The notes beneath the pieces are model-generated. The model searched no databases, had not been told where the DNA came from, and saw only the letters and a list, made by a program, of their open reading frames with translations. From the NCBI GenBank assembly GCA_029245245.1, contig JAQWPT010000033.1, forward strand, positions 124,001 to 188,000: a DNA stretch of 64,000 bases, in the 5' to 3' direction. Shown piece by piece: positions 1-64,000 of the stretch (positions are counted from its first letter, which is position 1; each line of letters starts with the position of its first letter). Position numbers and translations under genes: made by a program. This DNA is from Phycisphaerales bacterium. GTDB taxonomy: Bacteria; Planctomycetota; Phycisphaerae; Phycisphaerales; SM1A02.

Positions 1-684
1 GTCGTGCTTCTCGCCAACGCGCCCTTTGGTGGGGCGGAAACCTACATGGACATGTACCGGGACTACGTGGAGAACGAAACCGATCCGCTTGTGCGGGCCG
101 CGGCCATCACGGCCCTCGGCCGACATGGCCAGCCAAGCGATGCGTTGGTGATCGTTCCATGGATCGACTCGCGGGTCACCCAGAGTACGAACGTACGTTG
201 GACGGCGGCCAAGGCGTTGCAACGACTGCACAACCCGGAGGTCGTGGCCCCGATGCTTCGGGTCATCACGTCGCCTGACGATGACGGAGAGGTCAAGGCC
301 GCGGTGGCGACGGCACTGGGCCAGTACCAGGAGGACAATGTCTTCCAGGCCCTGCTGGTGGCGCTTGATGACCGTCGCCTCTCGGTGAATCTCAACGCCG
401 CCGAATCACTCGCATTGTTGACAGGGCAGGCCTGGGGCATGGACCGTGTGGCATGGAAGCGGTGGTACGACTCACTGGAGAAACCGGCGCTCGCCTTCGA
501 AGGCCATCGTGAATACCTGTACCCCACCTATACCCGCGACAAGGCCTGGTTCGAATACATCGCCTTCTGGATCCAGCAGTCCCAGGAGCAGCCGTCTCAC
601 CCGGCGGGTCTTCGGCCCGATTCCCAGCGACGCACATGGACCGAAGACGTGGAAGAAGAGGATGGTCCCGCCTCCGGGTCGTGA
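1..684 (+). CDS. HEAT-repeat protein, C-terminal part (cut by window edge)
   Basis: The frame is open from base 1 with no obvious start, so the gene begins upstream and about 227 residues are visible. The first two thirds hold at least four alpha-helical HEAT/PBS-lyase-like repeats, with helices beginning VRAAAITALG, VRWTAAKALQ, VKAAVATALG and VNLNAAESLA, spaced about 30-35 residues apart. These repeats normally form a solenoid scaffold for protein contacts. The last 80 residues are non-repetitive, rich in Trp and Tyr, and end in a short acidic stretch. No enzyme motif is visible. The partner and location are unknown because the N-terminus is missing. The next gene begins 39 bases downstream on the same strand. 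Confidence 0.75.
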   Translation, partial: VVLLANAPFGGAETYMDMYRDYVENETDPLVRAAAITALGRHGQPSDALVIVPWIDSRVTQSTNVRWTAAKALQRLHNPEVVAPMLRVITSPDDDGEVKAAVATALGQYQEDNVFQALLVALDDRRLSVNLNAAESLALLTGQAWGMDRVAWKRWYDSLEKPALAFEGHREYLYPTYTRDKAWFEYIAFWIQQSQEQPSHPAGLRPDSQRRTWTEDVEEEDGPASGS

Positions 685-723
685 CCCGACGCGTCGGTAG
701 TTGGTCGCTACCCTGTTCGTTCC

Positions 724-2235
724 GTGTCAACCAAACCCACTCAAGAAGTCGACGGCCGAGATGGTCGCATCCAGTCCGGTCGCCTTGTGGGCAAGTCGCT
801 TACGGCGATGATCGTCATCGTAGCGCTGCCGGTGATGATCCAGCAGTTCCTGGCGGCGACCGTGGGGCTGTTCGACAAGATACTCGCGGGGGCCCTCCCC
901 GAATCGATCGTGGTGGCAAGCCTCGATGGCCTTGGAGTCGGGTCCTACGTCGGATGGCTCATCGGGATCGCCATGGCCGGCATCGGGATCGGCGGGCAGG
1001 CCTTGATCGCCCGGGCCATGGGGTCAGGTGATCCGGACCAGTCGCATTCAGCCCTGGCGCAGTCGCTGCTGATCAGCACCATCTGGGGAACATTGTTCGC
1101 AGTCGTGATGTGGTTCATGGCTCCGTGGCTTGCCGATCTTGCGCTGAACGAGTCGCAGGCCGATGCTCGGGAATACTGCATCGAGTACGTGCGGATCATG
1201 GCCTACGGATTGCCGTTCTTCGGCATCATGATGGTCGGTGGCATGTGCATGCACGGGGCGGGAGAGTCTCTGGTTCCATCGATCATCGCGATCCTCGTGA
1301 ACGTGGTGAACGTCGGTGTGTCCTGGGGGCTGTCCGGGGCCGACCTGGAATGGCTCGGAGTCGACGGAGTGGAGAACCCCTTCGGGTTCGACCTGCACGT
1401 CTCCGGCATTGCATGGGGAACCGTGATCAGCTTCGCCTGCGGGGCCCTGCTCACGCTGGTGGCGCTGGCACGCGGTATCAAGGACCTTCGACTCGAGTCC
1501 CGGCGACTGTGTCTGGACGTGGCCATGGCATGGCGTGTCGTCCGGATCGGCATTCCCAACTTCTTCGAGGGGCTCTCCATGTGGATGGCCAACCTCGTGG
1601 TGCTCTGGTTCATCGGCGAGGTGGCCACCTCGAAGATGGCGCAGCACGTCCTGCTTGATTCGTCCGAGGACTCGGTGGACCTCGCAGAGGCCGGACAGGG
1701 GCTGCAGGGAGCGCACATCATTGCCGTGCAGTGGGAGGCGTTCAGTTTCCTGCCGGGATTCGCAATCGGGATCGCGGCCGGGGCCATCGCCGGGCAGTTT
1801 CTCGGGGCGGGCAATCTTCGCATGGCTCGCAAGGCGGTATGGACCTGCATCGGCATCGGGGTCGTCATCATGGGTCTGCTTGGGGTGGTCTTCTCGATCT
1901 TCGGCAAGGCACTGACGTCCGTGATCAGCGACGACCCCGTCTACATGGAGACCGTGCCGTCGCTGCTGCTGATCTGCGGGGTGACCCAGGTCTTCTTCGC
2001 AATCTCGATGGTCACCCGCCAGGCGCTGCGCGGTACGGGCGACACCCTCTGGGTCTTCATCATCACGACCTGTTCCAGTTACCTCGTCCGCCTTCCGGCA
2101 GCGTGGTTCCTGGGCATCTACCTGGAGATGGGGCTCGTGGGCATCTGGATCGGTCTCTGTGGCGAACTCGTGGTCCGCTCGATGCTCTTCCTCGCCCGCT
2201 TCATGCAGGGAGGCTGGGCGAAGAAGGCGATCTAG
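724..2235 (+). CDS. MATE-family multidrug/cation efflux transporter
   Basis: A 503-residue integral membrane protein of the usual MATE length (450-500). About 12 hydrophobic segments are visible, in two six-helix halves joined near residue 250. The first helix carries the typical sequence around ALPVMIQQFL. A second copy of the pattern (IGIPNFFEGLSM) opens the C-terminal half, as expected for the MATE internal duplication. Family members export cationic drugs or metabolites using a Na+ or H+ gradient; the substrate cannot be predicted. The start is GTG at 724, with no strong Shine-Dalgarno sequence. Its stop overlaps the stop of the convergent metallophosphoesterase gene in the palindrome CTAG. 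Confidence 0.88.
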   Translation: MSTKPTQEVDGRDGRIQSGRLVGKSLTAMIVIVALPVMIQQFLAATVGLFDKILAGALPESIVVASLDGLGVGSYVGWLIGIAMAGIGIGGQALIARAMGSGDPDQSHSALAQSLLISTIWGTLFAVVMWFMAPWLADLALNESQADAREYCIEYVRIMAYGLPFFGIMMVGGMCMHGAGESLVPSIIAILVNVVNVGVSWGLSGADLEWLGVDGVENPFGFDLHVSGIAWGTVISFACGALLTLVALARGIKDLRLESRRLCLDVAMAWRVVRIGIPNFFEGLSMWMANLVVLWFIGEVATSKMAQHVLLDSSEDSVDLAEAGQGLQGAHIIAVQWEAFSFLPGFAIGIAAGAIAGQFLGAGNLRMARKAVWTCIGIGVVIMGLLGVVFSIFGKALTSVISDDPVYMETVPSLLLICGVTQVFFAISMVTRQALRGTGDTLWVFIITTCSSYLVRLPAAWFLGIYLEMGLVGIWIGLCGELVVRSMLFLARFMQGGWAKKAI

Positions 2236-2999
2236 AGTCCTTCGAAGAGTCGTTCCCCGAGGATCGCGGGGAGACCAGCTTCAATGGTTTCAATGCGGGT
2301 CTGCTGGATGTCGTAGTCCACGCGATGCACGGTGAACGTCCGGGCCTTGGTGTCGAGTACGGCACAACTGGCTCGTGGATCGCTGTCGCGGGGTTGGCCG
2401 ACGGCGCCGGGGTTGCAGAGCACGAGGTGGTCGGCACGAAGTTCGATGGGCTCACCGGCAAGGGGAACGATCACTTCGACGGCCTCGGGTGGGCAGAACC
2501 CGTCGCCGATGATGTCGGTCGGAGCGGAAAAGACACGTGGGACGTGGGTGTGCCCGACGAGGCCGATGGGCGTGGTCAATGCCGCCAATGCTTCCGAGGC
2601 GGTCAACAGGTCGAGCACATAGGCGGTTTCGTTTTCGACGGGAGTGTCGTGGGCGCAGGTGACGCCCATGCTGGTGATCTCCCGTGTCTTCATGTGCAGC
2701 AGCGCATCGAGATCACGATCGGAGAGTTGTTTGCGTGTCCACTCGATGGCGGCCCAGGCGATTGGATTGAACTGGGCCTGTGCGCCTTCGACGAAGACGG
2801 CCTCGTCGTGGTTTCCACGGACAAGGACGTCGCAGTACGTCAGGGCCAGATCGAGGCATCGTGCGGGTGCGGGTCCGTATCCGACGATGTCGCCGAGGCA
2901 GTAGAGCTCCTCCACGTCATGCCGGCCCAGTTCGTTGAGTACGGCCATGAACGCATTGGCATTGCTGTGGATGTCGGAAACGACTCCGATTCGGGCCAT
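2232..2999 (-). CDS. calcineurin-like metallophosphoesterase
   Basis: A 255-residue protein with the full set of binuclear-metal motifs in order: SDIHSNANA near residue 8, GDIVGYGP near 36, RGNHDE near 60, and GHTH near 165. The GDIVGYGPxP form is typical of the YfcE/MPP family of predicted phosphodiesterases, so a soluble phosphoesterase of unknown substrate is likely. The frame is open for 40 more residues upstream, but that stretch is low-complexity Pro/Ser/Arg and would run into infC. ATG at 2999, directly before ARIGVVSDIHSN, is therefore taken as the start. It follows infC by only 10 bases and may be co-transcribed with it. Confidence 0.88.
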   Translation of the reverse strand: MARIGVVSDIHSNANAFMAVLNELGRHDVEELYCLGDIVGYGPAPARCLDLALTYCDVLVRGNHDEAVFVEGAQAQFNPIAWAAIEWTRKQLSDRDLDALLHMKTREITSMGVTCAHDTPVENETAYVLDLLTASEALAALTTPIGLVGHTHVPRVFSAPTDIIGDGFCPPEAVEVIVPLAGEPIELRADHLVLCNPGAVGQPRDSDPRASCAVLDTKARTFTVHRVDYDIQQTRIETIEAGLPAILGERLFEGL

Positions 3000-3009
3000 G
3001 GGACGGGAC

Positions 3010-3759
3010 TCACGAGGTGGGAGGATCAGTGGGATCGACGACGGCGTCCGTTTCCGGAGAGGCATCGACCTCGACGGCAGGGGCAGCTTCAGCGGCAGGG
3101 GCGATTTCGGCCGCGGCATCGATCATCGTTTCTTCAGCATCCACGGGGGCCGTGGGCTGGGAACCGGGCTGCTTGGCCGCTTCCTGCTGCTTGATGCGGG
3201 AGATCTTGGACTTGTCCGGGGCGAGGATGATCGACATTCGCCGGCCGGCCATCCGCGGTGGAGTCTCCAGTTTGCTGATGTCCTCGAGGGTCGCGGTCAC
3301 GTGCTTCATCCGTTCGTATCCACGCTCGCGATGCAGCATCTCCCGGCCACGGAAGTTCTGGACGATCTGGACCTTGTGCCCCTCCATGAGGAACTTGCGG
3401 GCCTGGTTCATCCGGATCTCAATGTCATGGGGATCGATCTTCATGGATCGCCCCAGCCGGACCTCTTTCATTTCCGCGGTCTTGGACCGGGCGCGGGACG
3501 CCTTCTCCTTCTTCGACTGCTCGTAGCGGTACTTTCCGAAGTCGAGGATCCTGCAGACCGGGGGATCGCTGTCGGGGGAGACTTCAACAAGATCGAGTTC
3601 GGCTTCGCGGGCGCGCTCCAGCGCATCCTCGGTCTTGATGATTCCGATCATGTTCTCTTGTTCGTCAATGAGTCGAACCGGGGACTTTCGGATGTGCTCG
3701 TTGATACGAGGCAGGTTCCGAACAGCATCCTGGGGACGAAAGTAGCGTCGGCGTGCGAT
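3010..3759 (-). CDS. infC: translation initiation factor IF-3
   Basis: IF-3 binds the 30S subunit and checks the start codon and initiator tRNA. The N-terminal domain (RINEHI, then VRLIDEQENMIGI) and C-terminal domain (EVRLGRSMKIDPHD, HKVQIVQNFRGREM) are both present and in order. The body of about 190 residues is normal. A further tail of about 60 residues, rich in Ala, Glu, Pro and Asp, is extra. The start chosen is the rare codon ATC at 3759, eight bases after GAGAGGAG; upstream ATG or GTG codons would add a basic, non-conserved leader. E. coli infC also uses a non-standard codon (AUU), which allows autoregulation, so the same control is likely here. Confidence 0.93.
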   Translation of the reverse strand: MARRRYFRPQDAVRNLPRINEHIRKSPVRLIDEQENMIGIIKTEDALERAREAELDLVEVSPDSDPPVCRILDFGKYRYEQSKKEKASRARSKTAEMKEVRLGRSMKIDPHDIEIRMNQARKFLMEGHKVQIVQNFRGREMLHRERGYERMKHVTATLEDISKLETPPRMAGRRMSIILAPDKSKISRIKQQEAAKQPGSQPTAPVDAEETMIDAAAEIAPAAEAAPAVEVDASPETDAVVDPTDPPTS

Positions 3760-3775
3760 GGTGGGGGCTCCTCTC
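3757..3775 (-). promoter_or_regulatory. infC ribosome binding site and ATC start codon
   Basis: On the minus strand GAGAGGAG (3775-3768) is followed by an eight-base spacer and ATC (3759-3757). The codons after ATC read ARRRYFRPQ and then the conserved RINEH of IF-3. No ATG, GTG or TTG with a usable Shine-Dalgarno sequence lies closer. Known biology: IF-3 discriminates against non-canonical start codons and so limits its own synthesis in enterobacteria. Confidence 0.7.
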
Positions 3776-4120
3776 AGCGAGCGAACAGTTGCGTGCGGGA
3801 CCGGGGCCGCCCCGGGTGCCGTTGGCAGGTTCGTCGCGTGGTGGCTCGTTTCAAGGGGCTGGAACGCAATGCATGGGTGGCCGGCAACATGCTCATGCGA
3901 TGTGCCGCAACCCCTGCGGGTGGATGTCGGTGCCCGTGGTTCCCATGTCACCCGTCGCAGTGCGGCGGTGGAATGGAACGCATTGATGAAGGGCGTGGTG
4001 ATCGATCATCCGCAGTGGTCCTGCTCCTCGTGCCCCGGGTCGAGAACAGACACGACCGAATCACGGGGCGGCACGCAGCCTACCACCGTGCGAGGGTTTT
4101 CGCCAAGGAAACCTTGGAAA
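3760..4120 (-). other. thrS-infC intergenic region / infC leader
   Basis: These 361 bases contain no convincing gene. Right after the thrS stop there is a perfect six-pair inverted repeat, CCAAGG/CCTTGG, with a three-base loop (4103-4117). It is not followed by a T-run in the minus direction, so it is at most a weak terminator or pause site. About 42 bases before the infC start a stronger GC hairpin, CCGGGG-ccg-CCCCGG (3801-3815), could lie in the infC leader. The length and hairpins leave room for leader control, but I could not match any known infC or L20 leader. Confidence 0.4.
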
Positions 4121-6211
4121 TCACGGGGTGGACGTCGCCGCCTCCGGGAACAGTTCGTCAATGATCGTCCGCGTGCCCCGCGTCGAGATTTCCGCCGAGA
4201 GGGTCTCGAGCAACTGCTCCAGCGGGGCGGCGCCGAGGTCCTTGGGGATGCCATGGGCCCGCACGCTGGCGGCATGGTGCTCCTGGTCCCGGGGGCCCAC
4301 GATGAAGAGGTATGGAATCTTCATTTCCGCGGCGGTGCGGATCCGGGCCTGCAGCCGCTCGTTGGAATCGTCCAGTTCCGCCCGGACACCGATGTCCAGC
4401 AGCTGCCGGTGAATGTCCTGGGCATACTCGGCACTCTTCTCGGAGACCGGCAGCACCCTGACCTGCTCGGGGGCGAGCCAGGTTGGGAAGGCGCCGGAGA
4501 AGTGCTCGATGAGCACCCCGATGAACCGTTCCCAGGATCCGAAGGGGGCCCGGTGGATCATGACCGGCCGGTGTGGCCGGTTGTCGGGTCCGATGTAGGT
4601 GAGATCGAAACGCTCCGGCAGGTTGTAGTCCACCTGGATGGTGCCCAGTTGCCATTCACGGCCGATGACGTCACGGACAACGAAGTCGATCTTGGGGCCG
4701 TAGAAAGCCGCTTCGCCGGGTTCCTCGGTGAAGGGGACCCCCAGTGATGCCGCCGCGTTGCGGCAGGCGGTCTCGGCCTTGTCCCAGTTGGATGGATCGC
4801 CGACGTACTTGGTGCTGTCGGGGTCGCGCAGGCCCACCCGGATCCGGTAGTCGGTCATGTTCAGGGCCGAGAAGATGATCTTCACGATCTCCAGGCAGCC
4901 AGCAACCTCGTCCGCGACCTGGTCCTCGGTCACGAACAGGTGGGCGTCGTCCTGGGTGAACCCTCGCACGCGGGTCATGCCACCGATCTCGCCGGACTGC
5001 TCCCATCGGTACACGGTTCCGAACTCATTGAGACGCAGCGGGAGATCCCGGTAACTGCGTGCGTCACTGGCATAGATCCGGATGTGGTGGGGGCAGTTCA
5101 TCGGCCGCAGGAGGTACCCGTCGATCTCGCCCTGCTGCATGCGGTTGGACAGCTCTGCGCAGGAGCAGCCCTCGTCGGCAAGCCGACGAAGCTGATCGCT
5201 GTCGATCAGTGGCGGGTACTGACTCTCCTGGTAGTAGGGGTAGTGTCCTGAGGTCCGGTAGAGGTCGAGCTTCCCGATATGCGGGGTGAAGACCTCCTGG
5301 TATCCCTGTCGCCGCAACTCGGTGCGGATGAAGGTCTGGAGGGCATCGCGAATGACCGCGCCCCGTGGAGTCCAGAGGATCAGGCCCGAGCCCACCATCT
5401 CGTCGATGGCGAAGAGCTTGAGTTGGCGGCCCAGGACCCGGTGGTCACGGCGTCGAGCCTCCTCCAGGCGTTCCATGTGATCGGCCAGGCCCGCCTCGTC
5501 GAAGAAGGCGGTGCCGTAGATCCGGGTCAACCGATCGGATTCGGCATCCCCGTGCCAGTAGCTGGATGCAACGGACATGACCTTGCATGCCCCGATCCGA
5601 CCAGTGCTGGGAATGTGAGGCCCGCGGCAGAGATCCTCCCAATCATTTCCCGGATCACCCGTTGCGTACCAGCTGAGCATCGTCGATCCGGCATCGAGTG
5701 CACGCTGGGCGTTGTCGATCTTGTACTTGCTTCCCTCGGATTCGAGTTTCTCCATGCCCGGCTCATGCTCGAGTTCGTAGCGGGTGAAGGGGCGGTCCTC
5801 GGCGATGATCGACTGCATCTCGCGTTCGATGGCCTCGAAATCCTCGTCACGGATTGGCCGATCCTCGGGGACCGCCATGTCGTAGTAGTACCCGTATTCC
5901 AAGGGTGGGCCGTAGACCAGTTGCACGTCCGGGATGACCCGCTGAATCGCTTCGGCCATCACGTGGGCGGTGCTGTGGCGAAGCATCAGCAGCGCATCGG
6001 GGTCCGGTTCCTGCCCCTTGCGGGGGGCGGTGAGCAGTTGCAGCGACGCATCATGCCGGATGAGGCAGGACATGTCGGAGAGCTCGCCGTCGATGCGGGC
6101 ACCGATGGCGGCCTTGGCCAGGCCAGGGCCGATGGAGGCGGCGACCTCCGCCGGGGTTACCGGCTGGTCGAATTCCTTCTGAGTTCCGTCTGGCAGTTCG
6201 ATGCGTGGCAT
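4121..6211 (-). CDS. thrS: threonyl-tRNA synthetase
   Basis: Class II synthetase charging tRNA-Thr in the cytoplasm; 696 residues, slightly longer than E. coli ThrRS (642). In order: an N-terminal TGS-like domain (1-60), the editing domain with HSTAH (H79, H83) and LCRGPH, then the catalytic core. The zinc ligands are seen in MNCPHH, in the region after RVRGFTQDDAH, and in MIHRAPFGS. The C-terminal anticodon-binding domain begins near APEQVRVLPVS. The start ATG at 6211 gives MPRIELPDGT, typical for a TGS domain. It lies upstream of infC on the same strand, the widely conserved thrS-infC order. Confidence 0.96.
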   Translation of the reverse strand: MPRIELPDGTQKEFDQPVTPAEVAASIGPGLAKAAIGARIDGELSDMSCLIRHDASLQLLTAPRKGQEPDPDALLMLRHSTAHVMAEAIQRVIPDVQLVYGPPLEYGYYYDMAVPEDRPIRDEDFEAIEREMQSIIAEDRPFTRYELEHEPGMEKLESEGSKYKIDNAQRALDAGSTMLSWYATGDPGNDWEDLCRGPHIPSTGRIGACKVMSVASSYWHGDAESDRLTRIYGTAFFDEAGLADHMERLEEARRRDHRVLGRQLKLFAIDEMVGSGLILWTPRGAVIRDALQTFIRTELRRQGYQEVFTPHIGKLDLYRTSGHYPYYQESQYPPLIDSDQLRRLADEGCSCAELSNRMQQGEIDGYLLRPMNCPHHIRIYASDARSYRDLPLRLNEFGTVYRWEQSGEIGGMTRVRGFTQDDAHLFVTEDQVADEVAGCLEIVKIIFSALNMTDYRIRVGLRDPDSTKYVGDPSNWDKAETACRNAAASLGVPFTEEPGEAAFYGPKIDFVVRDVIGREWQLGTIQVDYNLPERFDLTYIGPDNRPHRPVMIHRAPFGSWERFIGVLIEHFSGAFPTWLAPEQVRVLPVSEKSAEYAQDIHRQLLDIGVRAELDDSNERLQARIRTAAEMKIPYLFIVGPRDQEHHAASVRAHGIPKDLGAAPLEQLLETLSAEISTRGTRTIIDELFPEAATSTP

Positions 6212-6332
6212 GGGTGAGGTGATCGGGAGGGAGGATGGTTCGGGGTGACGTGTGGTGCAGGATATCCAGCAAGGCCCCGGACGTCGATCATTGCAAAGAA
6301 CGCGAGGTCGTGGGACACTGCATCACCCCAAT

Positions 6333-6348
6333 GGGAGGTGTGCCGGTG
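6333..6348 (+). promoter_or_regulatory. nrdR ribosome binding site and GTG start
   Basis: GGGAGG (6333-6338) precedes GTG at 6346 by seven bases. The next codons give LCPRCG, the conserved beginning of NrdR. The ATG at 6331 overlaps the Shine-Dalgarno sequence itself, and the ORF opening at 6235 would add 37 unrelated residues. Confidence 0.65.
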
Positions 6349-6843
6349 CTCTGTCCCAGGTGCGGCAACGACAATGACAAGGTGATTGACAGTCGGTCCT
6401 CCGAGGGCGGAGCTGTCATACGTCGTCGCCGCGAGTGCGTGGACTGCGAAATGCGATTCACCACCTTCGAGCAGATCCGGTCCTCGGACCGATTGATGGT
6501 GATCAAGAAGGATGGGTCCCGGGTGCTCTTCAACCGGGCCAATGTGATGCGGGGCATCGTGGCGGCCTGCGGAAAGCGTCCGGTCTCGGAGGATGCCAAG
6601 GAGGCGATCTGCGAGGGGCTGGAGGCGGAACTCCATCGCGATTTCGATCGAGAAGTACCCAGCCTCGAGATCGGGCGACGGACTGCGTCGCGACTTCGCG
6701 AGATCGACCAGATCGCCTACATCCGGTATGCGAGCGAGTACTACGCATTTCGCGACCTCGAGGAACTGGCCGAGGAGGTCACGCAATTGCAGTCAAGGAC
6801 CCAGCCGGGGCCGGATCAGAATTCGTTGTTCGATGAGGGGTGA
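6346..6843 (+). CDS. nrdR: transcriptional repressor NrdR
   Basis: NrdR senses ATP/dATP and represses ribonucleotide reductase genes by binding NrdR boxes. The 165-residue product (usual length about 150-160) opens with the zinc ribbon CPRCG...CVDCEMRF, including the typical RRRREC segment. The ATP-cone domain follows (VIKKDGSRVLFNRANVMRGI). The C-terminal part RRTASRLREIDQIAYIRYAS is also highly conserved. GTG at 6346 is chosen because of the well-placed GGGAGG. It diverges from thrS across 134 bases. A standalone class II reductase C-terminal domain at 50666 is a plausible regulon partner elsewhere in the window, but no NrdR box was identified. Confidence 0.93.
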   Translation: MLCPRCGNDNDKVIDSRSSEGGAVIRRRRECVDCEMRFTTFEQIRSSDRLMVIKKDGSRVLFNRANVMRGIVAACGKRPVSEDAKEAICEGLEAELHRDFDREVPSLEIGRRTASRLREIDQIAYIRYASEYYAFRDLEELAEEVTQLQSRTQPGPDQNSLFDEG

Positions 6844-6856
6844 CCCCGGAAGGGGT
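6843..6856. terminator. short hairpin between convergent nrdR and zinc-ribbon gene
   Basis: ACCCC-ggaa-GGGGT forms a five-pair stem with a tetraloop exactly between the two convergent stop codons. The plus strand continues with TACTTCTTG, only moderately T-rich. It may work as a weak bidirectional terminator. Confidence 0.4.
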
Positions 6857-7608
6857 TACTTCTTGACCAGTGCGCCGCGGAGTTCCTCGGTGGCGTAGAG
6901 GATTCGCAGGCAGCCCTTGCATTGCTGGACGATGTTGTCATCGGCCATGATCGTGTTCACCAGGTTGAACGGCAGTGACACGTTGCAGCAACTGCAGCCG
7001 TACTCCAGGCGTCGGCGATCGATTTCCTCGAGAGGGGCCATGGAGTCGCCTTCGAAATCGTCGGCAGCCTGGTCGAAGATCTCCAGCGCGGCGGCGGGAA
7101 CGACGGAGGCCTTCTCCGCTCGCTCCGCTTCAAGCAGTGCCAGCTGTTCTGCGACCTCGTCGGTTCGTTCCTTCAGTTCGATCGTGGCCGAATCCCGGAC
7201 CGTCGTTCGCTCGGTGGCCTTGGCGGTCAGGGCCTCGGTCTCGGCGCTGATGGTGTCAAGCCCTTCAAGTTCAGCCAGGGCACGGTCGTCGACCTGCCCC
7301 TTGGCTTCCTTGAGGTTGTTGATCTCTTCCAGGATCACGTTGTACTGCTTCGTGGTCGAGGAGTTCTTCAGATCGTCGCGGAGCTTGTTCGTCCGCTCGT
7401 CGATGCTGCCAGCCTCGGTTTCCAGGTTCGCGACAGTGGCCTGGGTCAGCTTGGACCGCTGGGCGAGTTCATCGATGGACGCATTCAACTCGTCCAGTTG
7501 ACTTTGCTGGGCATTCAGGTACGTCTGCGCATTTTCCACCCGGGATCGAAGGCCGCGGGCCTGTTTGTCAACAAGGTGGAGTGCCAGCAGATCCTCGATG
7601 GCGGACAT
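6856..7608 (-). CDS. coiled-coil protein with C-terminal zinc ribbon (COG1579-like)
   Basis: The protein has 250 residues. Residues 1-170 are a long heptad-rich coiled coil (Leu, Glu, Gln, Lys rich). The C-terminus carries a C4 zinc ribbon: GCSCCNVSLP near residue 205 and QQCKGCLRILY near 230. This is the architecture of the widespread COG1579 predicted nucleic-acid-binding proteins, whose exact role is unresolved. The start ATG at 7608 is preceded by AGGAG with a seven-base spacer; the open frame upstream has no support. It is the last gene of the cdsA-containing minus-strand run, 82 bases after cdsA. Confidence 0.82.
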   Translation of the reverse strand: MSAIEDLLALHLVDKQARGLRSRVENAQTYLNAQQSQLDELNASIDELAQRSKLTQATVANLETEAGSIDERTNKLRDDLKNSSTTKQYNVILEEINNLKEAKGQVDDRALAELEGLDTISAETEALTAKATERTTVRDSATIELKERTDEVAEQLALLEAERAEKASVVPAAALEIFDQAADDFEGDSMAPLEEIDRRRLEYGCSCCNVSLPFNLVNTIMADDNIVQQCKGCLRILYATEELRGALVKK

Positions 7609-7690
7609 CGTGTGCTCCTGAAAAGGCATGACTGCACAGTGTATCAAGTGACCAAGAGCATGGGAACGCATTTGTTCCTGAAGATCACCT

Positions 7691-8614
7691 TCATGTCAGT
7701 TGCAGCATCCACCAGGCGATGGGGGCGACGAAAAGAGGCGAGTCGAGCACATCCATCATTCCGCCGAGTCCTGGGAGCAGGCTGGAACTGTCCTTGATTC
7801 CAGCGTCGCGTTTCATCAGGCTCATGACCAGATCGCCACATTGTCCGCTGAGCCCGATGACGAAGCCAAGCAGCAGTGCGAGCCAGATCGGGACGACGGG
7901 TTCAGTTGGCAACCATGCTTCACTGAGGGCCGCCAGTCCCCAGGCCGTCCCCATGGAGGCGAGCAGGCCGCCGATGAGTCCTTCCCAGGTCTTTCCAGGG
8001 CTGAGCCAGGGGATCAACTTGTGCTTGCCGATCGATCGTCCAGTGAAGTACGCCCCCGTGTCGCACATCTTGACCATGGCGATGATCCCGATGATCCACC
8101 ACACGGAGTGGGTCACCTGGATGAGCATGAAGAAGCCCAGGAAGACGCCGAGGTAGATCGTGAAGCCGGTGGTGACCAGGGCGGCCAGTACGGCGCCATC
8201 GGTTCGCTTCCCGCGGCTCGCCAGCACGAGGGAAGTGAAGAAGCAGGCCGCCAGGACAGTGCCGAGCATGGCGGTGGCCATCATGGGATCGGTACTGAGG
8301 CCGCCGAGCCACATTGCGTAGAGCGAGAGCACTCCAAAGCAGAAGACGCTGGCGGCGTGGCAGCGCAGGTCTTCACGGCCGCAGCAGGCCCTGGCAACGG
8401 GGGTCAGTTCGCGGGACGCCAGGGCGATGACGAAGCAGCAGATCACGAAGAGCACCGCGCCGGGGGGCACGGTCTCGATGCCGAGGCTGCTCATCGGCCA
8501 GAAGAAGGAGAGGGAGGTCTTCCAGTGCAGCGTGCCGACGTACTCGTTGAGGACCGCAAGGCCCAGGAGGGCAATGACGAGCAGGGGGCCGGTGATGAGT
8601 CGCTTGGAAAGCAT
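7691..8614 (-). CDS. cdsA: phosphatidate cytidylyltransferase (CDP-diglyceride synthase)
   Basis: CdsA makes CDP-diacylglycerol from phosphatidic acid and CTP in the inner membrane, the branch point of phospholipid synthesis. The 307-residue protein has about eight hydrophobic helices. It ends in the family signature: MKRDAGIKDSSSLLPGLGG followed by MMDVLDS, carrying the metal-binding acidic residues. The middle segment DTGAYFTGRSIGKHK and SPGKTWEG is also typical. The start ATG at 8614 gives MLSKRLITGP, a normal CdsA N-terminus. It follows the rhodanese gene by eight bases, so they are probably co-transcribed. Confidence 0.95.
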   Translation of the reverse strand: MLSKRLITGPLLVIALLGLAVLNEYVGTLHWKTSLSFFWPMSSLGIETVPPGAVLFVICCFVIALASRELTPVARACCGREDLRCHAASVFCFGVLSLYAMWLGGLSTDPMMATAMLGTVLAACFFTSLVLASRGKRTDGAVLAALVTTGFTIYLGVFLGFFMLIQVTHSVWWIIGIIAMVKMCDTGAYFTGRSIGKHKLIPWLSPGKTWEGLIGGLLASMGTAWGLAALSEAWLPTEPVVPIWLALLLGFVIGLSGQCGDLVMSLMKRDAGIKDSSSLLPGLGGMMDVLDSPLFVAPIAWWMLQLT

Positions 8615-8622
8615 GGGGTGGT

Positions 8623-8982
8623 TCAGTACAGCGGGATGGAGTCGTCGATGTCACGGGACCAGCGATCGATCCCTCCGGTCATGGACTGGACATGCTGGAA
8701 CCCGTGGTGTCGGAGCAGCCTGGTGATGATCAGGGACCTGGCGCCCTTGTGGCAGTAGACCACGATGTCACGGTCCTTGCAGTCGTCGAGTTCATGCATG
8801 CGCAGGCTCATTTCCTGGAGGGGGATGAGTCGAGCATGTTCGAGGTGGCCGATGGCCCATTCCGAGTCGGTGCGGCAGTCAAGCAGGACCAGGCCCTGCC
8901 CGGCGTCGAGGCGACGCTGGACATCGGTGGGCTCGATTTCCAGTTCGATCGTGTTGTGGTCTGGTTCATTCATGATTGACAT
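8623..8982 (-). CDS. rhodanese-like domain protein
   Basis: A single rhodanese domain of about 120 residues. The active-site loop CHKGARS carries the catalytic cysteine, preceded by the strand DIVVYC. The entry segment LLDCRTDSEWAIGHLEHA matches the conserved start of the fold. It probably transfers sulfur or acts in redox handling in the cytoplasm; the substrate is unknown. ATG at 8982 follows AGGA closely and directly precedes the folded domain. An alternative ATG at 9021 overlaps the recX stop as ATGA and adds 13 residues; either is possible. Confidence 0.85.
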   Translation of the reverse strand: MSIMNEPDHNTIELEIEPTDVQRRLDAGQGLVLLDCRTDSEWAIGHLEHARLIPLQEMSLRMHELDDCKDRDIVVYCHKGARSLIITRLLRHHGFQHVQSMTGGIDRWSRDIDDSIPLY

Positions 8983-9017
8983 GGATTCCTGCAGCGTACC
9001 CGGTGGGTCGATCTGGT

Positions 9018-9509
9018 TCATCGGTGCAGCAGGTCAAGCCGCTCCAGGACCTCGAGGACGACCTCCTCATCGTATCCCTTGCGTGCGAGGACGCCCTGCA
9101 GTCTTCGAATGATGACCTCCGGGGGCTTGGATGCCAGGCCTGCAAGTCGGCGTTGAGCGAGGTCCATGGCCAGTTCCACCGGTGCGGGGCCTTCATCGCA
9201 TCCGGCCACTGTTCGTGCGATGTGGGAGTCGATCCCTTCTTCCTGGAGCCGCAGCGCCAGCGCATCGGGAGCGAGGGAGCCGCTTCGGCACCATCGCGTG
9301 GCCAGTGCCTCGGCGCACCGCTGGTCGTCGATCCAGCCGCGTTGCTGGAACTCGTCGAGCAGGGACTGCACGTGGTCGGGATCACCGCCGCGTTCCAGGA
9401 GCCGGTTCTGGATGTGTTGTCGGGATCGATCGGTCCGATGCAGCCAGTCCAGGGCCCAGGTGCGGAGTTGCTGGGGGTCGGGCCTCGAGGGTGTGTTGGG
9501 AGAAGTCAT
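9018..9509 (-). CDS. recX: RecX-family regulatory protein
   Basis: RecX proteins bind RecA filaments and limit recombination activity. The 163-residue product is within the family length. It shows the three-helix repeat pattern: ALDWLHRTDRSRQHIQNRL, then LLDEFQQRGWIDDQRCAEA, and a C-terminal repeat around RRLQGVLARKGYDEEVV. The family signature of 'GWIDDxRxA' is clear. recA is not in this window. Its start overlaps the stop of the upstream TPR gene and its stop overlaps a possible rhodanese start. Confidence 0.82.
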   Translation of the reverse strand: MTSPNTPSRPDPQQLRTWALDWLHRTDRSRQHIQNRLLERGGDPDHVQSLLDEFQQRGWIDDQRCAEALATRWCRSGSLAPDALALRLQEEGIDSHIARTVAGCDEGPAPVELAMDLAQRRLAGLASKPPEVIIRRLQGVLARKGYDEEVVLEVLERLDLLHR

Positions 9510-9823
9510 TGGGTGCTGATGCGTTCCATGGCATTGCGTATCTGCTCAAAGGCTTCGTTGTCCTCGGTTTCCCGTGCCTGCTCGGCAGCCTGGGCCAATG
9601 TCTCCATCGCGGCGGGCTGGTCATTGGCTCGGTGCTGGCACATGGCCATGGACACTGCGGCGGGATACCAGGTCGGGTCGATCTCCAGTGCCAGTTTGAA
9701 ATGGGCCGCAGCATGGTCGTCCTGCCCGCGGCGGAGGTATTCACTGCCGAGTTCGCACAGAGCATCCGGGTCGCCGGGGGCGTGTTCAACACGGTGTCGA
9801 AGGTGGTCGAGGTGGTCTGGCAT
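9506..9823 (-). CDS. small TPR-repeat protein
   Basis: About 105 residues with two to three tetratricopeptide-like helices: DALCELGSEYLRRGQ, AHFKLALEIDPTWYPAA, and a third around AAMETLAQAAEQARE. TPRs mediate protein-protein contacts; no enzyme motif is seen. The frame is open to 9937, but those codons overlap the divergent lipoprotein gene and read like a non-coding leader. ATG at 9823 (MPDHLDHL) is therefore preferred, although it lacks a clear ribosome binding site. Overlaps recX by four bases (ATGA). Confidence 0.7.
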   Translation of the reverse strand: MPDHLDHLRHRVEHAPGDPDALCELGSEYLRRGQDDHAAAHFKLALEIDPTWYPAAVSMAMCQHRANDQPAAMETLAQAAEQARETEDNEAFEQIRNAMERISTQ

Positions 9824-9878
9824 GCGTTGTGACTGGTGGTTCGGGTCGTGAAGCGGCTGCGGGAGTATGCTTTGCATC

Positions 9879-11414
9879 ATGCGATCCACTGCACGGACAA
9901 CCTCCCGGGCCATTCTCGCCCTGGCCATCCTGGTCATGGGACTCGAAGGATGCGTCGAGACCTACAAGCCGGCGAAGTCGCCTCGCCCCAGGACGGAGCT
10001 GTTGACCGTGCAGCATCACACTGGTGGAACGCATTATCGCATGCTGGTGGATGACGGTGTGTGGTACCAGTTGATGGGCGGTGAACTGCTGGTGATCGAC
10101 GCCAAGACGGGTCGAGTCGCCTTCCGGGAGGATCTCGCCGACCCGGGCACCTCCGGTCCCGCGATCGACATGGTCCTGGATGGAGATGAGCTGCTGGTGG
10201 TGCTCGAGGACAGCGGCGTGGTTCGCCTGACTCTTGACGACCCTCGGCGACCATGGCTGGAAGAAACGACGACCTCCGGGCAACTTGGAATTCGTCCCCG
10301 GGGCATCGTCCTGGCTGGAGGCGAGCGCCTTGTCTTCGGCGACGGTGGTGTGGTGGACCTCGAGACCGGCCGGCGGCTGGTGAAGGTCGAGGGCGTGGTG
10401 ACATCCGTGGACAGCAGTGAAGATGGTCTCGTCTATTGTCAGGATCGACGCATCCACCGCATGTCCGATGACGAGTTCGTCGGCTCGGCCAACCACATCC
10501 AGTCGGTGCCGGGACTCACGCCGGATGATCCGCGGCGACATGTCTTCGTGCGCAACGAGCGAAACGGATCGCTGGTGGGATTCATGGGGGCCGACCTGCG
10601 CGAGATCGATGCACAGGCCTGGACCGTTCCCTTGCCGGGCACGACCACTCGGGTTCGACAATACGAAGATCGACTGATCGTGGTGTCATCGCTGGCGGTG
10701 CGGGTCTACCGCATCGCTCCCGACGGCCTGCACCTGGATGAGGAAATCGCCATTGTGGGCGCGGTCGATGCGGACATGCACGACAAAGATCGAATCATTC
10801 TCGCCGGCGAGTTCGGGCGGGGTGCGTGGCGGCTGGAGGATGACATGAATGGGACGAAGCGGACCTTCGCGATGTACCACCCTGAACCAGCCGGGTTGAG
10901 TCGAGCCGTGTCCGATGGTCGGAACATCCTGGCTGATTCGCCACGGGGCATGTGGATGTACCGCATCGGTGACAAGGCCGTGCAGGTGGCCGTCAGCGAC
11001 GTCGAGTTTGCAGAGCCCGCGCGTGAGGCCGTGATGCTGGACTGGACATTCCGCATCACCGGTGAGGGACGTGAGATCGAGGTCGATACCCCGGTGGGCA
11101 TCGATCGGCTGGTTGCGCCCCGTGGAGGCCGTTTCCACTGTGTGGTGGCGGCTGACAATGTGATCTGGATCGGACACGACGGTGGGATCATCATGGTCCG
11201 ACTGCCGACCGAGGGCATCACCGTGCCGTATGGATGGGACTCGTGGACCGAGGAAGATCGCATGGCCAGTGGTGTGGGTCCGCTGGATGGCATGACGAAA
11301 TTGTCGGTTCGCCTCGACGGTCCGGTGTTCTTCCTCGAGCCGCTGATGCTTGGCGGAGGAGTCGCCTTCGTGAGCGAGTCGGGCGGATTCGGAATCGTCG
11401 CCGAGGAGTTCTGA
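9879..11414 (+). CDS. predicted lipoprotein, beta-propeller-like
   Basis: The product has 511 residues. An N-terminal signal ends in the lipobox LEGC (Cys about residue 25), so the mature protein should be lipid-anchored. The rest is beta-rich with recurring short strands and turns (GGELLVIDAKTGRVAF, DGLVYCQDRRIHRM, NVIWIGHDGG), as in WD/PQQ-type propellers, but no specific family was recognised. ATG at 9879 is preferred over 9867 because the latter abuts the GGGAG. It diverges from the TPR/recX run across 55 bases. It ends two bases before the convergent nth stop codon. Function unknown; surface or periplasmic binding is an inference. Confidence 0.72.
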   Translation: MRSTARTTSRAILALAILVMGLEGCVETYKPAKSPRPRTELLTVQHHTGGTHYRMLVDDGVWYQLMGGELLVIDAKTGRVAFREDLADPGTSGPAIDMVLDGDELLVVLEDSGVVRLTLDDPRRPWLEETTTSGQLGIRPRGIVLAGGERLVFGDGGVVDLETGRRLVKVEGVVTSVDSSEDGLVYCQDRRIHRMSDDEFVGSANHIQSVPGLTPDDPRRHVFVRNERNGSLVGFMGADLREIDAQAWTVPLPGTTTRVRQYEDRLIVVSSLAVRVYRIAPDGLHLDEEIAIVGAVDADMHDKDRIILAGEFGRGAWRLEDDMNGTKRTFAMYHPEPAGLSRAVSDGRNILADSPRGMWMYRIGDKAVQVAVSDVEFAEPAREAVMLDWTFRITGEGREIEVDTPVGIDRLVAPRGGRFHCVVAADNVIWIGHDGGIIMVRLPTEGITVPYGWDSWTEEDRMASGVGPLDGMTKLSVRLDGPVFFLEPLMLGGGVAFVSESGGFGIVAEEF

Positions 11415-11416
11415 AC

Positions 11417-12118
11417 TCACTCGTTGCTGCAGGAGCCCCATCGTCGGCAGATCGGGTCGGTGGCGCAACTGCCACCTCGTGCCTTGCAGACACGCCGCCC
11501 ATGGAAGATCAGCAGGTGACTCAGCAGGGTCCATTTTCTCCGTGGGAAGAGAGCCATCAGGTCGCGTTCGATGGACACCGGAGTCGACGCCTGGGAGAGA
11601 TCCAGTCGGTGACTCAGCCGGGTGACGTGGGTGTCGACCACCACGCCCATGTTGATGTTGAATGCGTTGCCAAGCACCACGTTGGCCGTCTTCCTGGCCA
11701 CGCCGCGCAGTTCCAGCAATGCCTCCATGTTCGAGGGCACCTCGTCCTGGTGCACCTCGTGGATCCGCTTCATCGATTCATGCACCGCCTTGGCCTTGTT
11801 TCGGAACAGGCCGATGGTCGCGATGTGCGGTTCGATGTCGCCAGGCGTCGCCCTGGCGTAGTCGCCAGGTGTCGGGAAGGCAGTGAAGAGCCCGGGAGTC
11901 GCCTTGTTGACGCCGACATCCGTGGCCTGGGCCGAGAGGATGGTGGCGATCAGCAGCTCTGCGGGTGATGCGTAGTCAAGTTCGCAATGTGCATCGGGGT
12001 AGGCCTTGGAGAGGGCGTTGAAGATGCGGCCGGCGCGGCGCGTTCGATCGGGGTCCGGCTTCGGCAGGTCGAATCCAGCCTTGGAGGTTGCGCCGGGCGT
12101 GGTCGTGGGGCTGGTCAT
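11417..12118 (-). CDS. nth: endonuclease III (DNA glycosylase/AP lyase)
   Basis: Nth removes oxidised pyrimidines and nicks abasic sites in base excision repair. The 233-residue protein has the helix-hairpin-helix with catalytic lysine (LRGVARKTANVVL) and the downstream aspartate (VVDTHVTRLSHRL). SAQATD, a conserved substrate-side segment, is also present. The C-terminus has four cysteines as expected for the 4Fe-4S loop, but spaced C-x6-C-x5-C-x5-C rather than C-x6-C-x2-C-x5-C. ATG at 12118 overlaps the upstream membrane-protein stop as ATGA. The frame stays open to 13645, but that stretch is a shadow of other genes. Confidence 0.93.
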   Translation of the reverse strand: MTSPTTTPGATSKAGFDLPKPDPDRTRRAGRIFNALSKAYPDAHCELDYASPAELLIATILSAQATDVGVNKATPGLFTAFPTPGDYARATPGDIEPHIATIGLFRNKAKAVHESMKRIHEVHQDEVPSNMEALLELRGVARKTANVVLGNAFNINMGVVVDTHVTRLSHRLDLSQASTPVSIERDLMALFPRRKWTLLSHLLIFHGRRVCKARGGSCATDPICRRWGSCSNE

Positions 12119-12690
12119 CTTGATGCGCCCTGCTTTCCCGGGAGCCGGTACATGATGGCCAGGGCCCCGATGGCGATGAGGGTGAGGATGGCTCCTGTTT
12201 CCATGAGAGTCGAGGCGGTCGGATGCATCGAGTTGAATGCGTCGTAGGCGCGGGTGGCCAGGTCGACGTCGCCGTTGCGAGCGGCAGTCCGATAGGCCTG
12301 CAGGTCGGCGTTCATGTCGGGCATGATCAGAAAGATCCGTGACCACAGGCAGGCCATGGCAAGCAGGCTTGCCAGGGTCCAGCCGATGCGTGCAACGGGG
12401 CGGTGGGATCCGGCTCCGACAGCCCAGTGCAGCACGATGCACGCCAGCACGATGCACGTGAACACCACCTGGGCGGCGTCGGTGGCGGTGAAGATCGGTT
12501 CGGTGATCAGTCCGGAGGCAAGGCGGCCGTGCACGGAGGGGTCCATGGCGCTGAACTCCGGCAGCGTGGGGTTCAGTTCGGGCAGGGTGGCGAAGACTCC
12601 CGCGGCGGCGATCCCGGCTGCAGCAATGGCTGCCATCCAGAGGGTCATGGACCACCACGTCGCCATCGAGAGCAGGGCTCGGCCGCTCAT
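12115..12690 (-). CDS. four-helix membrane protein of unknown function
   Basis: The protein has 191 residues. Four hydrophobic segments are visible near residues 10-30, 65-90, 100-125 and 165-185. A soluble stretch rich in Asp and Ala lies before the last helix. The pattern of an early Ala/Gly-rich helix followed by a conserved-looking FTATDAAQVVF resembles DUF4149-type membrane proteins, but only weakly. ATG at 12690 overlaps the moaE stop (ATGA) and its own stop overlaps the nth start, so the three genes should be translationally coupled. No function can be assigned. Confidence 0.75.
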   Translation of the reverse strand: MSGRALLSMATWWSMTLWMAAIAAAGIAAAGVFATLPELNPTLPEFSAMDPSVHGRLASGLITEPIFTATDAAQVVFTCIVLACIVLHWAVGAGSHRPVARIGWTLASLLAMACLWSRIFLIMPDMNADLQAYRTAARNGDVDLATRAYDAFNSMHPTASTLMETGAILTLIAIGALAIMYRLPGKQGASR

Positions 12691-13133
12691 GAGGCGTGCT
12701 CCGTGACTGGAACTCCGTCGACCCAGGTCGTCCCGTCGGTCCACTGTTCCCGTTTCCAGATCGGGACCTGCTGCTTGAGGGTATCGATGAGCCACCGGCA
12801 GGCGGCAAAGGCATTGTCACGGTGATCACAGGCGACATGGACGTGCACGCTTGTCTCACCCACGGCGACGATGCCCATCGAATGGTGGAGGTCCACGCGG
12901 TGACATGACCATCGCTGGGCCGCGGTGTCGGCGAGGTTGCGCATGGTGCGAAGGGCCAGTGGTCGATATCCCTCGTAGTCCAGGGCACGAAGTCGACCGT
13001 GTCGTGGATGCTGCTCGGGCCGGGTACGACCGATGAAGGAGCAGGCGCCGCCGCCCTCGGCGGGTGGGGTTCTATCGGGGGGAAGCGGTCCGTCGACCAG
13101 TTGCACATCGATGATGTGAGCATCATCTGCCAT
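12687..13133 (-). CDS. moaE: molybdopterin synthase catalytic subunit (MoaE)
   Basis: MoaE receives sulfur from thiocarboxylated MoaD and converts precursor Z to molybdopterin. The 148-residue product is the normal size. Conserved parts include the ACSFIGRTR strand, LDYEGYRPLALRTM, the histidine-rich HHSMGIVAVGE, and the C-terminal LKQQVPIWKRE with the catalytic lysine. No moaD, moaA or moaC lies nearby, so the rest of the pathway must be elsewhere. It is the first gene of a coupled group with a membrane protein and nth. Confidence 0.93.
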   Translation of the reverse strand: MADDAHIIDVQLVDGPLPPDRTPPAEGGGACSFIGRTRPEQHPRHGRLRALDYEGYRPLALRTMRNLADTAAQRWSCHRVDLHHSMGIVAVGETSVHVHVACDHRDNAFAACRWLIDTLKQQVPIWKREQWTDGTTWVDGVPVTEHAS

Positions 13134-13155
13134 GGGTCCATGGTAGCCTCAAGCC

Positions 13156-13917
13156 ATGGCATTGTTCCCTTCCCAGGAATGGATCCTCTCCCCGACGATC
13201 TCATCCCTCGCTCTGCCGCCGAGGAACGCGATCGATCGCCTGCGCCAGCAGGGATGGCGAGGTGTCCAACTCGATGTTCGCGCCGAGGGGACTCGCCCCG
13301 GGGACCTGGGGGAATCCGGCCGCCGTGACCTGCGTTCATCGCTTCGTCGGAGCAACCAGGAGTTGACCGGTCTGGATTTCTGGATTCCCATGCAGGCATG
13401 GACTTCGTCGGAGACGGTGCAGCGGGCGTTGGATGCGACGGTGTCCAGCATCGACCTGGCGGCCGATCTCGGTCGGTGCCCGGTGTCGATGGTCCTGCCT
13501 GGCGACGAGGTCGATTCCGGAGTGCTCGACGCAATCTGTTCGCATGCCATGAGTCGGGGGGTACGACTGGCAGATCACCGCGTCGAGGCGGTGATGAGTG
13601 GACCGTCGCACGGGATCGGGATTGATCCCGTGGCCCTGCTTTCATCCGGGGTCGATCCAGCAGGGGTGGTCAATGCCGCGTCAGAGCAGCTCGTCTCCGT
13701 CCGCCTGGGGGATCTGGACGAGGCGGGACAGCGTGTGCCGCCAGGAATCGACGGGACAGGCCGATTGGACCTGACGGCGTACAAGGTCGCCTTGACTCTG
13801 CGAAGTTGGACATCCGGTGTGGTCGTGGACCTGCGGCAGTGGCCCGATCCAGCTGCAGGGATGCAGCAGGCCAGGGAAGCATGGGCTGCAGCGGACGCTT
13901 CTGCCGGGGCATGCTGA
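13156..13917 (+). CDS. predicted TIM-barrel protein (sugar isomerase/AP-endonuclease-like)
   Basis: The protein has 253 residues. Alternating strands and helices such as GWRGVQLDVRAEG, ELTGLDFWIPMQ, and DPVALLSSGVDP, ending in LTAYKVALTLRSWTSG, fit the xylose-isomerase-like TIM barrel. Such proteins isomerise sugars or hydrolyse phosphodiesters. However, the metal-binding Glu/His/Asp set typical of active members is not clearly seen, so enzyme activity is uncertain. It diverges from moaE across 22 bases and precedes acpS by 28 bases. Start ATG at 13156 has no evident Shine-Dalgarno sequence. Confidence 0.62.
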   Translation: MALFPSQEWILSPTISSLALPPRNAIDRLRQQGWRGVQLDVRAEGTRPGDLGESGRRDLRSSLRRSNQELTGLDFWIPMQAWTSSETVQRALDATVSSIDLAADLGRCPVSMVLPGDEVDSGVLDAICSHAMSRGVRLADHRVEAVMSGPSHGIGIDPVALLSSGVDPAGVVNAASEQLVSVRLGDLDEAGQRVPPGIDGTGRLDLTAYKVALTLRSWTSGVVVDLRQWPDPAAGMQQAREAWAAADASAGAC

Positions 13918-13945
13918 ACGTCCCGGCCATCGGTAGAATGATCGC

Positions 13946-14335
13946 ATGGCCGTTCTTTCCCATGGCGTGGACCTGGTCGAGGTGGAACGCATCGAGCGAA
14001 TGCTCCAGGCGCACGGCGATCGATTCATCAATCGCGTGTTCACCGAGGGCGAGCAGGCCTATGCTGAATCCGGGCCGGGTCTTCGTGCCGAGCGCTACGC
14101 AGCGCGATTCGCTTGCAAGGAAGCTGTCTTCAAGGTCCTTGGAACCGGTTGGGGGCAGGGAGTGTCCTGGTCGGACGTGGACGTGGTTCGCGCACCGGGC
14201 GGCCAGCCCCACATCCAGGTCAGTGGCGTCGCCTCCGAGCGGGCGCAGACCATGGGTGTGCAGTCCTGGTTCGTCAGCATCACCCATACCGGTGGACAGG
14301 CGATGGCAAGTGTGATCGCAACGGACGAAGCCTGA
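13946..14335 (+). CDS. acpS: holo-[acyl-carrier-protein] synthase
   Basis: AcpS transfers the 4'-phosphopantetheine arm of CoA to apo-ACP, activating fatty acid synthesis. The 129-residue protein is normal length. The two metal/CoA motifs are present: GVDLVEVERIE at residue 7 and RFACKEAVFKVLGTG near residue 53. The last third carries the usual SITHTGGQAMASVIA. FabI (38455) and CoaX (42480) in this window act in the same fatty-acid/CoA area. It is followed ten bases later by an SPOR-like protein gene. Confidence 0.95.
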   Translation: MAVLSHGVDLVEVERIERMLQAHGDRFINRVFTEGEQAYAESGPGLRAERYAARFACKEAVFKVLGTGWGQGVSWSDVDVVRAPGGQPHIQVSGVASERAQTMGVQSWFVSITHTGGQAMASVIATDEA

Positions 14336-14345
14336 AGGAGGCGCC

Positions 14346-14990
14346 ATGGGGAGGCGACAATCCAGACCGGCCTTGCTGGAACTCTTCAAGTCATTGGAGG
14401 CGGAGTCGACTTCGCCGCGATCGGAACAGGATGGCGCCACGGCCTGGCCGGGCCCCGGTCGCAGCATCCGGGTCACTGCCGGCCACCTGCTTGTGGTGGG
14501 TGCGTTGGTGATGATCCTCATCGTCATCACCTGGATGATCGCGTTCCGGCAGGGGGAGTTGCAGGCACGCGCCGACCTGGAATCCGTCATTTTCCAGCCC
14601 GTGGTATCCGATCCAGTCCTCGCAGCGCCGGTCGTGATCGAGATTCCAGATCCCCTGGAGGCAGGCCAGGAGAGCCCCTTCAGTGCCCCCTTGGTGGGGG
14701 ATCCACGCCAGCAAGGCCTCTTTTACTTCGTCCTCGCCGAGACCCGGGAGGCTGGGGCCCTCCGCCTGGCGAGATTCTGTCGTGAGCGGGGACTTGAAAC
14801 CTGGGTCATTCCACGTGACAATGCAGGACTGGCTCGAGTCATCACCCTGCCGGGGCTGACATCCACCTCCAGATCCGAGGCAAGTTGCCGGGACCTGGAT
14901 GATCGAATCGGCGGAATCGGACTCCAATGGGTGGAATCCGGAGGCCAATCGAGTCTGGAAGATCGTTACCTGGTCCGTTGGGACGGGTGA
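14346..14990 (+). CDS. single-pass membrane protein with SPOR-like C-terminal domain
   Basis: The protein has 214 residues. A charged N-terminal 50 residues is followed by one transmembrane helix (LLVVGALVMILIVITWMI). Beyond a Pro-rich linker, residues 118-214 resemble an SPOR-like fold: YFVLAETREAGALRLARFC, then GLETWVIPRDN, and DLDDRIGGIGLQWV. SPOR domains bind denuded peptidoglycan, so a septal or wall role is possible, but the assignment is by pattern only. The start ATG at 14346 is preceded by GAAGGAGG, a strong ribosome binding site. Confidence 0.7.
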   Translation: MGRRQSRPALLELFKSLEAESTSPRSEQDGATAWPGPGRSIRVTAGHLLVVGALVMILIVITWMIAFRQGELQARADLESVIFQPVVSDPVLAAPVVIEIPDPLEAGQESPFSAPLVGDPRQQGLFYFVLAETREAGALRLARFCRERGLETWVIPRDNAGLARVITLPGLTSTSRSEASCRDLDDRIGGIGLQWVESGGQSSLEDRYLVRWDG

Positions 14991-15016
14991 CACCGAGACG
15001 AACCACGGAGTGGACC

Positions 15017-15271
15017 ATGAGCCTGCATCGAAGCCTGAAGACGAAGCCCTCGGGACTCAACCAGCACCGCAACGTGCTGACTCGAAATGAGCGTATCGAG
15101 CATCTCGCTGAGCGGGGTGAGTTCAAGCTCGACGGTGAATCGCCGTTCGGTCTCGTGAAGGTCGGCAATCGCAAGGTCCAGGCCAAGAAGAAGGTCAAGG
15201 AAGCGTCCGAAGAGGATGGCACTGCCACGCCCGCAGAGGGTGCCGAGGCCGCTTCCTCCGAGGAGTCCTGA
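15017..15271 (+). CDS. small basic protein of the PVC bacteria (TIGR04137-like)
   Basis: The protein has 84 residues. The N-terminal 50 match the 'small basic protein' family known from Planctomycetota, Verrucomicrobiota, Chlamydiota and Lentisphaerota: MSLHRSLKTK, then HRNVLTRNERIEHL and a closing KVGNRKV. The function is unknown; the charge suggests RNA or ribosome association. The remaining 30 residues are a Lys-rich link then an acidic Ala/Glu/Ser tail. ATG at 15017 follows GGAG with six bases; the longer frame from 14927 overlaps the previous gene and is not conserved. This is the best lineage marker in the window. Confidence 0.85.
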   Translation: MSLHRSLKTKPSGLNQHRNVLTRNERIEHLAERGEFKLDGESPFGLVKVGNRKVQAKKKVKEASEEDGTATPAEGAEAASSEES

Positions 15272-15300
15272 GGCGAATACGAAATACGGTGTTGATGTCG

Positions 15301-15327
15301 GATCGCCACGTCGCGTGGACGGCGATC
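15301..15327. terminator. inverted repeat between convergent genes
   Basis: GATCG...CGATC flanks an inner CCACG-tcg-CGTGG, so a two-part stem of ten pairs with a small asymmetric bulge can form. It sits between the small basic protein stop and the aminotransferase stop, and just overlaps the latter. No T-run follows on either strand, so its role as terminator is tentative. Confidence 0.35.
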
Positions 15328-16468
15328 ACTGCATCATGTCGGTGAGAATCTCGAGCCCCTCGGTCAGTTTCTCTTCATCTGCGGCGATGCTCAGTCGGAA
15401 ATGCGTGTCCCGTTCGCTGAAGACGTTGCCGGGGATGACGATGACGTTTCGCCGAATCGCTTCTTCGCAGAAGTCCGTGGCCGAGCAGTCCATGTGCTCG
15501 GGCACCTTGATGAACGCGTAGATCGCACCGCCGGGCTCGTTCACTTCAGTGAGGCTGCTGAAGGCATCGACCACCATGCGACTTCGGGCCTGGTACCGGT
15601 CCACGATGGGTTGCATGTCGGTGTGCAGGGCGGCGATGGCGCCTGCCTGGGCCATCGAGGGGGCACAGACGAATGAATACTGCTGCAACTTGGCCATTTC
15701 GGAGATCAGCCAGGAGGGGCCGGCAGCAAATCCGAGGCGCCAGCCGGTGCAGCCGTAGGTCTTTCCGAACCCGCGGATGAGCAGCATGTCGTCGAGGTGA
15801 CGAGCGGGACTGGGGCAGTGCCCGGTTTCGTCGAGGTGATCCGGCCAGGTGAAGAGGTCGTAGATCTCGTCGGAGATCAGCATGACGCCGCGGTCCTGGC
15901 ACAGGTCGGCGAGGTCGTCGAGTTCCTGCTTCGTCAGTACGACGCCGGTGGGATTGGCCGGCGAGTTCACCAGCACGATCTTCGTTCGATCCGTCAGCAG
16001 CGGCTCGACGCGTTCGGCGGTCATCCTGAAATCGGGATACGTGTCGCAGAGCGTGATCGTCGCGTTCGTCATGGGCCCCAGGGCGGTGTACACGACGAAG
16101 TATGGGTCCGCCACGATGACCTCGTCGCCAGGGTCCAGCAGGGCCATGAATGACAGCAACAGCGCGCCGCTGGTGCCGGAGGTGACCAGTACATCCAGGT
16201 CTTCGCGATCAAGGTCCCATCCGACATCGTCCTTGAGGTGGGTGCGAATCTCCTCAAGAAGGAGCGGGTTGCCGGTGGTCAGGGTGTACCCGTTGTGATC
16301 CTGCTCGATGGCCCTGATGGTGGCCTGCTTGACTGGTTCAGGGACTGCAAAATCGGGCTGGCCGATCGAGAGATTGATGGGGTTCTCGAGCTTTGCGCCG
16401 AGTTGAAATGCCCTGCGTATGCCCGAGACATCGATCTCGTTGACACGATTGGATAGAAGTGGATGCAT
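15326..16468 (-). CDS. class I/II pyridoxal-phosphate aminotransferase
   Basis: The product has 380 residues, fold type I. The PLP lysine lies in RGFGKTYGCTGWRLG. Other conserved parts: substrate arm INLSIGQPDFAVPE near residue 32, NSPANPTGV near 170, and SDEIYDLF near 200. The sequence resembles aspartate/aromatic aminotransferases of subgroup I; exact amino acid cannot be fixed by eye. ATG at 16468 (MHPLLSNRV) is preferred. A GTG at 16522 immediately after the upstream stop would add 18 unconserved residues. Upstream are the DUF2089 and membrane-protein genes on the same strand. Confidence 0.9.
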   Translation of the reverse strand: MHPLLSNRVNEIDVSGIRRAFQLGAKLENPINLSIGQPDFAVPEPVKQATIRAIEQDHNGYTLTTGNPLLLEEIRTHLKDDVGWDLDREDLDVLVTSGTSGALLLSFMALLDPGDEVIVADPYFVVYTALGPMTNATITLCDTYPDFRMTAERVEPLLTDRTKIVLVNSPANPTGVVLTKQELDDLADLCQDRGVMLISDEIYDLFTWPDHLDETGHCPSPARHLDDMLLIRGFGKTYGCTGWRLGFAAGPSWLISEMAKLQQYSFVCAPSMAQAGAIAALHTDMQPIVDRYQARSRMVVDAFSSLTEVNEPGGAIYAFIKVPEHMDCSATDFCEEAIRRNVIVIPGNVFSERDTHFRLSIAADEEKLTEGLEILTDMMQ

Positions 16469-16522
16469 CGACACGGCTACAGGGTACCGGGAACCGGTGG
16501 GTGACGGCTCATCGCTGCCCAC

Positions 16523-16891
16523 TTACGGGCCGCGAAGAGCGCCGGCTTCAAGCAGGCGTTGTTCCGCCTGTCGGTATCGGGCCAGGAAGACGGGGAGCAG
16601 GAAGCCGGGGATGCAGCTGCCCAGAAAGCCCATCAGGAGGCATGGGTACCAGACTGCGTAGGGTTGCCCGAGGGTGAGGGCCACGATGCCAAGTGCAAGG
16701 ATGCCAAGGCACACGATGATCACGGAGCACATGAGTCCCAGGACGAACCGTTTCGCCTTCCCGCGATGGACAAGGACGCCCATGCAGCCAAGCACACCGC
16801 CAACGAGGCCCATCGCTGTGCCCCCGATGGCTCCAATCCAGCCAGCAGTTTCTCCCGTCCACCATGGGTCAGCAAGTGCGAGTGTAAACAT
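16523..16891 (-). CDS. small membrane protein paired with DUF2089 regulator
   Basis: The protein has 122 residues with three hydrophobic segments (about 15-40, 47-72 and 75-100) and a charged C-terminus (YRQAEQRLLEAG). The first two segments are rich in Gly and small residues. GGAA sits about five bases before the ATG at 16891. Nothing identifies its function. It starts 11 bases after the DUF2089 gene, so the two are probably one transcript; DUF2089 genes are often next to small membrane-protein genes. Confidence 0.7.
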   Translation of the reverse strand: MFTLALADPWWTGETAGWIGAIGGTAMGLVGGVLGCMGVLVHRGKAKRFVLGLMCSVIIVCLGILALGIVALTLGQPYAVWYPCLLMGFLGSCIPGFLLPVFLARYRQAEQRLLEAGALRGP

Positions 16892-16902
16892 GTGAGTTCC
16901 TT

Positions 16903-17217
16903 TCAGTTCGCTTCTTCGGGGATGTGTGTTCGCGTGTCCGCTGCCTCGAGAATTCGTCTCGCCGCGGAACCATTGAGTTCGCCTCGTTCCACCAGGTTGG
17001 CAATGAGGTCCCGCAGTGGATCGACCTGCTCTCCGGCGACAATCCGCTCGAGGCGTTCGATCACCCGATCGAACCGCCCTCGAATCGTCGGGTAACTCAC
17101 TCCGTATCGAGCGGCCAGTCCCTTGAGGGAACTGCCCTCAAGCACCAGGGCGGTGATCAGGTCAAGATCTTCGCCCGGAAGGCTCAGCAGTACGTGTTCA
17201 GGAGTGTGATCGGTCAT
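16903..17217 (-). CDS. DUF2089-family helix-turn-helix protein
   Basis: The protein has 104 residues. The N-terminal half has the DUF2089 pattern: an acidic LPGEDLDLITALVLEGSS and a helix-turn-helix LKGLAARYGVSYPTIRGRF. The C-terminal half is helical (VIERLERIVAGEQ, DLIANLVERGEL). Members are predicted transcription regulators; here it may control its own operon with the following membrane protein. The ATG at 17217 has GAGGA eight bases upstream. The leader just before it is unusually AT-rich for this genome. Confidence 0.85.
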   Translation of the reverse strand: MTDHTPEHVLLSLPGEDLDLITALVLEGSSLKGLAARYGVSYPTIRGRFDRVIERLERIVAGEQVDPLRDLIANLVERGELNGSAARRILEAADTRTHIPEEAN

Positions 17218-17265
17218 CAGGGTGTCCTCGTGGTGACTTTCGATATGTAGAAGAGTGTATTCATA

Positions 17266-17294
17266 AAGTTCAACTAGACATTAAGGAATGTCAA
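17266..17294 (-). promoter_or_regulatory. candidate promoter of the DUF2089 operon
   Basis: On the minus strand a perfect TTGACA (17294-17289) lies in the AT-rich patch. Seventeen bases downstream is GAACTT (17271-17266), a poor -10, so the assignment rests mainly on the -35 box and base composition. It would place the start of transcription about 40-50 bases before the gene. Confidence 0.3.
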
Positions 17295-17352
17295 AGTCTG
17301 TTTCATTTAGTTAAAATTTGTATCGGGAAGCCGCCCCTCAGGCAATGAAAAT

Positions 17353-17381
17353 CCCCGTTGAAGCACAAGGCCTCAACGGGG
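17353..17381 (-). terminator. intrinsic terminator after the glycosyltransferase gene
   Basis: CCCCGTTGA and TCAACGGGG form a perfect nine-pair stem with an 11-base loop. In the minus direction it is followed by ATTTTCATT. It separates the upstream glycosyltransferase operon from the DUF2089 operon. Confidence 0.7.
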
Positions 17382-17528
17382 AGGAGGGGAGAAAGAAGCC
17401 GAGTCGTGTCTGCAACAACACCACCCGGTCAAGTGGCCGATCGGCCAGATGCTGGGCTGGGGATCACTTTTTCCCCATCTTGAGATGCCCAGGCCGTCCG
17501 AAGCCGCTCATTCGCGACTTTTGGGGAC

Positions 17529-18620
17529 TCAGGACTGTTTACTGCTTGTGAATGGGTACGACACGCCACGGCTGGCCCCGGTGAGCAGTTGGGCCCAGGT
17601 GGCTGCATGGCGAGTTGGATCATGGTGTTCGATGATTCGAGCCCTGCCCCCCTGGCCAAGAGCCAGTCGATCTCCCGGCTGGTTGAGCACGTTCAGCAAG
17701 GTGGCGGCCCATGCCTCTGGATCGACCCCCTCGACGATGGCTGCGGTCTGTCCGTCGATGATCCAATCGAGATCCGGTGCTGGTGCGGACACGATGGCAC
17801 GGGAGGCCGCCATTGCTTCCAGCACCATGGTGCGGACGTTGCTTCCTCGATGTGGATGCACGATCAGGTCGCATGTTGTCAGGAGTGTCCGGACCTGGGT
17901 CGCGTCGGCGATCGTTGACACATGGTCAAGGAGTCCACGGGCATCGGCTTCTCTCCAGGCCTGGTGGCCGTCGGCGGCATCGAGTTCCATGCAGATCTGG
18001 AGATCGGGGATGACGGCCACGACTCGCTGGAGCCCGGCCAGTACGCTGCGGACGATCTCGGGATTGCCGTCGCATGCCAGCAGGGCAAGAGTGGGCGCGA
18101 GCCCGAGTTCGGCGGCGGGCGTGGCGGCTGGTGTGATGCCCGGGGCGATGCACTGGACCAGTTCCTTGCCGACGCGGCGAACGATGCGTTTGGCCAGTTG
18201 GGGGGTGGGTGCGACCCAGGCTCCAACATGTTGCATCCGGTTCGTGGCCAGCCGGGTATCCGAGACGGACCAGGTGGAGACGACCATGGGGCGTTCAAGG
18301 TGGCGGGCGGTGGCTTCTGCATCCTGATAGGAGTCGGTTCCGATGCACAGCACAAGGTCCGGAGGATCACGGTGGACCTGTGCGGCGAGGGTTTGGGTGG
18401 CATGCTGGCGAAGCCAGAGCGGCCCGGTGGGTGGCATGGTCAGCACGGCACTGGCCCCCAGGCCCTGCTGCTGGATTGCATGGAGGTCCTCAGGAAGCTC
18501 TTCGGGAAGGACCAGGCTGCTGCGGATGTCCCAGTCCTGTTCCAGCCGCTGCAGGAGATCCTGCAGCATCGGTCCGTCTTCCCGCATCCGCTGCGGATCG
18601 ATGAAGGCCAACAGGTGCAT
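17529..18620 (-). CDS. GT-B type glycosyltransferase
   Basis: The protein has 363 residues. The C-terminal half has the hallmarks of family 4-like glycosyltransferases: a nucleotide-sugar region around DLIVHPHRGSNVRTMVLEAM, with Glu of the E-x7-E type motif, and ASRAIVSAPAPDLDWII. The N-terminal Rossmann-like half is less conserved. Donor and acceptor are unknown. The start ATG at 18620 overlaps the thioesterase stop (TGATG); the frame runs further upstream only as shadow. Last gene of a three-gene minus-strand run ending in an intrinsic terminator. Confidence 0.82.
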   Translation of the reverse strand: MHLLAFIDPQRMREDGPMLQDLLQRLEQDWDIRSSLVLPEELPEDLHAIQQQGLGASAVLTMPPTGPLWLRQHATQTLAAQVHRDPPDLVLCIGTDSYQDAEATARHLERPMVVSTWSVSDTRLATNRMQHVGAWVAPTPQLAKRIVRRVGKELVQCIAPGITPAATPAAELGLAPTLALLACDGNPEIVRSVLAGLQRVVAVIPDLQICMELDAADGHQAWREADARGLLDHVSTIADATQVRTLLTTCDLIVHPHRGSNVRTMVLEAMAASRAIVSAPAPDLDWIIDGQTAAIVEGVDPEAWAATLLNVLNQPGDRLALGQGGRARIIEHHDPTRHAATWAQLLTGASRGVSYPFTSSKQS

Positions 18621-19147
18621 CAGTTGGATCCTGCCTGGGTTCGAGGACGGGGTGGGTGCAGTGGATCGAGCGCATCGACCAGATCCGACTGCACGCGGCA
18701 TGGTCGGCGGGACTGGAGATCGACCTGTACCCAGAGTGTCGAAGCTGCGCAGACGATGCAGGGTTCATCGTCCACCTTGGTGGATGGTCGCCAGATGACA
18801 CTGTCTCGCCATGACTTGGCCCGCTTGAGATCACGGACCCAGGTGGCGAGCACCAGGTGCTCGTCGGCATGGACCTCGGCTCGGTAGTCGATCTCGTGGC
18901 GAGCCACGAACCACATGCGCCCGGAATCGGTCATCGCCTGGCGTGTCCAGCCAAGGCTGTCCAGGTGCAGCTCGGCGGCTCGGTCCAGCCATCGCACGTA
19001 CTCGATGTTGGAAATGTGCGCGACACTTCGACTTTCGCCTTCACGCGTCGTGTGGATGGACACGAACCAGGGCCGGGGGTGGTCCATGGCCGGCGGCGAG
19101 GAGGGGGGCGTCGTGAGCGGTTCGATTCGGGCGCTCATTTCAATCAT
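18620..19147 (-). CDS. acyl-CoA thioesterase-like hot-dog protein
   Basis: The protein has 175 residues with one hot-dog domain: WFVSIHTTREGESRSVAHI, the conserved NIEYVRWLDRAAELHLD with the usual Asn and aromatic residues, then RHEIDYRAEVHADEHLV. The pattern resembles YbgC/FatA-like thioesterases, which hydrolyse acyl-CoA or acyl-ACP. ATG at 19147 overlaps the DUF971 stop by eight bases; a second ATG at 19138 is equally possible. Expressed with DUF971 and the glycosyltransferase. Confidence 0.8.
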   Translation of the reverse strand: MIEMSARIEPLTTPPSSPPAMDHPRPWFVSIHTTREGESRSVAHISNIEYVRWLDRAAELHLDSLGWTRQAMTDSGRMWFVARHEIDYRAEVHADEHLVLATWVRDLKRAKSWRDSVIWRPSTKVDDEPCIVCAASTLWVQVDLQSRRPCRVQSDLVDALDPLHPPRPRTQAGSN

Positions 19148-19493
19148 GGTCCGGTCCCCCTTCATCGGGTCGGGGAGGAGCGTCGGGATCGATCGAACGG
19201 AGGTAATCCCAGGAATAGATGCCGGTGTCGTGTCCATCGGAAAACCGGATGCGAACCGCGTAGGTGCCCACCAGTTCCGCATCCACGGCATGCAGTGGCA
19301 CGTCGGAGTTCGCGGAGGCGGGAAGCACCGCCAGGGGATTGCGTTCGAGTTCCTCCCGCAGTTGGCGGGCCTCGGCCGACGGGGAGAATCGCCGAAGGTG
19401 CTCGGTCGGGTAGGCGCTCACTCGCCCGTCCGCCCAGTGGACGATCAGCCCATGGGCACGATCCAGTTCAAGGTGACGGGGTGGGGCAGTCAT
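19140..19493 (-). CDS. DUF971 (gamma-butyrobetaine hydroxylase N-terminal-like) protein
   Basis: The protein has 117 residues. The segments HLELDRAHGLIVHWADG, YPTEHLRRFSP, and the C-terminal VRIRFSDGHDTGIYSWDYLRSI are characteristic of DUF971, a small domain that also occurs at the N-terminus of gamma-butyrobetaine hydroxylases. Standalone members are linked by context to iron-sulfur or cofactor proteins, but their role is not settled. ATG at 19493 gives the expected length. It diverges from pyrF across 45 bases. Confidence 0.85.
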   Translation of the reverse strand: MTAPPRHLELDRAHGLIVHWADGRVSAYPTEHLRRFSPSAEARQLREELERNPLAVLPASANSDVPLHAVDAELVGTYAVRIRFSDGHDTGIYSWDYLRSIDPDAPPRPDEGGPDHD

Positions 19494-19538
19494 CGCGCCA
19501 GGATTGTATCGGTCACATCCAGTCCGGAGGGGTATGCT

Positions 19539-20447
19539 ATGGCCCTGGAGAACGCCGGCGTGACCGATACCACCACCGCCATCACCCATCCGGCAGATCG
19601 ACTCGTTCGAGCCGTGCAGGAACGTCGTGCACCGGTCTGCGTGGGAATCGACCCTGTTTTCGAGCGGCTGCCTCGGGTCACGCGGAGCGTGGTCGATACT
19701 CCGGAGGCCGAGATCGAATCCATCGACCGGTTCACCGACGAGGTTCTGGTCGCCATTTCCGGCCTGGTGCCCTGCGTGAAGTTCCAGTCCGCCTGCTTCG
19801 AACGATATGGCGCCAGGGGCATCGAGGTGCTCGAATCGAACATTGATCGTGCCCGATCCCTGGATCTGCACGTAGTGCTGGATGCAAAGCGCGGGGACAT
19901 CGGCATCAGCAACGAACACTATGCCGCGGCCTTTCATCGTACGAGTGCGGATTGGATCACGCTCAACGGATACCTCGGCATCGATTCGCTGCGTCCGTAT
20001 CTTGCCGGTGGGCATGGTGGCTTCGTCCTGGTGCGGACATCGAATCCGGAAGGTTCCGCTCTGCAGAGCCAGTCACTCATGGATGGCCGTTCGGTGGCGG
20101 AAGCTGTCGCCGACCTGGTTGCCCAGCAGGACGACGCGTTGCTGGGCGACTGCGGGTACAGCAGCCTCGGCGTGGTGGTGGGGGCGACGCAGGGGCAGGA
20201 GCACACTCGCCTGCGGGCACACATGCCTCGGCAGCTGTTCCTGGTGCCCGGTTACGGTGCGCAGGGTGCCGGACTGTCGGACATCCTGGATCTCTTCCAT
20301 GCCGATGGGTTGGGGGCGTTGATCACTGCCTCTCGCAGTGTCATCTACGCCGGCGGCAGCGAGGATTCCTCGTGGGCTGCTGCGGTCACCGATGCAGCCG
20401 GATCGCTGGCGGATGAGATCGGCCGGGCCGTTGGAATGCGATCGTGA
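19539..20447 (+). CDS. pyrF: orotidine 5'-phosphate decarboxylase (type 2)
   Basis: Catalyses the last step of UMP synthesis. The 302-residue product is of the longer type 2 group. The active-site motif DAKRGDIG near residue 115 holds the Asp-Lys-Asp set. The N-terminal CVGIDPVFERLP and C-terminal FLVPGYGAQGAG segments bind the substrate phosphate. The start ATG at 19539 is preceded by GGAGG with an eight-base spacer. The stop overlaps the next gene by ATGA. It is the first gene of a long plus-strand run. Confidence 0.95.
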   Translation: MALENAGVTDTTTAITHPADRLVRAVQERRAPVCVGIDPVFERLPRVTRSVVDTPEAEIESIDRFTDEVLVAISGLVPCVKFQSACFERYGARGIEVLESNIDRARSLDLHVVLDAKRGDIGISNEHYAAAFHRTSADWITLNGYLGIDSLRPYLAGGHGGFVLVRTSNPEGSALQSQSLMDGRSVAEAVADLVAQQDDALLGDCGYSSLGVVVGATQGQEHTRLRAHMPRQLFLVPGYGAQGAGLSDILDLFHADGLGALITASRSVIYAGGSEDSSWAAAVTDAAGSLADEIGRAVGMRS

Positions 20448-22165
20448 TGAAGTGCCTGCGCGACGCTTCCAGCCTGGTCGTCATCATCCTGTTCACACTG
20501 GTCGTTGCCTGCATGATCGTCCTGCTTCCGATGACACCCACCAAGCTCGTCGTGCTTGGGGGCATCCTGGTAGTACTGGTCCTGTTCTCGAATCTCCGGT
20601 CATTCGACTGGAAACGCACGGCGGTTCTCGGGAGTTTCCTGGTGGTGCTTCTGCTGCCGGTGATCTTCCGGGCCGAGACTGGACTGGTGATGAAGGCCGA
20701 TCGGGTCCTGGTGATCATCACGCCTCACAACGAGCAGATCCGTACCGAGTTCGCCCGGGGGTTCGAACTGTGGCACCAGGAAAAGTACGATGAGCCGGTG
20801 ACGGTGGCCTGGAACGTCCCCGGCGGCACCAGCGAGATCCGGCGAATGCTCCAGGCGCAGTTCACTGCGGCCCTCAAGGAGGGGCGTGATCCCGGGGGTG
20901 ATGCCGACCTGGTCTTCGGTGGCGGTTCCTATGAACACGACGTGCTCAAGCGTGGTGTCAGCGTGGAGATCGACGGTACGCAGGTGCAGCAGTCCATCAC
21001 CGTGTCCGGTGACCTGGACGAGTCGTTCATGCTGGGCATCTATGGGCAGCGTACGATCGCGGACAAGCCGCTCTTCGACCCGCAGCAGCACTGGTATGGA
21101 ACGGCGGTCTCGGCCTTCGGCCTGGTCTACAACAGGGACGTCCTCTCGCAACTGGGCCTGCCGGAGCCCAGGACCTGGGATGCCCTCGTGGATCCCAGGC
21201 TTCGAACCTGGATTGCGCTGGTGAATCCAAACCAGTCCGGCTCGATCACCACGGCCTTTGAAACCATTCTCCAACGCCGGGGATGGGCCCAGGGGTGGGA
21301 GATTCTTCGGCGGGCATCGGCCAATGCCCGGGACTTCTCGGCCAGTTCGCTCAAGGCGCCCACCGACGTCAGCCAGGGTGACGCGGCGGTCGGGGTCTGC
21401 ATCGACTTCTTCGGTCGCTACCAGTCCCAGGCCATCGCGGATCACGGCGGCGGCGATCGAGTCGGCTACATCGATCCCATGGGTGACACCATGGTCGATC
21501 CGGATCCAATCTCGATTCTCCACAATGCTCCTGACCCTGAACTGTCCAGGCGGTTCATCCAGTTCGTCCTGGAGGTGCCGGGGCAGTCGCTCTGGCAATT
21601 CCAGCCGTCTCTGGATCAACCCGACGGACTCGGTCCTCGGGAGTTCGCCCTGCGACGGTTGCCGGTGAATCGAAAGCTCTACACCGCCTACGCCGATCGC
21701 ATGATCGACCACATCGATCCCTACGAGGACGCCCAGATGCCCGAGCATCCCGACCGGGCCATGCGTGCATTCATTGCGCCCATCTTCGGGGCGATGGCGA
21801 TGGACACGCACCCGCTGCTCGTTGAGGCATGGGATGCCATTGTCAACCACCCCTCGTATCCAGACGACCATGGACTGGTGACTTCGAGCATGGTTGCCGA
21901 CCCCCAGTTGAAGCAGATGCTCGAGGCATTCGATGCGATGCCGGAAGTGCCTGGTCCCGACGGGACGATGATCAGCCTCGCCACGGGGGAAGGGCGTGCC
22001 ATGGCCAAGGCGGGCTGGCTCCGTGGAGCCTGGCACGACAGGAACCTCTGGCCGTCGGATGCCGAACCGGTTCGTGTCCTGGGTCAGCGATTCCGCGCCT
22101 TCTTCGCCCAGCAGTACCAGCGTGTTCTCGATATCGCCTCGAACTCGGAGCCTGCCAATGGGTGA
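20444..22165 (+). CDS. membrane-anchored extracellular solute-binding protein
   Basis: The protein has 573 residues. Three hydrophobic segments (about 9-30, 33-50, 59-75) are followed by a type 1 solute-binding fold: VLVIITPHNEQIRTEFARGF, QHWYGTAVSAFGLVYNRD, and VGYIDPMGDTMVDPDPIS. This resembles iron(III)-type binding proteins, but no ABC permease or ATPase gene is nearby. The last 130 residues (after MIDHIDPYEDAQMPEHP) have no clear match. The protein may be a tethered receptor rather than a transporter part. Start ATGA overlaps the pyrF stop and the stop overlaps the pyk start. Confidence 0.78.
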   Translation: MMKCLRDASSLVVIILFTLVVACMIVLLPMTPTKLVVLGGILVVLVLFSNLRSFDWKRTAVLGSFLVVLLLPVIFRAETGLVMKADRVLVIITPHNEQIRTEFARGFELWHQEKYDEPVTVAWNVPGGTSEIRRMLQAQFTAALKEGRDPGGDADLVFGGGSYEHDVLKRGVSVEIDGTQVQQSITVSGDLDESFMLGIYGQRTIADKPLFDPQQHWYGTAVSAFGLVYNRDVLSQLGLPEPRTWDALVDPRLRTWIALVNPNQSGSITTAFETILQRRGWAQGWEILRRASANARDFSASSLKAPTDVSQGDAAVGVCIDFFGRYQSQAIADHGGGDRVGYIDPMGDTMVDPDPISILHNAPDPELSRRFIQFVLEVPGQSLWQFQPSLDQPDGLGPREFALRRLPVNRKLYTAYADRMIDHIDPYEDAQMPEHPDRAMRAFIAPIFGAMAMDTHPLLVEAWDAIVNHPSYPDDHGLVTSSMVADPQLKQMLEAFDAMPEVPGPDGTMISLATGEGRAMAKAGWLRGAWHDRNLWPSDAEPVRVLGQRFRAFFAQQYQRVLDIASNSEPANG

Positions 22166-23660
22166 CTTCAATCCACGAACAGATCCTGAAGCCGAACATT
22201 TTCGTACCGCCATCATCGCCACCCTCGGACCGGCTTCCTGGGATGAGCCGGTACTGGAGCAGTTGATCAAGGCCGGGGCCAACATCTTCCGCTTGAACTT
22301 CAGCCATGGAGACGAAGCAGGGCATGAACGGACGCTTGCGAGAATCCGGACCGTCGCTTCTCGCCTTGGCGTTCCCATCGGCGTACTCGGTGACCTGCCA
22401 GGTCCCAAGATCAGGCTGACCGAAGTGCCGGGGGGCGGGTTCCTGCTCGAGCCGGGGCAGCGGATCGAGTTTCACCGTGGACTTGCTTCGGCACTGCACG
22501 GTGAGGACGGTACTGCTTGCCTGGGGTGCACGCTGGAAAGCATCATCGATGATGTGCAGGTGGGGCACCACGTACTCATCGACGACGGACTCGTGCGACT
22601 GGTGGCCATCGAGCGTGGCGACGACATGCTGGTCTGCGAGGTGGAGGTCGCCGGGCGGATCAGTTCGCACAAGGGCGTCAATCTTCCGGACACGGACCTG
22701 GACATCGAGATGCCCACCGATCGTGACCGCCGCTTCGCGGCATGGGCCATCGAACACGATCTGGACTGGGTCGCGATGAGTTTCGTGCGCAGTGCGGAGG
22801 ACGTGCAGTCGCTCGAAGCACACATGCGATCGGTGGCCGGCACGCAGAATCGCCCCATTCCCATCATCGCCAAGATGGAAGTTCCACGGGCCATCGAGCA
22901 TGCTGCGTCGATCGTTCAGGAAGTGGATGCGATGATGGTCGCGCGGGGCGATCTGGGCGTGGAGATGGACCTGGCCCTGGTGCCGTCGATCCAGAAGCAC
23001 CTGCTGGCGGTGACGCGTGATGCGAGGATTCCCTGCATCGTCGCTACCCAGATGCTCCAGTCCATGATCGAGTCGCCGGTGCCCACGCGGGCGGAGGCCA
23101 GTGACGTGGCCAATGCGATCTTCGACGGCGCCGATGCCGTGATGCTTTCGGGTGAGACCGCGGTGGGGACGTGGCCGGTCGAAGCGGTCTCCACCATGCA
23201 CCGCATCAGTTGCATCAGCGAGTCGACCATGCGTTCGCTCTCGATCTCGACCGGCGGCGATCTGGAACCCATTGCCGACGTTGCACCGGGGCCATTGGAA
23301 TCACTCGTGGACGCGACATGGACGGCGGCGCTGTCGGCCAACGCTCGATGCATCGTGGTGCCGTCCTCCAGTGGACTTCATGCCCGGCATCTCAGTCGAA
23401 ACGAATTCCAGTTGCCGGTGCTTGCGCTGGCGGACGACCCGCGCGCCGTGCGGCGCATGCTGCTGCTGCGTGGCGTGACTCCGGTCCAGGTCGACGCCTT
23501 GCCTGATCCGGCTCATCTCGTGGAACGGGCGGAATCGGAAGTGCTCGCGCTGGGTTGGGCGGAGGCTGGTGAAATGATCATCATCGTGGCCAGGGACGAC
23601 CTTGTGGACTCCGGTGCCAGGATGATCGTGCATCGCATGTGTGGCGAGGCAGGCGACTGA
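22158..23660 (+). CDS. pyk: pyruvate kinase
   Basis: Transfers phosphate from phosphoenolpyruvate to ADP, ending glycolysis. The 500-residue protein has the usual layout: IIATLGPAS near 20, RLNFSHG near 45, PGPKIRL near 85, the lysine segment PIIAKMEVPRAIEHA near 235, MVARGDLGVE near 260, the conserved ATQML and ESPVPTRAEASDVANAI, and SGETAVGTWP. The C-terminal domain ends near 475. The start ATG at 22158 overlaps the previous stop by eight bases, and the stop overlaps the cinA start (TGATG). Confidence 0.96.
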   Translation: MGDFNPRTDPEAEHFRTAIIATLGPASWDEPVLEQLIKAGANIFRLNFSHGDEAGHERTLARIRTVASRLGVPIGVLGDLPGPKIRLTEVPGGGFLLEPGQRIEFHRGLASALHGEDGTACLGCTLESIIDDVQVGHHVLIDDGLVRLVAIERGDDMLVCEVEVAGRISSHKGVNLPDTDLDIEMPTDRDRRFAAWAIEHDLDWVAMSFVRSAEDVQSLEAHMRSVAGTQNRPIPIIAKMEVPRAIEHAASIVQEVDAMMVARGDLGVEMDLALVPSIQKHLLAVTRDARIPCIVATQMLQSMIESPVPTRAEASDVANAIFDGADAVMLSGETAVGTWPVEAVSTMHRISCISESTMRSLSISTGGDLEPIADVAPGPLESLVDATWTAALSANARCIVVPSSSGLHARHLSRNEFQLPVLALADDPRAVRRMLLLRGVTPVQVDALPDPAHLVERAESEVLALGWAEAGEMIIIVARDDLVDSGARMIVHRMCGEAGD

Positions 23661-24907
23661 TGCACGCTACGGTGTTGTCCATCGGTGACGAACTGCTTTC
23701 GGGCGATTGCGTCGACACGAATGCAGCCTGGCTCTGCTCCCGCCTGTCCGTGGTCGGAATCACCGTCGATGCCGTGCACCAGTTGCCTGACGATCGCCGC
23801 GCAGTTGCCGCGGCGCTGCGAGAGGGTGCTGGACGAGGCGCCCTCGTCGTGTCCACCGGTGGACTTGGCCCGACGCCCGACGATCTGACTCGCGAGGCGA
23901 TGGCCGATGCATTCGATGACGGGATGCTTGCGGTGGACGAATCCGCGGGCGAGTGGATCCGGCAGCGACTTGAATCCATGGGACTCCGGATGAGCGAGGC
24001 CCAGATTACGATGGCCCGGCGTCCGGTCGGAGCCACCTGTCTTCCCAACGACGCCGGGACCGCGCCGGTTCTGTGTCGCCAGGTGCAGGGATGCACCATC
24101 TGGTGTCTCCCCGGTCCGCCGGCAGAAATGCGATCAACCTTCGATGCCCACGTCGCGGGCACGCTTCCAGCAGGCGCGTCGATCGCGTCCCGCGAAGTCC
24201 GGTGCAGTGGCATCGTGGAAGCCGACGCGGCCAGTCGACTCGGAGAGTTGCTGGACCGCCAGTGCGCGGTGCAGGTCGGCACTCGTGTCAGCCGCGGCAT
24301 CTTCATCGCCACGGTGCATGATTCCGGCCCAGCCGGCGACGAGGTACTCGAGGAGATCCGTCGTCGCCTGGATCCGTGGGCCTTCGGCTGCGAGGGCGAA
24401 CAGCCCGCGGACGACGTTGCGCGGTTGCTCGTGGCTCGAGGGCAGACGCTTGCCACGGCCGAGTCCTGCACCGGGGGAGGGATCGGTTCCTCGCTGGTGG
24501 ATGTGCCGGGTTCCAGCGCCTGGTTTCTCGGTGGCGTGGTCGCGTATTCCAACCCACTGAAGCACGCATGGCTGTCCGTTCCAATGTCGCGGTTCGAACC
24601 CGGCGGTCCCGGGGCGGTGTCCGGTGAAGTCGCCCGCGACATGGCCATCGGGATCCGCGAGGCCACCGGGAGCGACTGGGGCCTGTCGGTGACAGGACTG
24701 GCCGGTCCGGATGGGGGGACGGATGCCAAGCCGGTGGGGACAGTCTGGTTCGGCATTGCCTCCGGTGATTCGACGGCGACACGCCAGTTCCGATTTTCCG
24801 GAGACCGTGCAGTGGTTCGCCGCCGAAGCGTGTCGACATCGATGCAGTGCCTTCGAATGCAGCTGCGTGATGTCACGCAGCGACTGGCCTGGGAGTGCGT
24901 GGAATGA
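23660..24907 (+). CDS. cinA: CinA-family protein (competence/damage-inducible; nicotinamide deamidase)
   Basis: The protein has 415 residues in two parts. The N-terminal MoCF-like domain has SIGDELLSGD, STGGLGPTPDDLTREAM, and LPGPPAEM. The C-terminal CinA domain has TAESCTGGGIGSSL, VVAYSNPLKHAWL, and VTGLAGPDGGT. Known CinA proteins deamidate NMN and hydrolyse ADP-ribose, recycling pyridine nucleotides. Start ATG at 23660 overlaps the pyk stop; the stop overlaps the folK start (ATGA). Confidence 0.94.
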   Translation: MHATVLSIGDELLSGDCVDTNAAWLCSRLSVVGITVDAVHQLPDDRRAVAAALREGAGRGALVVSTGGLGPTPDDLTREAMADAFDDGMLAVDESAGEWIRQRLESMGLRMSEAQITMARRPVGATCLPNDAGTAPVLCRQVQGCTIWCLPGPPAEMRSTFDAHVAGTLPAGASIASREVRCSGIVEADAASRLGELLDRQCAVQVGTRVSRGIFIATVHDSGPAGDEVLEEIRRRLDPWAFGCEGEQPADDVARLLVARGQTLATAESCTGGGIGSSLVDVPGSSAWFLGGVVAYSNPLKHAWLSVPMSRFEPGGPGAVSGEVARDMAIGIREATGSDWGLSVTGLAGPDGGTDAKPVGTVWFGIASGDSTATRQFRFSGDRAVVRRRSVSTSMQCLRMQLRDVTQRLAWECVE

Positions 24908-25470
24908 GTCGCGTCTACATCGGTCTCGGAAGCAACGTCGGCGATCGGCTGGCCAACATCCTCGACGGCCTGGATCGACTCGATGCCGGGAAGCAGGTTT
25001 CGGTGTGTCGCGTGAGCACCATCATCGAGACCAGCCCGGTGGGCGTGCGTGGGCACCGCAGGTACCTCAATGCGGTGGCGGAACTGGAGACATCGCTGGA
25101 CCCACCGGCACTGGTGGCGTGCTGCCTGGAGGTTGAACAGGCCATGGGCCGCACCAGGGATCCAGCGGACGACGTGCCGCAGCCGAGAACGCTCGATCTG
25201 GATGTCCTGTTGATGGGTGACACGGTGACCGATGAACCGGGCGTGTGTATCCCGCACCCGCGGCTTCAGGATCGCGCCTTCGTCCTGCTGCCATTGGTGG
25301 AATTGGATCCGGATCTGGCGCACCCTGTCCTGGGGAGCACCGTCAAGGATCTCCTGGCCGCTGAAATCGAGCGATTCGGCCCGGTTCAACAGCGGTGTGC
25401 TATCCTCAAACCAGGTTCCCTGTTGTCCGACGAATCGGACTCGGGGCCCGCGGGCCTTTCGCCCAACTGA
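24904..25470 (+). CDS. folK: 2-amino-4-hydroxy-6-hydroxymethyldihydropteridine pyrophosphokinase
   Basis: HPPK activates the pterin for folate synthesis. Conserved parts: YIGLGSNVGDR at the start, IIETSPVG with the loop residues, LNAVAELET, and the signature RTLDLDVLLMGD near residue 95 with two Asp that bind Mg2+. The 188-residue length is slightly above average; the last 30 residues are not conserved. ATG at 24904 overlaps the cinA stop. folD elsewhere in this window is in the same folate network. Confidence 0.94.
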   Translation: MSRVYIGLGSNVGDRLANILDGLDRLDAGKQVSVCRVSTIIETSPVGVRGHRRYLNAVAELETSLDPPALVACCLEVEQAMGRTRDPADDVPQPRTLDLDVLLMGDTVTDEPGVCIPHPRLQDRAFVLLPLVELDPDLAHPVLGSTVKDLLAAEIERFGPVQQRCAILKPGSLLSDESDSGPAGLSPN

Positions 25471-25489
25471 CCTCATTTCGGAGATCACG

Positions 25490-26707
25490 ATGACGAGCTT
25501 CTGGAAGATGACGACACTCACGCTGGGTCTGTACCTGGCCGCGGGGGCTGCGCCAGCCCTGGCTACCACCGCCGACCAGGAGCAGGTTGATGCCCTGATG
25601 AAGCAGGTCATGAAGGCCTACGAAACGCCCAAGGCATTTTCCAACACCGCCAGCATGACCATCTCGTTCTCGGGAGAGAAGATGGAAGAGCAGTTCTCTT
25701 CGATCTACGGTGCCGATGGTTCCATGGAGATGCGGCTGCCCAACCTCGTGGTGACGGTACTTGACGGCTACCTCTACGCGGAGATCACCGGCGAAGATTC
25801 GGCCTACCTCAAGCGTCCCATCGGGAAGGGGTTCGAATCCACCATCACCAGCATCTTCGGTGGCAGCGAGATCATTCCCTATGACTACCAGCTTCGCAAC
25901 GGCAAGGATTCCGGCTGGATCCAGAGCATGACCTTCGGGTTGATGCAGGATCCGAAGGTAACCGCGGTCTCCGACGGCAAGGATCCTGCCGGTGCCGACG
26001 CGAAGATCCTCGAGGTCTCCGGTCCCAACGGCGAAATGAAGATCTACATCGACGCTGCGACCCATTTCATCACCGCGGGTGAGGCCCAGGTTTCCGATGG
26101 CTCGGGTCCCGAGAACATGTCGGCCAGGATCTCCATGAAGATGCTTGCCAAGTCCTACGACGCGCTTCCCAAGCCCATCACCTTCGACCCCAAGGGACGC
26201 AAGGCGGTTGACACCATCGAAGCCCTCTTCCCGGCGGAGCCCGAGCCGCAGGCGGCCGGGGAACTGGCTCCTGATTTCACGCTGCCCCAGTACGCCGGGG
26301 AAGAGGTCACCCTGTCCAAGCTCCGCGGCAAGATCGTCGTGCTCGATTTCTGGGCCACCTGGTGCGGTCCCTGTCGCAAGGGGCTTCCGCTGCTGCAGCA
26401 GTTCGCTGACTGGGCGGGCGAGAACACGGACGATGTCGTGGTCTACGCCGTCAACGTATGGGAGCGAGGCAAGAACGCCGAAGAGATCAACCAGATGGTG
26501 GGCAACTTCTGGGCCAAGAACAAGTACACCATCCCCACGCTCATCTCCATGAACGATGCTGTGACACGTGCCTACGGCATCAGTGGCATCCCGGTGACGG
26601 TGGTCATCGGCAAGGATGGCAAGATTGCGAAGACGCACCGCGGGTTCTCCCCGAACATGCTGGATCAACTGAAGGCCGATGTCGAGAAGATTCGGGACGC
26701 CAGTTGA
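25490..26707 (+). CDS. exported TlpA-like redoxin with long N-terminal lipoprotein-sorting-like domain
   Basis: The 405-residue protein starts with a cleavable signal (cut near ALATT). Residues 30-265 form a beta-rich domain like the DUF2092/LolA group, which in family members wraps around lipid ([14 protein letters not shown]). Residues 266-405 are a TlpA-type thioredoxin with [15 protein letters not shown] (WCGPC) and the cis-Pro segment [12 protein letters not shown]. It probably works in the periplasm as a thiol reductant. ATG at 25490 has GGAG six bases before it. A second such gene follows 11 bases later. Confidence 0.85.
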
Positions 26708-26718
26708 TCCAGGTTCGC

Positions 26719-27975
26719 ATGGCGTGGGCATGGACCGCCGTCCTGGCGTGCTGTGTCGTGCCCGTGGGAGTGGCCGCCGAGGCCAGGCAGTCACCGGCGT
26801 CGGTATTCCGCGACATGGTCGTGGCCCTGCGGGATCTCGGCCCAAGCCGCGTTGAATCCACCCAGGTCCTCGAAGCATCCTCCGATGGCCGGGTGCAGTC
26901 GTCGCGTCCGTTGGAGTCGGTCTACGTGTTCGCCTCGGATGGGAACACGGGGCCTCGCGCCGTCCTCCGGTTGAAGGGCTACCGGGTCACCGTCGCGGAC
27001 GAGGCGGTGTTCGTGGAACACGCCGACATGGACGACGGGTACGTCCGGCTTCCCCGGACCAGCCAGCCCGTCCGGACGCTGCGCGATGCATTCAGAAGCC
27101 TGCCGGATCCACTGCTTGTATTGAAAATGAGTGATGCCGATCCGGCCAGGGTTCCGGTTGACCTTGATGAGCGTGGTTCGGGGGAACGGTTGGTGCCGGC
27201 CTCGATACCCACTTCCGTTGCGGGGCGCCGCCAGGTTCTGCTCGAGTCCCCGACGTCGCGCCTGGAACTGGTGCAGGAGGTCGAGACGGGCCACATCATC
27301 GAGGCCGTCCTTGATCACCGAGGGCCTCCCAATGCACCCGAGGGTGTCACGATTCGATCCACATGGACCTACGTCTGGGATGCTCTTGAACCCGAGGAGG
27401 GGGAGGCTGCCGTCGAGTTTCATCGTCGTGGTCGGCATCGCCTCGATGATGTGGCCGCCCTGCGGGCTCCACTGTCGGCACAGGACGACGGAAGTGGCCG
27501 CAGCGGTGCGGCCCCGCCCCTTGGACTGGAAACACTGGATGGCGAGATGGTCCGACTCTCGAAGCTGACAGGCCGCGTGGTGGTGCTGGATTTCTGGGCC
27601 ACCTGGTGTGGTCCCTGTCGCCGGTCCCTGCCGGCCATGCAGGAACTTGCCGAGGAATACGAACGGGAACAGGCAAAGGTCGAGTTCCTTGCCGTCAACG
27701 TCATGGAGCGGGGTGACCCTGGCACGCTGACGGAGCGGATACGTCGTTTCATGACGTCCCGGGAACTCGATCTGACGGTGCTGATGGATCGGACCGGTGT
27801 TGCAGCGAAGGCGTGGAACATCGATGCGATACCGGTCACAGTCGTGGTCGATTCAGAGGGCATGATCGTGGGGAGGTTCCGTGGATTCCAATCGGGATCC
27901 ATCGAGGAACTCCGCCGGACGATCGATGCGTTGCTGGTTGAGCCCGATGGATCGATCAGGGACGAGCGGCCGTGA
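26719..27975 (+). CDS. second exported TlpA-like redoxin, paralogue of the upstream gene
   Basis: The protein has 418 residues with the same two-part plan: signal (cut near GVAAEA), a LolA/DUF2092-like N-terminal domain (about 25-275) and a TlpA-type thioredoxin domain. The active site is [15 protein letters not shown] and the cis-Pro is in [14 protein letters not shown]. The N-terminal domain is much more diverged from its neighbour than the thioredoxin domain. ATG at 26719 is preferred over a TTG that overlaps the upstream stop. It converges on the PBP4 gene, overlapping its end by 20 bases. Confidence 0.83.
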
Positions 27976-29455
27976 CGCGAGCCTGGTCGAGCTGGTCCAC
28001 GAGTTCCAGCACGACACGCTCATGCATCGTCTTCGCATTGCGAGGCTGGTCGGTCGGGGTGTTGACGAGAATGCTGAAGCAGAGTCGTCGGCCGCGGTCG
28101 TCGAGCACGTAGCCGCTGAGCGTGCAGCTGCGGTTGAGGTACCCGGACTTGGCGAGAATCCTCGTGTGGGGCATGTTCCGGCCCCGGGTGCGGAATCGCT
28201 TCCGAAGGGTCCCCTCGCCCGGCTCGGGCAGGGATTCGATGAACATCTCGTCGGCGGGATCGTCCGGGTTCATGCATGCCAGCCACTGGGCGATCGTGGC
28301 GGCGCTGACCTGGTTCTGCCGGCTCATGCCGGAGCCGTCGGCAACATGCAACTTCGGATCGGGGCGGGTGAGGTGTTCCTGGACGGCGTGCCGGATCACG
28401 GTGGCTCCGTTGTCCCAGCTGCCGGAGGATCTGGTGTAGGTCGCACCGAGCTTCTTGAGCAGGGCTTCGGCGTAGAGGTTGTGGCTGTCGACGTTGCATC
28501 GTTCGAGCACCTGGGCGAGCGGAGTCACGACGATGGGGCCGACCGTGCGTCCTTCGAAGACCGGGTCCGATCCCGTGGCCAGTCGGACCTGCTTGACGTT
28601 GACGCCGCGATCGGCGAGTCGCCGGGCCAGGAGCTGGCCGAAGACCGTCGGCATGTCATGCACGGTGACCTCGACGGGAGCCACCATGGGACGGGTGATG
28701 TTTCCGTGCATCGTGAATGTATTCGTGCCGGATCCCCGCTGGATGTCGATGACATCGGTCGGGCGTTTCTGGGGATTGCTCTTGACGTGGTTTCGGATTT
28801 CCAGGAAGTCGATGGCGGGGCGTGAACGGCTGACATCGGCTCGGCTGGATCCGGAGGCGGCCGGTCGGGGAAAGAAGTGGATGACGTTGCGGTGGAACAT
28901 CAGTCCGGACACGCCTGCGCAGTACCACTTGACCAGTTGCTCGCGAGGCCAGGAGGGGTGGACGTAGTTGCGGTCAAAGACGCGGTCGTCTACGACCAGT
29001 TCATCGATCTCGGTGATGCCATCGGCCGCGACCGCATCGGCCCAGAGGGAGATGAATGATTCGATGTCCAGGGGTCGGCCGTCGGCATCGACCATCCGGT
29101 CCAGCAGGGCAGGGTCGCCGAAGGCGGGATCGCCGTCGCCGACGACCACCAGCCGCCGGCCATCCAGCAGCAGGCGTGTCTGGTAGGTGAAGTCGGATCC
29201 AAGCAGGCGTGCCGCCGCACCGCTGGTCAGGAGCTTCATGTTGCTGGCGGGAATGCGGGGGGTCTGGGCATTGATGTCCACCAGACGGCGGCCGGTTTCG
29301 GCGTTGATGACGCAGATACTGACATCCTCGCGTTCCAGGCCGGAAGCGAGGATGGCCTGTTCGGCATCCCCCTGCAGGGACGCCTCGCTGGTGGTGATGC
29401 AGGCCAGCAGTGCGAACGCGGCCGGCAGGGCGTGGATAAGTCGTCTGGTATGCAT
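27956..29455 (-). CDS. dacB: D-alanyl-D-alanine carboxypeptidase/endopeptidase (PBP4, peptidase S13)
   Basis: PBP4-type enzymes trim or cleave peptidoglycan cross-links in the periplasm. The 499-residue protein has an N-terminal signal ([11 protein letters not shown]). The three penicillin-binding motifs are clear: [10 protein letters not shown] (Ser71, Lys74), the SxN motif in [16 protein letters not shown], and KSG in [19 protein letters not shown] is also typical. Length and domain order match S13 family members. It ends 20 bases inside the convergent redoxin gene. Confidence 0.93.
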
Positions 29456-29564
29456 CGGCCCTCCGTGGCGTCGATGGATTCAGTAGTCATTGGATATCGG
29501 CCGCGAGCGGGGGTGGCCTCCAAGGATGGGGTCTTCCCGTGCCGGAGAGTACCATGCAGGCTGG

Positions 29565-31598
29565 ATGCCCAGTACCAAGCGAAGTGATGACCCCGGGGCC
29601 AGGATCGAGTCCCTCCGCCAGATGCTCGAGGAGGCGAATCGAGCCTACTACGTGGACGCGGACCCGGTCATGTCCGATCGGGACTACGACCAGCGGTTGG
29701 AGGAACTCTCCGGCCTGGAAGCGGCGCACCCCGAGTTTGCCAGTGCCGACTCGCCGACTCGCCGCGTGGGCGGGCAGCCGGTGGATGGATTCGTCTCCGT
29801 CGAGCATTCCATTCCGATGCAGTCCATCGACAACTCCTACGACCCCGACGACATCGCAGCGTGGTGTGCTCGGGTCCGCAAGGGGCTGGAACTCGGCGAA
29901 GGTGATGCCGGCCCGGTGTTCTGCTGTGACCCCAAGATCGATGGAGTGGCCATCAGCCTCCGCTACGAATCCGGTCGACTGGTGCAGGCGGTGACCCGTG
30001 GCGACGGGCGGCGTGGCGATGACGTGACGGCGCAGGCAAGGGCGATTCGGGCGATCCCGTTGCGACTGGGGGGTGAGGATCCCATGCCAGCCGTGCTCGA
30101 GATCCGGGGCGAGATCTTCATGACCAACGATGTCTTCGACGCGATCAACGCCCAGCGCGCCGCACGTGACGAGCCGCTCTTCGCCAATGCGAGGAATGTC
30201 ACGGCGGGAACCCTCAAGAGTCTCGACCCGGGGGTCGTGGCATCGCGGCGTCTCTGTTTCAGCGCGCATGGCCGTGGCGTGGTGGACGGTTTCGAACCAG
30301 GCACCTACAGCGGCTTTCTCGAGGCGATCCGTTCCCGCGGCGTACCGGTGTCTCCGCACGCCCGCACCGTGGAGGATCTTCCTTCCATGCTCGAACTCCT
30401 CGTCGCCTTCCAGGCCGATCGGTCCGGGCTGGGGTACGGCGTGGATGGAATGGTCGTCCGCGTCGATGCATTCGCCATGCAGGAACGGTTGGGTGCCACC
30501 AGCAAGGCTCCCCGCTGGTGCGTCGCCTTCAAGTATCCCGCCGACCAGGGTGAGACCGTGCTCGAAGATGTCACCTGGCAGGTGGGCAAGGGTGGAACCC
30601 TGACCCCGCGAGCGACGATGCAACCAGTTGAACTGGCCGGGACGACAGTCCGGCATGCCACGTTGCACAACATCGAGGAGATTCGCCGCAAGGACATCCG
30701 TGTCGGCGACCGGGTGGTGGTTGAGAAGGCGGGCGAAATCATCCCGCAGGTTGTCGAGGTTCGACTGGATGCCCGTTCGGAGGCATCACAGCCCATCGAG
30801 CCGCCTGCCGCCTGCCCCTCCTGCGGAGAAGCGGTGCACCAGGAGGGCCCCAAGCTCTACTGCATGAACCCGGAATGCCCGGCCCAGTTGCGGGAGCGGA
30901 TCGCATGGTTCGCTGGTCGCAACCAGATGGACATCGACGGGCTCGGTGAAAAGATCGTCGACCAACTCGTGGAACGGAAACTTGTCCGTCACCTGGCGGA
31001 CCTGTATGTCCTGAGCGTGGAGCAGTTGGCGGACCTGGAAGGCCTGGCCGAGAAGTCGGCCACCTCGCTGGTGTCAGCCATTGACGTCTCCCGTGATCGG
31101 GGCATGGCTCGGTTGCTGGCGTCCATCGGGATTCGCCAGATCGGTTCGGCCGCAGCTCGGACATTGGCCAAGGCCTACCCGGACATGGATTCCCTGCTGG
31201 ATGCCGATCGCGAGTCCCTGCAATCGTTGCCTGATTTCGGGGAGATCACGGCGGGGATCCTGTACGAGACGCTGCATTCGTCGCGGGGCACGGAACTGCT
31301 GGATCGACTCCGCGAGGCTGGTGTCCGGTTCACCAGTGACCTGCACGGGCAGGAGGCGCCTGGGGGCCGCATGGCGGGCTTGACCATGGTGCTCACGGGC
31401 ACCATGGAGCACGGCAGCCGTACCGAATTGGCCCGCAGGCTGGAGTCTCTCGGCGCCACAATCGGCTCCTCCGTGTCACGCAGGACGGATGTCCTGGTGG
31501 CTGGTGCCAAGGCGGGCTCGAAATTGGAGAAGGCCCATGAGCTCGGTATCGAGATCTGGGATGAGGCCAGGTTGCTGTCAGAACTTGGAGAGGATTGA
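29565..31598 (+). CDS. ligA: NAD-dependent DNA ligase
   Basis: LigA seals nicks in replication and repair with NAD+. The 677-residue product has all domains: Ia (to residue 75), adenylation with KIDG (CDPKIDGVAISLRYE), the OB-fold, a zinc finger (CPSCGEA...CMNPECPAQ), a helix-hairpin-helix repeat region, and a BRCT domain (AGLTMVLTGTME to the end). ATG at 29565 (MPSTKRS) is preferred; AGG is five bases before it. The frame continues upstream without conserved residues. Confidence 0.96.
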   Translation: MPSTKRSDDPGARIESLRQMLEEANRAYYVDADPVMSDRDYDQRLEELSGLEAAHPEFASADSPTRRVGGQPVDGFVSVEHSIPMQSIDNSYDPDDIAAWCARVRKGLELGEGDAGPVFCCDPKIDGVAISLRYESGRLVQAVTRGDGRRGDDVTAQARAIRAIPLRLGGEDPMPAVLEIRGEIFMTNDVFDAINAQRAARDEPLFANARNVTAGTLKSLDPGVVASRRLCFSAHGRGVVDGFEPGTYSGFLEAIRSRGVPVSPHARTVEDLPSMLELLVAFQADRSGLGYGVDGMVVRVDAFAMQERLGATSKAPRWCVAFKYPADQGETVLEDVTWQVGKGGTLTPRATMQPVELAGTTVRHATLHNIEEIRRKDIRVGDRVVVEKAGEIIPQVVEVRLDARSEASQPIEPPAACPSCGEAVHQEGPKLYCMNPECPAQLRERIAWFAGRNQMDIDGLGEKIVDQLVERKLVRHLADLYVLSVEQLADLEGLAEKSATSLVSAIDVSRDRGMARLLASIGIRQIGSAAARTLAKAYPDMDSLLDADRESLQSLPDFGEITAGILYETLHSSRGTELLDRLREAGVRFTSDLHGQEAPGGRMAGLTMVLTGTMEHGSRTELARRLESLGATIGSSVSRRTDVLVAGAKAGSKLEKAHELGIEIWDEARLLSELGED

Positions 31599-31621
31599 GC
31601 GATTCGCTAGCCTGTTGAACT

Positions 31622-32053
31622 ATGGGTCAACTTGCACTTGGTGTCCGGAGCCTCCTGATTCGCCTGGCGATCTTTTTCGTCATGGCGATCCTGCTCGCAT
31701 GGGCGCTGGGTGGCACGCTCTGGCCTCGGCCGGTGACGGCGCAGGCGATGTCGATTACGACGGGGGAAGAGACCTGGTCCTGGGTTGCGAGAATCACCTC
31801 GTATTCCGAACCATCGTTGACATGGATCCTGTCATGCGACACCGGGCATGCCAACACGGTGCATCGAGAAGGATGGCTTGAAGCCACCGGATTCATCAAG
31901 GGTTCCAAGGGGATCTTCACCGCGGCCCGTGATCCGGAGCAGGGGTGGGTGATTCTCTCGCTGGCACCGGATGGAGGCTACTCCGTCGTCAGTACCGTGA
32001 AATCCAGAACGGATGCGGACACCGACCTGCTGGATCGACGAGGCGATTCCTGA
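31622..32053 (+). CDS. small protein with N-terminal membrane anchor, unknown
   Basis: The protein has 143 residues. The N-terminal helix (LLIRLAIFFVMAILLAWALGG) is a signal or anchor. The rest is 100 mostly polar residues with no recognised domain; a single Cys is in the middle (LSCDTGHAN). No clear Shine-Dalgarno sequence precedes ATG at 31622. It ends two bases before the uppP stop on the other strand. Codon use looks like the neighbours, so it is probably real, but it could be a lineage-specific gene. Confidence 0.58.
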   Translation: MGQLALGVRSLLIRLAIFFVMAILLAWALGGTLWPRPVTAQAMSITTGEETWSWVARITSYSEPSLTWILSCDTGHANTVHREGWLEATGFIKGSKGIFTAARDPEQGWVILSLAPDGGYSVVSTVKSRTDADTDLLDRRGDS

Positions 32054-32055
32054 GT

Positions 32056-32892
32056 TCAGTTCAGGATGACGAAGAACATCACGATTGCAAGGCCGATGCG
32101 ATACCAGCCGAAGGCGGCGAGGCCGTGTCGGTTGAGGTAGGCGACCAGCCATGCGATGGCCAGTCCCGCGGCCACTGTCGCGGTGACGAGTCCGATGATG
32201 ATCGGGAGCACGCCAAGAGTTTCAAAGAGGTTCGGGCCTTCGCCGCTGAGGTTGCCCCACAACTTGTAGACGCACGCGCCGCCGAGCGTGGGGAGGCCGA
32301 GCAGGAAACTGAACTCGGCCGCCTGCACCGGGCGGAGGCCGCAGAGCATGCCGCCGACGATCGTGACCATCGAGCGGCTTGTTCCTGGAATCATGGCCAG
32401 GCACTGGATCAGCCCGATCAGCAGGGCGGCTCGCAGGGAGAGTTCAGTGACATCATCGGGGCCATCATCGTCGCTCTTGCGTCTCGGTCCGCGGCCTACG
32501 ACGATCATGACGACGCCACCGATGGCCAGGGCGATGATCACCGGCAACGGGTGCATGAGCGCGGACTCGATCACGGAATCCAGCAGGACCCCGAAGAAGG
32601 CCGCGGGAAGGAAGGCGATCAGCAGGGCGATCAACAGGTGTCTTCCCGCAGCATCCGATCCAGCCAGTCCACGCAGCATCTGGCGAACACGGCTTGCGTA
32701 GAGGCCGAGCACCGCGAGAATGCCGCCTCCCTGGATCACGATCAGGAGCGTGTCGACCGCTCGCTTGACCTCTGGAGGCTGGTCCAGCCCCAGCAGCGAT
32801 TGGGCGAGAATGAGGTGTCCGGTGGAACTCACCGGCAGGTATTCGGTGATGCCTTCGACCAGGCCAAGGATGAGTGCTTCGAAGATGGTCAT
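32056..32892 (-). CDS. uppP: undecaprenyl-diphosphatase (BacA/UppP family)
   Basis: UppP recycles undecaprenyl pyrophosphate to the monophosphate carrier needed for peptidoglycan and other wall polymers. The 278-residue membrane protein has about eight helices. Both family motifs are present: GLVEGITEYLPVSSTGHLIL at the N-terminus (Glu-rich active site) and PGTSRSMVTIVGGMLCGL near residue 165. It diverges from the Fur-type gene across 110 bases. Confidence 0.96.
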   Translation of the reverse strand: MTIFEALILGLVEGITEYLPVSSTGHLILAQSLLGLDQPPEVKRAVDTLLIVIQGGGILAVLGLYASRVRQMLRGLAGSDAAGRHLLIALLIAFLPAAFFGVLLDSVIESALMHPLPVIIALAIGGVVMIVVGRGPRRKSDDDGPDDVTELSLRAALLIGLIQCLAMIPGTSRSMVTIVGGMLCGLRPVQAAEFSFLLGLPTLGGACVYKLWGNLSGEGPNLFETLGVLPIIIGLVTATVAAGLAIAWLVAYLNRHGLAAFGWYRIGLAIVMFFVILN

Positions 32893-33002
32893 GCGGTGTG
32901 GAGGTCGAAAGGATGCTTCGTTGGGGTTGAAATCTGGCCTTGGCTCTATCGGTCAGATCAGTTCTCGCCTTCCTGAATCTCACCCGATAGGATGATAGGC
33001 AG

Positions 33003-33452
33003 GTGCATTGCGACCAGTTCATCCAGCGTTTCAAGCAGCACGGCGTTCGTCCCACGAAGCGACGCGAAGCGGTGTACCTCGCCTTGCAGGAAACAAAGAG
33101 CCACCCCACGGCCGAAGAAGTTCACGCGATGGTCGTGAGCCAGGGGTGCTCGCTGAGCCTGGCGACGATCTACAGCACGCTGGAACTCTTCACTCGAGAG
33201 GGTCTCGTGCGGCGGATGTCGATTCATGGGCGTGCGGACCGGTACGATGCCACCACGTCAAGCCATCTGCACCTGCACCTTGAGGACACCGGGGAGGTGC
33301 TCGATGTCCCCTCGGAGGTTTCGCAGCGTGTGATTGATTCGGTCAATCCGGAGATTCTTCGCCGCATCGAGGACGAGATGGACATCGAGGTTGATGAAAT
33401 CGAGTTCCATATCGTGGGCCGTCGCCGCACGCCTTCCAGCGTGAAATCCTGA
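33003..33452 (+). CDS. Fur-family transcriptional regulator
   Basis: The 149-residue protein has the winged-helix domain of the family: GVRPTKRREAVYLAL, the conserved SHPTAEEVH, and the recognition helix segment SLSLATIYSTLELFTREGLV. The dimerisation part contains SHLHLHLEDTGEVLDV, with the metal-ligand histidines but without the two CxxC pairs that bind structural zinc in Fur/Zur. Metal or peroxide response cannot be told. The start is GTG at 33003. It overlaps the aroK start by one base (TGATG). Confidence 0.88.
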   Translation: MHCDQFIQRFKQHGVRPTKRREAVYLALQETKSHPTAEEVHAMVVSQGCSLSLATIYSTLELFTREGLVRRMSIHGRADRYDATTSSHLHLHLEDTGEVLDVPSEVSQRVIDSVNPEILRRIEDEMDIEVDEIEFHIVGRRRTPSSVKS

Positions 33453-33982
33453 TGGTGAATATCGCCCTGGTCGGCTTGCGTGCCAGTGGCAAGAGCACCG
33501 TCGGGCGACTCCTTGCGGCGGCACTGGATCTTCCGTTTGTCGATACGGATGAACTGGTTTCGGCGGGATTCCAGGAGTCAACCGTGACCGACATCTGGCG
33601 TGTGCATGGCGAAGCCGCCTGGCGGAAAGCCGAGTCGGCGGTTGCCGATGATGTGCTCTCGAGCGAGGACCAGGTCGTCTCGATGGGCGGCGGCATGCCC
33701 GTCATTCCCGAGGTCGCTCTGCGGATGCGCCGAGAGCAGGAGGAGGACCGACTCCTGGTGGCCTACCTCGACGTTGCTCTTGATCTCATTGAAGCCCGGC
33801 TTGATGCCGACGGCGGCGATCGGCCCGGGCTTCACGGGCAGCGGAAACCGGAGGACCCGTCCCGGGTTCACCAGGACCGTGACGGGGTCTATCGAAGTCT
33901 GGCGGACGTGATCTGCGTGGTGCCTGTCCAGGAGCCGGCGCAGGACACCGCGACCCGGTTGCTGGCGATGCTCACGGGTTGA
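33452..33982 (+). CDS. aroK: shikimate kinase
   Basis: Phosphorylates shikimate in the pathway to chorismate. The 176-residue product has the Walker A motif GLRASGKST at residue 8, the substrate segment FVDTDELV, and the conserved MGGGMPV. The lid region HGQRKPEDPSRVHQDRDGVYRS includes Arg residues that close on ATP. No other aro genes are close. It is translationally coupled to the Fur-type gene. Confidence 0.92.
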   Translation: MVNIALVGLRASGKSTVGRLLAAALDLPFVDTDELVSAGFQESTVTDIWRVHGEAAWRKAESAVADDVLSSEDQVVSMGGGMPVIPEVALRMRREQEEDRLLVAYLDVALDLIEARLDADGGDRPGLHGQRKPEDPSRVHQDRDGVYRSLADVICVVPVQEPAQDTATRLLAMLTG

Positions 33983-34009
33983 GCCAGGGTCATGGGGATT
34001 TCAGGGGGA

Positions 34010-34150
34010 TCATGACGGCGTCAGGCGACGCTTCATCCGGCGTTTTCGGTTGATCATCTTTCGCCCCAGGCGCGTCTTCATCCGAGCACGGAATCCGAAT
34101 TGGCGGACTCGCTTGCGCTTGCTGACTCGTCTTGGATAGTGCATCGCCAT
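34010..34150 (-). CDS. rpmH: 50S ribosomal protein L34
   Basis: The 46-residue basic protein reads MAMHYPRRVSKRKRVRQFGF and continues RARMKTRLGRKM, ending RRMKRRLTPS. This is the L34 pattern (KRKR..GFRARM.T..GR....RRR..R). The Met at the third codon (34144) may be the true start; a Shine-Dalgarno-like AGG is 10 bases before 34150. In many bacteria rnpA follows rpmH, but the next gene here, aroK, is convergent, so no rnpA is linked. It diverges from rnc. Confidence 0.9.
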   Translation of the reverse strand: MAMHYPRRVSKRKRVRQFGFRARMKTRLGRKMINRKRRMKRRLTPS

Positions 34151-34429
34151 GGTGTTTGATCCTTGGTGGCCGGTTGCTTCTGGGCATCATGGTTCACGAT
34201 GGCAGAAACGGGCCTGAAGGGGGAGCATGATAGCGAAAAACCGATTTCAGTCCAGTCGGGGCTTCGAGGGGGGGCTTTGCGGCCGTATGATCAAGGTGGC
34301 AAGGAGCCACGCCAGCGGGGTCTCCAGTCAGCTGCCGTGAACGATATTCCGGGCAGTTGTCTGCAGTTTCCGCTCGAAATCAACCGGTTCAGACCGAGGC
34401 CAGCGGGCCTTGGGGGGATGTGATCGAGC
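34151..34429. other. divergent rpmH-rnc intergenic region
   Basis: The 279 bases contain promoters for both flanking genes but no gene. A small perfect hairpin GTGGC-aagga-GCCAC (34296-34310) sits in the rnc leader. I checked for 4.5S RNA and other small RNA signatures and saw none. Confidence 0.5.
34227..34232 (-). promoter_or_regulatory. candidate -10 box of rpmH
   Basis: TATCAT on the minus strand (34232-34227) matches the -10 consensus at five of six positions. The -35 region 17 bases upstream is poor. It would give a leader of about 70 bases for rpmH. Confidence 0.38.
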
Positions 34430-35155
34430 ATGGAATCATCGAATTTTGCGAATTTACAGGTGACCCTCGGTCACGAGTTCAAGAACCACGATCTCCTTGA
34501 GCGTGCGGTATCGCATGCCTCCGGGACCGATCACCGTCTCCAGAGCAATGAGCGACTGGAGTTCCTCGGTGACGCCGTACTGGGCATGGTGGTCTGCAGC
34601 TACATCTACGAGACCTTCCCGGACATCCTGGAAGGGGAGATGACCAAGATCAAATCGATGGTGGTCAGTCGGCAGGTCTGCGCCGAAGTTGCGGAGGAAC
34701 TCCAGCTCACCGAGTACCTGCAGTTGGGCAAGGGCATGAGTTCTCGCTCGAACATGCCGGCCTCGGTGGGGGCGGCCGCCTTCGAGTCGCTCATCGGTGC
34801 GGTCTACGTCGATGGTGGGCTTGAACCGGCTCGGGAGTTCATCCTCCAGCAGTTGCGGCATCGCATTCACGAAGCGGAGGAATCCGGGCACCATGAGAAT
34901 TTCAAGTCGGTGCTTCAGCAGCATGCGCAGAAGACCATCGGCGTGACGCCGGTCTATTCCGTGCTCGACGAGCAGGGGCCGGATCACGCAAAGTGTTTCG
35001 AGGTCGGGGTGGAGATCTCTGGCCGACACTTCGACTCGTGCTGGGGTTCCAGCAAGAAACGAGCGGAACAGGACGCGGCATTGAATGCGCTGATTGAACT
35101 TGGGTTCGTGCATCGAAACGAGGATGGCGTGATCACCATCTCGCCGGCCACCTGA
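34430..35155 (+). CDS. rnc: ribonuclease III
   Basis: RNase III cleaves double-stranded RNA in rRNA maturation. The 241-residue product has the catalytic signature NERLEFLGDAVLGMVV near residue 40, the second acidic cluster ESLIGAVYVDGG near 120, and a C-terminal dsRNA-binding domain (NFKSVLQQHAQKTIG to AALNALIELG). Length is typical. The rpmH gene lies upstream on the opposite strand. The stop is directly followed by the stop of a convergent small membrane-protein gene. Confidence 0.96.
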   Translation: MESSNFANLQVTLGHEFKNHDLLERAVSHASGTDHRLQSNERLEFLGDAVLGMVVCSYIYETFPDILEGEMTKIKSMVVSRQVCAEVAEELQLTEYLQLGKGMSSRSNMPASVGAAAFESLIGAVYVDGGLEPAREFILQQLRHRIHEAEESGHHENFKSVLQQHAQKTIGVTPVYSVLDEQGPDHAKCFEVGVEISGRHFDSCWGSSKKRAEQDAALNALIELGFVHRNEDGVITISPAT

Positions 35156-35608
35156 TCAGGCGGCCATCCACATCAGCAGGAACCCCGTGGCCGCCAGGGC
35201 GCAGGCCGAGGCGAGGGCCCATCGCACCAGGTGTGACATGGATCGTGTCGATGCCGGCTTGACCAGCATCAGGGTTGGTTCCGCTTCAAGGAGCGGGCGT
35301 CCGGTCCGGGCGTGATCCTGGGCAATGGCGATGATGAGCGAGGCGTCGAAGGGGCGCAGGCCGAGCCCGTCGGCCTCGCCGATGAGGCGCTCGCGTTGCC
35401 CTGGTGTCAGTGGTCCCTGCTGCAGTTGGCGGTAGGCCTGGGTGGCGAGGTGCCAGCGAGGATCGAGCGTGGGTGTTTCCAGTCCAGCTGCTGCCTTGTT
35501 TTCCTTGGTGACGTCCTGCCGCAGTTCAGTGGTCGCCCAGGCTTGGCGTACTTCCGGGTCCCGGTGTCCGACCAGTCGCATGTGCCCTGATGTCTGAAAG
35601 TGTGTCAT
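35156..35608 (-). CDS. small protein with C-terminal membrane anchor, unknown
   Basis: The protein has 150 residues. A soluble N-terminal part of about 120 residues includes a helical segment LGLRPFDASLIIAIAQDHAR. It ends in one hydrophobic helix (LVRWALASACALAATGFLLM) followed by only three residues, so it is probably tail-anchored. No function recognised. It follows the repeat-rich protein gene on the same strand after 137 bases. An internal ATG ten codons in is an alternative start. Confidence 0.65.
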   Translation of the reverse strand: MTHFQTSGHMRLVGHRDPEVRQAWATTELRQDVTKENKAAAGLETPTLDPRWHLATQAYRQLQQGPLTPGQRERLIGEADGLGLRPFDASLIIAIAQDHARTGRPLLEAEPTLMLVKPASTRSMSHLVRWALASACALAATGFLLMWMAA

Positions 35609-35745
35609 GGTCCCGATTCCCCGGTGTCCCCGCGGTTCTGCCCGCTGGGGGAACTCTACGTACTGGTACGCACGGTGCGACCGGAAAGTTCGGATGGTCC
35701 TGGTGGGGCGATGGACCTGTGCGGTCTGTGTGGGTTGGACCGGGG

Positions 35746-37050
35746 TCAGCGTCGGCTGGGGAGTACCTGCTTCGTGGTGCCGTCGGGTCCCTGCAGGCGG
35801 ACCTGGCCGGACTCCTGGGCATCGCTGCCGATACTTACGACGGGCAGCCCTCGTTCATTCTGGATCGTCAGCGTGCCGCCACGGCGGTCATCGGCACTGC
35901 CGGCACTGACCACGGGGACCCCGGTTCGATTCATGAGGTTCAGGATCCCGCCATCATTCGTTCCGGCCAGGGCGCAGACGGTCTTGCCGAACGTCGAGAG
36001 CAGGGCCAGGGTTGCCCCGGTGCTCTGCCGGGTCTGGAGGCTGGCCAGCAGGTGGCCGGCGGTGTCCAGGAGGTCGAGTCGGCCGTTGCCCTCCAGGTCG
36101 CTGCGAAGAATGCCTACGGGTTCCCCCTGGGCATTGGAGACCTGGCAGGTTCCGCCACCACTGGTTCGCAGGGTGGTTCGAGCCGCGACCTGGCCTTGAA
36201 CGTTGCGAAGGTCGATGCTTGGAGGAAGGCTCGGGGAACCGGACGCGAGATCGATGCTTCCAGCGGGGGAACTCATGGTCAGGACCGGGCCACGGGCGCC
36301 GTCCTCGGCGAGCCGGGTCATGAACTGGCCGCCATCGACTTCGAATCGGATTGCATCGCGACCCGGGCTGGCATCAAAGTCGAGGCTGGCGCTGCCATCG
36401 CCTCGAGCCATGTGCAAGTTGGATCCGAACCCGGTGGTCGAAGCGACCATGGTTTCACGTTTGTTGTGATCGATGAGTGCCCAGGCGGCTCCATGTTCGA
36501 GGACGTGGGCCACGAAGCCATCGCGGCCCTGGGGGCTGCGCAGGTGGATGCGTCCACCCTGTTCATCCGACGTCAGTGTCACCGTGTCCGAGGCGGTCCC
36601 CGCGCTCAGTGAAAGGATGCCGGCGTTCTCCGCGGCAGCAATACGACCGGCTCGGGTACCGGCTTCGTCCCAGACCGCCACGGAGCCCCCGTTCACACCG
36701 GCCCACACTCCTGCCACGGAGTTGCCTTCGGTGTTCCAGATGGCCATGTCGCCTCCCTGGCCATTGGCCGAGAGGCGGATCACGTTGTGTTGCTGGGCGT
36801 CCCAGATATCCAGTTGGCCACCCTGGTCATTCGATGAGGCGGCGAGCATGACCTGGCCGGATTCGTCGACGATTTCCAGGCGCTGGACCTGGATCGACTC
36901 GAACTTCATGAAGTCGCCGGCCGCCAGCAGCACTGCGGCGGGGGCGGCCAGGAGTCCGGCGGCAAGCACGAGCTGGTGGCGACGGAGTTGTCGCTCCCTG
37001 CGGGCCAGGCGTGCTTCAAGTGATTGGAGTCTGGATTCGATCTGGTTCAT
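35746..37050 (-). CDS. membrane-anchored protein with tandem Gly-rich beta repeats
   Basis: The protein has 434 residues. A short coiled coil (SRLQSLEARLARRERQLRRH) precedes one transmembrane helix (VLAAGLLAAPAAVLLAAGDF). Residues 50-434 contain tandem units of 20-30 residues, each with a polar loop then GG and a strand: GGQLDIWDAQQHNV, GGDMAIWNTEGNS, GGSVAVWDEAGTR and later GGTLTIQNERGLP. This is what a beta-helix or beta-solenoid repeat looks like. Function and partners are unknown; an extracellular fibre is an inference. Start ATG at 37050 has GGAG seven bases before it; 37053 is an alternative. Confidence 0.75.
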   Translation of the reverse strand: MNQIESRLQSLEARLARRERQLRRHQLVLAAGLLAAPAAVLLAAGDFMKFESIQVQRLEIVDESGQVMLAASSNDQGGQLDIWDAQQHNVIRLSANGQGGDMAIWNTEGNSVAGVWAGVNGGSVAVWDEAGTRAGRIAAAENAGILSLSAGTASDTVTLTSDEQGGRIHLRSPQGRDGFVAHVLEHGAAWALIDHNKRETMVASTTGFGSNLHMARGDGSASLDFDASPGRDAIRFEVDGGQFMTRLAEDGARGPVLTMSSPAGSIDLASGSPSLPPSIDLRNVQGQVAARTTLRTSGGGTCQVSNAQGEPVGILRSDLEGNGRLDLLDTAGHLLASLQTRQSTGATLALLSTFGKTVCALAGTNDGGILNLMNRTGVPVVSAGSADDRRGGTLTIQNERGLPVVSIGSDAQESGQVRLQGPDGTTKQVLPSRR

Positions 37051-37132
37051 CATTGGTCTCCATGTGGACGAACGCTGTTTGTACCACAGGACAGCACCGG
37101 CGGTTGCCGGGACGCATCCAGGTGCGGGGGGA

Positions 37133-37981
37133 TCAACCTCGGGGTGGTTCGTGGGCGGCCTTTGGCGGGATGCCCGACCAGCCGCGTGCATACAGGTCGC
37201 TGGGAGCGGCAAGGTACCCCGGGTAGTCGGAGCGGGCCTTGTCCACGAGGCTGGGATCGATTTCGACGACGACCACCGCGTCGGTGGATTCGGCCAGGAC
37301 TTCACCGGTGGGAGCAACAGCGAACGACGGCCCCCCGATGAGTACTCCGTCTTCGGGAGCGGGCCGATTGACCGTCAGTACGTAGGCGCAACTGGTCAGG
37401 GCGTTGGCGATGAGGACTGGTCTCCACTTCCACCAGGTCGCCAGTTCAGTCGATCGCGGGGCGAGGATGCACTGGGCGCCCTGAGCGGCGAGCAGGTAGG
37501 AGCCCGTGGGCCGGTTCACGTCGCTGCAGATCTGCACGCCCATCGAGATGCCAAATGCTTCCACGGGTCGTGGCGGGGTGGTGTCGGCTTCGTAGTGGCT
37601 GGATTCCCAGAATCCAGGTTCCTCGGGAATGTGGATCTTGCGGTAGATGTAGAGGAGTTGCCCGTCGGCATCCAGCAGCAGGCAGGTGTTGAATCGTGAG
37701 CCGTCCGCCTCCCGCACGATGAGACTGCCCAGTACGCCGATGCCGACTTCCCGGGCAAGTTCCGCCTGCATCGTGTGCAGTGGTCCGCCGGGTTCCTCGG
37801 CGTCCTCGTCCCGGGCGTTGGTGGTCGCGGGGGCCCATGGAAGCGTGGCAATTTCCGGAAGCACGGCGAGGCTGGCGCCGGCGCCGCGTGCTTCGATGAG
37901 TCGATCCCGCAGTCGTTCTCGTGCGCCGGGACCGAAGAAGACGTCACTGATCATTGCAATTGAAAGAGTGTTCGAGGCCAT
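37133..37981 (-). CDS. carbon-nitrogen hydrolase (nitrilase superfamily)
   Basis: The 282-residue product has the Glu-Lys-Cys triad of the superfamily: Glu in AVLPEIATLPW near residue 43, Lys in YIYRKIHIPEEPGF near 115, and Cys in GVQICSDVNRP near 150. Members hydrolyse nitriles, amides or carbamoyl compounds; the substrate is not evident. It is upstream of the repeat-rich protein gene on the same strand. Confidence 0.9.
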   Translation of the reverse strand: MASNTLSIAMISDVFFGPGARERLRDRLIEARGAGASLAVLPEIATLPWAPATTNARDEDAEEPGGPLHTMQAELAREVGIGVLGSLIVREADGSRFNTCLLLDADGQLLYIYRKIHIPEEPGFWESSHYEADTTPPRPVEAFGISMGVQICSDVNRPTGSYLLAAQGAQCILAPRSTELATWWKWRPVLIANALTSCAYVLTVNRPAPEDGVLIGGPSFAVAPTGEVLAESTDAVVVVEIDPSLVDKARSDYPGYLAAPSDLYARGWSGIPPKAAHEPPRG

Positions 37982-38114
37982 GTGGCGAAATCATATCCAC
38001 GGAAAAGCGGTGTTGCACGCCGACAGGGCGGATCCTTCGATGCTGCAGAAACCGAGACTCGTTCTCGATTGCCAATCGACCCGCGTTCTCAGCGGTTTTT
38101 GCCTTGTACCGCGG

Positions 38115-38120
38115 CATAAT
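38115..38120 (+). promoter_or_regulatory. candidate -10 box of the small Cys protein gene
   Basis: CATAAT matches the -10 consensus at five of six positions. No good -35 box lies 17 bases upstream. It would give a leader of about 70 bases. Confidence 0.28.
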
Positions 38121-38198
38121 GAAGTCGATGAGGAACTGGGTCGGCCGGTTCTCGGGGACCCGGTTCCTCGTCAGGGCTCTTTTTGAAGGAGATGTCGG

Positions 38199-38396
38199 AT
38201 GATCAACATCAATGATGGACAATGCGGGCGATGCCTTCACTTCGGTGAACACAGCACCGATGACACGGTCGTCGAGATTCGTGTCAACGGAGAGGCGCCG
38301 GACGGGTATGTCAGCGACTGCGGTCACCCCAGCCTCGAAGGTCTGCACCTGAAGGTCGCAGCCAACGGGATGTGCGATGGGTTCAAGGCTGCTTGA
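38199..38396 (+). CDS. 65-residue protein with four conserved-looking cysteines
   Basis: The protein reads MININDGQCGRCLHFGEH at the start; Cys 9 and 12 form a CxxC, and Cys 41 (VSDCGHP) and 59 (GMCDGF) complete a possible C4 metal site. There is no signal peptide, so it is probably cytoplasmic. No family was recognised. A strong ribosome binding site (AAGGAG, seven-base spacer) and a textbook terminator just after the stop show it is a genuine, separately transcribed gene. Confidence 0.78.
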   Translation: MININDGQCGRCLHFGEHSTDDTVVEIRVNGEAPDGYVSDCGHPSLEGLHLKVAANGMCDGFKAA

Positions 38397-38422
38397 CTCG
38401 ACCTGCTTCTTCACGATCACTG

Positions 38423-38453
38423 CGACCCGGACCTTGTGTCCGGGTCGTTTCGT
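38423..38453 (+). terminator. intrinsic terminator after the small Cys protein gene
   Basis: CGACCCGGA and TCCGGGTCG form a nine-pair stem (38423-38431 and 38439-38447) with a seven-base loop, followed on the plus strand by TTTCGT. It ends just before the fabI stop on the other strand. Confidence 0.78.
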
Positions 38454-38454
38454 T

Positions 38455-39234
38455 CTACATCACGATGGATGAGAAACCGCAGTCCACGTACAGCACCTGG
38501 CCGGTGACACCGGTGGACAGGTCGCTGAGCAGGAAGACAGCGGCATCGCCGACCTCCCGGCCTTCGACATTGCGTCGCATCGGTGCTCGCTCGGCAACCA
38601 CATCCATGATCTGCCCGAACCCGCCGACCGCCATCGCCGACATCGTTCGGAACGGGCCGCCGGAGATCGAGTTGCAGCGGATGTTCTTCGGTCCCAGGTC
38701 GGTCGCGAGGTACCGGGTGGTCGACTCGAGTGCCGACTTGGCCACGCCCATGACGTTGTAGCCGGGTGCGGCCTTCTCGGCTCCGTAGTAACTGATGGCG
38801 ATCATGGCGCCGCCATCGGCCATGAGCGGGGCGGCACGATCGGCCATGGCTGCGTAGGTGTAGGCGCTGATGTCGCAGGCCTGGGTGAACACCTCGCGGG
38901 GGGTCGAGACGAAGAGGCCTTCCTTGAGCCAGTCCTTGTCGGCGAAGGCGATGGAGTGGACCAGGAAGTCGAGTCGACCGTGGTCGGCTTCGATGGCGGA
39001 GAAGACCGCATCGAGTTCCTCGTCCGAGGCTGCGTTCAGTGGCTGCAGCCAGGGATCGCTCACCCCGAGTGATTCGCACGCTTTGCGCACCCGCCGTTCC
39101 ATCTTCTCTCCGGGCAGGTGTGTGAAGAGGCATTCCGCCCCTTCGCGCAGCAGCGATTCCGCGATGAAGTACGCGTAGCTTCGCTCATTGGCGATGCCGA
39201 CGATCAGACCCTTCTTGCCGTCCATCAGGCCCAT
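38455..39234 (-). CDS. fabI: enoyl-[acyl-carrier-protein] reductase (NADH), FabI type
   Basis: Carries out the last reduction in each round of fatty acid elongation. The 259-residue protein has the FabI-type nucleotide site (GLIVGIANERSYAYFIAESL), the loop HSIAFADK, the catalytic pair in YNVMGVAKSALE (Tyr-x6-Lys), and ISGGPFRTM. AGGAG precedes the ATG at 39234 by ten bases. It is the target family of triclosan and isoniazid-like inhibitors. It lies downstream of the epimerase run's promoter region with 99 bases between. Confidence 0.95.
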   Translation of the reverse strand: MGLMDGKKGLIVGIANERSYAYFIAESLLREGAECLFTHLPGEKMERRVRKACESLGVSDPWLQPLNAASDEELDAVFSAIEADHGRLDFLVHSIAFADKDWLKEGLFVSTPREVFTQACDISAYTYAAMADRAAPLMADGGAMIAISYYGAEKAAPGYNVMGVAKSALESTTRYLATDLGPKNIRCNSISGGPFRTMSAMAVGGFGQIMDVVAERAPMRRNVEGREVGDAAVFLLSDLSTGVTGQVLYVDCGFSSIVM

Positions 39235-39333
39235 GTGCGGTGCACTCCTTGCTTGCGGAATCAGTGGGATCCGGGTGCCGTGTACGCGGGAATCATGGCA
39301 GCATCGGGTCCTCGATGCAACCTGTGGCGTGCT

Positions 39334-40377
39334 CTAGCCGGCTGCGGTCGTGGTGGGCAGCGTGATTCGGCCGAGTTGTTCGTACCACGGCAGCGATTCC
39401 TCGATGGATTCGCGGCAGGATCGCAGGGGAAGAATCCCCAGTTCCCGGGCCGATCGGGTGCCATCGAACTGGAATGATCGCTGGGTGAGTCGGACGCCGG
39501 TGATGGTGGCCATGGGGACCCGGCGTGGCAGGATTCGACAGGCCAGTTCTTCGACATGGGCGAAGCCCAGTGCCAGCGGGAAGGGGACCCGCCATCGGGG
39601 GGCTGGTCGGCCGGTGAGGCGACCGAGTTCCTGCAGGAGTTGCTGGATCGTCCAGTGCTCGTTGACCAGCAGGTAGCGGCAGCCCGGCTGGCCGACCCGT
39701 GCCGCGGCTTCGATTCCCCGGGCGACGTCGTGGACATCGATGAAGTTCAGGTCCCCGGCCAGGTAGCCCTTGATGCGTCCGTTGATGAAGTCGCAGATCA
39801 TCCGCGAAGCCGGACCCATGCGCCGGTCGCCGGCGCCCACTGGGATGCTTGGGCGGACGATGACCACCGGCTGTCCGTTGTCCGCCGCCTCCGCCGCCGC
39901 CTGTTCGGCGAGCCATTTGCTTCGGCAGTAGGGACCGATCATGTCGTCGAGTGTGGTTCGGGTGTCCTCCGTGATCACCTCTCGGCCGCGTCGTGGAGCG
40001 AGAATCGATTCGGTGGAGACATAGACGGTGCGTTGCACTCCGCACTCGGCGGCAGCCTGGAGCACGTTCCTGGTCCCCTGGTGATTGACCTGTTCGAACT
40101 CGTCGGAGTTCCTGGCCCAGAGGTTCGGGTTCGCGGCGAGGTGCATCACGATGGTGCATCCGCGCGTCGCGTCGCAAACGGCCTGGGCATCACGTATGTC
40201 GGCGGACACCAGTTCGATGTCTTCCTGCGGAAGGTGGGCACAGTCCGCTCCGGGGCGTTCCAGGACCCGGACCGTGTGGCCGGCGGCCACGAGGCGTTCC
40301 ACGAGTGGGGTGCCGATGAAACCGGCCCCACCGGTGACGAGAATGTTCGCATGGGCATGCATCGGCGTGTCCATCAT
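39334..40377 (-). CDS. NAD-dependent epimerase/dehydratase (extended SDR)
   Basis: The 347-residue protein has the extended short-chain dehydrogenase pattern: ILVTGGAGFIGTPLVERL at the start (GxxGxxG), the active-site YCRSK (Tyr-x3-Lys) in MIGPYCRSKWLAE, and VSTESILAP upstream. The overall sequence is closest in style to sugar-nucleotide epimerases and hopanoid-associated HpnA-like proteins; the substrate is unknown. The start ATG overlaps the stop of the panE-like gene (ATGA), so both are coupled. Confidence 0.85.
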   Translation of the reverse strand: MMDTPMHAHANILVTGGAGFIGTPLVERLVAAGHTVRVLERPGADCAHLPQEDIELVSADIRDAQAVCDATRGCTIVMHLAANPNLWARNSDEFEQVNHQGTRNVLQAAAECGVQRTVYVSTESILAPRRGREVITEDTRTTLDDMIGPYCRSKWLAEQAAAEAADNGQPVVIVRPSIPVGAGDRRMGPASRMICDFINGRIKGYLAGDLNFIDVHDVARGIEAAARVGQPGCRYLLVNEHWTIQQLLQELGRLTGRPAPRWRVPFPLALGFAHVEELACRILPRRVPMATITGVRLTQRSFQFDGTRSARELGILPLRSCRESIEESLPWYEQLGRITLPTTTAAG

Positions 40378-41354
40378 GCAGCCAGTTCTTCGAGGCGATG
40401 CGGGGCCGGGGTATCGCGGGCCGCTTCCATTTGCTTGACCAGGGAGCAGGCCTTGCGATTCAACGGGCAGGGGTGATCCCCCGCGAGTGCCACGAGGTGG
40501 CCGTTGAAGTGATCGATCTCGGTGCGGCCCTTCTCGATGTCCCCGGACATGCTGCAGTAGGTGTTGCGCAGGCTTCGGGCGAAGGAGGGGGCCATGACGC
40601 GGGCGACGAGCGGGAGGCGGAGAATCCGATTGACCGTGTCCGGATGGAATGGACCGATCCGACCCAGTGGGATCTCCGCGGCATGCAGGATCCGGTAGTT
40701 CTCTCGCAGGAACGAGAAGAAGAGCGTCCGGGCTTCCGGCCGGGTCAGCAACTGGGCGTTGTCGAGACCGGTGACCGCCGCCAGCGGACTGATGGCGGCG
40801 TTGTACATCAACTTGGCGTACTTGTAGGGGAGCACGGCATCGACCCGGCGGACGGTGAAGGCGCCATGCCGATCCAGAGCCTGCACGAGTCGTTCGAATT
40901 CCGATGTGGTTGCATTTCCGATTCGGCAGGGGCCGATGTGCAGATCGCCGTCACGGGTGATCCTGGTCACCGGCCGATCATCCTCGCACTCTGAGACGTA
41001 GGACGCGATTCCCTCGTGCGTGCAGCGCTGCGACAGCAGGGCATCAAACCCGTTCTGGACCGGCACGATTTCATGTTCCGGTCCGAGTCGATCAAGCACC
41101 GGTTGGGTATCGAAGCACTTGGTGCACAGCAGGACGAGCCCCCGATCAGGGGGCGACCAGTCCGGGAATGCAGTGAACTTCGCCGGCGTGGCATCTCGAC
41201 CCTCGATGACGATGCCGTTTCGATTCCCGGATTCGACCTTCCCGGGCCTGGCGTCGACCATCTCAACCGACCAGCCGGCTTCGGACAGGGCGTGGCCAAG
41301 TGAACATCCGATGCCGCCGGCTCCAACAACGGTGATTGCCGGGTTCGTGGACAT
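40374..41354 (-). CDS. 2-dehydropantoate 2-reductase family protein
   Basis: The protein has 326 residues. The N-terminal Rossmann domain starts TVVGAGGIGCSLGHAL. The C-terminal helical domain has the catalytic lysine and Asn in PYKYAKLMYNAAISPL, typical of PanE/ApbA ketopantoate reductases. Pantoate is needed for CoA; with coaX nearby that role is plausible, but other 2-ketoacid reductases share this fold. ATG at 41354 (MSTNPAITVV) is chosen; the frame upstream runs to the tRNA region. Overlaps the epimerase start. Confidence 0.83.
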   Translation of the reverse strand: MSTNPAITVVGAGGIGCSLGHALSEAGWSVEMVDARPGKVESGNRNGIVIEGRDATPAKFTAFPDWSPPDRGLVLLCTKCFDTQPVLDRLGPEHEIVPVQNGFDALLSQRCTHEGIASYVSECEDDRPVTRITRDGDLHIGPCRIGNATTSEFERLVQALDRHGAFTVRRVDAVLPYKYAKLMYNAAISPLAAVTGLDNAQLLTRPEARTLFFSFLRENYRILHAAEIPLGRIGPFHPDTVNRILRLPLVARVMAPSFARSLRNTYCSMSGDIEKGRTEIDHFNGHLVALAGDHPCPLNRKACSLVKQMEAARDTPAPHRLEELAA

Positions 41355-41390
41355 GTTCAGACCATCTCCGTTTCGATCGGCTGCATGGAA

Positions 41391-41464
41391 CGCGCGCGGA
41401 GGGACTCGAACCCCCAACCCTCGGTTTCGAAGACCGATGCTCTATCCAATTGAGCTACGCACGC
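41391..41464 (-). tRNA. tRNA-Arg (anticodon TCG)
   Basis: The minus strand folds into a full cloverleaf of 74 bases. The acceptor pair is GCGTGCG with CGCGCGC (one G-U). The anticodon loop CTTCGAA (41432-41426) has TCG at 41430-41428, decoding CGA. The T loop is TTCGAGT. CCA is not encoded. The discriminator is G. Confidence 0.95.
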
Positions 41465-41516
41465 GGGGTCAGAATCGGGAGTGTATCCGAACCCTCCTGG
41501 AGGTGCCCGAAGGCGT

Positions 41517-42443
41517 TCAGGTCGGCAGCGGAAGGTCTGGCGCGAATCGCCAGGGGCGATCATTCTCCAGGTCGGAGGGGGGAATCAGCGCGTCGCGGAC
41601 GGCGGTGATCAGGTCCGCCATGCCACGGCCGGACAGGGCGCTGACCTGGAGATCCGCATCAAGGTGTTCGCCGGCATCGGCCTTTGTTCCGATGCGGAGA
41701 TCCGGCTTCCGGGGTGTCGTCGGCCAGTCGGTATCGCAGTCGGCCAGTGCCAGCAGCAGGTCCGCGTCTTCCACGAGCCGTTGGGCGACAAGGATGGCTT
41801 CCGCTTCGATGGCATCGCCGCTCTGGCGGATCCCGGGCGTGTCGAACCAGTGCACGACGAGGCCGGCGCATTGAACCTCGGCGGAGATGAAATCCCGTGT
41901 CGTCCCCGGGGCATCGAATGCGATCGCGCGATCCCGGCCGGCCAAGGTGTTGAGGAGCGTGCTCTTGCCGACATTGGGCTGGCCGATCATCACGACCTTC
42001 GGGGGTCGCAGCAGGTGATTCAGGCGTGCGGATCGCTGCTCGTCGTCCCTGGTCCAGTCATCGAGTCGTTCCCAGCGTCGGGGTTGCTGCACCAGCAGGT
42101 CGATGGCCGCGGGTGAAGACGCCGTGGCCAGGGTGCGCAGCATGGCGGCTTCGACCGGGCCCCGTGCTTCAGGGAACCCGTCGATCGGATCCGCGGCGGG
42201 CTGCACGCCGAGTTCCTGGAGCCATGACAGCAGTCGTTGCTGCACGCGGGGGCCGCCGTGGGGCATCAGTTGGGCGGTGTGCGTGTCCAGTCGAACGACC
42301 AGGCAGTCGTCGATCTCACCGGGGGTCGCGCGGCGTACGCAGCCGACGGGCCAGTCCTTCCCGCTGGAGATGGCGGCAAGGATCGGATCGATGTCTCCGG
42401 CTAGCTGGAGAATGGCGATGGCGCCGGGGGCCGGTGCGGTCAT
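41517..42443 (-). CDS. MnmE-like short GTPase
   Basis: The protein has 308 residues. The start MTAPAPGAIAILQLAGD resembles the MnmE (TrmE) N-terminal tetrahydrofolate-binding domain. A helical part follows, then a TrmE-type G domain: GQPNVGKST (P loop), APGTTRDF, DTPGIRQSG, and TKAD. It ends soon after the G domain (about residue 300), without the C-terminal helical half and the CIGKGF-like cysteine motif required for tRNA uridine modification in MnmE. It is thus either a degenerate MnmE or a separate GTPase. MnmG is not nearby. The start at 42443 is 36 bases after the coaX stop. Confidence 0.8.
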   Translation of the reverse strand: MTAPAPGAIAILQLAGDIDPILAAISSGKDWPVGCVRRATPGEIDDCLVVRLDTHTAQLMPHGGPRVQQRLLSWLQELGVQPAADPIDGFPEARGPVEAAMLRTLATASSPAAIDLLVQQPRRWERLDDWTRDDEQRSARLNHLLRPPKVVMIGQPNVGKSTLLNTLAGRDRAIAFDAPGTTRDFISAEVQCAGLVVHWFDTPGIRQSGDAIEAEAILVAQRLVEDADLLLALADCDTDWPTTPRKPDLRIGTKADAGEHLDADLQVSALSGRGMADLITAVRDALIPPSDLENDRPWRFAPDLPLPT

Positions 42444-42479
42444 GGTTCGAACTGTGCAGGGCGAAGGCACGGCAGGCCG

Positions 42480-43283
42480 TCAGAGTTCACCGGCTTCTTC
42501 ATCGGCGGCAAGCACCTGCCGGGCCGATTCGGCGATTCCCTGCAGGGTGAGGTCGGGAACAATCTGCTCAATGAGTTCTTCGTCACTGAAGATGCATTCC
42601 GCGTCACCGCCGGTGGCGATCACCTTGGGGTACGCCCCGTACGTGCTTGCATAGAGTTCGACCAGTTGCCTGGTCATCCCGCGGATGCCGTGGTACACGC
42701 CGTGCAGCATGGCCTGTGTCGTCGATCGACCGAACGGGCCGTCACTGGGCTTGGTGAACTCGATTTCGGGAAGGGCGTCGGTCTCCCGGTGCATCGAGTC
42801 CAACTGCATTCGTGCGCCGGGAGCGATGGCACCGCCATGGAAGGTGCCGGTTCCGTCGATGAAGTCGACCGTGATGCAGGTGCCCGCGTCGATCACGACG
42901 CATGCCTGCTCGACGGTTTTCCAGGCTGCCGTGGCATTGAGGAGCCGGTCCACACCGGTGATGGTCTCGGGGGCCAGATCCTGTGGGATCGGGACGGGGA
43001 GGTCCTTGCCAAGCCGGTAGGGTGCTTCGGACAACTGGTCGGACAGGGTTGAGCCAAGCCGTGTGGCCACCGTGTCGTTGACCGATGCCATGAGCACGGC
43101 CTTCGCCGCCCCATCCGGTGCATCGGGCAGGTAGGGCCACCAGGTCACGACCTGGTCAATGATGCCCGGGAGGTCGTTGTTGCCGAGGGTGACGATATCC
43201 GTGAAGGAGCCGTCCACGAACCGCCCCAACTGGGTGCGGCTGTTTCCGACGTTCATGGCAATCATGTTCATCGCAGTCTGCAT
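42480..43283 (-). CDS. coaX: type III pantothenate kinase
   Basis: Phosphorylates pantothenate, the first committed step to CoA. The 267-residue product has the N-terminal nucleotide motif MNVGNSRTQLGRF, the substrate motif GVDRLLNATAAW, and the catalytic Asp segment VIDAGTCITVDFID. GGAIAPGARMQLDSMHRETDAL matches the family's middle part. The start is uncertain because several Met occur (43283, 43271, 43259) and no Shine-Dalgarno is clear; 43283 is used. It diverges from folD across 68 bases. Confidence 0.9.
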   Translation of the reverse strand: MQTAMNMIAMNVGNSRTQLGRFVDGSFTDIVTLGNNDLPGIIDQVVTWWPYLPDAPDGAAKAVLMASVNDTVATRLGSTLSDQLSEAPYRLGKDLPVPIPQDLAPETITGVDRLLNATAAWKTVEQACVVIDAGTCITVDFIDGTGTFHGGAIAPGARMQLDSMHRETDALPEIEFTKPSDGPFGRSTTQAMLHGVYHGIRGMTRQLVELYASTYGAYPKVIATGGDAECIFSDEELIEQIVPDLTLQGIAESARQVLAADEEAGEL

Positions 43284-43351
43284 GCATGCCAGTGTAGGGC
43301 AACAGGGCATCGCGTGGCCCCGGAGAGAGGGGGAGGGTATCCTGCACCGCC

Positions 43352-44230
43352 ATGACCGAAGCAACCACCGCGAACATCCTCGACGGCAGGGAACTTGCTG
43401 AGCGCGTTCGAGCCAAGCTCGTGTCCAGGATCGAGTCGTTGCGCACGGAGGGCCACGAGGTTCGCCTCGACGCGGTCATCTGCTCAGGAAACGAAGCGGG
43501 CGAGGTCTACGCCGCCAGCCAGGAACGGACCTGCCGGCAGATGGGCATCGACTACCGACTGCATCATCTTTCCGAGGACGTTTCTGAAGGGGCGGTGGTG
43601 GACACCATCGAGGGGCTGAATGCCGACGCCGCGGTGCACGCCATCATGGTCCACATGCCATTGCCGTCACAGGTCCGGTCTGACCTTGTGCAGTCGGCCA
43701 TCGATCCTCGCAAGGATGTCGAGGGAGTCAATCCCGCAAACATCGGCAACGTCATCTACGGTCGGCGGAGCCTCATGCCCTGTACGGCCCTGGCGGCCAT
43801 GACCATGATCGAATCCACTGGTGTCCAATTGCGGGGTCGCGTCGCGGTCTGCGTGGGAGCCAGTCGCATCGTCGGCCGACCGGTCGCGGTGCTCCTGATC
43901 CAGGCGGAAGCGACGGTGATCTCGACCAATGTGCACACCCCGGACCTGGCCGCGATGACGCGTCAGGCCGACGTCGTGATTTCCGCTGCAGGCGTGCCGA
44001 ACCTCGTCACCGGTGACATGATCCAGCCCGGTGCGATCGTGATCGATGTCGGGATCAATCGAGTCAAGGATCCGAAGACCGGGCGCACCCGTACGATGGG
44101 AGACGTGGAGTTCGACAGCGTGTCCCGTGTGGCGGGATGGGTCTCTCCGGTTCCCGGAGGAGTCGGCCCCGTGACTGTGGCCATGCTGCTGCGAAATACG
44201 GTCGAGGCGGCCGAGCGAGCTGCCGGCTGA
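43352..44230 (+). CDS. folD: methylenetetrahydrofolate dehydrogenase/cyclohydrolase (FolD) with altered catalytic residues
   Basis: FolD converts 5,10-methylene- to 10-formyl-tetrahydrofolate. The 292-residue protein has the right length and layout, with the substrate Tyr in EVYAASQERTC, KDVEGVNPANIG, and the NADP part SRIVGRPVAVLL and SPVPGGVGPVTVAMLL. However, the catalytic Lys of E. coli FolD (K54) is Gln57 here, and the Gln in VQLPLP (Q98) is His101 (VHMPLP). The Asp (D121) is kept as D122. Dehydrogenase may remain while cyclohydrolase is reduced or works by another mechanism. Confidence 0.85.
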   Translation: MTEATTANILDGRELAERVRAKLVSRIESLRTEGHEVRLDAVICSGNEAGEVYAASQERTCRQMGIDYRLHHLSEDVSEGAVVDTIEGLNADAAVHAIMVHMPLPSQVRSDLVQSAIDPRKDVEGVNPANIGNVIYGRRSLMPCTALAAMTMIESTGVQLRGRVAVCVGASRIVGRPVAVLLIQAEATVISTNVHTPDLAAMTRQADVVISAAGVPNLVTGDMIQPGAIVIDVGINRVKDPKTGRTRTMGDVEFDSVSRVAGWVSPVPGGVGPVTVAMLLRNTVEAAERAAG

Positions 44231-45172
44231 TCAGTCGAACAGTCGGTGAGCCGCTTCCTGGTACCGCGTGAGCGTGTTGACGATGATCTCATCCGGAAGC
44301 GAGGGGCCCGGAGGCGTCTTGTCCCAGTCTCCCGCGTTGACGAGTGTCAGCAGGTAGTTGCGGACGTACTGCTTGTCAAAGCTGTCCTGGTCACGTCCGA
44401 TCTCGTAGTCCTCGGCAGGCCAGAATCGTGAGCTGTCGGGGGTGAGGATCTCGTCGATCAGGAGCAGTTCATCGGTGCGGTTGCCATCGGCATCGAGGGC
44501 CCATCCGAACTCGAACTTGGTATCGGCGAGAATGATGCCGCGTTCGGCGGCGTGGTCCCTGGCCCAGGAATAGATTCGAATCGAGATCTCCCGCAGGTGT
44601 TCCATCACGTCACGCCCGGCGATCTCGCAGGCTTGTTCGAAGTCGATGTTCTCGTCGTGCCCCTCGACTGCCTTGGTGGCGGGCGTGAAGATCGGTTCCT
44701 CCAGGCGTTGGCACTGCTGGAGTCCTTCGGGCAACGTGATGCCGCAGACGCTGCCATCCCGTTGGTACTCGACCCATCCGGATCCGGTGATGCAGCCGCG
44801 GACGACGAACTCGACGGGAATGACTTCTGCGGCGCGACCGAGCATCATTCGTCCCTCGCACTGCGGATAGTGGGCGAGGTCGAGCCCGGGCACGTCTTCG
44901 GGCCGGGTACTGATGAGGTGATCCTTGATGATGTTCTGTTCGCGGACCTTTTTGAACCATTCGGTGCTGATCCGGGTCAGTTCGCAACCCTTTCCGGGTA
45001 CGGGGTCCGGCATGACCACGTCGAATGCACTGATGCGATCCGAGGCGATGATCAGCACGGCCGGGGGACGCCCGTCGGCGGCAGGGACGTCATAGATGTC
45101 TCGAACCTTGCCTTGGCGTCGGCCAGGCAGGGGAAGATCGGTTTCTCGCACGGCGTGGTGGGTGGTGGTCAT
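44231..45172 (-). CDS. purC: phosphoribosylaminoimidazole-succinocarboxamide synthase
   Basis: SAICAR synthase ligates aspartate to CAIR in purine synthesis. The 313-residue protein has the family signatures: GKVRDIYDV near residue 20, IIASDRISAFDVVM near 40, EGRMMLGRAAEVIPVEFVVRG near 110, GSGWVEYQRDG, and IILADTKFEFGW with the Mg/ATP residues. It is of the longer, single-function type. Its stop directly abuts the folD stop. The start faces the GH10-like gene. Confidence 0.96.
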   Translation of the reverse strand: MTTTHHAVRETDLPLPGRRQGKVRDIYDVPAADGRPPAVLIIASDRISAFDVVMPDPVPGKGCELTRISTEWFKKVREQNIIKDHLISTRPEDVPGLDLAHYPQCEGRMMLGRAAEVIPVEFVVRGCITGSGWVEYQRDGSVCGITLPEGLQQCQRLEEPIFTPATKAVEGHDENIDFEQACEIAGRDVMEHLREISIRIYSWARDHAAERGIILADTKFEFGWALDADGNRTDELLLIDEILTPDSSRFWPAEDYEIGRDQDSFDKQYVRNYLLTLVNAGDWDKTPPGPSLPDEIIVNTLTRYQEAAHRLFD

Positions 45173-45340
45173 GGTGCTGGCTCCTTCCAGATTTCCATCA
45201 TTCTAGCACCCCTGCGCGAATCGGGGCAGCCTTGCGATTCCCGTCATCCCCGTCACAATGTCGGGTTCACCGCCCCAATCGGTTCGGGCCCTGTGACTCG
45301 CCAGGATTTTCGTGTTCTTCCGGATCTCATCGACCGCCCC

Positions 45341-46849
45341 ATGCTGCGATTCTCTGTTCATGATGAAGAAGGCCCCGCATCGGAGTGGCCGCTCCACCAC
45401 GTCTCCCTGGTCGACCAGGAGGACCGGGTGGTCCCGGGAGTCGTGCGATTCCGCAACGGTGTGATCGAGTGTGAGGCATCGAACCAGCGTGCACTGGGCC
45501 TGCGACTGCTCTTCGACACCGGGGCCTGCGGCCGCCTGGCCCTGCAGACATGCCTCTTGCCCCCACGGGAGAGGCCGTACCACCTGTCGGTCGAATTGGC
45601 CCGGCATCGCATTGCCACGTTCCTCGTCAAGAGCGAGGAGTGGCAGATGCTCGACCTGAGCATGGATCATCCGGCCATGAAGCAGTGGGAGGCGGCGCGG
45701 CAGATGCTGACCCGTGCCCTGGTCTGCAAGGACGCGATCGAGTCCCACCGATTTGCACGGCAGGCCCTCGTGCTCGGGATCGAGGCGTCCGAGCGGCTGG
45801 CCATGGCCCACGCGGAGATCCTGCTGCACCGGCGGTTCCTGAAGCGTGCCGCATCTTCGGCCACCCTCGGGATCCGATTGAAGCCCACCAAGAAGGGGAA
45901 GGCCCTGGAGGAGATGATTCACTCCCAGTTCGACCTGCTCGTCATGCCCCTGTCATGGGGGAGCCTCGCTCCGAGAAAGGGCGAGTACGACTGGTCCTGC
46001 AGTGACCGCTGGATGGGGTGGGCGCAGGACAACGGGGTCAAGGTCGTCGCGGGGCCGTTGCTGGACTGCAATGCCGGCGGCCTTCCGGACTGGGTCCTCG
46101 AGGATGGGCCTCCTGAATATCAGCAGCTGAGCGATTTGGCATACGAGCACGTGTCACTCGTACTCCAGCGGTACGGTGATGTGGTCGGCATGTACAACAT
46201 CGCTTCCGGTGTCAACACGAATGAAGTCTGCACGCTCTCGCGCAAGCAGATGGTGGACCTGACCCGCACTCTGGCCGTCTTGATCCGCCAGGGGCGTCGG
46301 GGCCGCAGGGTGATGGTCGAGTTGTCGCAGCCCTGGGGCGAGTTCCTGTCTCGATGCGAGCAGGCACTGTCTCCATTCATCTACCTGGAGCAGTTGATGC
46401 AGGAAGGTGTCCGGCTGGATGCCGTCGGCGTCCGCATGCTGATGGGAGATGGGCATGGGGGGATGGTCACCCGTGATCTCATGGAGGTGTCGCGGATGCT
46501 TGATCGATTCTTCCTGCTGGAACTTCCCGTGATCCTGTCCAATGTCGGGGCGCCCAGCGAGCAGATCGGTGAAACAGGGGGGTGGTGGCATTCGCCCTGG
46601 TCTCCGAACCGCCAGGCGTCCTGGGCGACCAGCATGTTCCAGTTGGCCATGTCCAAGCCCTACATCGAATCTCTCTTCTGGTCGGATTTCTTCGATCATG
46701 AAGACACCATCCCTCCTGGGTGCGGTCTGCTGTCGGAGGAGGGGCGGTCCAAGCCGGTCCTCCAGAAACTCCTCTCGCTTCGCAAGCGATTCCGTCAACC
46801 CCTGGGCCCACTGAAACTCCCGCCGAAGCCGGGGGACGTATCCACTTGA
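45341..46849 (+). CDS. GH10-like TIM-barrel protein of unclear activity
   Basis: The protein has 502 residues. The N-terminal 170 are a beta-rich or helical module (LRFSVHDEEGPASEWP). The C-terminal part (residues 185-480) looks like the glycoside hydrolase 10 barrel: FDLLVMPLSWGSLAPRKGEY, DWSCSDRWMGWAQDNGVKVV and the late GWWHSPWSPNRQASW. But at the acid/base place stands MYNIASGVNTNE and at the nucleophile place ILSNVGAPS, so the usual catalytic Glu pair is not visible. The start is uncertain: ATG 45341, or GTG 45293 with 16 more residues. No signal peptide is seen. Confidence 0.68.
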   Translation: MLRFSVHDEEGPASEWPLHHVSLVDQEDRVVPGVVRFRNGVIECEASNQRALGLRLLFDTGACGRLALQTCLLPPRERPYHLSVELARHRIATFLVKSEEWQMLDLSMDHPAMKQWEAARQMLTRALVCKDAIESHRFARQALVLGIEASERLAMAHAEILLHRRFLKRAASSATLGIRLKPTKKGKALEEMIHSQFDLLVMPLSWGSLAPRKGEYDWSCSDRWMGWAQDNGVKVVAGPLLDCNAGGLPDWVLEDGPPEYQQLSDLAYEHVSLVLQRYGDVVGMYNIASGVNTNEVCTLSRKQMVDLTRTLAVLIRQGRRGRRVMVELSQPWGEFLSRCEQALSPFIYLEQLMQEGVRLDAVGVRMLMGDGHGGMVTRDLMEVSRMLDRFFLLELPVILSNVGAPSEQIGETGGWWHSPWSPNRQASWATSMFQLAMSKPYIESLFWSDFFDHEDTIPPGCGLLSEEGRSKPVLQKLLSLRKRFRQPLGPLKLPPKPGDVST

Positions 46850-47190
46850 GTCGATTGGGATCCGATCACCGAGTGTTCGGCCTGGTGCTCCTGATTGCCG
46901 CGTTCGCCCTCGTGACAGGGGCAGAGCGTCTGCCGTGGCCATTGGGGAGCCGCGATGGCTCGTGTCACGCATGGCGGGTTGACCTGGATCTGGCCATCGG
47001 AAGTGAACTTCGATTGCTGCCGGGGATCGGGAAGGTCCGTTCAGGCGCTATCATGGCATTGCGTTCCACCCGAACCGGTCTGCAGACATCGGACCTGTTG
47101 CAGGTGCCGGGCATCGGGGCGGGCACCATCGCCCGCCTGGAGGCATCCGGCTTGATTCGCCGGTTGCAGCCGGTTCCGGATGGACGCTGA
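46846..47190 (+). CDS. small membrane-anchored helix-hairpin-helix protein (ComEA-like)
   Basis: The protein has 114 residues. An N-terminal hydrophobic segment (VFGLVLLIAAFALVTGA) is followed by a double helix-hairpin-helix DNA-binding motif: LRLLPGIGKVRSGAI and LLQVPGIGAGTIARL. This resembles the ComEA C-terminal module that binds DNA during uptake. The start is TTG at 46846, overlapping the GH10-like stop (TTGA); no better start lies inside. Uptake proteins are not clustered here, so a role in competence is only a suggestion. It lies just before mfd. Confidence 0.75.
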   Translation: MSRLGSDHRVFGLVLLIAAFALVTGAERLPWPLGSRDGSCHAWRVDLDLAIGSELRLLPGIGKVRSGAIMALRSTRTGLQTSDLLQVPGIGAGTIARLEASGLIRRLQPVPDGR

Positions 47191-47195
47191 CAACG

Positions 47196-50100
47196 ATGAG
47201 CGAGTCCGAAGTGCAGCTTGACTGGCTCGACATGATCGAGCGTGACCACGCGGTGGCGGGCCTGGACCAGGCCATGGCGGGCGGGGAACTCGTGCGCGCC
47301 GTGGGTCGGTGCGGTTTCAGCACCATCGCGGTGGCTGCGGCATTGCATCGACGTCGGCCTGCGCCGAGGTTGCTGGTCGTCGCCCACCTCGACGATGCCG
47401 ATGATGCAGTCGAATCACTTCGGACCCTGGGCATCGAGGCGGCGAGGTTTCCGGCCCTGGAACGATTGCCCGGGGACCGATCGGTCCGCATGGATCTGCT
47501 GATCGATCGCATCGTCCTGGCCTCGGAGATCGAGTCGGATCCGCGGCGCCCACGGGTGCTGGTAGCTCCGGTGCACGCCTTGATGCAGCCATTGCCCTCG
47601 CCAGAGGTCATCGATCAGCAACACCGGGTGCTGCGCGTTGGAGACCGGTGTGATCGCGCCGAGTTGGCGGAGTTCCTCGTCGACGGTGGGTACCAGCGGG
47701 TGACGACCATCGAGGAGCCCGGTGAGTTCGCATTGCGGGGCGACATCCTGGACATCTTTCCCCGCGGTTCGATTCCGACGCGGTTGGATCTCGATGACGA
47801 GACCGTCGAAGCCATCTGGTCGATCGAGTTGGACACCATGGGATCCCAGCAGCGATTGGCTCGAGTGGACCTCATGGCCGACTCGGCCCTGGACGCGATC
47901 GAGGCGGCCGAGGAAGGCCTCCTGTCGCGACTCGATGGTGAATGGGAACTGCTTGTGGACGATCTCGTGGAGGTCACGGAGCAGGGACGCAACTACCTGC
48001 ATCGCCTGGAGGATCAGCAGGGCATTCAGACCCTCGAGGAGGTCTTCGCGGCAGCTCAGGAGCAGCTCGGGAGTGTGGCGACCTTTGTCGAGGCGGACTT
48101 CCCCGGAGAATCCGATGTGACGGCACGCCTGCCCATCAGCAGGAACATGCCATTTCCCAGCGGCATCCATGAGGCGGTTGCGGACCTCGTCGATCGGGCC
48201 CGGGAGGATGAGGTGGTGATGTGCTGCCGCACGAAGGGGGACGCCAATCGATTTCAGGAGTTGATCGAGGGGTGTGGCACGGACTCGAATCCGATCTCGT
48301 CGATTCACCAGGTCCTGCAGGATCTCCCCCATGGATTTCGGTGGAAGTCATCCACGGGGAAGGCGTACTCCATCCTCTCCTACGACGAGTTCGTCAACCG
48401 GGTCCATCTGCGTCGAAGAACCCAGGCCCACCTCGAGGCCCGCCCGATGGACGCCTTCGTCGACATCGAGCCCGATGACTACGTCGTGCATCGGGACCAT
48501 GGCATCGCATCGTTCGTCGGCCTGCAGGTGATGGCCAGGGGAGACGGCCCGGAAGAGGAGTTTCTTACACTTGAGTTCGCCCGATCGGCACGATTGCACG
48601 TGCCGGTGGTCGACATCGAGTTGGTACAGAAGTACATCGGTGCGTTTGCCGGTGGTGCGGAGCGTTCGGTGCTTGGCGGTGCCTCCTGGTCGCGTCGCAA
48701 GGACAAGGCATCTGATTCGGTGCGGGAACTCGCTCAGCAGATGCTCGAGATCCAGGCTGATCGACAGGCATTGACCGGGACCGCCTTCGGGGCGGACACC
48801 CCCTGGCAGCGGGAGTTCGAGTCGGCCTTCCCGTGGGATGAGACCGAGGACCAGTTGACGGCGATCGAGTCGATCAAGCAGGACATGCAGTCTGCGCGGC
48901 CAATGGACCGACTGCTCTGCGGGGATGTCGGCTTCGGAAAGACGGAGGTCGCCATCCGTGCCGCGTTCAAGGCGATCGAGTCGGGGCGACAGGTCGCGGT
49001 GCTGGTGCCCACCACGGTGCTGGCCGAGCAGCACGGCCGCACCTTCTCCGACCGGTTGGCCGGCTACCCGTTCCGGGTGGAGTCGTTGAGCCGGTTCAAG
49101 AATGCCGCGGCGCAGCGTGAGGTCATTGACGCCGTCGCCGCCGGTGAGGTCGACGTGCTCGTGGGAACCCATCGCCTGCTCAGTGCTGACGTGCGATTTC
49201 AGGACCTCGGTCTCGTGGTGATCGACGAGGAGCAGCGATTCGGCGTCCAGCACAAGCAGAAACTCCTGCGGCTTCGATCAACGGTTGACGTGCTCACCAT
49301 GACCGCGACCCCGATCCCCCGGACCCTGCACATGTCGATGCTGGGACTGCGTGACATCTCCTCGTTGACCACCGCTCCACAGGACCGCCGCGCGGTCGTA
49401 ACGGAGTTGATGTCATGGAACGATGAGCGGATTCGTGATGCCTTGCGCCGTGAGTTGGCTCGGCAGGGGCAGGCGTTCGTCGTGCACAACCGGGTCAAGG
49501 ACCTCGATGAGCTCGCCCAGGCGATCCGGCTGCTTGTTCCCGATGCCAGGGTGGTTGTCGGGCACGGCCAGATGACCCCGTCCCAACTGGAGCGGGTGAT
49601 GCACTCGTTCATCAATGGTGAGGCGGACATCCTCGTGTGTACCACCATCATTGAATCCGGCATCGACATTCCCACCGCGAACACCATGATCATCGACGAG
49701 GCCGATCTGCACGGGCTCGCAGACCTGCACCAGCTCCGTGGCCGGGTGGGGCGGTTCCGGCATCGGGCGTACTGCTACCTCGTGCTGCCTCGCCACCGGG
49801 TGCCCAGTGAACTGGCGATGCGCCGCCTGCAGGCGTTGGAGGGTTTTTCGATGCTGGGTGCTGGTTTCCGGATCGCCCTGCGGGACCTGGAGATCCGCGG
49901 GGCGGGAAACCTGCTCGGTGCCGAGCAGTCCGGGCACATCGCGGCCGTGGGGTACGAGCTGTACTGCCGACTCCTGGAGCAGGCGGTGCTGCAGCACAAG
50001 CGGATGGAGGAAGGGGATGGTTCTCCGCTGCCGGATCCCACCGGCACGACAATCGACCTGGGACTCGGCGGCATCGTGCCCGAGGCGTACGTGCCGTCGC

Positions 50101-50540
50101 CATCGCGGCGAATGGACGTCTACCGGCGACTGTTCCGCTGTGAGCACGAAGCATCGCTCCTGTCGGTGGTTGAGGACATCATCAGTGCCTACGGGGCCAT
50201 GCCGACGCCCGTGCAGCGACTGATTGATTTTGCTCGCATTCGTGTCCTGGCCATGGCAATGGGCGTCCGATCCATCCGCCGTCGAGATCCGGACATCGTG
50301 TTCCGCGTGACGAACCCCCGAATGCTCGAGCAGCACCTGCAGGAGATGCCCGGTCGAGTCCACCTGGTGGGCACTGGTGGCCGGGCCGGTACGGGTGGGA
50401 GCGGGATCTCAGAGGTCTATTGGCGTCCGGAGGGGGGTCTCACGGATCTTCCTGGGGTGGTGTCCGTCCTCTGCGACCATCTCGCTGGTGGGGGCCAAGC
50501 GGCCTCGAAGCCGAGTTCTGGAGCGTCTGCTCGTCGCTGA
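47196..50540 (+). CDS. mfd: transcription-repair coupling factor
   Basis: Mfd removes RNA polymerase stalled at lesions and recruits UvrA. The 1114-residue product is normal length. An N-terminal UvrB-like region (about 1-330, FALRGDILDIFPRG) is followed by the CarD-like RNA-polymerase-interacting domain (about 418-510, DIEPDDYVVHRDHGIA), the ATPase domains with LLCGDVGFGKTEVA near residue 570, and DEEQRFG near 674. The TRCF domain ends the protein. It probably forms an operon with the preceding HhH gene. Confidence 0.96.
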   Translation: MSESEVQLDWLDMIERDHAVAGLDQAMAGGELVRAVGRCGFSTIAVAAALHRRRPAPRLLVVAHLDDADDAVESLRTLGIEAARFPALERLPGDRSVRMDLLIDRIVLASEIESDPRRPRVLVAPVHALMQPLPSPEVIDQQHRVLRVGDRCDRAELAEFLVDGGYQRVTTIEEPGEFALRGDILDIFPRGSIPTRLDLDDETVEAIWSIELDTMGSQQRLARVDLMADSALDAIEAAEEGLLSRLDGEWELLVDDLVEVTEQGRNYLHRLEDQQGIQTLEEVFAAAQEQLGSVATFVEADFPGESDVTARLPISRNMPFPSGIHEAVADLVDRAREDEVVMCCRTKGDANRFQELIEGCGTDSNPISSIHQVLQDLPHGFRWKSSTGKAYSILSYDEFVNRVHLRRRTQAHLEARPMDAFVDIEPDDYVVHRDHGIASFVGLQVMARGDGPEEEFLTLEFARSARLHVPVVDIELVQKYIGAFAGGAERSVLGGASWSRRKDKASDSVRELAQQMLEIQADRQALTGTAFGADTPWQREFESAFPWDETEDQLTAIESIKQDMQSARPMDRLLCGDVGFGKTEVAIRAAFKAIESGRQVAVLVPTTVLAEQHGRTFSDRLAGYPFRVESLSRFKNAAAQREVIDAVAAGEVDVLVGTHRLLSADVRFQDLGLVVIDEEQRFGVQHKQKLLRLRSTVDVLTMTATPIPRTLHMSMLGLRDISSLTTAPQDRRAVVTELMSWNDERIRDALRRELARQGQAFVVHNRVKDLDELAQAIRLLVPDARVVVGHGQMTPSQLERVMHSFINGEADILVCTTIIESGIDIPTANTMIIDEADLHGLADLHQLRGRVGRFRHRAYCYLVLPRHRVPSELAMRRLQALEGFSMLGAGFRIALRDLEIRGAGNLLGAEQSGHIAAVGYELYCRLLEQAVLQHKRMEEGDGSPLPDPTGTTIDLGLGGIVPEAYVPSPSRRMDVYRRLFRCEHEASLLSVVEDIISAYGAMPTPVQRLIDFARIRVLAMAMGVRSIRRRDPDIVFRVTNPRMLEQHLQEMPGRVHLVGTGGRAGTGGSGISEVYWRPEGGLTDLPGVVSVLCDHLAGGGQAASKPSSGASARR

Positions 50541-50665
50541 CCGATGCAAGTGATGGAGTGCCTGCGTCGAATGGAATCGTCGCACCGGAGCGAGTGCCCC
50601 GACTCCATTGGCTGTCGCATCCGGTGGAAACGGTTGCTGACCACGGAACATGGACTCGTTCCCCG

Positions 50666-51046
50666 ATGCTCACTGAGAAGCGACGCGAAGTACTGCCGAC
50701 CACACGCGAGTCCGTCACCCACAAGTTCTCCGTGAACGGGTACGAGGGCTATCTCACCATTGGCCTCTTCGAGGACGGGCAGCCCGGGGAGATCTTCATG
50801 AAGATCGCCAAGGAGGGATCCACGCTCTCGGGCCTGATCCAGGGATTCTGCCGCTCCTTTTCCATCGCACTTCAATACGGCCTGAGCATCGAGGACGCGG
50901 TCGCCCGCTTCAAGGGCATGCACTTCGATCCGGCCGGCCCGACGTCCAATCCCAGGATCCCCCATGCGTCGAGCATTCTCGACTACGTGGCGAGGTACCT
51001 CGAGGACCAGTTCGGCGAAGAGGCTCTTCGCAACAAGGTCGCCTGA
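50666..51046 (+). CDS. standalone C-terminal domain of B12-dependent ribonucleotide reductase (NrdJ-like)
   Basis: The protein has 126 residues. The central part TTRESVTHKFSVNGYEGYLT, then GLFEDGQPGEIFMKIAKEGS and TLSGLIQGFCRSFSIALQYG, matches the C-terminal end of class II (adenosylcobalamin) reductase NrdJ. Here it is a separate small gene with no reductase catalytic domain next to it. Pseudomonas has a split nrdJa/nrdJb, so this could be an accessory subunit or regulator. The start is uncertain (ATG 50666, or GTG codons upstream). NrdR, encoded at 6346, may regulate the enzyme. Confidence 0.75.
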   Translation: MLTEKRREVLPTTRESVTHKFSVNGYEGYLTIGLFEDGQPGEIFMKIAKEGSTLSGLIQGFCRSFSIALQYGLSIEDAVARFKGMHFDPAGPTSNPRIPHASSILDYVARYLEDQFGEEALRNKVA

Positions 51047-51070
51047 TCAGCGCGTGTTCCATATGACAAC

Positions 51071-51090
51071 GAGCCCCCGGGTGGGGGCTC
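51071..51090. terminator. bidirectional terminator hairpin
   Basis: GAGCCCCC-gggt-GGGGGCTC is a perfect eight-pair stem with a four-base loop between the convergent NrdJ-like and rplI genes. No strong T-run is on either side, so efficiency is uncertain; position and stem strength support the call. Confidence 0.6.
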
Positions 51091-51112
51091 GCGGTGCAGT
51101 CATGGGTTCATG

Positions 51113-51721
51113 TCAGCCTTCCGATGCAGCAGTCTCGGCTTCCGCCTCGGGGGAGGCTTCCGTCTCGGCGTCACCTGCCGGCTCGCTCGCCTTTGGGGCG
51201 GCTGGTTCCTTGGTGACGAGATTGCCCTCGTCATCGAATTCCATCTCGTCACGTTCTTCCAGTGGTTGGTCGGGCTCGACCACGATGGTGATCTCTGTGC
51301 GGAGATCCTTGTCGAACTGGATGGGAACGGTGTAGGTGCCGATGCGGCGGATGGCCGCAGCCAGGCGGACGGAGCGGAAACTGATGTCCAGGTTGTTGGC
51401 CTGCAGGGCGTCGCAGATGTCCCGCTGCGTGACGGAGCCGTACAGGGCACCCTGGTCGTTGCAGCTGCGGGTCATGGTGAGGACCACTTCGACCATGCTC
51501 TCGAGGAGCTCTTCGCGAGCTGATCGCAGGTGGGCGAGCTCGGAAAGAGCCTTGCTGCGGTCCTCTTCGAGCATGGCGATGCGTGTGGGAGTGGGAACTT
51601 CCGCGATGCCGTGGGGCAGCAGGAAGTTTCTTGCGTAGCCGCGCTTTACGCGGACGACGTCCCCGACGATGCCGAGGTGCTCGATGTTCTTGAGCAGAAG
51701 GAGTTCAATGTGTCGTGCCAT
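51113..51721 (-). CDS. rplI: 50S ribosomal protein L9
   Basis: L9 binds 23S rRNA domain V near the L1 stalk. The N-terminal domain (ELLLLKNIEHLGIVGDVVRVKRGYARNFLLP) carries the L9 signature. The long helix and the C-terminal domain (to about residue 150) follow. The 202-residue product has an extra acidic Ala/Glu/Pro tail of about 45 residues (for example EPAAPKASEPAGDAETEASP). It is the last gene of the ssb/rpsF operon; rpsR, usually placed between, is absent. Confidence 0.95.
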   Translation of the reverse strand: MARHIELLLLKNIEHLGIVGDVVRVKRGYARNFLLPHGIAEVPTPTRIAMLEEDRSKALSELAHLRSAREELLESMVEVVLTMTRSCNDQGALYGSVTQRDICDALQANNLDISFRSVRLAAAIRRIGTYTVPIQFDKDLRTEITIVVEPDQPLEERDEMEFDDEGNLVTKEPAAPKASEPAGDAETEASPEAEAETAASEG

Positions 51722-51801
51722 GGTGTCGCTGTCCTTTCGGGAAAGTTGAGGAGCCCACGGGCGTGTGGGCCCCAGCGATCAGATTGGTGATCCGGTCCGG
51801 A

Positions 51802-52209
51802 TCAGAAGGGAATCTCGTCCTCCGGGACGGATTGAGCGGGAGAGGAAGCCTGGGCTGGTGCCTCGGCATTGCCGCCGCCGCGACTGTCGATGAACTGGAA
51901 GTTTTCGATCACGACCTTCAGTTTCGATCGGTTGTTGCCATCACGATCCTGCCACTGGTCGAGTTTCAGCCTTCCTTCGAGGAAGACCGGGCGTCCCTTG
52001 CGAAGGTACTGGCCCATGACCTCCGCGGTCCGTCCCCAGGCTTCGCAGTCGACGAAGGTGGTTTCTTCCCGTGTCTCGTCGTTGGCGCGATACTGGCGAT
52101 TGACGGCCAGTCCGATGTTCGCCACGGACATGTTGTTCGGGGTCTTCTTCAGTTCAACGTCGCGTGTCAGGTTTCCCATCAGGAAGACCTTGTTCAGGTT
52201 GCCGGCCAT
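51802..52209 (-). CDS. ssb: single-stranded DNA-binding protein
   Basis: SSB covers single-stranded DNA in replication and repair. The 135-residue product has the OB-fold (MAGNLNKVFLMGNLTRDVEL, then VDCEAWGRTAEV and GRLKLDQWQDRDGN) and the acidic tip PEDEIPF that binds partner proteins. The linker is short. GGAGGGA precedes the ATG at 52209 by about seven bases; the open frame upstream is not used. In the order rpsF-ssb-rplI. Confidence 0.95.
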   Translation of the reverse strand: MAGNLNKVFLMGNLTRDVELKKTPNNMSVANIGLAVNRQYRANDETREETTFVDCEAWGRTAEVMGQYLRKGRPVFLEGRLKLDQWQDRDGNNRSKLKVVIENFQFIDSRGGGNAEAPAQASSPAQSVPEDEIPF

Positions 52210-52309
52210 GTTTCGTTCCCTCCATGGGTGAATGCGCTGGGCATCTTGGTGAGTTCCTTCGATACGCATGGTAGTCGAAGGAGGGGCAGGTACGCGGGGA
52301 TCGCCCAGT

Positions 52310-52852
52310 TCAGTCCTTGGCAGGCGGTTCCTCGGTATTTGGCGTTTCCGCTTTCGGTGCGGGGGTTGCTTCAGCAGGGGCTGCTTCGGCTGGGGCGGGG
52401 GGGGCTTCGGTGGCGGTGGCCGTGGAGGCGCCCATGGTCACGCTGGAGCTTCCGTCGCCGGAATCGGTTGACGTGGTCGCCTGTTCATCGCGGAGTTTGA
52501 TCTCGTCGGCCAGGGCGGTGCGTCCTTCAGCCGCCTCGATGTCTTCGGCGTTGAGGTGGTCAGCGCGGACGACGAGTGATCGCAGCAGTTGCTCGGACAG
52601 GTTGCAACTTCGCTCCAGGTCCGCCAGCCGGGGCGGCTCGCATCGGAAGTAGGCCAGGAAGTAGACGCCGCGCTTGTTGCCCTTGATCTCGTAGGCAAGC
52701 CTTCGATCATCCCACTTCTTGAAACTGACCAGTTCGCCTTCTACCCGTTCGAGCAGGGCCAGGACGTGGTCACTGGCAGCCTGCATGTCGGAAATCGCGC
52801 TCTGGGGAAAGAGGAACAGGCCCTCGTACATTCGTTTGGTGTTGTCGCTCAT
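52310..52852 (-). CDS. rpsF: 30S ribosomal protein S6
   Basis: S6 pairs with S18 on the platform of the 30S subunit. The 180-residue product is longer than usual (95-135). The S6 fold (YEGLFLFPQSAISDM, then RRLAYEIKGNKRGVYFLAYF and DLERSCNLSEQLLRSLVVR) covers the first 100. A low-complexity tail rich in Ala, Thr, Pro and Glu takes the remaining 75 residues. Upstream is pth, downstream ssb. Confidence 0.95.
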   Translation of the reverse strand: MSDNTKRMYEGLFLFPQSAISDMQAASDHVLALLERVEGELVSFKKWDDRRLAYEIKGNKRGVYFLAYFRCEPPRLADLERSCNLSEQLLRSLVVRADHLNAEDIEAAEGRTALADEIKLRDEQATTSTDSGDGSSSVTMGASTATATEAPPAPAEAAPAEATPAPKAETPNTEEPPAKD

Positions 52853-52894
52853 AAAATTCCTTGCAGTGGATACGCCGTTGTTCGCGAGTGCGAT

Positions 52895-53464
52895 TCAGGC
52901 GGGGTTGTATTCGTTCATCGTCCGCGTGGCGCCTTCATTGATCCAGCACGCGGTCGCGTCAGCAGCCCGATCGCAGGCGGCATCGATGGTGTCCTGTTCG
53001 TCGGGCCGGAACCGTTCCAGCACGTGTTTCTCGAGAGGCTGTCCTGGTCGGGGCGCATCGATTCCGATGCGGAGCCGACTCCATGCATCCGACCCGAGGT
53101 GGGACGTGATGTTCTCGAGTCCGTTGTGTCCGCCGCTTCCGCCTTCGGTGCGGAGGCGGATCGATCCGCAGGGGAGGGCTGCATCGTCGACAAGGACGAG
53201 GAGGTCCTCGGCCGGGGCCATCTTGTAGAAGCGGATCGCCTCGGCCACGGCCTCTCCTGTTCGATTCACGTAGGTCAGGGGTTTCAGGAACAGGATCTTC
53301 TCGTCTCCATCCATGAACTCGATCGTCGACCCGTTGAAGCGGCTGCGTGCCGTTTCTCCCGGGGCCAGTCGGCGCGCCAGGCGATCGAGGACCTCGAACC
53401 CGACATTGTGTCGTGTCCGGTCGTATTCGACTCCTGGATTGCCGATTCCGACGATCAGTTTCAT
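52895..53464 (-). CDS. pth: peptidyl-tRNA hydrolase
   Basis: Releases tRNA from prematurely dropped peptidyl-tRNA. The 189-residue product has KLIVGIGNPGVEYDRTRHNVG with the catalytic His and Asn, FLKPLTYVNRTGEAV, and VLVDDAALPCGSIRLR. The segment GSGGHNGLENI is also diagnostic. It lies between rplY and rpsF on the minus strand, a common neighbour order (rplY-pth). Confidence 0.96.
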   Translation of the reverse strand: MKLIVGIGNPGVEYDRTRHNVGFEVLDRLARRLAPGETARSRFNGSTIEFMDGDEKILFLKPLTYVNRTGEAVAEAIRFYKMAPAEDLLVLVDDAALPCGSIRLRTEGGSGGHNGLENITSHLGSDAWSRLRIGIDAPRPGQPLEKHVLERFRPDEQDTIDAACDRAADATACWINEGATRTMNEYNPA

Positions 53465-53494
53465 GGTTCGGTGAGTCCTGTTCGAGGAGGGCGA

Positions 53495-54163
53495 TCAGCC
53501 CTCGTCGCCTGCCTCGGCGGGAGCGGCTCCGTCCTCTTCGCTCTTGTCCTTGGTGATGACTTCCGGCTCGGCGCCCTCGGCGTCGACCTGGGCTTCCTCG
53601 CCCTCGGCTTCTTCTTCCTTGACGAAGGTGATGTGAACGATGTGCTTGTCAGCCTCGAGCGTCGGCGTGACCCCGGCGGGGAATTCGAGGTCCCCGACGG
53701 TCAGGGCTTCGCCCATCTCGGTGAGGTCGACTTTGATCTCGTTGGGAATGTCGCGGACCTTGCACTCGACTTCGATCTCGTTGCGGATGGTCTCAAGCAT
53801 GGCTCCGGTCTCGCTGGCCAGTTTGGGCATTCCCGTCATCGTGACGGGAATGTTCACGGTCACGATCTGGTCGAGGTTGACCTTCGCGAAATCCACGTGG
53901 ATGACGTTATCGCCGAGATAGCCGAACTGGAGGTCCTTGACGAGGCAGGTCTCGTGGTTGCCGGCAATCTCCAGGTGGATCACGCGTGCTCCGGCATGCA
54001 GGTGGCCGAGCAGTTCCTTCTCGTCCACGCTGATGGAGGTCGGGTTGATGTTCCGGCCGTAGACCACGCCGGGGAGTCGGCCAGAGTTGCGAAGTCGTTG
54101 TGAGAATCTGGTTCCGGTTCGTTCGCGAACTTCGGTCTTGATGCTGATCTTGTCTGTGGACAT
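53495..54163 (-). CDS. rplY: 50S ribosomal protein L25/general stress protein Ctc
   Basis: The long (TL5/Ctc) form binds 5S rRNA. The 222-residue product has the N-terminal L25 domain (about 1-90, TEVRERTGTRFSQRLRNSG and HVDFAKVNLD) and the C-terminal beta domain to about 180. A final acidic tail of about 40 residues (KEEEAEGEEAQVDAEGAEPE) is extra. ATG at 54163 is followed by STDKISIKTEV. It is between prs and pth, as in many Gram-positive and related genomes. Confidence 0.93.
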   Translation of the reverse strand: MSTDKISIKTEVRERTGTRFSQRLRNSGRLPGVVYGRNINPTSISVDEKELLGHLHAGARVIHLEIAGNHETCLVKDLQFGYLGDNVIHVDFAKVNLDQIVTVNIPVTMTGMPKLASETGAMLETIRNEIEVECKVRDIPNEIKVDLTEMGEALTVGDLEFPAGVTPTLEADKHIVHITFVKEEEAEGEEAQVDAEGAEPEVITKDKSEEDGAAPAEAGDEG

Positions 54164-54221
54164 CACATACTCGCTTTCAACTTGAATCGCCGCTGCACGG
54201 CGTGGGGTTCGGGGAGAGGAG

Positions 54222-55205
54222 TCACCGTTTGGTGCCGGTTCCTCGCTGGAAGAGGGCGGACACCGACATGTCGTGGTGAATCCGGTGCACGGCCTCGCCG
54301 AGCAGGGATGCCACGCTGAGGGTGACGAGCTTGTCCCGAATGGGGTCGAGTCGACCAGCATCGGGTATTGAATCCGTTACGACGATCTTGGAGAAGGGGG
54401 CCTCGGCGAGCCGCTCGAAGGCCAGGCCGACCAGGACCGGGTGGGAGGCGGCGACGATCACCTTCGTGGCGCCCTTGTCGACGACCAGTCGGGCGGCTTC
54501 GCAGACGGTTCCGGCAGTCGAGATCATGTCGTCGACCATGAGGACGGTTCGGCCCTTGACGTTGCCGATGAGGTTCCTGGATGCCACCTTCATTCCGGAT
54601 TCGCGTCGCTTGTCGATGATGGCGAGGTCCGCATCGAGGGCGCTGGCGTAGGCATTGGCGACCTTCACGTTTCCCACGTCGGGCGACACGATCACGAGGT
54701 CTTCCATCTCATGGCGGATGGTCTTGAAGTATTCGCAGAAGACCGTGGCGGCGGACAGGTGGTCCACCGGGATGTCGAAGAAGCCCTGGATCTGGGCGGC
54801 ATGGAGGTCCATGCAGAGCACGCGGTTGGCCCCGGCGGCGACCACGAGGTTGGCGACCAGCTTGGCGGTGATGGGAGTGCGTCCGGCGTCCTTGCGGTCC
54901 TGCCTTGCGTAGCCGAAGTACGGCACCACGGCGGTGATCCGCTTGGCCGATGCCCGTCGCAGGCAGTCGATGTAGATCAGCAGTTCCATGAGGTTGGCAT
55001 TGACCGGGTCACAGGTCGATTGGACGACGAAGCAGTCCCGGCCCCGGACATCCTCCTCGACCCGGACGATCAACTCGCCATCGGGAAAGAGTTCGGTCTG
55101 TCCATCGCCAAGCGGAAGCAGGAGGTGCTGGCACATCGCTTCCGTGAGCTCGGTGCTGGCTCTCCCGGAGAAGATCTTCAGGTGGTCTCGGTCGACGGCG
55201 CTCAT
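54222..55205 (-). CDS. prs: ribose-phosphate pyrophosphokinase
   Basis: Makes PRPP for nucleotide, His and Trp synthesis. The 327-residue product has the N-terminal IFSGRASTELTEAM, the ATP-loop VVPYFGYARQDRKD, DLHAAQIQGFFDIPVDH, and the PRPP-binding VLMVDDMISTAGT. Length is typical. The start overlaps the glmU-like stop by four bases (ATGA). Conserved glmU-prs-rplY-pth order. Confidence 0.96.
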   Translation of the reverse strand: MSAVDRDHLKIFSGRASTELTEAMCQHLLLPLGDGQTELFPDGELIVRVEEDVRGRDCFVVQSTCDPVNANLMELLIYIDCLRRASAKRITAVVPYFGYARQDRKDAGRTPITAKLVANLVVAAGANRVLCMDLHAAQIQGFFDIPVDHLSAATVFCEYFKTIRHEMEDLVIVSPDVGNVKVANAYASALDADLAIIDKRRESGMKVASRNLIGNVKGRTVLMVDDMISTAGTVCEAARLVVDKGATKVIVAASHPVLVGLAFERLAEAPFSKIVVTDSIPDAGRLDPIRDKLVTLSVASLLGEAVHRIHHDMSVSALFQRGTGTKR

Positions 55206-55999
55206 GGTGAAGCCTCCGTGGCAGGTGTCTGTTGGCGTGCGCGGAGGATGGCATCGACCTCCGCGAGTTGGTCCGGAGTGTTGATCGAGAGCACGTCCTC
55301 GGCAGGAACGGCGTCGACGACTTCCACGATGGCGCCGTCGGCATGAAGCCGGGCGGGCACCTCGGTGAGGTAGTACTCGCCGGAGATGTCGTCGGCGGGC
55401 AGGTTCGCCAGTGAATCCATCATCGCGAGGGAATCAAAGCAGGCATAGCTCGGGTAGACCTCGTGAATCGCACGGATGTCGTCGGAGGCATTCTTGTGCT
55501 CGACGATGGCCTGGAAGCGGCCGCACTCGTCACGGACGATCCGCCCGTATCCGGTGGGGTCGTCGATGACCGAGGTGGCCAGAGTCGCGGCGGCGCCGGT
55601 CTGTCGATGCGTCGAGAGCAGCGTGTCGATGGTGTCGGCCCGGATCAGTGGTCCGTCGCCGGCAAGGACCACCAGGTCGCCGTCGAACTCGTCGAGGGCT
55701 TCGCGGCAGCAGAGGACGGCGTGGCCCGTGCCGAGTTGTTCAGCCTGGACGACGTACTCGATGGCGTCATCGCCGTGGAAGATCGAGCGGACCTCGTCGG
55801 CTCCATATCCAACGACGAGCAGGACGCGTTGCACCCCGGCGGCTCGAAGGGCGTCGACGACCCACTGCACCATCGCCCGTCCGTTGACCTCGTAGGCGAC
55901 CTTCGGGCGTTGTCCTTCCATGCGTGTCCCCTTGCCCGCGGCAAGAACCACGGCGGCGACGGGGCGATCAGGTTGGTTGGGTGCGTGCGTCATGTTCAT
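55202..55999 (-). CDS. UDP-N-acetylglucosamine pyrophosphorylase domain protein (GlmU N-terminal-like)
   Basis: The protein has 265 residues. VAAVVLAAGKGTRMEGQRPKV is the sugar-1-phosphate nucleotidyltransferase motif, and the order of segments (QLGTGHAVLCCREAL, LVVLAGDGPLI, DPTGYGRIVRDE, EYYLTEVPARL) is that of the GlmU N-terminal domain. The C-terminal left-handed beta-helix acetyltransferase is absent, so this enzyme needs a separate glucosamine-1-phosphate acetyltransferase. The start at 55999 or 55993 is uncertain. The position before prs equals glmU in other genomes. Confidence 0.87.
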   Translation of the reverse strand: MNMTHAPNQPDRPVAAVVLAAGKGTRMEGQRPKVAYEVNGRAMVQWVVDALRAAGVQRVLLVVGYGADEVRSIFHGDDAIEYVVQAEQLGTGHAVLCCREALDEFDGDLVVLAGDGPLIRADTIDTLLSTHRQTGAAATLATSVIDDPTGYGRIVRDECGRFQAIVEHKNASDDIRAIHEVYPSYACFDSLAMMDSLANLPADDISGEYYLTEVPARLHADGAIVEVVDAVPAEDVLSINTPDQLAEVDAILRARQQTPATEASP

Positions 56000-56010
56000 G
56001 AAAGAGGAAA

Positions 56011-56082
56011 CTGGCCCGCCAAGACTTGAACTTGGAATGCCTGGATCAAAACCAGGTGTGTTACCGATTACACCACGGGCCA
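56011..56082 (-). tRNA. tRNA-Gln (anticodon TTG)
   Basis: The minus strand gives a 72-base cloverleaf. Acceptor TGGCCCG pairs with CGGGCCA (U1-A72, discriminator G, as in tRNA-Gln). The anticodon loop TTTTGAT (56051-56045) has TTG at 56049-56047, decoding CAA. The T loop is TTCAAGT. CCA is not encoded. It lies directly upstream of the glmU-like gene. Confidence 0.95.
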
Positions 56083-56384
56083 TCGGTACTGCGTGTCAGT
56101 CGGTTGTGTTGTGGGCCGACATGGGGCCGGGCCGATCCTTTCGTTCCGCGTTGTCACGGGCACTGTGTCCAGATGCCCTGTTGCATGTCGCGGACCGTGG
56201 ATCACGCTGGGCGAAACCACTGCCGCGGCTGATGTTCCCGGAGCTGGAATACCCGTCAACCGCGAGTGGGTACCCCATGCGGCGCCACATTCGTGTCACC
56301 GACGGCTCCTTCCGAGGGAAGCAGAACGAAGATTGTAGGTTGACCGGTGTGCCCCGGCAAGGCTCATGGAACTCGATCCAGGCC
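56083..56384. other. non-coding gap between tRNA-Gln and the lamin-tail gene
   Basis: These 302 bases carry no gene I can support; the open frames there are short and lack ribosome binding sites. The tRNA and glmU operon promoter must lie in the first 100 bases, but I found no clear -35/-10 pair. Confidence 0.5.
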
Positions 56385-57164
56385 TCAATAGGGGATGTCA
56401 TCGTCATCCGGTGGATCCGGCGGGTTCGGTGGCGAAGGCGGATTCGGGGCTGCCGGAGGGCCTGGCGGGCCTGGCGGACTGGGCGGATTCGGAGGCGAGG
56501 GCGGATTCGGCGGATTCGGCGGATTTGGTGGTGACGGAGGATTCGAAGGATCGGGGGGGCCGGGAATGGTTCCTGGCGAGCCGATGTCCGGCTTCGAGTA
56601 GATGCCCGTCGGTCTGCATGCGCGTGCCCCATCGACCCCGGCTCGAGATCGTGCCCAGGCCGTGCCGTCATTGAGTCGTTCCGGGTCTGGTTTCGGCATG
56701 TAGATGCTGGCTCCGCTGCGATCGGCAGCCGGCCAGCCTTCCGCCTGCTGGTAGTTGGCTTCGGCAACCACGGCGCCCTTGCCGTCGACCAGTTGCAGCA
56801 CCTCGTTGTCGGCAGTGGGCCTGTTTGCCAGGGAGGCCCAGGTCACCGGGATGATCAGAAAGTCCGGCTCGCGTTCCGGATCATCCGTCCAGGCCTTGCG
56901 GAACTCTTCCTTCGTCGTTGCTTCGCCGTTGATGAGCACCGCGACCTGTCGTGGCGCAAGCGTGGCGCTGAATCGCCCCCAGGCGCCGGTATCCTCATCG
57001 TCGAGAGTCCAGTCGGTCATGACCACAGGCTTGGAGGAGAGATTGGCGATCTCCACCCATTCCGGTTCACCAGCTTGTTCCGGTGACGCGGGGTCGTACA
57101 TGATCTCGGTGATGACGATGTCGCCACCGAGGAGGGATGTCAGCAGGATGACCGGGAACAGCAT
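56385..57164 (-). CDS. lamin-tail-domain protein with Pro-rich repetitive tail
   Basis: The protein has 259 residues. After a short signal (MLFPVILLTSLLGG), a lamin-tail domain runs to about residue 145: DIVITEIMYDPASPEQAGEP and EWVEIANLSSKPVVMTDWTL are diagnostic. LTD occurs in exported bacterial proteins, often with nucleases or phosphatases; none is fused here. The last 70 residues are a run of PPNP/PPSP units and end in DDDDIPY. Exported and probably surface-linked. It diverges from aat across 80 bases. Confidence 0.83.
   Translation of the reverse strand: MLFPVILLTSLLGGDIVITEIMYDPASPEQAGEPEWVEIANLSSKPVVMTDWTLDDEDTGAWGRFSATLAPRQVAVLINGEATTKEEFRKAWTDDPEREPDFLIIPVTWASLANRPTADNEVLQLVDGKGAVVAEANYQQAEGWPAADRSGASIYMPKPDPERLNDGTAWARSRAGVDGARACRPTGIYSKPDIGSPGTIPGPPDPSNPPSPPNPPNPPNPPSPPNPPSPPGPPGPPAAPNPPSPPNPPDPPDDDDIPY
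56408..56566. repeat. coding minisatellite for Pro-Asn/Pro-Ser repeats
   Basis: On the plus strand the unit GGCGGATTCGG and close variants recur about a dozen times, interspersed with GGCGAGGGC and GGTGACGG. Each unit encodes PPNPP-like residues on the minus strand. Such DNA is prone to slippage, so the length may vary among strains. Confidence 0.75.
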
Positions 57165-57244
57165 CGTGAGTACTCCTTGTGCCAGCCTACCGCGCTGGTG
57201 CCGCCCGGACCACGTATTCTGGGTGGGTCACGAGATCTGAATCC

Positions 57245-57898
57245 ATGCCGTCACCTTCCGATCAACCCAGTGCCTTGAGTCCGGAGCTTGTCCTTGAGGG
57301 CTATGCCAGGGGCATCTTCCCCATGGCCGACCCCACCGACGGCTCCTTGGACTGGTACAGCCCCGATCCCAGGGCGATCCTGCCCCTGGATGGTGTGCAC
57401 GTGCCTCGATCACTGCAGCGAACCATTCGAGCCGGCCGGTTCCGCGTCACGGTGGACCTGGAGTTCGAGGGAGTGATTCATGCCTGTGCCGCTCCGCGAC
57501 CCTCGGAGCCCGAGTCCTGGATCGACCACCAGATCATCGATGTCTTCACATGCCTGCACCGGATGGGATGGGCCCACTCCTTCGAGGCCTGGTGCGGGGA
57601 TCAACTGGTCGCGGGACTCTACGGAGTGGCGATCGGGGGGGTGTTCTTCGGGGAGTCGATGTTCAGCGACCCCGACCGTGGCCGGGATGGTTCGAAGGTC
57701 TGCCTGGTGCGACTGGTCGAGCACCTCGTGGCCTGTGGATTCACGTTGCTGGACGTTCAGTTCAGGACCGATCACCTGCAGCGATTCGGCTGCATTGAAC
57801 TGGATCGGGATGCATTCATGCTCCGATTGGGTCAGGCCATCGCCATCGGGCCGAGGTGGAGAGCTCCGGGCGGAGAAACCTGCGATTCAACGGCCTGA
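57245..57898 (+). CDS. aat: leucyl/phenylalanyl-tRNA-protein transferase
   Basis: Adds Leu or Phe to N-terminal Lys/Arg of proteins, marking them for ClpS/ClpAP degradation. The 217-residue product has the family's start YARGIFPMADP, then WYSPDPRAILPLDG, FGESMFSDPDRGRDGSKV, and LVEHLVACGFTLLDVQFRTDHLQRFG. Length is typical. ATG at 57245 gives MPSPSDQPSAL. It is followed by mrdA. Confidence 0.95.
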   Translation: MPSPSDQPSALSPELVLEGYARGIFPMADPTDGSLDWYSPDPRAILPLDGVHVPRSLQRTIRAGRFRVTVDLEFEGVIHACAAPRPSEPESWIDHQIIDVFTCLHRMGWAHSFEAWCGDQLVAGLYGVAIGGVFFGESMFSDPDRGRDGSKVCLVRLVEHLVACGFTLLDVQFRTDHLQRFGCIELDRDAFMLRLGQAIAIGPRWRAPGGETCDSTA

Positions 57899-57981
57899 AA
57901 ACCCGAGAATACAAGCATGGAAGGCGTGCGAGGGGTATCCTCGCAGGAGGTACGGACGACCTCTTCCAGCAGCAGCCACGG

Positions 57982-60258
57982 ATGGCCATGCAGACCAGCA
58001 GACGAAACGGACTGACGATGTTCCAGCGGCGCGTGCTCGTGCTTGCCTGTTGCGTTGTCATGGTCAACCTCGTCCTGGTCGTTCAACTGCTGCGGTTGAC
58101 CCTCATCGAAGGCGAACGGCACGGCCTCGTGGCGGAATCACGGCTCCAGGAACAGTCCTGGCTGCCGACGTGGCGAGGAAGCATCAAGGACCGTGACGGC
58201 ACCGAATTGGCTCGCGACGAGCCGGCCTACGACGTGGCCTTCGCCTACGACGCGATCACCGGGGCGTGGGCCCGCGATCGGGCCGTGCGTGCGTCTCGCC
58301 GCGCAGCGGGCTCCACGGCGTGGGCCGCCGCCTCTCCTCGACAGCGTGAAGTGTTGATCTCGCGGGAACTCGAATCCAGCAGGGGTGAACTCGAGGCCTT
58401 CTGGACGACGGTGAACGGGTTGTCCCGGGTGGGGCAGCCAGTCCTGGACGAGCGTCGCAACGACGTGCTCGCCAAGGTCCAGCACATGTCTGCGGTGGTC
58501 TGGGACCACCAGCGTCGTCGTCATGAATCACGCTACTCCAGCGAGGAGAATGGCCCGGCGTTCCGCCAGCGTCCGATCGCCGAGCAGGAGGCCTACCACG
58601 TCCTGCTGCCCGCCGTGGATGATGAGGTTGCGATCGCCTTCAAGTCGTTCGAAGTCGAGCATCCGGATCTCGTGCAGGTTCGACACTCCCGGCATCGGGT
58701 GCATCCGGAATCCCGTCGCCGTGTCGAACTTGATCGCTCGACGTTTCCGCGCGGCCTTCATGGCCAGGGGATGATGACCATTCCCGTCGAGGGCGTCGGA
58801 GATCACCTCCTGGGCAGGGTGCGTCGTCCAGCATGGGAAGAAGACGTTACCCGCCGACCGTTTCGGAACAGCGTGACGGGCGTGGTGGATCTGGGTGGCT
58901 ACCTGCTCGACGACGAGGTCGGTGTCGGCGGATTCGAGGGAGGCTGGGAAGACCACCTGCGTGGCACGCGTGGTTCAGTGCTGCGTCGGCGCGACACCGG
59001 GGAGGAAACCCGGACCCTGCACCAGCCCGGTCTTGATCTCCAGGCCACGATCGACATCGACCTGCAGGCCAGGATCGAGGCCGTGCTGTCCGATTCCACC
59101 GGGTTGCTGCATGTGCAGCCCTGGCATGGCACGACCCGGCTGAACACGGGGCGCCCCCTGAATGCGGCGGTCGTGGTCCTGGAGATCGAGACCGGTGAAG
59201 TGGTGGCCTCGGTGTCGGTGCCTACCCGGTCTTCCGCCGAGGCCATGAGCGAACTGGAGCAGCAGGTCCGCCAGCCGTGGGTTGATCGTGCGCTGGAAGC
59301 TGTCTATCCGCCGGGCTCCATCATCAAGCCGCTGGTACTGATGGCGGCGCATGCCGAGGGAGCCTGTGATTCCGGGACGACCATCTCCTGCGCCGGTCAC
59401 CACTTCCCCGACCAGGCAGGGATCGCCCGGTGCTGGATCTTCCGGGCCCGGAACAACCACGCGGTCCATGGTCCGTTGCAGCCGGCGGAGGCGTTGGCCC
59501 GCTCCTGCAACTGCTTCTTCTACGAACTCGGTGACCGGCTCGGGCTTGAACGCATTGTTTCATGGCTCCGCTATTTCGGACTCGGTCGACGCCTTGATGC
59601 CGGCCTGGTTCCCCTCGGTGTGCACGTCGAGGGCGTGGCCGGCCGAGGTCACCTGCCCGACGATGTGCAGCAGGCCGAACTCCGCATGCGAGGCGAGGAC
59701 CGGTTTGAATCCATCATGCTCGCCATCGGCCAGGGCGGAGTGAGTTGGACGCCACTGCAGGCCGCCAATGCCTACGCCATTCTCGCCCGTGGCGGTCGCC
59801 GCCTTCCACCGACCTTCGTACGCGGGCTTCGCTCTTCGCCGCCGGGGCCGGATGCCATGTTCGATCCCGCGATCGTCGACACCATGCTCGAGGGCCTCGA
59901 GTCGGCAGTGACTGATTCCTGGGGAACCGGCAGCCGTCTCAAGTACGGCCCAGGCGATTACGAGCCGATCTTCAATGTCCAGCCGCTGCGAGTCTGGGGC
60001 AAGACCGGCACCGCGCAGGCTCCGCCTCTGGTGACGGATGTCAATGGAGATGGAGTGCTGGAACCCGGTGAACGCATCGAGGATCTGCACCATGCGTGGT
60101 TCGTGGGTCTCGCCGGTGAATCGGATCCACGGTACGCCCTGGCGGTATTCGTGGAGCATGGCGGCAGTGGAGGCCGGGTGGCGGGCCCGATCGCAAACCA
60201 GGTCATCCACGCCCTGCGTGATACCGGTCACCTGGCCGGTGGGGAGGCGGCACGATGA
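57982..60258 (+). CDS. mrdA: penicillin-binding protein 2 (peptidoglycan transpeptidase)
   Basis: PBP2 makes peptide cross-links in the elongation complex with RodA. The 758-residue product is longer than most (630-700). One N-terminal anchor (VLVLACCVVMVNLVLVVQLL) is followed by the PBP dimerisation domain (LRLTLIEGERHGLVAESRLQ) and a long insert (about 100-300). The transpeptidase domain has YPPGSIIKPLV (Ser446, Lys449), RSCNCFF (Ser508), and VWGKTGTAQAP (Lys674). The ATG at 57982 has no nearby Shine-Dalgarno; an AGGAGG lies 32 bases upstream within two possible hairpins. Coupled to rodA by ATGA. Confidence 0.93.
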   Translation: MAMQTSRRNGLTMFQRRVLVLACCVVMVNLVLVVQLLRLTLIEGERHGLVAESRLQEQSWLPTWRGSIKDRDGTELARDEPAYDVAFAYDAITGAWARDRAVRASRRAAGSTAWAAASPRQREVLISRELESSRGELEAFWTTVNGLSRVGQPVLDERRNDVLAKVQHMSAVVWDHQRRRHESRYSSEENGPAFRQRPIAEQEAYHVLLPAVDDEVAIAFKSFEVEHPDLVQVRHSRHRVHPESRRRVELDRSTFPRGLHGQGMMTIPVEGVGDHLLGRVRRPAWEEDVTRRPFRNSVTGVVDLGGYLLDDEVGVGGFEGGWEDHLRGTRGSVLRRRDTGEETRTLHQPGLDLQATIDIDLQARIEAVLSDSTGLLHVQPWHGTTRLNTGRPLNAAVVVLEIETGEVVASVSVPTRSSAEAMSELEQQVRQPWVDRALEAVYPPGSIIKPLVLMAAHAEGACDSGTTISCAGHHFPDQAGIARCWIFRARNNHAVHGPLQPAEALARSCNCFFYELGDRLGLERIVSWLRYFGLGRRLDAGLVPLGVHVEGVAGRGHLPDDVQQAELRMRGEDRFESIMLAIGQGGVSWTPLQAANAYAILARGGRRLPPTFVRGLRSSPPGPDAMFDPAIVDTMLEGLESAVTDSWGTGSRLKYGPGDYEPIFNVQPLRVWGKTGTAQAPPLVTDVNGDGVLEPGERIEDLHHAWFVGLAGESDPRYALAVFVEHGGSGGRVAGPIANQVIHALRDTGHLAGGEAAR

Positions 60259-61463
60259 GTCCGATCGCCGCAACCTGGACATCCTCTTCAAGGACTCGAT
60301 CCGCCACGCGATCCTCGCGACTGGTCTCATTGCTTCGGCCCCACCCGGGTTGGCTCTGCGTGGGCAGTGCGCTGGTGCTGTCGTTGCTGGGAATGGCCTC
60401 CATCGAACTGTCCGAGCCGGCAATGGCGAGCAAGCATCTCGTGTTCCTGGCCATCGGGGTGGCGGTGGCGGGACTCGTGGCCTGGCCGAACCCGGACCTC
60501 TACCGGCGGCTGGCCTGGCCGGCGGCACTGGTCATCCTTGGGATGCTGATCCTGTTGCTGGTACCGGTGGTGCCGGATTCCATCGTCCGGCCACGCAACG
60601 GCGCTCGACGGTGGATCTCCCTGGTGGTGACGGACATCCAGCCTTCGGAACTGGCCAAGATCGTCTTCATGCTCGTGCTTGCGTCGACGTTGCGCTTCCG
60701 GCGCACGCACCGGAGCCTCCGCGGGCTGCTGCCCACGCTGATCATCGCTCTGGTCCCGATGGGACTGATCCTGATGGAGCCGGACCTTGGGACGGCCATG
60801 CTGTTCCTTCCGACGCTGCTGGCCATGCTCGTGGCGGCGGGTGCTCGCTACGGGGACCTGCTGAAGGTGACGCTGATCGGGCTGGTGATGGCCTCGGCCA
60901 TGCTGCCGATGCTTCGTCCCCACCAGCGGGCCCGCATCATGGCACTGGTCGCGCAGGTCCAGGGTGACACCCGCTACGAGAACGACATCGGGTACCAGGG
61001 AGCACGGTCCATGACTCTTGTCGGCGCCGGTGGCGTCGAGGGACACGACGCCACGCATGCATCGATGCTGCTTCGGTACAACCACCTTCCGGAGCGGCAC
61101 AACGACATGATCTTCACCGTCATCTGCACGCGGTGGGGCGTCTGGGGAGCGTTGGCGACCTGGGGCGCCTACATGGGGATGATGCTCGGCGGCCTGCTCG
61201 TCGCGCTGCGCAGCACCGACCCGTTCGGACGACTCGTGGCGGTGGGGATCTCGGTGATGCTGATGGCGCAGATGCTCATCAACTCGGGCATGGCGCTTGG
61301 AATATTCCCCATCACCGGGATGACGCTTCCGTTCGTGAGCTATGGTGGGTCGAGCCTGGTCGTGAACTGGATCATGGTGGGTCTGCTGCTGGGGATTTCG
61401 CGCCGCCCACCCCGCATGCTCTGGCGGGAATCATTCCAGTTTTCGTCCGGAGCGGAGCGGTGA
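60255..61463 (+). CDS. rodA: RodA/FtsW-type peptidoglycan glycosyltransferase
   Basis: SEDS family membrane glycosyltransferase working with PBP2 in wall elongation. The 402-residue protein has ten hydrophobic helices; the SEDS motifs are present: RNGARRWISL, IQPSELAKI, EPDLGTAML, HNDMIFTVICTRWG, and TLPFVSYGGSSL. Being directly coupled to PBP2 (ATGA overlap) suggests RodA rather than FtsW. The first 30 residues are Ser/Thr/Arg rich. It is followed by rsmG. Confidence 0.93.
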   Translation: MSPIAATWTSSSRTRSATRSSRLVSLLRPHPGWLCVGSALVLSLLGMASIELSEPAMASKHLVFLAIGVAVAGLVAWPNPDLYRRLAWPAALVILGMLILLLVPVVPDSIVRPRNGARRWISLVVTDIQPSELAKIVFMLVLASTLRFRRTHRSLRGLLPTLIIALVPMGLILMEPDLGTAMLFLPTLLAMLVAAGARYGDLLKVTLIGLVMASAMLPMLRPHQRARIMALVAQVQGDTRYENDIGYQGARSMTLVGAGGVEGHDATHASMLLRYNHLPERHNDMIFTVICTRWGVWGALATWGAYMGMMLGGLLVALRSTDPFGRLVAVGISVMLMAQMLINSGMALGIFPITGMTLPFVSYGGSSLVVNWIMVGLLLGISRRPPRMLWRESFQFSSGAER

Positions 61464-61466
61464 CCC

Positions 61467-62186
61467 ATGGTTGATATTCCCGTCGCCTTCCAGGAGGAAC
61501 TGGCTCGTCAGCACATCGTGCTCGAGCCGGCCGAGCTGGAGCAGTTGGCTGCGTACCTGCAACTGCTCTACGAGGCCAACCAGCGAATGAACCTCACCGC
61601 GGTGCGTGATCCGGACGAGGCATGGAACCGGCACCTGCTCGACAGTCTCTCGTTGCTGCCACTGCTGCAGTCCGTCGAGGCGGGGCGCGTGCTCGATCTG
61701 GGCAGCGGAGGTGGCCTGCCCGGTATTCCCCTGGCGATCACGATGCCGCAGGTGCACTTCATGCTTCTGGAAGCAACCGGCAAGAAGGCCACGTTCCTGT
61801 CGGAGACCGCCGGTGCACTGGGACTGGACAACATCGAGGTACTCGATGAACGGGCGGAGACGATCGGCGAGCCCGGGTGCGTGCACCGTGGGGCCTGGGA
61901 CGTGGTGACCGCCCGCGCCGTGGGACCGATGAACGTGCTGCTTGAACTCGCGGTGCCGCTGCTCGTGGAAGGTGGCCTGCTCCTGGCGATCAAGGGTGAG
62001 CGTGCGAAGTCGGAATTGGCCGAGGCCTCTGCAGCCCTTCGGGTGCTCAAGTCGCGTGTCGTGGAGACACGCCGGACTTCGACGGGAACCATCGTCGTGA
62101 TCGAGAAGGTTGATCGCACTCCCGCGGACTACCCACGTCGTCCCGGTGAGCCCAAGCGCCAGCCCATCGGGACCGGTGGCGGATGA
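61467..62186 (+). CDS. rsmG: 16S rRNA (guanine527-N7)-methyltransferase
   Basis: Methylates G527 of 16S rRNA, using SAM. The 239-residue product has LYEANQRMNLTAVRDPDEAW and RHLLDSLSLLP at the N-terminus, and the SAM site DLGSGGGLPGIPLAI. The ARAVGPMNVLLELA segment and the KGERAKSEL tail are also typical of GidB/RsmG. The C-terminal 30 residues are basic and unconserved. Its stop overlaps the next start (ATGA). Confidence 0.95.
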   Translation: MVDIPVAFQEELARQHIVLEPAELEQLAAYLQLLYEANQRMNLTAVRDPDEAWNRHLLDSLSLLPLLQSVEAGRVLDLGSGGGLPGIPLAITMPQVHFMLLEATGKKATFLSETAGALGLDNIEVLDERAETIGEPGCVHRGAWDVVTARAVGPMNVLLELAVPLLVEGGLLLAIKGERAKSELAEASAALRVLKSRVVETRRTSTGTIVVIEKVDRTPADYPRRPGEPKRQPIGTGGG

Positions 62187-64000
62187 GTCTCGATCCGACC
62201 ATTGCGCTGGGAGAAGAAGGACCGATCGCAGCCGCCCTCGATGGATGGGAGTCACGCCCCGGCCAGATCGAGATGTCGATGGCGATCCGGGACACGATGG
62301 CTCGCCGCGGACACCTGCTCGTGGAGGCGGGGACCGGGCTGGGCAAGTCGTTCGCCTACCTCGTGCCGGCCATCGAGCGTGTCGTCGCCAGGCATGAGCG
62401 GGTCGTGGTGGTGACCAACACCATCGCGCTGCAGGAACAGTTGATGGATCGCGACATCCCGTTTCTGAACTCGGTGCTTCCTGGTCGCTGCAAACCGGCC
62501 CTGGTCAAGGGTCGACGCAACTACCTGAGCCGGCGGCGACTGGCGCTGGCTTTGCATCGTGAGCAGAAACTGACACAGGGAGAAGCGGCCCGCCGGTCAC
62601 TGCACGACATCGATGCCTGGGCTCGCACGACCACGGACGGGACGGTGGCCACGCTGCCGGTCCTGGACCGGCAGTCGGTCTGGGATCTGGCCAAGAGTGA
62701 CTCGGGCAACTGCCTCGGTCGTCGTTGCCCGACCTACGACACCTGCTTCTTCCAGAATGCTCGCAAGGAGATGGATCGTTCCGACCTGCTGGTGTGCAAC
62801 CATGCGTTGTTCTTCTCCGATCTCGCGCTGCGGATCGTCGGTGCCTCGCTGCTGCCTCGCTACGATCACGTGATCTTCGACGAGGCGCACGCGATCGAGG
62901 ATGTCGACGCGGAACATTTCGGACTGACGGTGTCAGAGGGAGGTGTGGAGCACCTGTTGAACCTGCTCTGGCAGCGTCGTCATCGCAAGGGAATGCTGTC
63001 GGTTCTGCTCAACAGCGAACTCGCCGGGAGTCTCGTGGCGGAGTGCATCCAGGCCGTCGAGTCGGCGAGGGCCGCCTCCGAATCCTTCTTCTCCATGCTT
63101 CTGTCCTGGCATCGACAACACGGCACCTCCAATGGTCGGCTTCAGAAGCCAGACATCATCTCCAACGCGCTGACACCGGCGATGGAATCGCTCTCGAAGG
63201 GACTGGATCTGCTCAAGGCACGTCTCGGAGACGAGGCTGATGTGGCCGAACTCGGTGGATACGCCGAGCGTGCCGCGGACATCGGGCTCGGCGTGGCTCG
63301 CCTGCTCGGGCAGGATGTGCCCGGAGCCGTGTACTGGATCGACGGAACCACTCCCATCAAGGACGCTGCGGGTCGTACGCGTGGACCGCGTCCCAGCCTT
63401 CGTTGCATGGTCGTCGAGGTGGCACCGCTGCTCCGCGACCATCTCTTCCAAAGCGGAACATCGATCACCATGACGTCGGCCACCTTGGCAACCACCGAGT
63501 CGTCCGAGGAGGGCGTGGATACGGCGACCAATGGCTTCAACCACATTCGCAGCCGACTCGGGTGCGAGGATGCGGAAGCCCTGCAGGTCCAGAGCCCATT
63601 CCAGTATGGCCGGCAGATGCGGGTCTATGTGGATCGATCCATGCCGATGCCGTCGTCGGCCGGTCACCAGGATGCCCTCGTGTCCCGAGTGGTCGAACTG
63701 GTGGGCCGAACCAGCGGCGGCGCCTTCGTGCTCTTCACGAGTTTCAAGATGCTCTACGCGGTTGCCGATGCGGCGGGCCCGGCTCTTTCGGGCATCGGGC
63801 CGGTGCTCGTGCAGGGCCGGGACGGGCCGCCGGGGCGGATCCTCGAGGACTTCCGCCGCGATGAGCGTTCCATTCTCCTGGGAACGAGCAGTTTCTGGCA
63901 GGGCGTCGACGTCCGGGGCCGGGGGCTGCGCAACGTCATCATCACGCGGCTCCCGTTCGACGTGCCGGATCGTCCCATCGTCGAGGCGCGTACCGAGCGC
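62183..64000 (+). CDS. DinG/XPD-family DNA helicase, N-terminal part (cut by window edge)
   Basis: The frame runs through the last base, giving 606 residues without stop; the gene continues beyond. Motifs: LVEAGTGLGKSFAYLVPA (Walker A), TNTIALQEQL, DEAH (FDEAHAIEDV), and ILLGTSSFWQGVDVRGRGL near the end of the window. These are typical of DinG/XPD ATP-dependent helicases with an Fe-S domain. Three cysteines (GNCLGRRCPTYDTCF) are in place, but the first Cys of the usual set, in the KGRxNYLC segment, is Ser here. The start ATG overlaps the rsmG stop (ATGA). Confidence 0.88.
   Translation, partial: MSLDPTIALGEEGPIAAALDGWESRPGQIEMSMAIRDTMARRGHLLVEAGTGLGKSFAYLVPAIERVVARHERVVVVTNTIALQEQLMDRDIPFLNSVLPGRCKPALVKGRRNYLSRRRLALALHREQKLTQGEAARRSLHDIDAWARTTTDGTVATLPVLDRQSVWDLAKSDSGNCLGRRCPTYDTCFFQNARKEMDRSDLLVCNHALFFSDLALRIVGASLLPRYDHVIFDEAHAIEDVDAEHFGLTVSEGGVEHLLNLLWQRRHRKGMLSVLLNSELAGSLVAECIQAVESARAASESFFSMLLSWHRQHGTSNGRLQKPDIISNALTPAMESLSKGLDLLKARLGDEADVAELGGYAERAADIGLGVARLLGQDVPGAVYWIDGTTPIKDAAGRTRGPRPSLRCMVVEVAPLLRDHLFQSGTSITMTSATLATTESSEEGVDTATNGFNHIRSRLGCEDAEALQVQSPFQYGRQMRVYVDRSMPMPSSAGHQDALVSRVVELVGRTSGGAFVLFTSFKMLYAVADAAGPALSGIGPVLVQGRDGPPGRILEDFRRDERSILLGTSSFWQGVDVRGRGLRNVIITRLPFDVPDRPIVEARTER

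Follow-up and report, generated by a model that had tools for sequence, protein, structure and literature searches.

The infC locus and its start site

We examined a 64,000-nucleotide stretch of the genome of a Phycisphaerales bacterium (hereafter the window), which contains on its minus strand the infC gene encoding translation initiation factor IF3 (Table 1). The product carries both IF3 domains above the Pfam cut-off (IF3_N, 2.1e-30; IF3_C, 1.8e-26), matches the TIGR00168 model with 184.5 bits and is also matched by IF3 entries of the PDB. Compared with E. coli IF3, it is prolonged at the C-terminus by a tail of about 65 residues (window 3013-3210) in which Ala, Pro and acidic residues abound.

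Table 1. Features at and around infC in the window
Feature	Position	Strand	Remark
infC	3010..3759	-	249 codons from ATC; C-terminal tail past the IF3_C domain
ATC start codon of infC	3757..3759	-	identified by position, Shine-Dalgarno spacing and the homologous codon in relatives
Shine-Dalgarno GAGAGGAG (AGGAG core) of infC	3768..3775	-	8 bases before ATC; conserved in the same-genus genomes G001 and G002
thrS, threonyl-tRNA synthetase	4121..6211	-	upstream neighbour of infC, as in E. coli
thrS-infC intergenic region, 361 bases	3760..4120	-	no special fold within 101 bases of the start
Calcineurin-like phosphoesterase gene	2232..2999	-	downstream of infC, in place of rpmI-rplT
Rejected upstream GTG start	3949..3951	-	not conserved in relatives

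The genes rpmI and rplT are absent directly after infC, where the phosphoesterase gene follows closely (window 2232-3012, L155). In the same genome, rplT is found together with an L35-like ORF on another contig (C21), and regulation through an operon shared with L20 was rejected on this ground. An RNA fold of the leader acting as regulator was likewise discarded, since the segment 3730-3860 folds no better than its shuffled versions (z 0.63). No promoter- or terminator-like sites were found within 3700-4200, and the Rfam search over the window returned two tRNAs only.

Direct reading of the minus strand from 3775 to 3757 gives GAGAGGAG, then the 8 bases CCCCCACC, then ATC. The codons that follow (GCA CGC CGA CGC ...) encode IARRRYFRPQDAVRNLP-RINEHI, the ATC being located 17 codons before RINEHI in a frame that encodes IF3. 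The original prediction of an ATC start at this place, of a Shine-Dalgarno sequence eight bases ahead of it and of codons running from it into RINEHI is thereby confirmed, and the ATC is further supported by its conservation in relatives. The AUU start that the prediction had attributed to E. coli infC served as a positive control, and ATT was indeed found at the annotated start of the gene in strain K-12.

The IF3 frame remains open far upstream of ATC, and its sole in-frame ATG, GTG or TTG before the IF3 domain is the GTG at 3951, 64 codons before ATC, from which an IF3 with 64 additional N-terminal residues could be translated. This GTG is not conserved, because in the same-genus genome G002 (L019) the upstream frame is closed by an in-frame stop 29 codons ahead of the conserved core, with no ATG, GTG or TTG thereafter; the same-genus genome G001 has a single canonical start, an ATG located elsewhere (74 codons ahead of the core). 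Furthermore, 44 and 45 of 51 bases are identical in the genus alignment from ATC to the core, as compared with 54 and 49 of 95 bases between -120 and -25, before the Shine-Dalgarno sequence, with gaps further up. Conservation thus stops at the Shine-Dalgarno sequence and does not extend upstream, and the differing starts of the two genomes together with this low and gapped identity indicate that the N-terminal extension is not conserved either. As many relatives also lack any canonical start, translation from the GTG is highly improbable and was rejected. The extension had been described as 64 non-conserved basic residues: its length and its lack of conservation hold, whereas its basic character is weak (5 K/R against 3 D/E). 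Initiation at another codon close to ATC is scarcely credible. A CTG is present 6 codons before ATC, but it abuts the conserved Shine-Dalgarno sequence and has no Shine-Dalgarno-like run visible just before it, and the first in-frame ATG downstream (the M of MIGII) is already inside the IF3_N domain. On the sequence evidence, infC of this Phycisphaerales bacterium almost certainly begins with ATC.

Conservation of the rare start and avoidance of ATG

The leaders of infC were aligned among relatives, as the original prediction had proposed. Within the same family and order (Phycisphaerales), infC was recovered from 58 genomes besides that of the window (59 of the 61 genomes searched gave a match), and the 58 usable order-level loci include the window's own. 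In the class, 145 of 150 genomes gave a match, and in the phylum 113 of 119; the loci analysed at these two levels are a subset of those recovered. MAGs of the Phycisphaerales, UBA3160 and UBA854 among them, are the nearest named relatives, with 92% identity.

We applied a codon-blind rule, which places the start from the Shine-Dalgarno sequence alone and ignores the identity of the codon, to 190 of 194 loci (L039, L136, L191 and L193, near a contig end or with a late profile start, were left out). In frame, it lands on ATC, ATT or ATA in 98 of the 190 loci; for the wrong frames, the figures are 5 and 2 of 190. As this single-position rule is often one codon off (for example on ACT after ATC), a wider spacing was used with the same wrong-frame control, counting ATC, ATT or ATA with a Shine-Dalgarno sequence at ordinary spacing where no ATG, GTG or TTG is so placed. 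By this wider rule, only ATC, ATT or ATA is found as start in 52 of 58 loci of the order (wrong frames, 5 and 3), 56 of 66 of the class sample (6 and 5) and 39 of 66 of the phylum sample (4 and 7). Among these 147 loci, ATC accounts for 88, ATT for 45 and ATA for 14, and in 35 of the 52 order loci the start lies 17 codons from the core, as in the window. Furthermore, 26 of the 58 order loci contain no ATG, GTG or TTG between the in-frame stop and a point at least 4 codons before the core. The rare start is thus kept across genus, order and class.

A set of named GTDB loci (79 of 80, L274 being left out) has ATC, ATT or ATA in 75 of the 79 usable cases, 60 of them with ATC; 27 of the 79 repeat earlier loci, and the 52 new ones contribute 50 with ATC, ATT or ATA. 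The 33 remaining phylum loci were inspected by eye, without wrong-frame controls: 22 have ATC, ATT or ATA and lack a canonical start behind a Shine-Dalgarno sequence, 2 have a canonical start, 3 have ACG only, 1 has CTG and 5 have none.

The L20 gene, used as control, starts with ATG in each of the 30 loci taken from the same order, and the lineage therefore makes no general use of ATC. A class-wide IF3 tree was built from the protein cores of 122 of 124 loci, 116 labelled with a start codon and 6 unlabelled; the loci without a start by the rule include L078 and L107, both with an in-frame ATG. Not one of the 116 labelled loci has an ATG start. This tree requires a minimum of 31 start-codon changes, only 4 of which are between ATC, ATT or ATA and anything else: C, T and A replace one another at the third base, which never settles on G. 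As far as sequences can tell, the infC start is under selection to stay poor and non-ATG, which is the expectation if IF3 limits its own translation. The start codon, its Shine-Dalgarno sequence, their conservation and the class-wide avoidance of ATG at this site are all read in the sequences themselves.

A few loci deserve separate mention. L023 (G012) has neither ATG, GTG or TTG from stop to core nor ATC, ATT or ATA with a Shine-Dalgarno sequence, its likely start being CTG, and the leader of L311 is the same. No infC match was obtained in G040, a genome rated 99% complete in which L20 is present. L298 and L304, whose contigs bear the titles Limnohabitans sp. and Candidatus Kuenenia stuttgartiensis, carry infC 59-60% identical to the window's and are perhaps binning errors. 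An infC copy adjoining rpsU on plasmid p3 of Azospirillum brasilense (L366) is annotated from ATA.

Canonical starts and ACG elsewhere in the phylum

The rare infC start is not universal in Planctomycetota, as some families have canonical starts. In the phylum sample, 11 of 66 infC loci have a canonical start only, and in one family (f46) an in-frame ATG precedes the core in 5 of 5 loci (L181, L342, L348, L350 and L351), 2 of which were scored as canonical by the rule.

Another order of the phylum (families f43, f64 and f88), distinct from that of the window, gave an infC match in 13 of 14 genomes. In 12 of these 13 loci (L158, L235, L149, L160, L236, L128 and L317-L322), an ACG preceded by a Shine-Dalgarno sequence lies at most 12 codons from the core, as compared with 1 and 0 of 13 in the wrong frames. 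The conserved ACG is located 5-7 codons before the core and its Shine-Dalgarno sequence is strong; in L158 and L235, the stretch from the in-frame stop to the core is free of ATG, GTG, TTG, ATC, ATT and ATA. The CAT initiator tRNA motif was found in 9 of 9 genomes searched, 6 of f64 and 1 of f43 among them. ACG is also seen in family f34 (L164, L334 and L336) and in L180 of family f86, the leaders of L164, L336 and L180 resembling those of the order above. Over the whole phylum sample, ACG and CTG taken as a class do not rise above background (in frame, 9 of 66 loci; wrong frames, 4 and 10), and the case for ACG therefore rests on one order and on a conserved position. From these data, it is likely that this order translates infC from ACG, a codon mismatched at its second base with the CAU initiator tRNA.

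A 2020 survey by Gvozdjak and Samanta is said to deal with genes that prefer non-AUG starts. An ACG start in infC was recognised nowhere in our literature search, whose coverage leaves most subscription journals outside; in PMC8266586, ACG appears as a synthetic test codon.

Reading of AUC and proposed feedback by IF3

No 16S rRNA was detected in the genome of the window, and the anti-Shine-Dalgarno sequence was therefore taken from the same-genus genome G001 (L200), whose 16S tail GGATCACCTCCTTTCT pairs with the AGGAG core. In that genome (contig C31, L200-L202), the 16S rRNA match is split into several pieces, perhaps because of insertions or an assembly problem. The stem-loop of the initiator tRNA, GGGCTCATAACCC, occurs in one copy in the window's own genome, within a tRNA-Met CAT gene (ARAGORN), and has the three G-C pairs of the anticodon stem. 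With a CAU anticodon, AUC would therefore be read with a third-base mismatch.

The following mechanism can be proposed. Translation of infC would start from AUC at 3759-3757, read by fMet-tRNA (anticodon CAU) despite this mismatch, and the good Shine-Dalgarno sequence would offset part of the loss. IF3 would destabilise initiation complexes on codons such as AUC, so that a surplus of IF3 would lower, and a shortage raise, its own translation. In vitro, IF3 favours strong codon-anticodon pairs (PMC10158994). The combination of an AUC start, a compensating Shine-Dalgarno sequence and feedback of IF3 on its own translation is very probably correct and, as a whole, the best explanation; for the window organism, the repressive action of IF3 and the resulting loop are proposed by analogy with work on E. 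coli and Streptomyces.

An alternative is that the AUC start merely keeps IF3 low, with no feedback from the level of IF3. Five arginines of E. coli IF3, R99, R112, R116, R147 and R168, are presumably important for 30S binding and discrimination. Only R168 is identical in the window IF3, R116 is conservatively replaced by K, and R99, R112 and R147 correspond to G, N and H (1 of 5 identical, 1 conservative). These differences speak for the alternative and imply that the strength of discrimination by the window IF3 need not equal that of E. coli. On the other hand, PMC5472188 describes an action of IF3 on non-AUG starts in both E. coli and Streptomyces. Moreover, it is the gene of the start-codon proofreader whose start has stayed poor despite many third-base changes, whereas L20 keeps ATG. 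A poor start without feedback is thus unlikely, and self-limitation by IF3 is retained as the preferred reading.

In Myxococcus xanthus, a member of another phylum, the IF3 homologue dsg, the subject of a 1994 paper, reportedly starts with AUC as does the window infC. Streptomyces, again of another phylum, shares the ATC start, which is misannotated in most Streptomyces, and the action of IF3 against non-AUG complexes, setting its own level, is stated for these bacteria (PMC5472188). The E. coli and window genes both lie downstream of thrS and both use a non-canonical AUN start behind a Shine-Dalgarno sequence. They differ by the codon (AUU in E. coli, AUC here), by the rpmI-rplT pair missing downstream in the window and by the longer C-terminal tail of the window IF3; autocontrol of E. 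coli infC is established, in literature cited by PMC5472188, whereas here it is deduced. A non-canonical AUN start and a Shine-Dalgarno sequence are also common to the window and Staphylococcus aureus, in which the start is AUA with an extended Shine-Dalgarno sequence and was mapped experimentally by ribosome profiling (Ribo-Ret; PMC13009471), unlike the window start, known from sequence alone.

The original prediction had seen in ATC the same logic at work in a distant lineage. This holds insofar as the rare start is conserved in relatives, the feedback being deduced, but it is less novel than the prediction implied, with the ATC of Streptomyces and the AUA of S. aureus in print (PMC5472188 and PMC13009471). 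Non-AUG starts of infC thus have precedents in E. coli (ATT), Streptomyces (ATC) and S. aureus (AUA), and what is new is the probable ACG start, outside the window.

The self-limitation of IF3 by a poor start codon would now extend to Planctomycetota, where the many third-base changes on the tree indicate that selection holds the infC start away from ATG. As a practical consequence, gene finders limited to ATG, GTG and TTG will misplace the N-terminus of IF3 in these genomes. For a specialist, the ACG lineage may be the unexpected part: if the ACG start is true, feedback can rest on a second-base as well as on a third-base mismatch, and this lineage would constitute a natural test of how far the mismatch of a start codon can go.

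Follow-up and report, generated by a model that had tools for sequence, protein, structure and literature searches.

The FolD-family protein encoded at 43352..44230 of the window, i.e., the whole 64,000-nucleotide stretch of DNA analyzed here, is probably a methylene-tetrahydrofolate (methylene-THF) dehydrogenase whose cyclohydrolase activity was lost or never present and which is paired with a separate FchA-type enzyme of the FTCD_C family. We infer these activities and this division of labor from the sequence, from mutants described in the literature and from the genes present. All three canonical residues of FolD (Lys54, Gln98 and Asp121 in the E. coli enzyme) differ in the window protein, and in nearly all planctomycetes whose FolD lacks the Lys, a separate gene probably performs the second FolD reaction. 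It appears that, phylum-wide, the two-in-one FolD has been divided into two enzymes.

The folD Gene and Its Active Site

The gene, its domains and the active-site residues are located as follows in the window.

43352..44230, + strand: folD-family coding sequence, 292 amino acids, Gln/His/Glu active-site type (translation, Pfam, AlphaFold2, Foldseek)
43379..43723, + strand: PF00763 substrate/catalytic domain, residues 10-124 (Pfam)
43733..44221, + strand: PF02882 NAD(P)-binding domain, residues 128-290 (Pfam)
43508..43510, + strand: Tyr53, the retained folate-stacking Tyr, equivalent to E. coli Tyr50 (alignment)
43520..43522, + strand: Gln57 (CAG) where E. coli has Lys54, the YxxxK-motif residue of the cyclohydrolase (alignment; invariant in 27 relatives)
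43652..43654, + strand: His101 (CAC) in place of E. coli Gln98 (alignment; invariant in 27 relatives)
43721..43723, + strand: Glu124 (GAG) in place of E. coli Asp121, the pterin-binding carboxylate, giving KDVEG instead of KDVDG (alignment; invariant in 27 relatives)

The reading frame is intact, and membership of the FolD family is indicated by the two Pfam domains, which score well above their gathering cut-offs (PF00763, E=4.9e-29, 101.4 bits against 32.8; PF02882, E=1.7e-58, 196.9 bits against 27), and by the fold of the AlphaFold2 model (pLDDT 93.8), for which the top Foldseek matches are FolD/MTHFD structures with TM ~0.9. Bifunctional FolDs (E. coli, PDB 1B0A/5O28; the DC domain of human MTHFD1) share with the window protein this fold, both domains, the folate-stacking Tyr, the PCT and PVPGGVGP motifs and the length; identity to E. 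coli FolD is ~38%, and most of the nucleotide-binding loop is retained. The differences are K54Q, Q98H, D121E, S65Y, P143A and G145A, the last three falling at further positions that distinguish the two types, with Lys-less FolDs having Tyr or Phe for Ser65 and Ala for both Pro143 and Gly145. The NCBIfam subfamily and equivalog cut-offs for bifunctional FolD are also missed by the window protein, as all 25 models listed score below them (best, 301.9 bits against 421).

A sequence-only reading had described this FolD as lacking two of its three catalytic residues, with Asp122 as the retained Asp. Alignment with E. coli FolD upholds the two replacements, placing Gln57 (and not a Lys from elsewhere) opposite Lys54 and His101 opposite Gln98, but not the retained Asp: Asp122 falls opposite E. 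coli Asp119, where KDVDG has its first Asp, whereas the catalytic Asp121 is the second, and its true match is Glu124.

Residue 193 (43928-43930) is Asn, where a His that contributes to binding of the 2'-phosphate of NADP is usual; Asn193 is invariant in 27 relatives and hints at a possible difference in cofactor (NAD vs NADP). The gene lies between coaX and purC (42480-45172), both on the opposite strand, and the stop codons of purC and folD are immediately adjacent; this order is preserved in several relatives. A short MnmE-like GTPase (317 amino acids) is encoded at 41517-42470 on the minus strand; Pfam recognizes only its GTPase domain, with no match to the folate-binding or C-terminal domains of MnmE.

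One-Carbon Genes of the Genome

A genome search found this FolD as the only one, and neither Fhs (formate-THF ligase) nor FTCD_N was found in the genome. The users of 10-formyl-THF are present (PurH, PurN, PurU and Fmt), as is a gene for a candidate partner enzyme.

G000:C3:9967-10569 (genome of the window): stand-alone FTCD_C (PF04961) protein, FchA-like, 200 amino acids, 3 bases after pheT

The pheT-FTCD_C arrangement is preserved in several genomes of family f1. The FTCD_C protein matches the structure of Methylobacterium extorquens FchA (7VG4, E=2e-13) as well as FTCD structures, and keeps the PGGG, D..KLP and N..SD motifs; its score of 78.5 bits with the FchA equivalog of NCBIfam is under the cut-off of 275. 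Since the genome is without FTCD_N, this protein is not a histidine-degradation FTCD, and a stand-alone PF04961 protein of ~200 amino acids in such a genome is what is expected of an FchA partner. A search for FchA and Fhs genes, which had been proposed as a check, found the former type and not the latter, and the absence of Lys in the sole FolD coincides with a separate putative cyclohydrolase gene, as expected for a monofunctional dehydrogenase that works like Mtd1.

Distribution of the Two FolD Types in Planctomycetota

The catalytic residues of FolD are described as strictly conserved (PMC3338484), and no description of a FolD type with the present residues in Planctomycetes was found in the literature. 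Within the order of the window, Gln/His/Glu occurs in all 41 FolDs read from families f1-f4, barring the second FolD of two genomes, while those read from f5 and f6 carry the usual Lys/Gln/Asp triad. When 138 Planctomycetota genomes (at least 90% complete) were sampled without bias and searched with the family model PF00763, 134 FolDs were read, with residues 54 and 121 being Lys/Asp (K/D) in 65, Gln/Glu (Q/E) in 60, Ile/Asp in 3, Leu/Asp in 1, Ile/Glu in 2, Ala/Glu in 2 and Thr/Glu in 1; Lys/Glu and Gln/Asp combinations were absent among the 134. A DNA pattern for KDVEG was also used to pick FolDs across many families of the phylum, and although this selects on the Asp-to-Glu change only, none of the 61 FolDs so obtained has Lys and 58 have Gln at position 54. 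Because Gln/His/Glu is invariant in the 41 FolDs of the order and Gln54/Glu121 recurs in 60 of the 134 of the phylum, these residues in the window FolD are not due to chance, which answers the question whether other planctomycetes share them.

Position 98 behaves differently in the two types: it is Gln in 65/65 Lys-type FolDs of the phylum sample, whereas it varies among Q, H, S, T, A, I, L, Y, F, M and V in the Lys-less ones.

Some genomes depart from this simple division. Two (G003 and G019) hold both types, the second, normal Lys/Gln/Asp FolDs (L072 and L074) adjoining an FTCD_C-containing protein; these genomes carry another FTCD_C gene elsewhere, besides the Gln/His/Glu FolD. In L330, L333, L334 and L338 (families f48 and f68), Lys is replaced by Ile or Leu with Gln98 and Asp121 kept, and all four genomes have FTCD_C.

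Co-Occurrence of Lys-Less FolD and FTCD_C

Within the order, FTCD_C was found in 98/98 genomes of f1-f4 (one below the cut-off) and in 0/53 of f5-f6. When FTCD_C alone was counted at the phylum scale (290/392 genomes), its link to FolD type looked weak, because many genomes with Lys-type FolD carry FTCD for histidine degradation; splitting the genomes by FTCD_N resolved this. In the 138-genome sample, FTCD_C is present in 56/58 genomes with only Q/E FolD vs 33/63 with K/D, and FTCD_N accompanies it in 32 of these 33, so that most K/D genomes with FTCD_C are accounted for by histidine degradation. Among genomes without FTCD_N, the contrast becomes 18/19 (Q/E) vs 1/30 (K/D), with a Fisher p=3e-11 that ignores phylogeny; counted by family it is 8/8 vs 1/14 (p=2.8e-5, likewise ignoring phylogeny). 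In the lone K/D exception, G187, the FTCD_C match lies 340 bases from the contig start, where an adjoining FTCD_N could be cut off. The contrast is mirrored within family f17, in which G216 has K/D without FTCD_C and four others have Q/E with FTCD_C. In other bacteria, sampled broadly, FTCD_C occurs in 5/43 genomes with Lys-type and 6/7 with non-Lys FolD. The sole non-Lys exception there is a genome of the SAR324 cluster, outside Planctomycetota, with a Gln/Gln/Glu FolD (L102) and no FTCD_C found.

Phylogeny of Lys-Less FolDs

In a quick tree built without the three residue columns, Lys and non-Lys FolDs are split by one branch (SH-aLRT 99), and a careful tree, computed from 80 rows after removal of six columns, has two changes between Lys and non-Lys, although support for the deep branch is weak (54/93). 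The one (quick) or two (careful) changes compare with ~26-52 in shuffles, and repeated point changes are on this count rejected as the origin of Gln/His/Glu; the trees indicate that Lys-less FolDs are an old, separate lineage and not scattered mutations. A wider scenario, which we regard as tentative and rather doubtful, is that the Lys-less, Glu-bearing FolDs are ancient, phylum-wide monofunctional dehydrogenases, possibly ancestral or sister to bifunctional FolD, that are paired with FTCD_C and naturally insensitive to carolacton, and that fungal Mtd1 descends from or parallels them.

Two FolDs of family f26 (L341 and L343, in genomes G330 and G342), with Ala/Tyr/Glu or Ala/Phe/Glu, show the residue pattern of yeast Mtd1 (Thr/Tyr/Glu) and are much nearer to Mtd1 than the window FolD is; L343 matches yeast Mtd1 (1EDZ) with E=6e-47, well above any bifunctional FolD. 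On these similarities, L341 and L343 are possible bacterial relatives, or a possible source, of fungal MTD1.

Proposed Function and Alternative Explanations

In the proposed pathway, the window FolD, which retains the fold and Tyr53 and has Glu124 as its pterin-binding carboxylate, would oxidize 5,10-methylene-THF to 5,10-methenyl-THF. As the Lys54/Gln98 pair is absent, methenyl-THF would not be hydrolyzed efficiently by this enzyme, and its hydrolysis would be performed by the FchA-type FTCD_C protein encoded after pheT; the 10-formyl-THF so made would feed PurN, PurH, Fmt and PurU. That the two proteins work like Mtd1 plus FchA is a prediction. In M. extorquens, the dehydrogenase (MtdA) and the cyclohydrolase (FchA) also reside on separate proteins. 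MtdA belongs to a dehydrogenase family different from FolD, whereas in the present genome the dehydrogenase would be FolD itself. Alignment of Saccharomyces Mtd1 (1EDZ) gives Thr/Tyr/Glu at the three positions; like the window FolD it lacks the Lys, has Glu for Asp121 (KDVEG) and has Gln98 replaced, but it differs in having Thr and Tyr instead of Gln and His and in its low overall identity. Titles referenced in PMC6443876 and PMC11064299 call yeast Mtd1 a monofunctional dehydrogenase that depends on NAD.

Mutants of E. coli FolD provide the closest experimental comparison. K54N has no detectable cyclohydrolase and ~19% dehydrogenase activity, and Q98H retains ~1% and ~8%, respectively (PMC5688156). 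These carolacton-resistance mutants (Q98H, PDB 5O2A) carry the same or a similar change as the window FolD at two of the three positions; unlike it, they are impaired enzymes with single laboratory mutations and Asp121 kept, while the window FolD represents a conserved natural type. Asp121 binds the pterin (PMC3338484), and its mutation in E. coli is quoted in PMC6443876 as reducing kcat/Km for the substrate to 0.17%. The earlier suggestion of a dehydrogenase-only FolD with a separate cyclohydrolase is therefore well supported as a prediction, given the FchA-like FTCD_C gene, a single FolD, no Fhs, the phylum-wide tracking of FTCD_C, and the loss of cyclohydrolase with partial dehydrogenase in K54N and Q98H. 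Several points count against it: methenyl-THF also hydrolyzes spontaneously (PMC5688156), the FTCD_C protein misses the FchA cut-off, the Lys/non-Lys split amounts to only one or two tree events, 38 of the Q/E genomes also have FTCD_N, and the SAR324 genome is an exception. Moreover, K53A and Q97A of Bombyx mori MTHFD keep cyclohydrolase in vitro (PMC6443876), so that loss of the Lys need not abolish this activity.

The Bombyx K53A result also favors the best-surviving alternative, namely, that the window FolD is still bifunctional through an alternative Gln57/His101/Glu124 site (e.g., with His101 as general base) and that FTCD_C has another role. Full conservation of the three residues within the clade and the invariance of the His101 equivalent in f1-f4 agree with such a site. 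However, residue 98 is unconstrained in other Gln/Glu FolDs, the E. coli substitutions leave ~1% (Q98H) or no (K54N) cyclohydrolase, and the strict co-occurrence with FTCD_C would be left unexplained; we therefore consider this alternative improbable. The His-based mechanism that had been offered as a second option for this protein is unlikely for the same reason, the variability of position 98 in the Lys-less lineage, together with the ~1% of Q98H.

Less probable still, and very unlikely, is that Lys-less FolDs chiefly use a different substrate, such as a modified folate or some other pterin, or work in the reductive direction alone, with Glu124 reshaping pterin binding and cyclohydrolase activity being irrelevant. 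The pterin-binding Asp is always Glu when Lys is replaced by Gln, and the changes at S65, P143 and G145 also mark the Lys-less type; on the other side, the window protein is the sole FolD of a genome that needs 10-formyl-THF for PurN, PurH and Fmt and is without Fhs, and Mtd1, with the same Glu, uses THF. A pseudoenzyme, sequencing error or misalignment has practically no chance of being correct and is already refuted by conservation, as no supporting point was found, the frame is intact and confidently modeled, the same residues occur in dozens of independent assemblies, and the protein is the sole FolD in most such genomes.

Significance

In the NCBIfam models matched by the window protein, FolD carries the name bifunctional. 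If the dehydrogenase-only assignment is true, genome annotations and metabolic models of planctomycetes with Lys-less FolD would be wrong at the 10-formyl-THF step, and these FolDs are predicted to be insensitive to carolacton, a FolD inhibitor that contacts Lys54. Published mutants are at odds on the roles of the residues (human and E. coli vs Bombyx), and the natural switch between K/D and Q/E, with position 98 freed in the absence of Lys, constitutes an evolutionary dissection of the cyclohydrolase and dehydrogenase residues. Under the same assignment, about half of Planctomycetota would make 10-formyl-THF by a split system.
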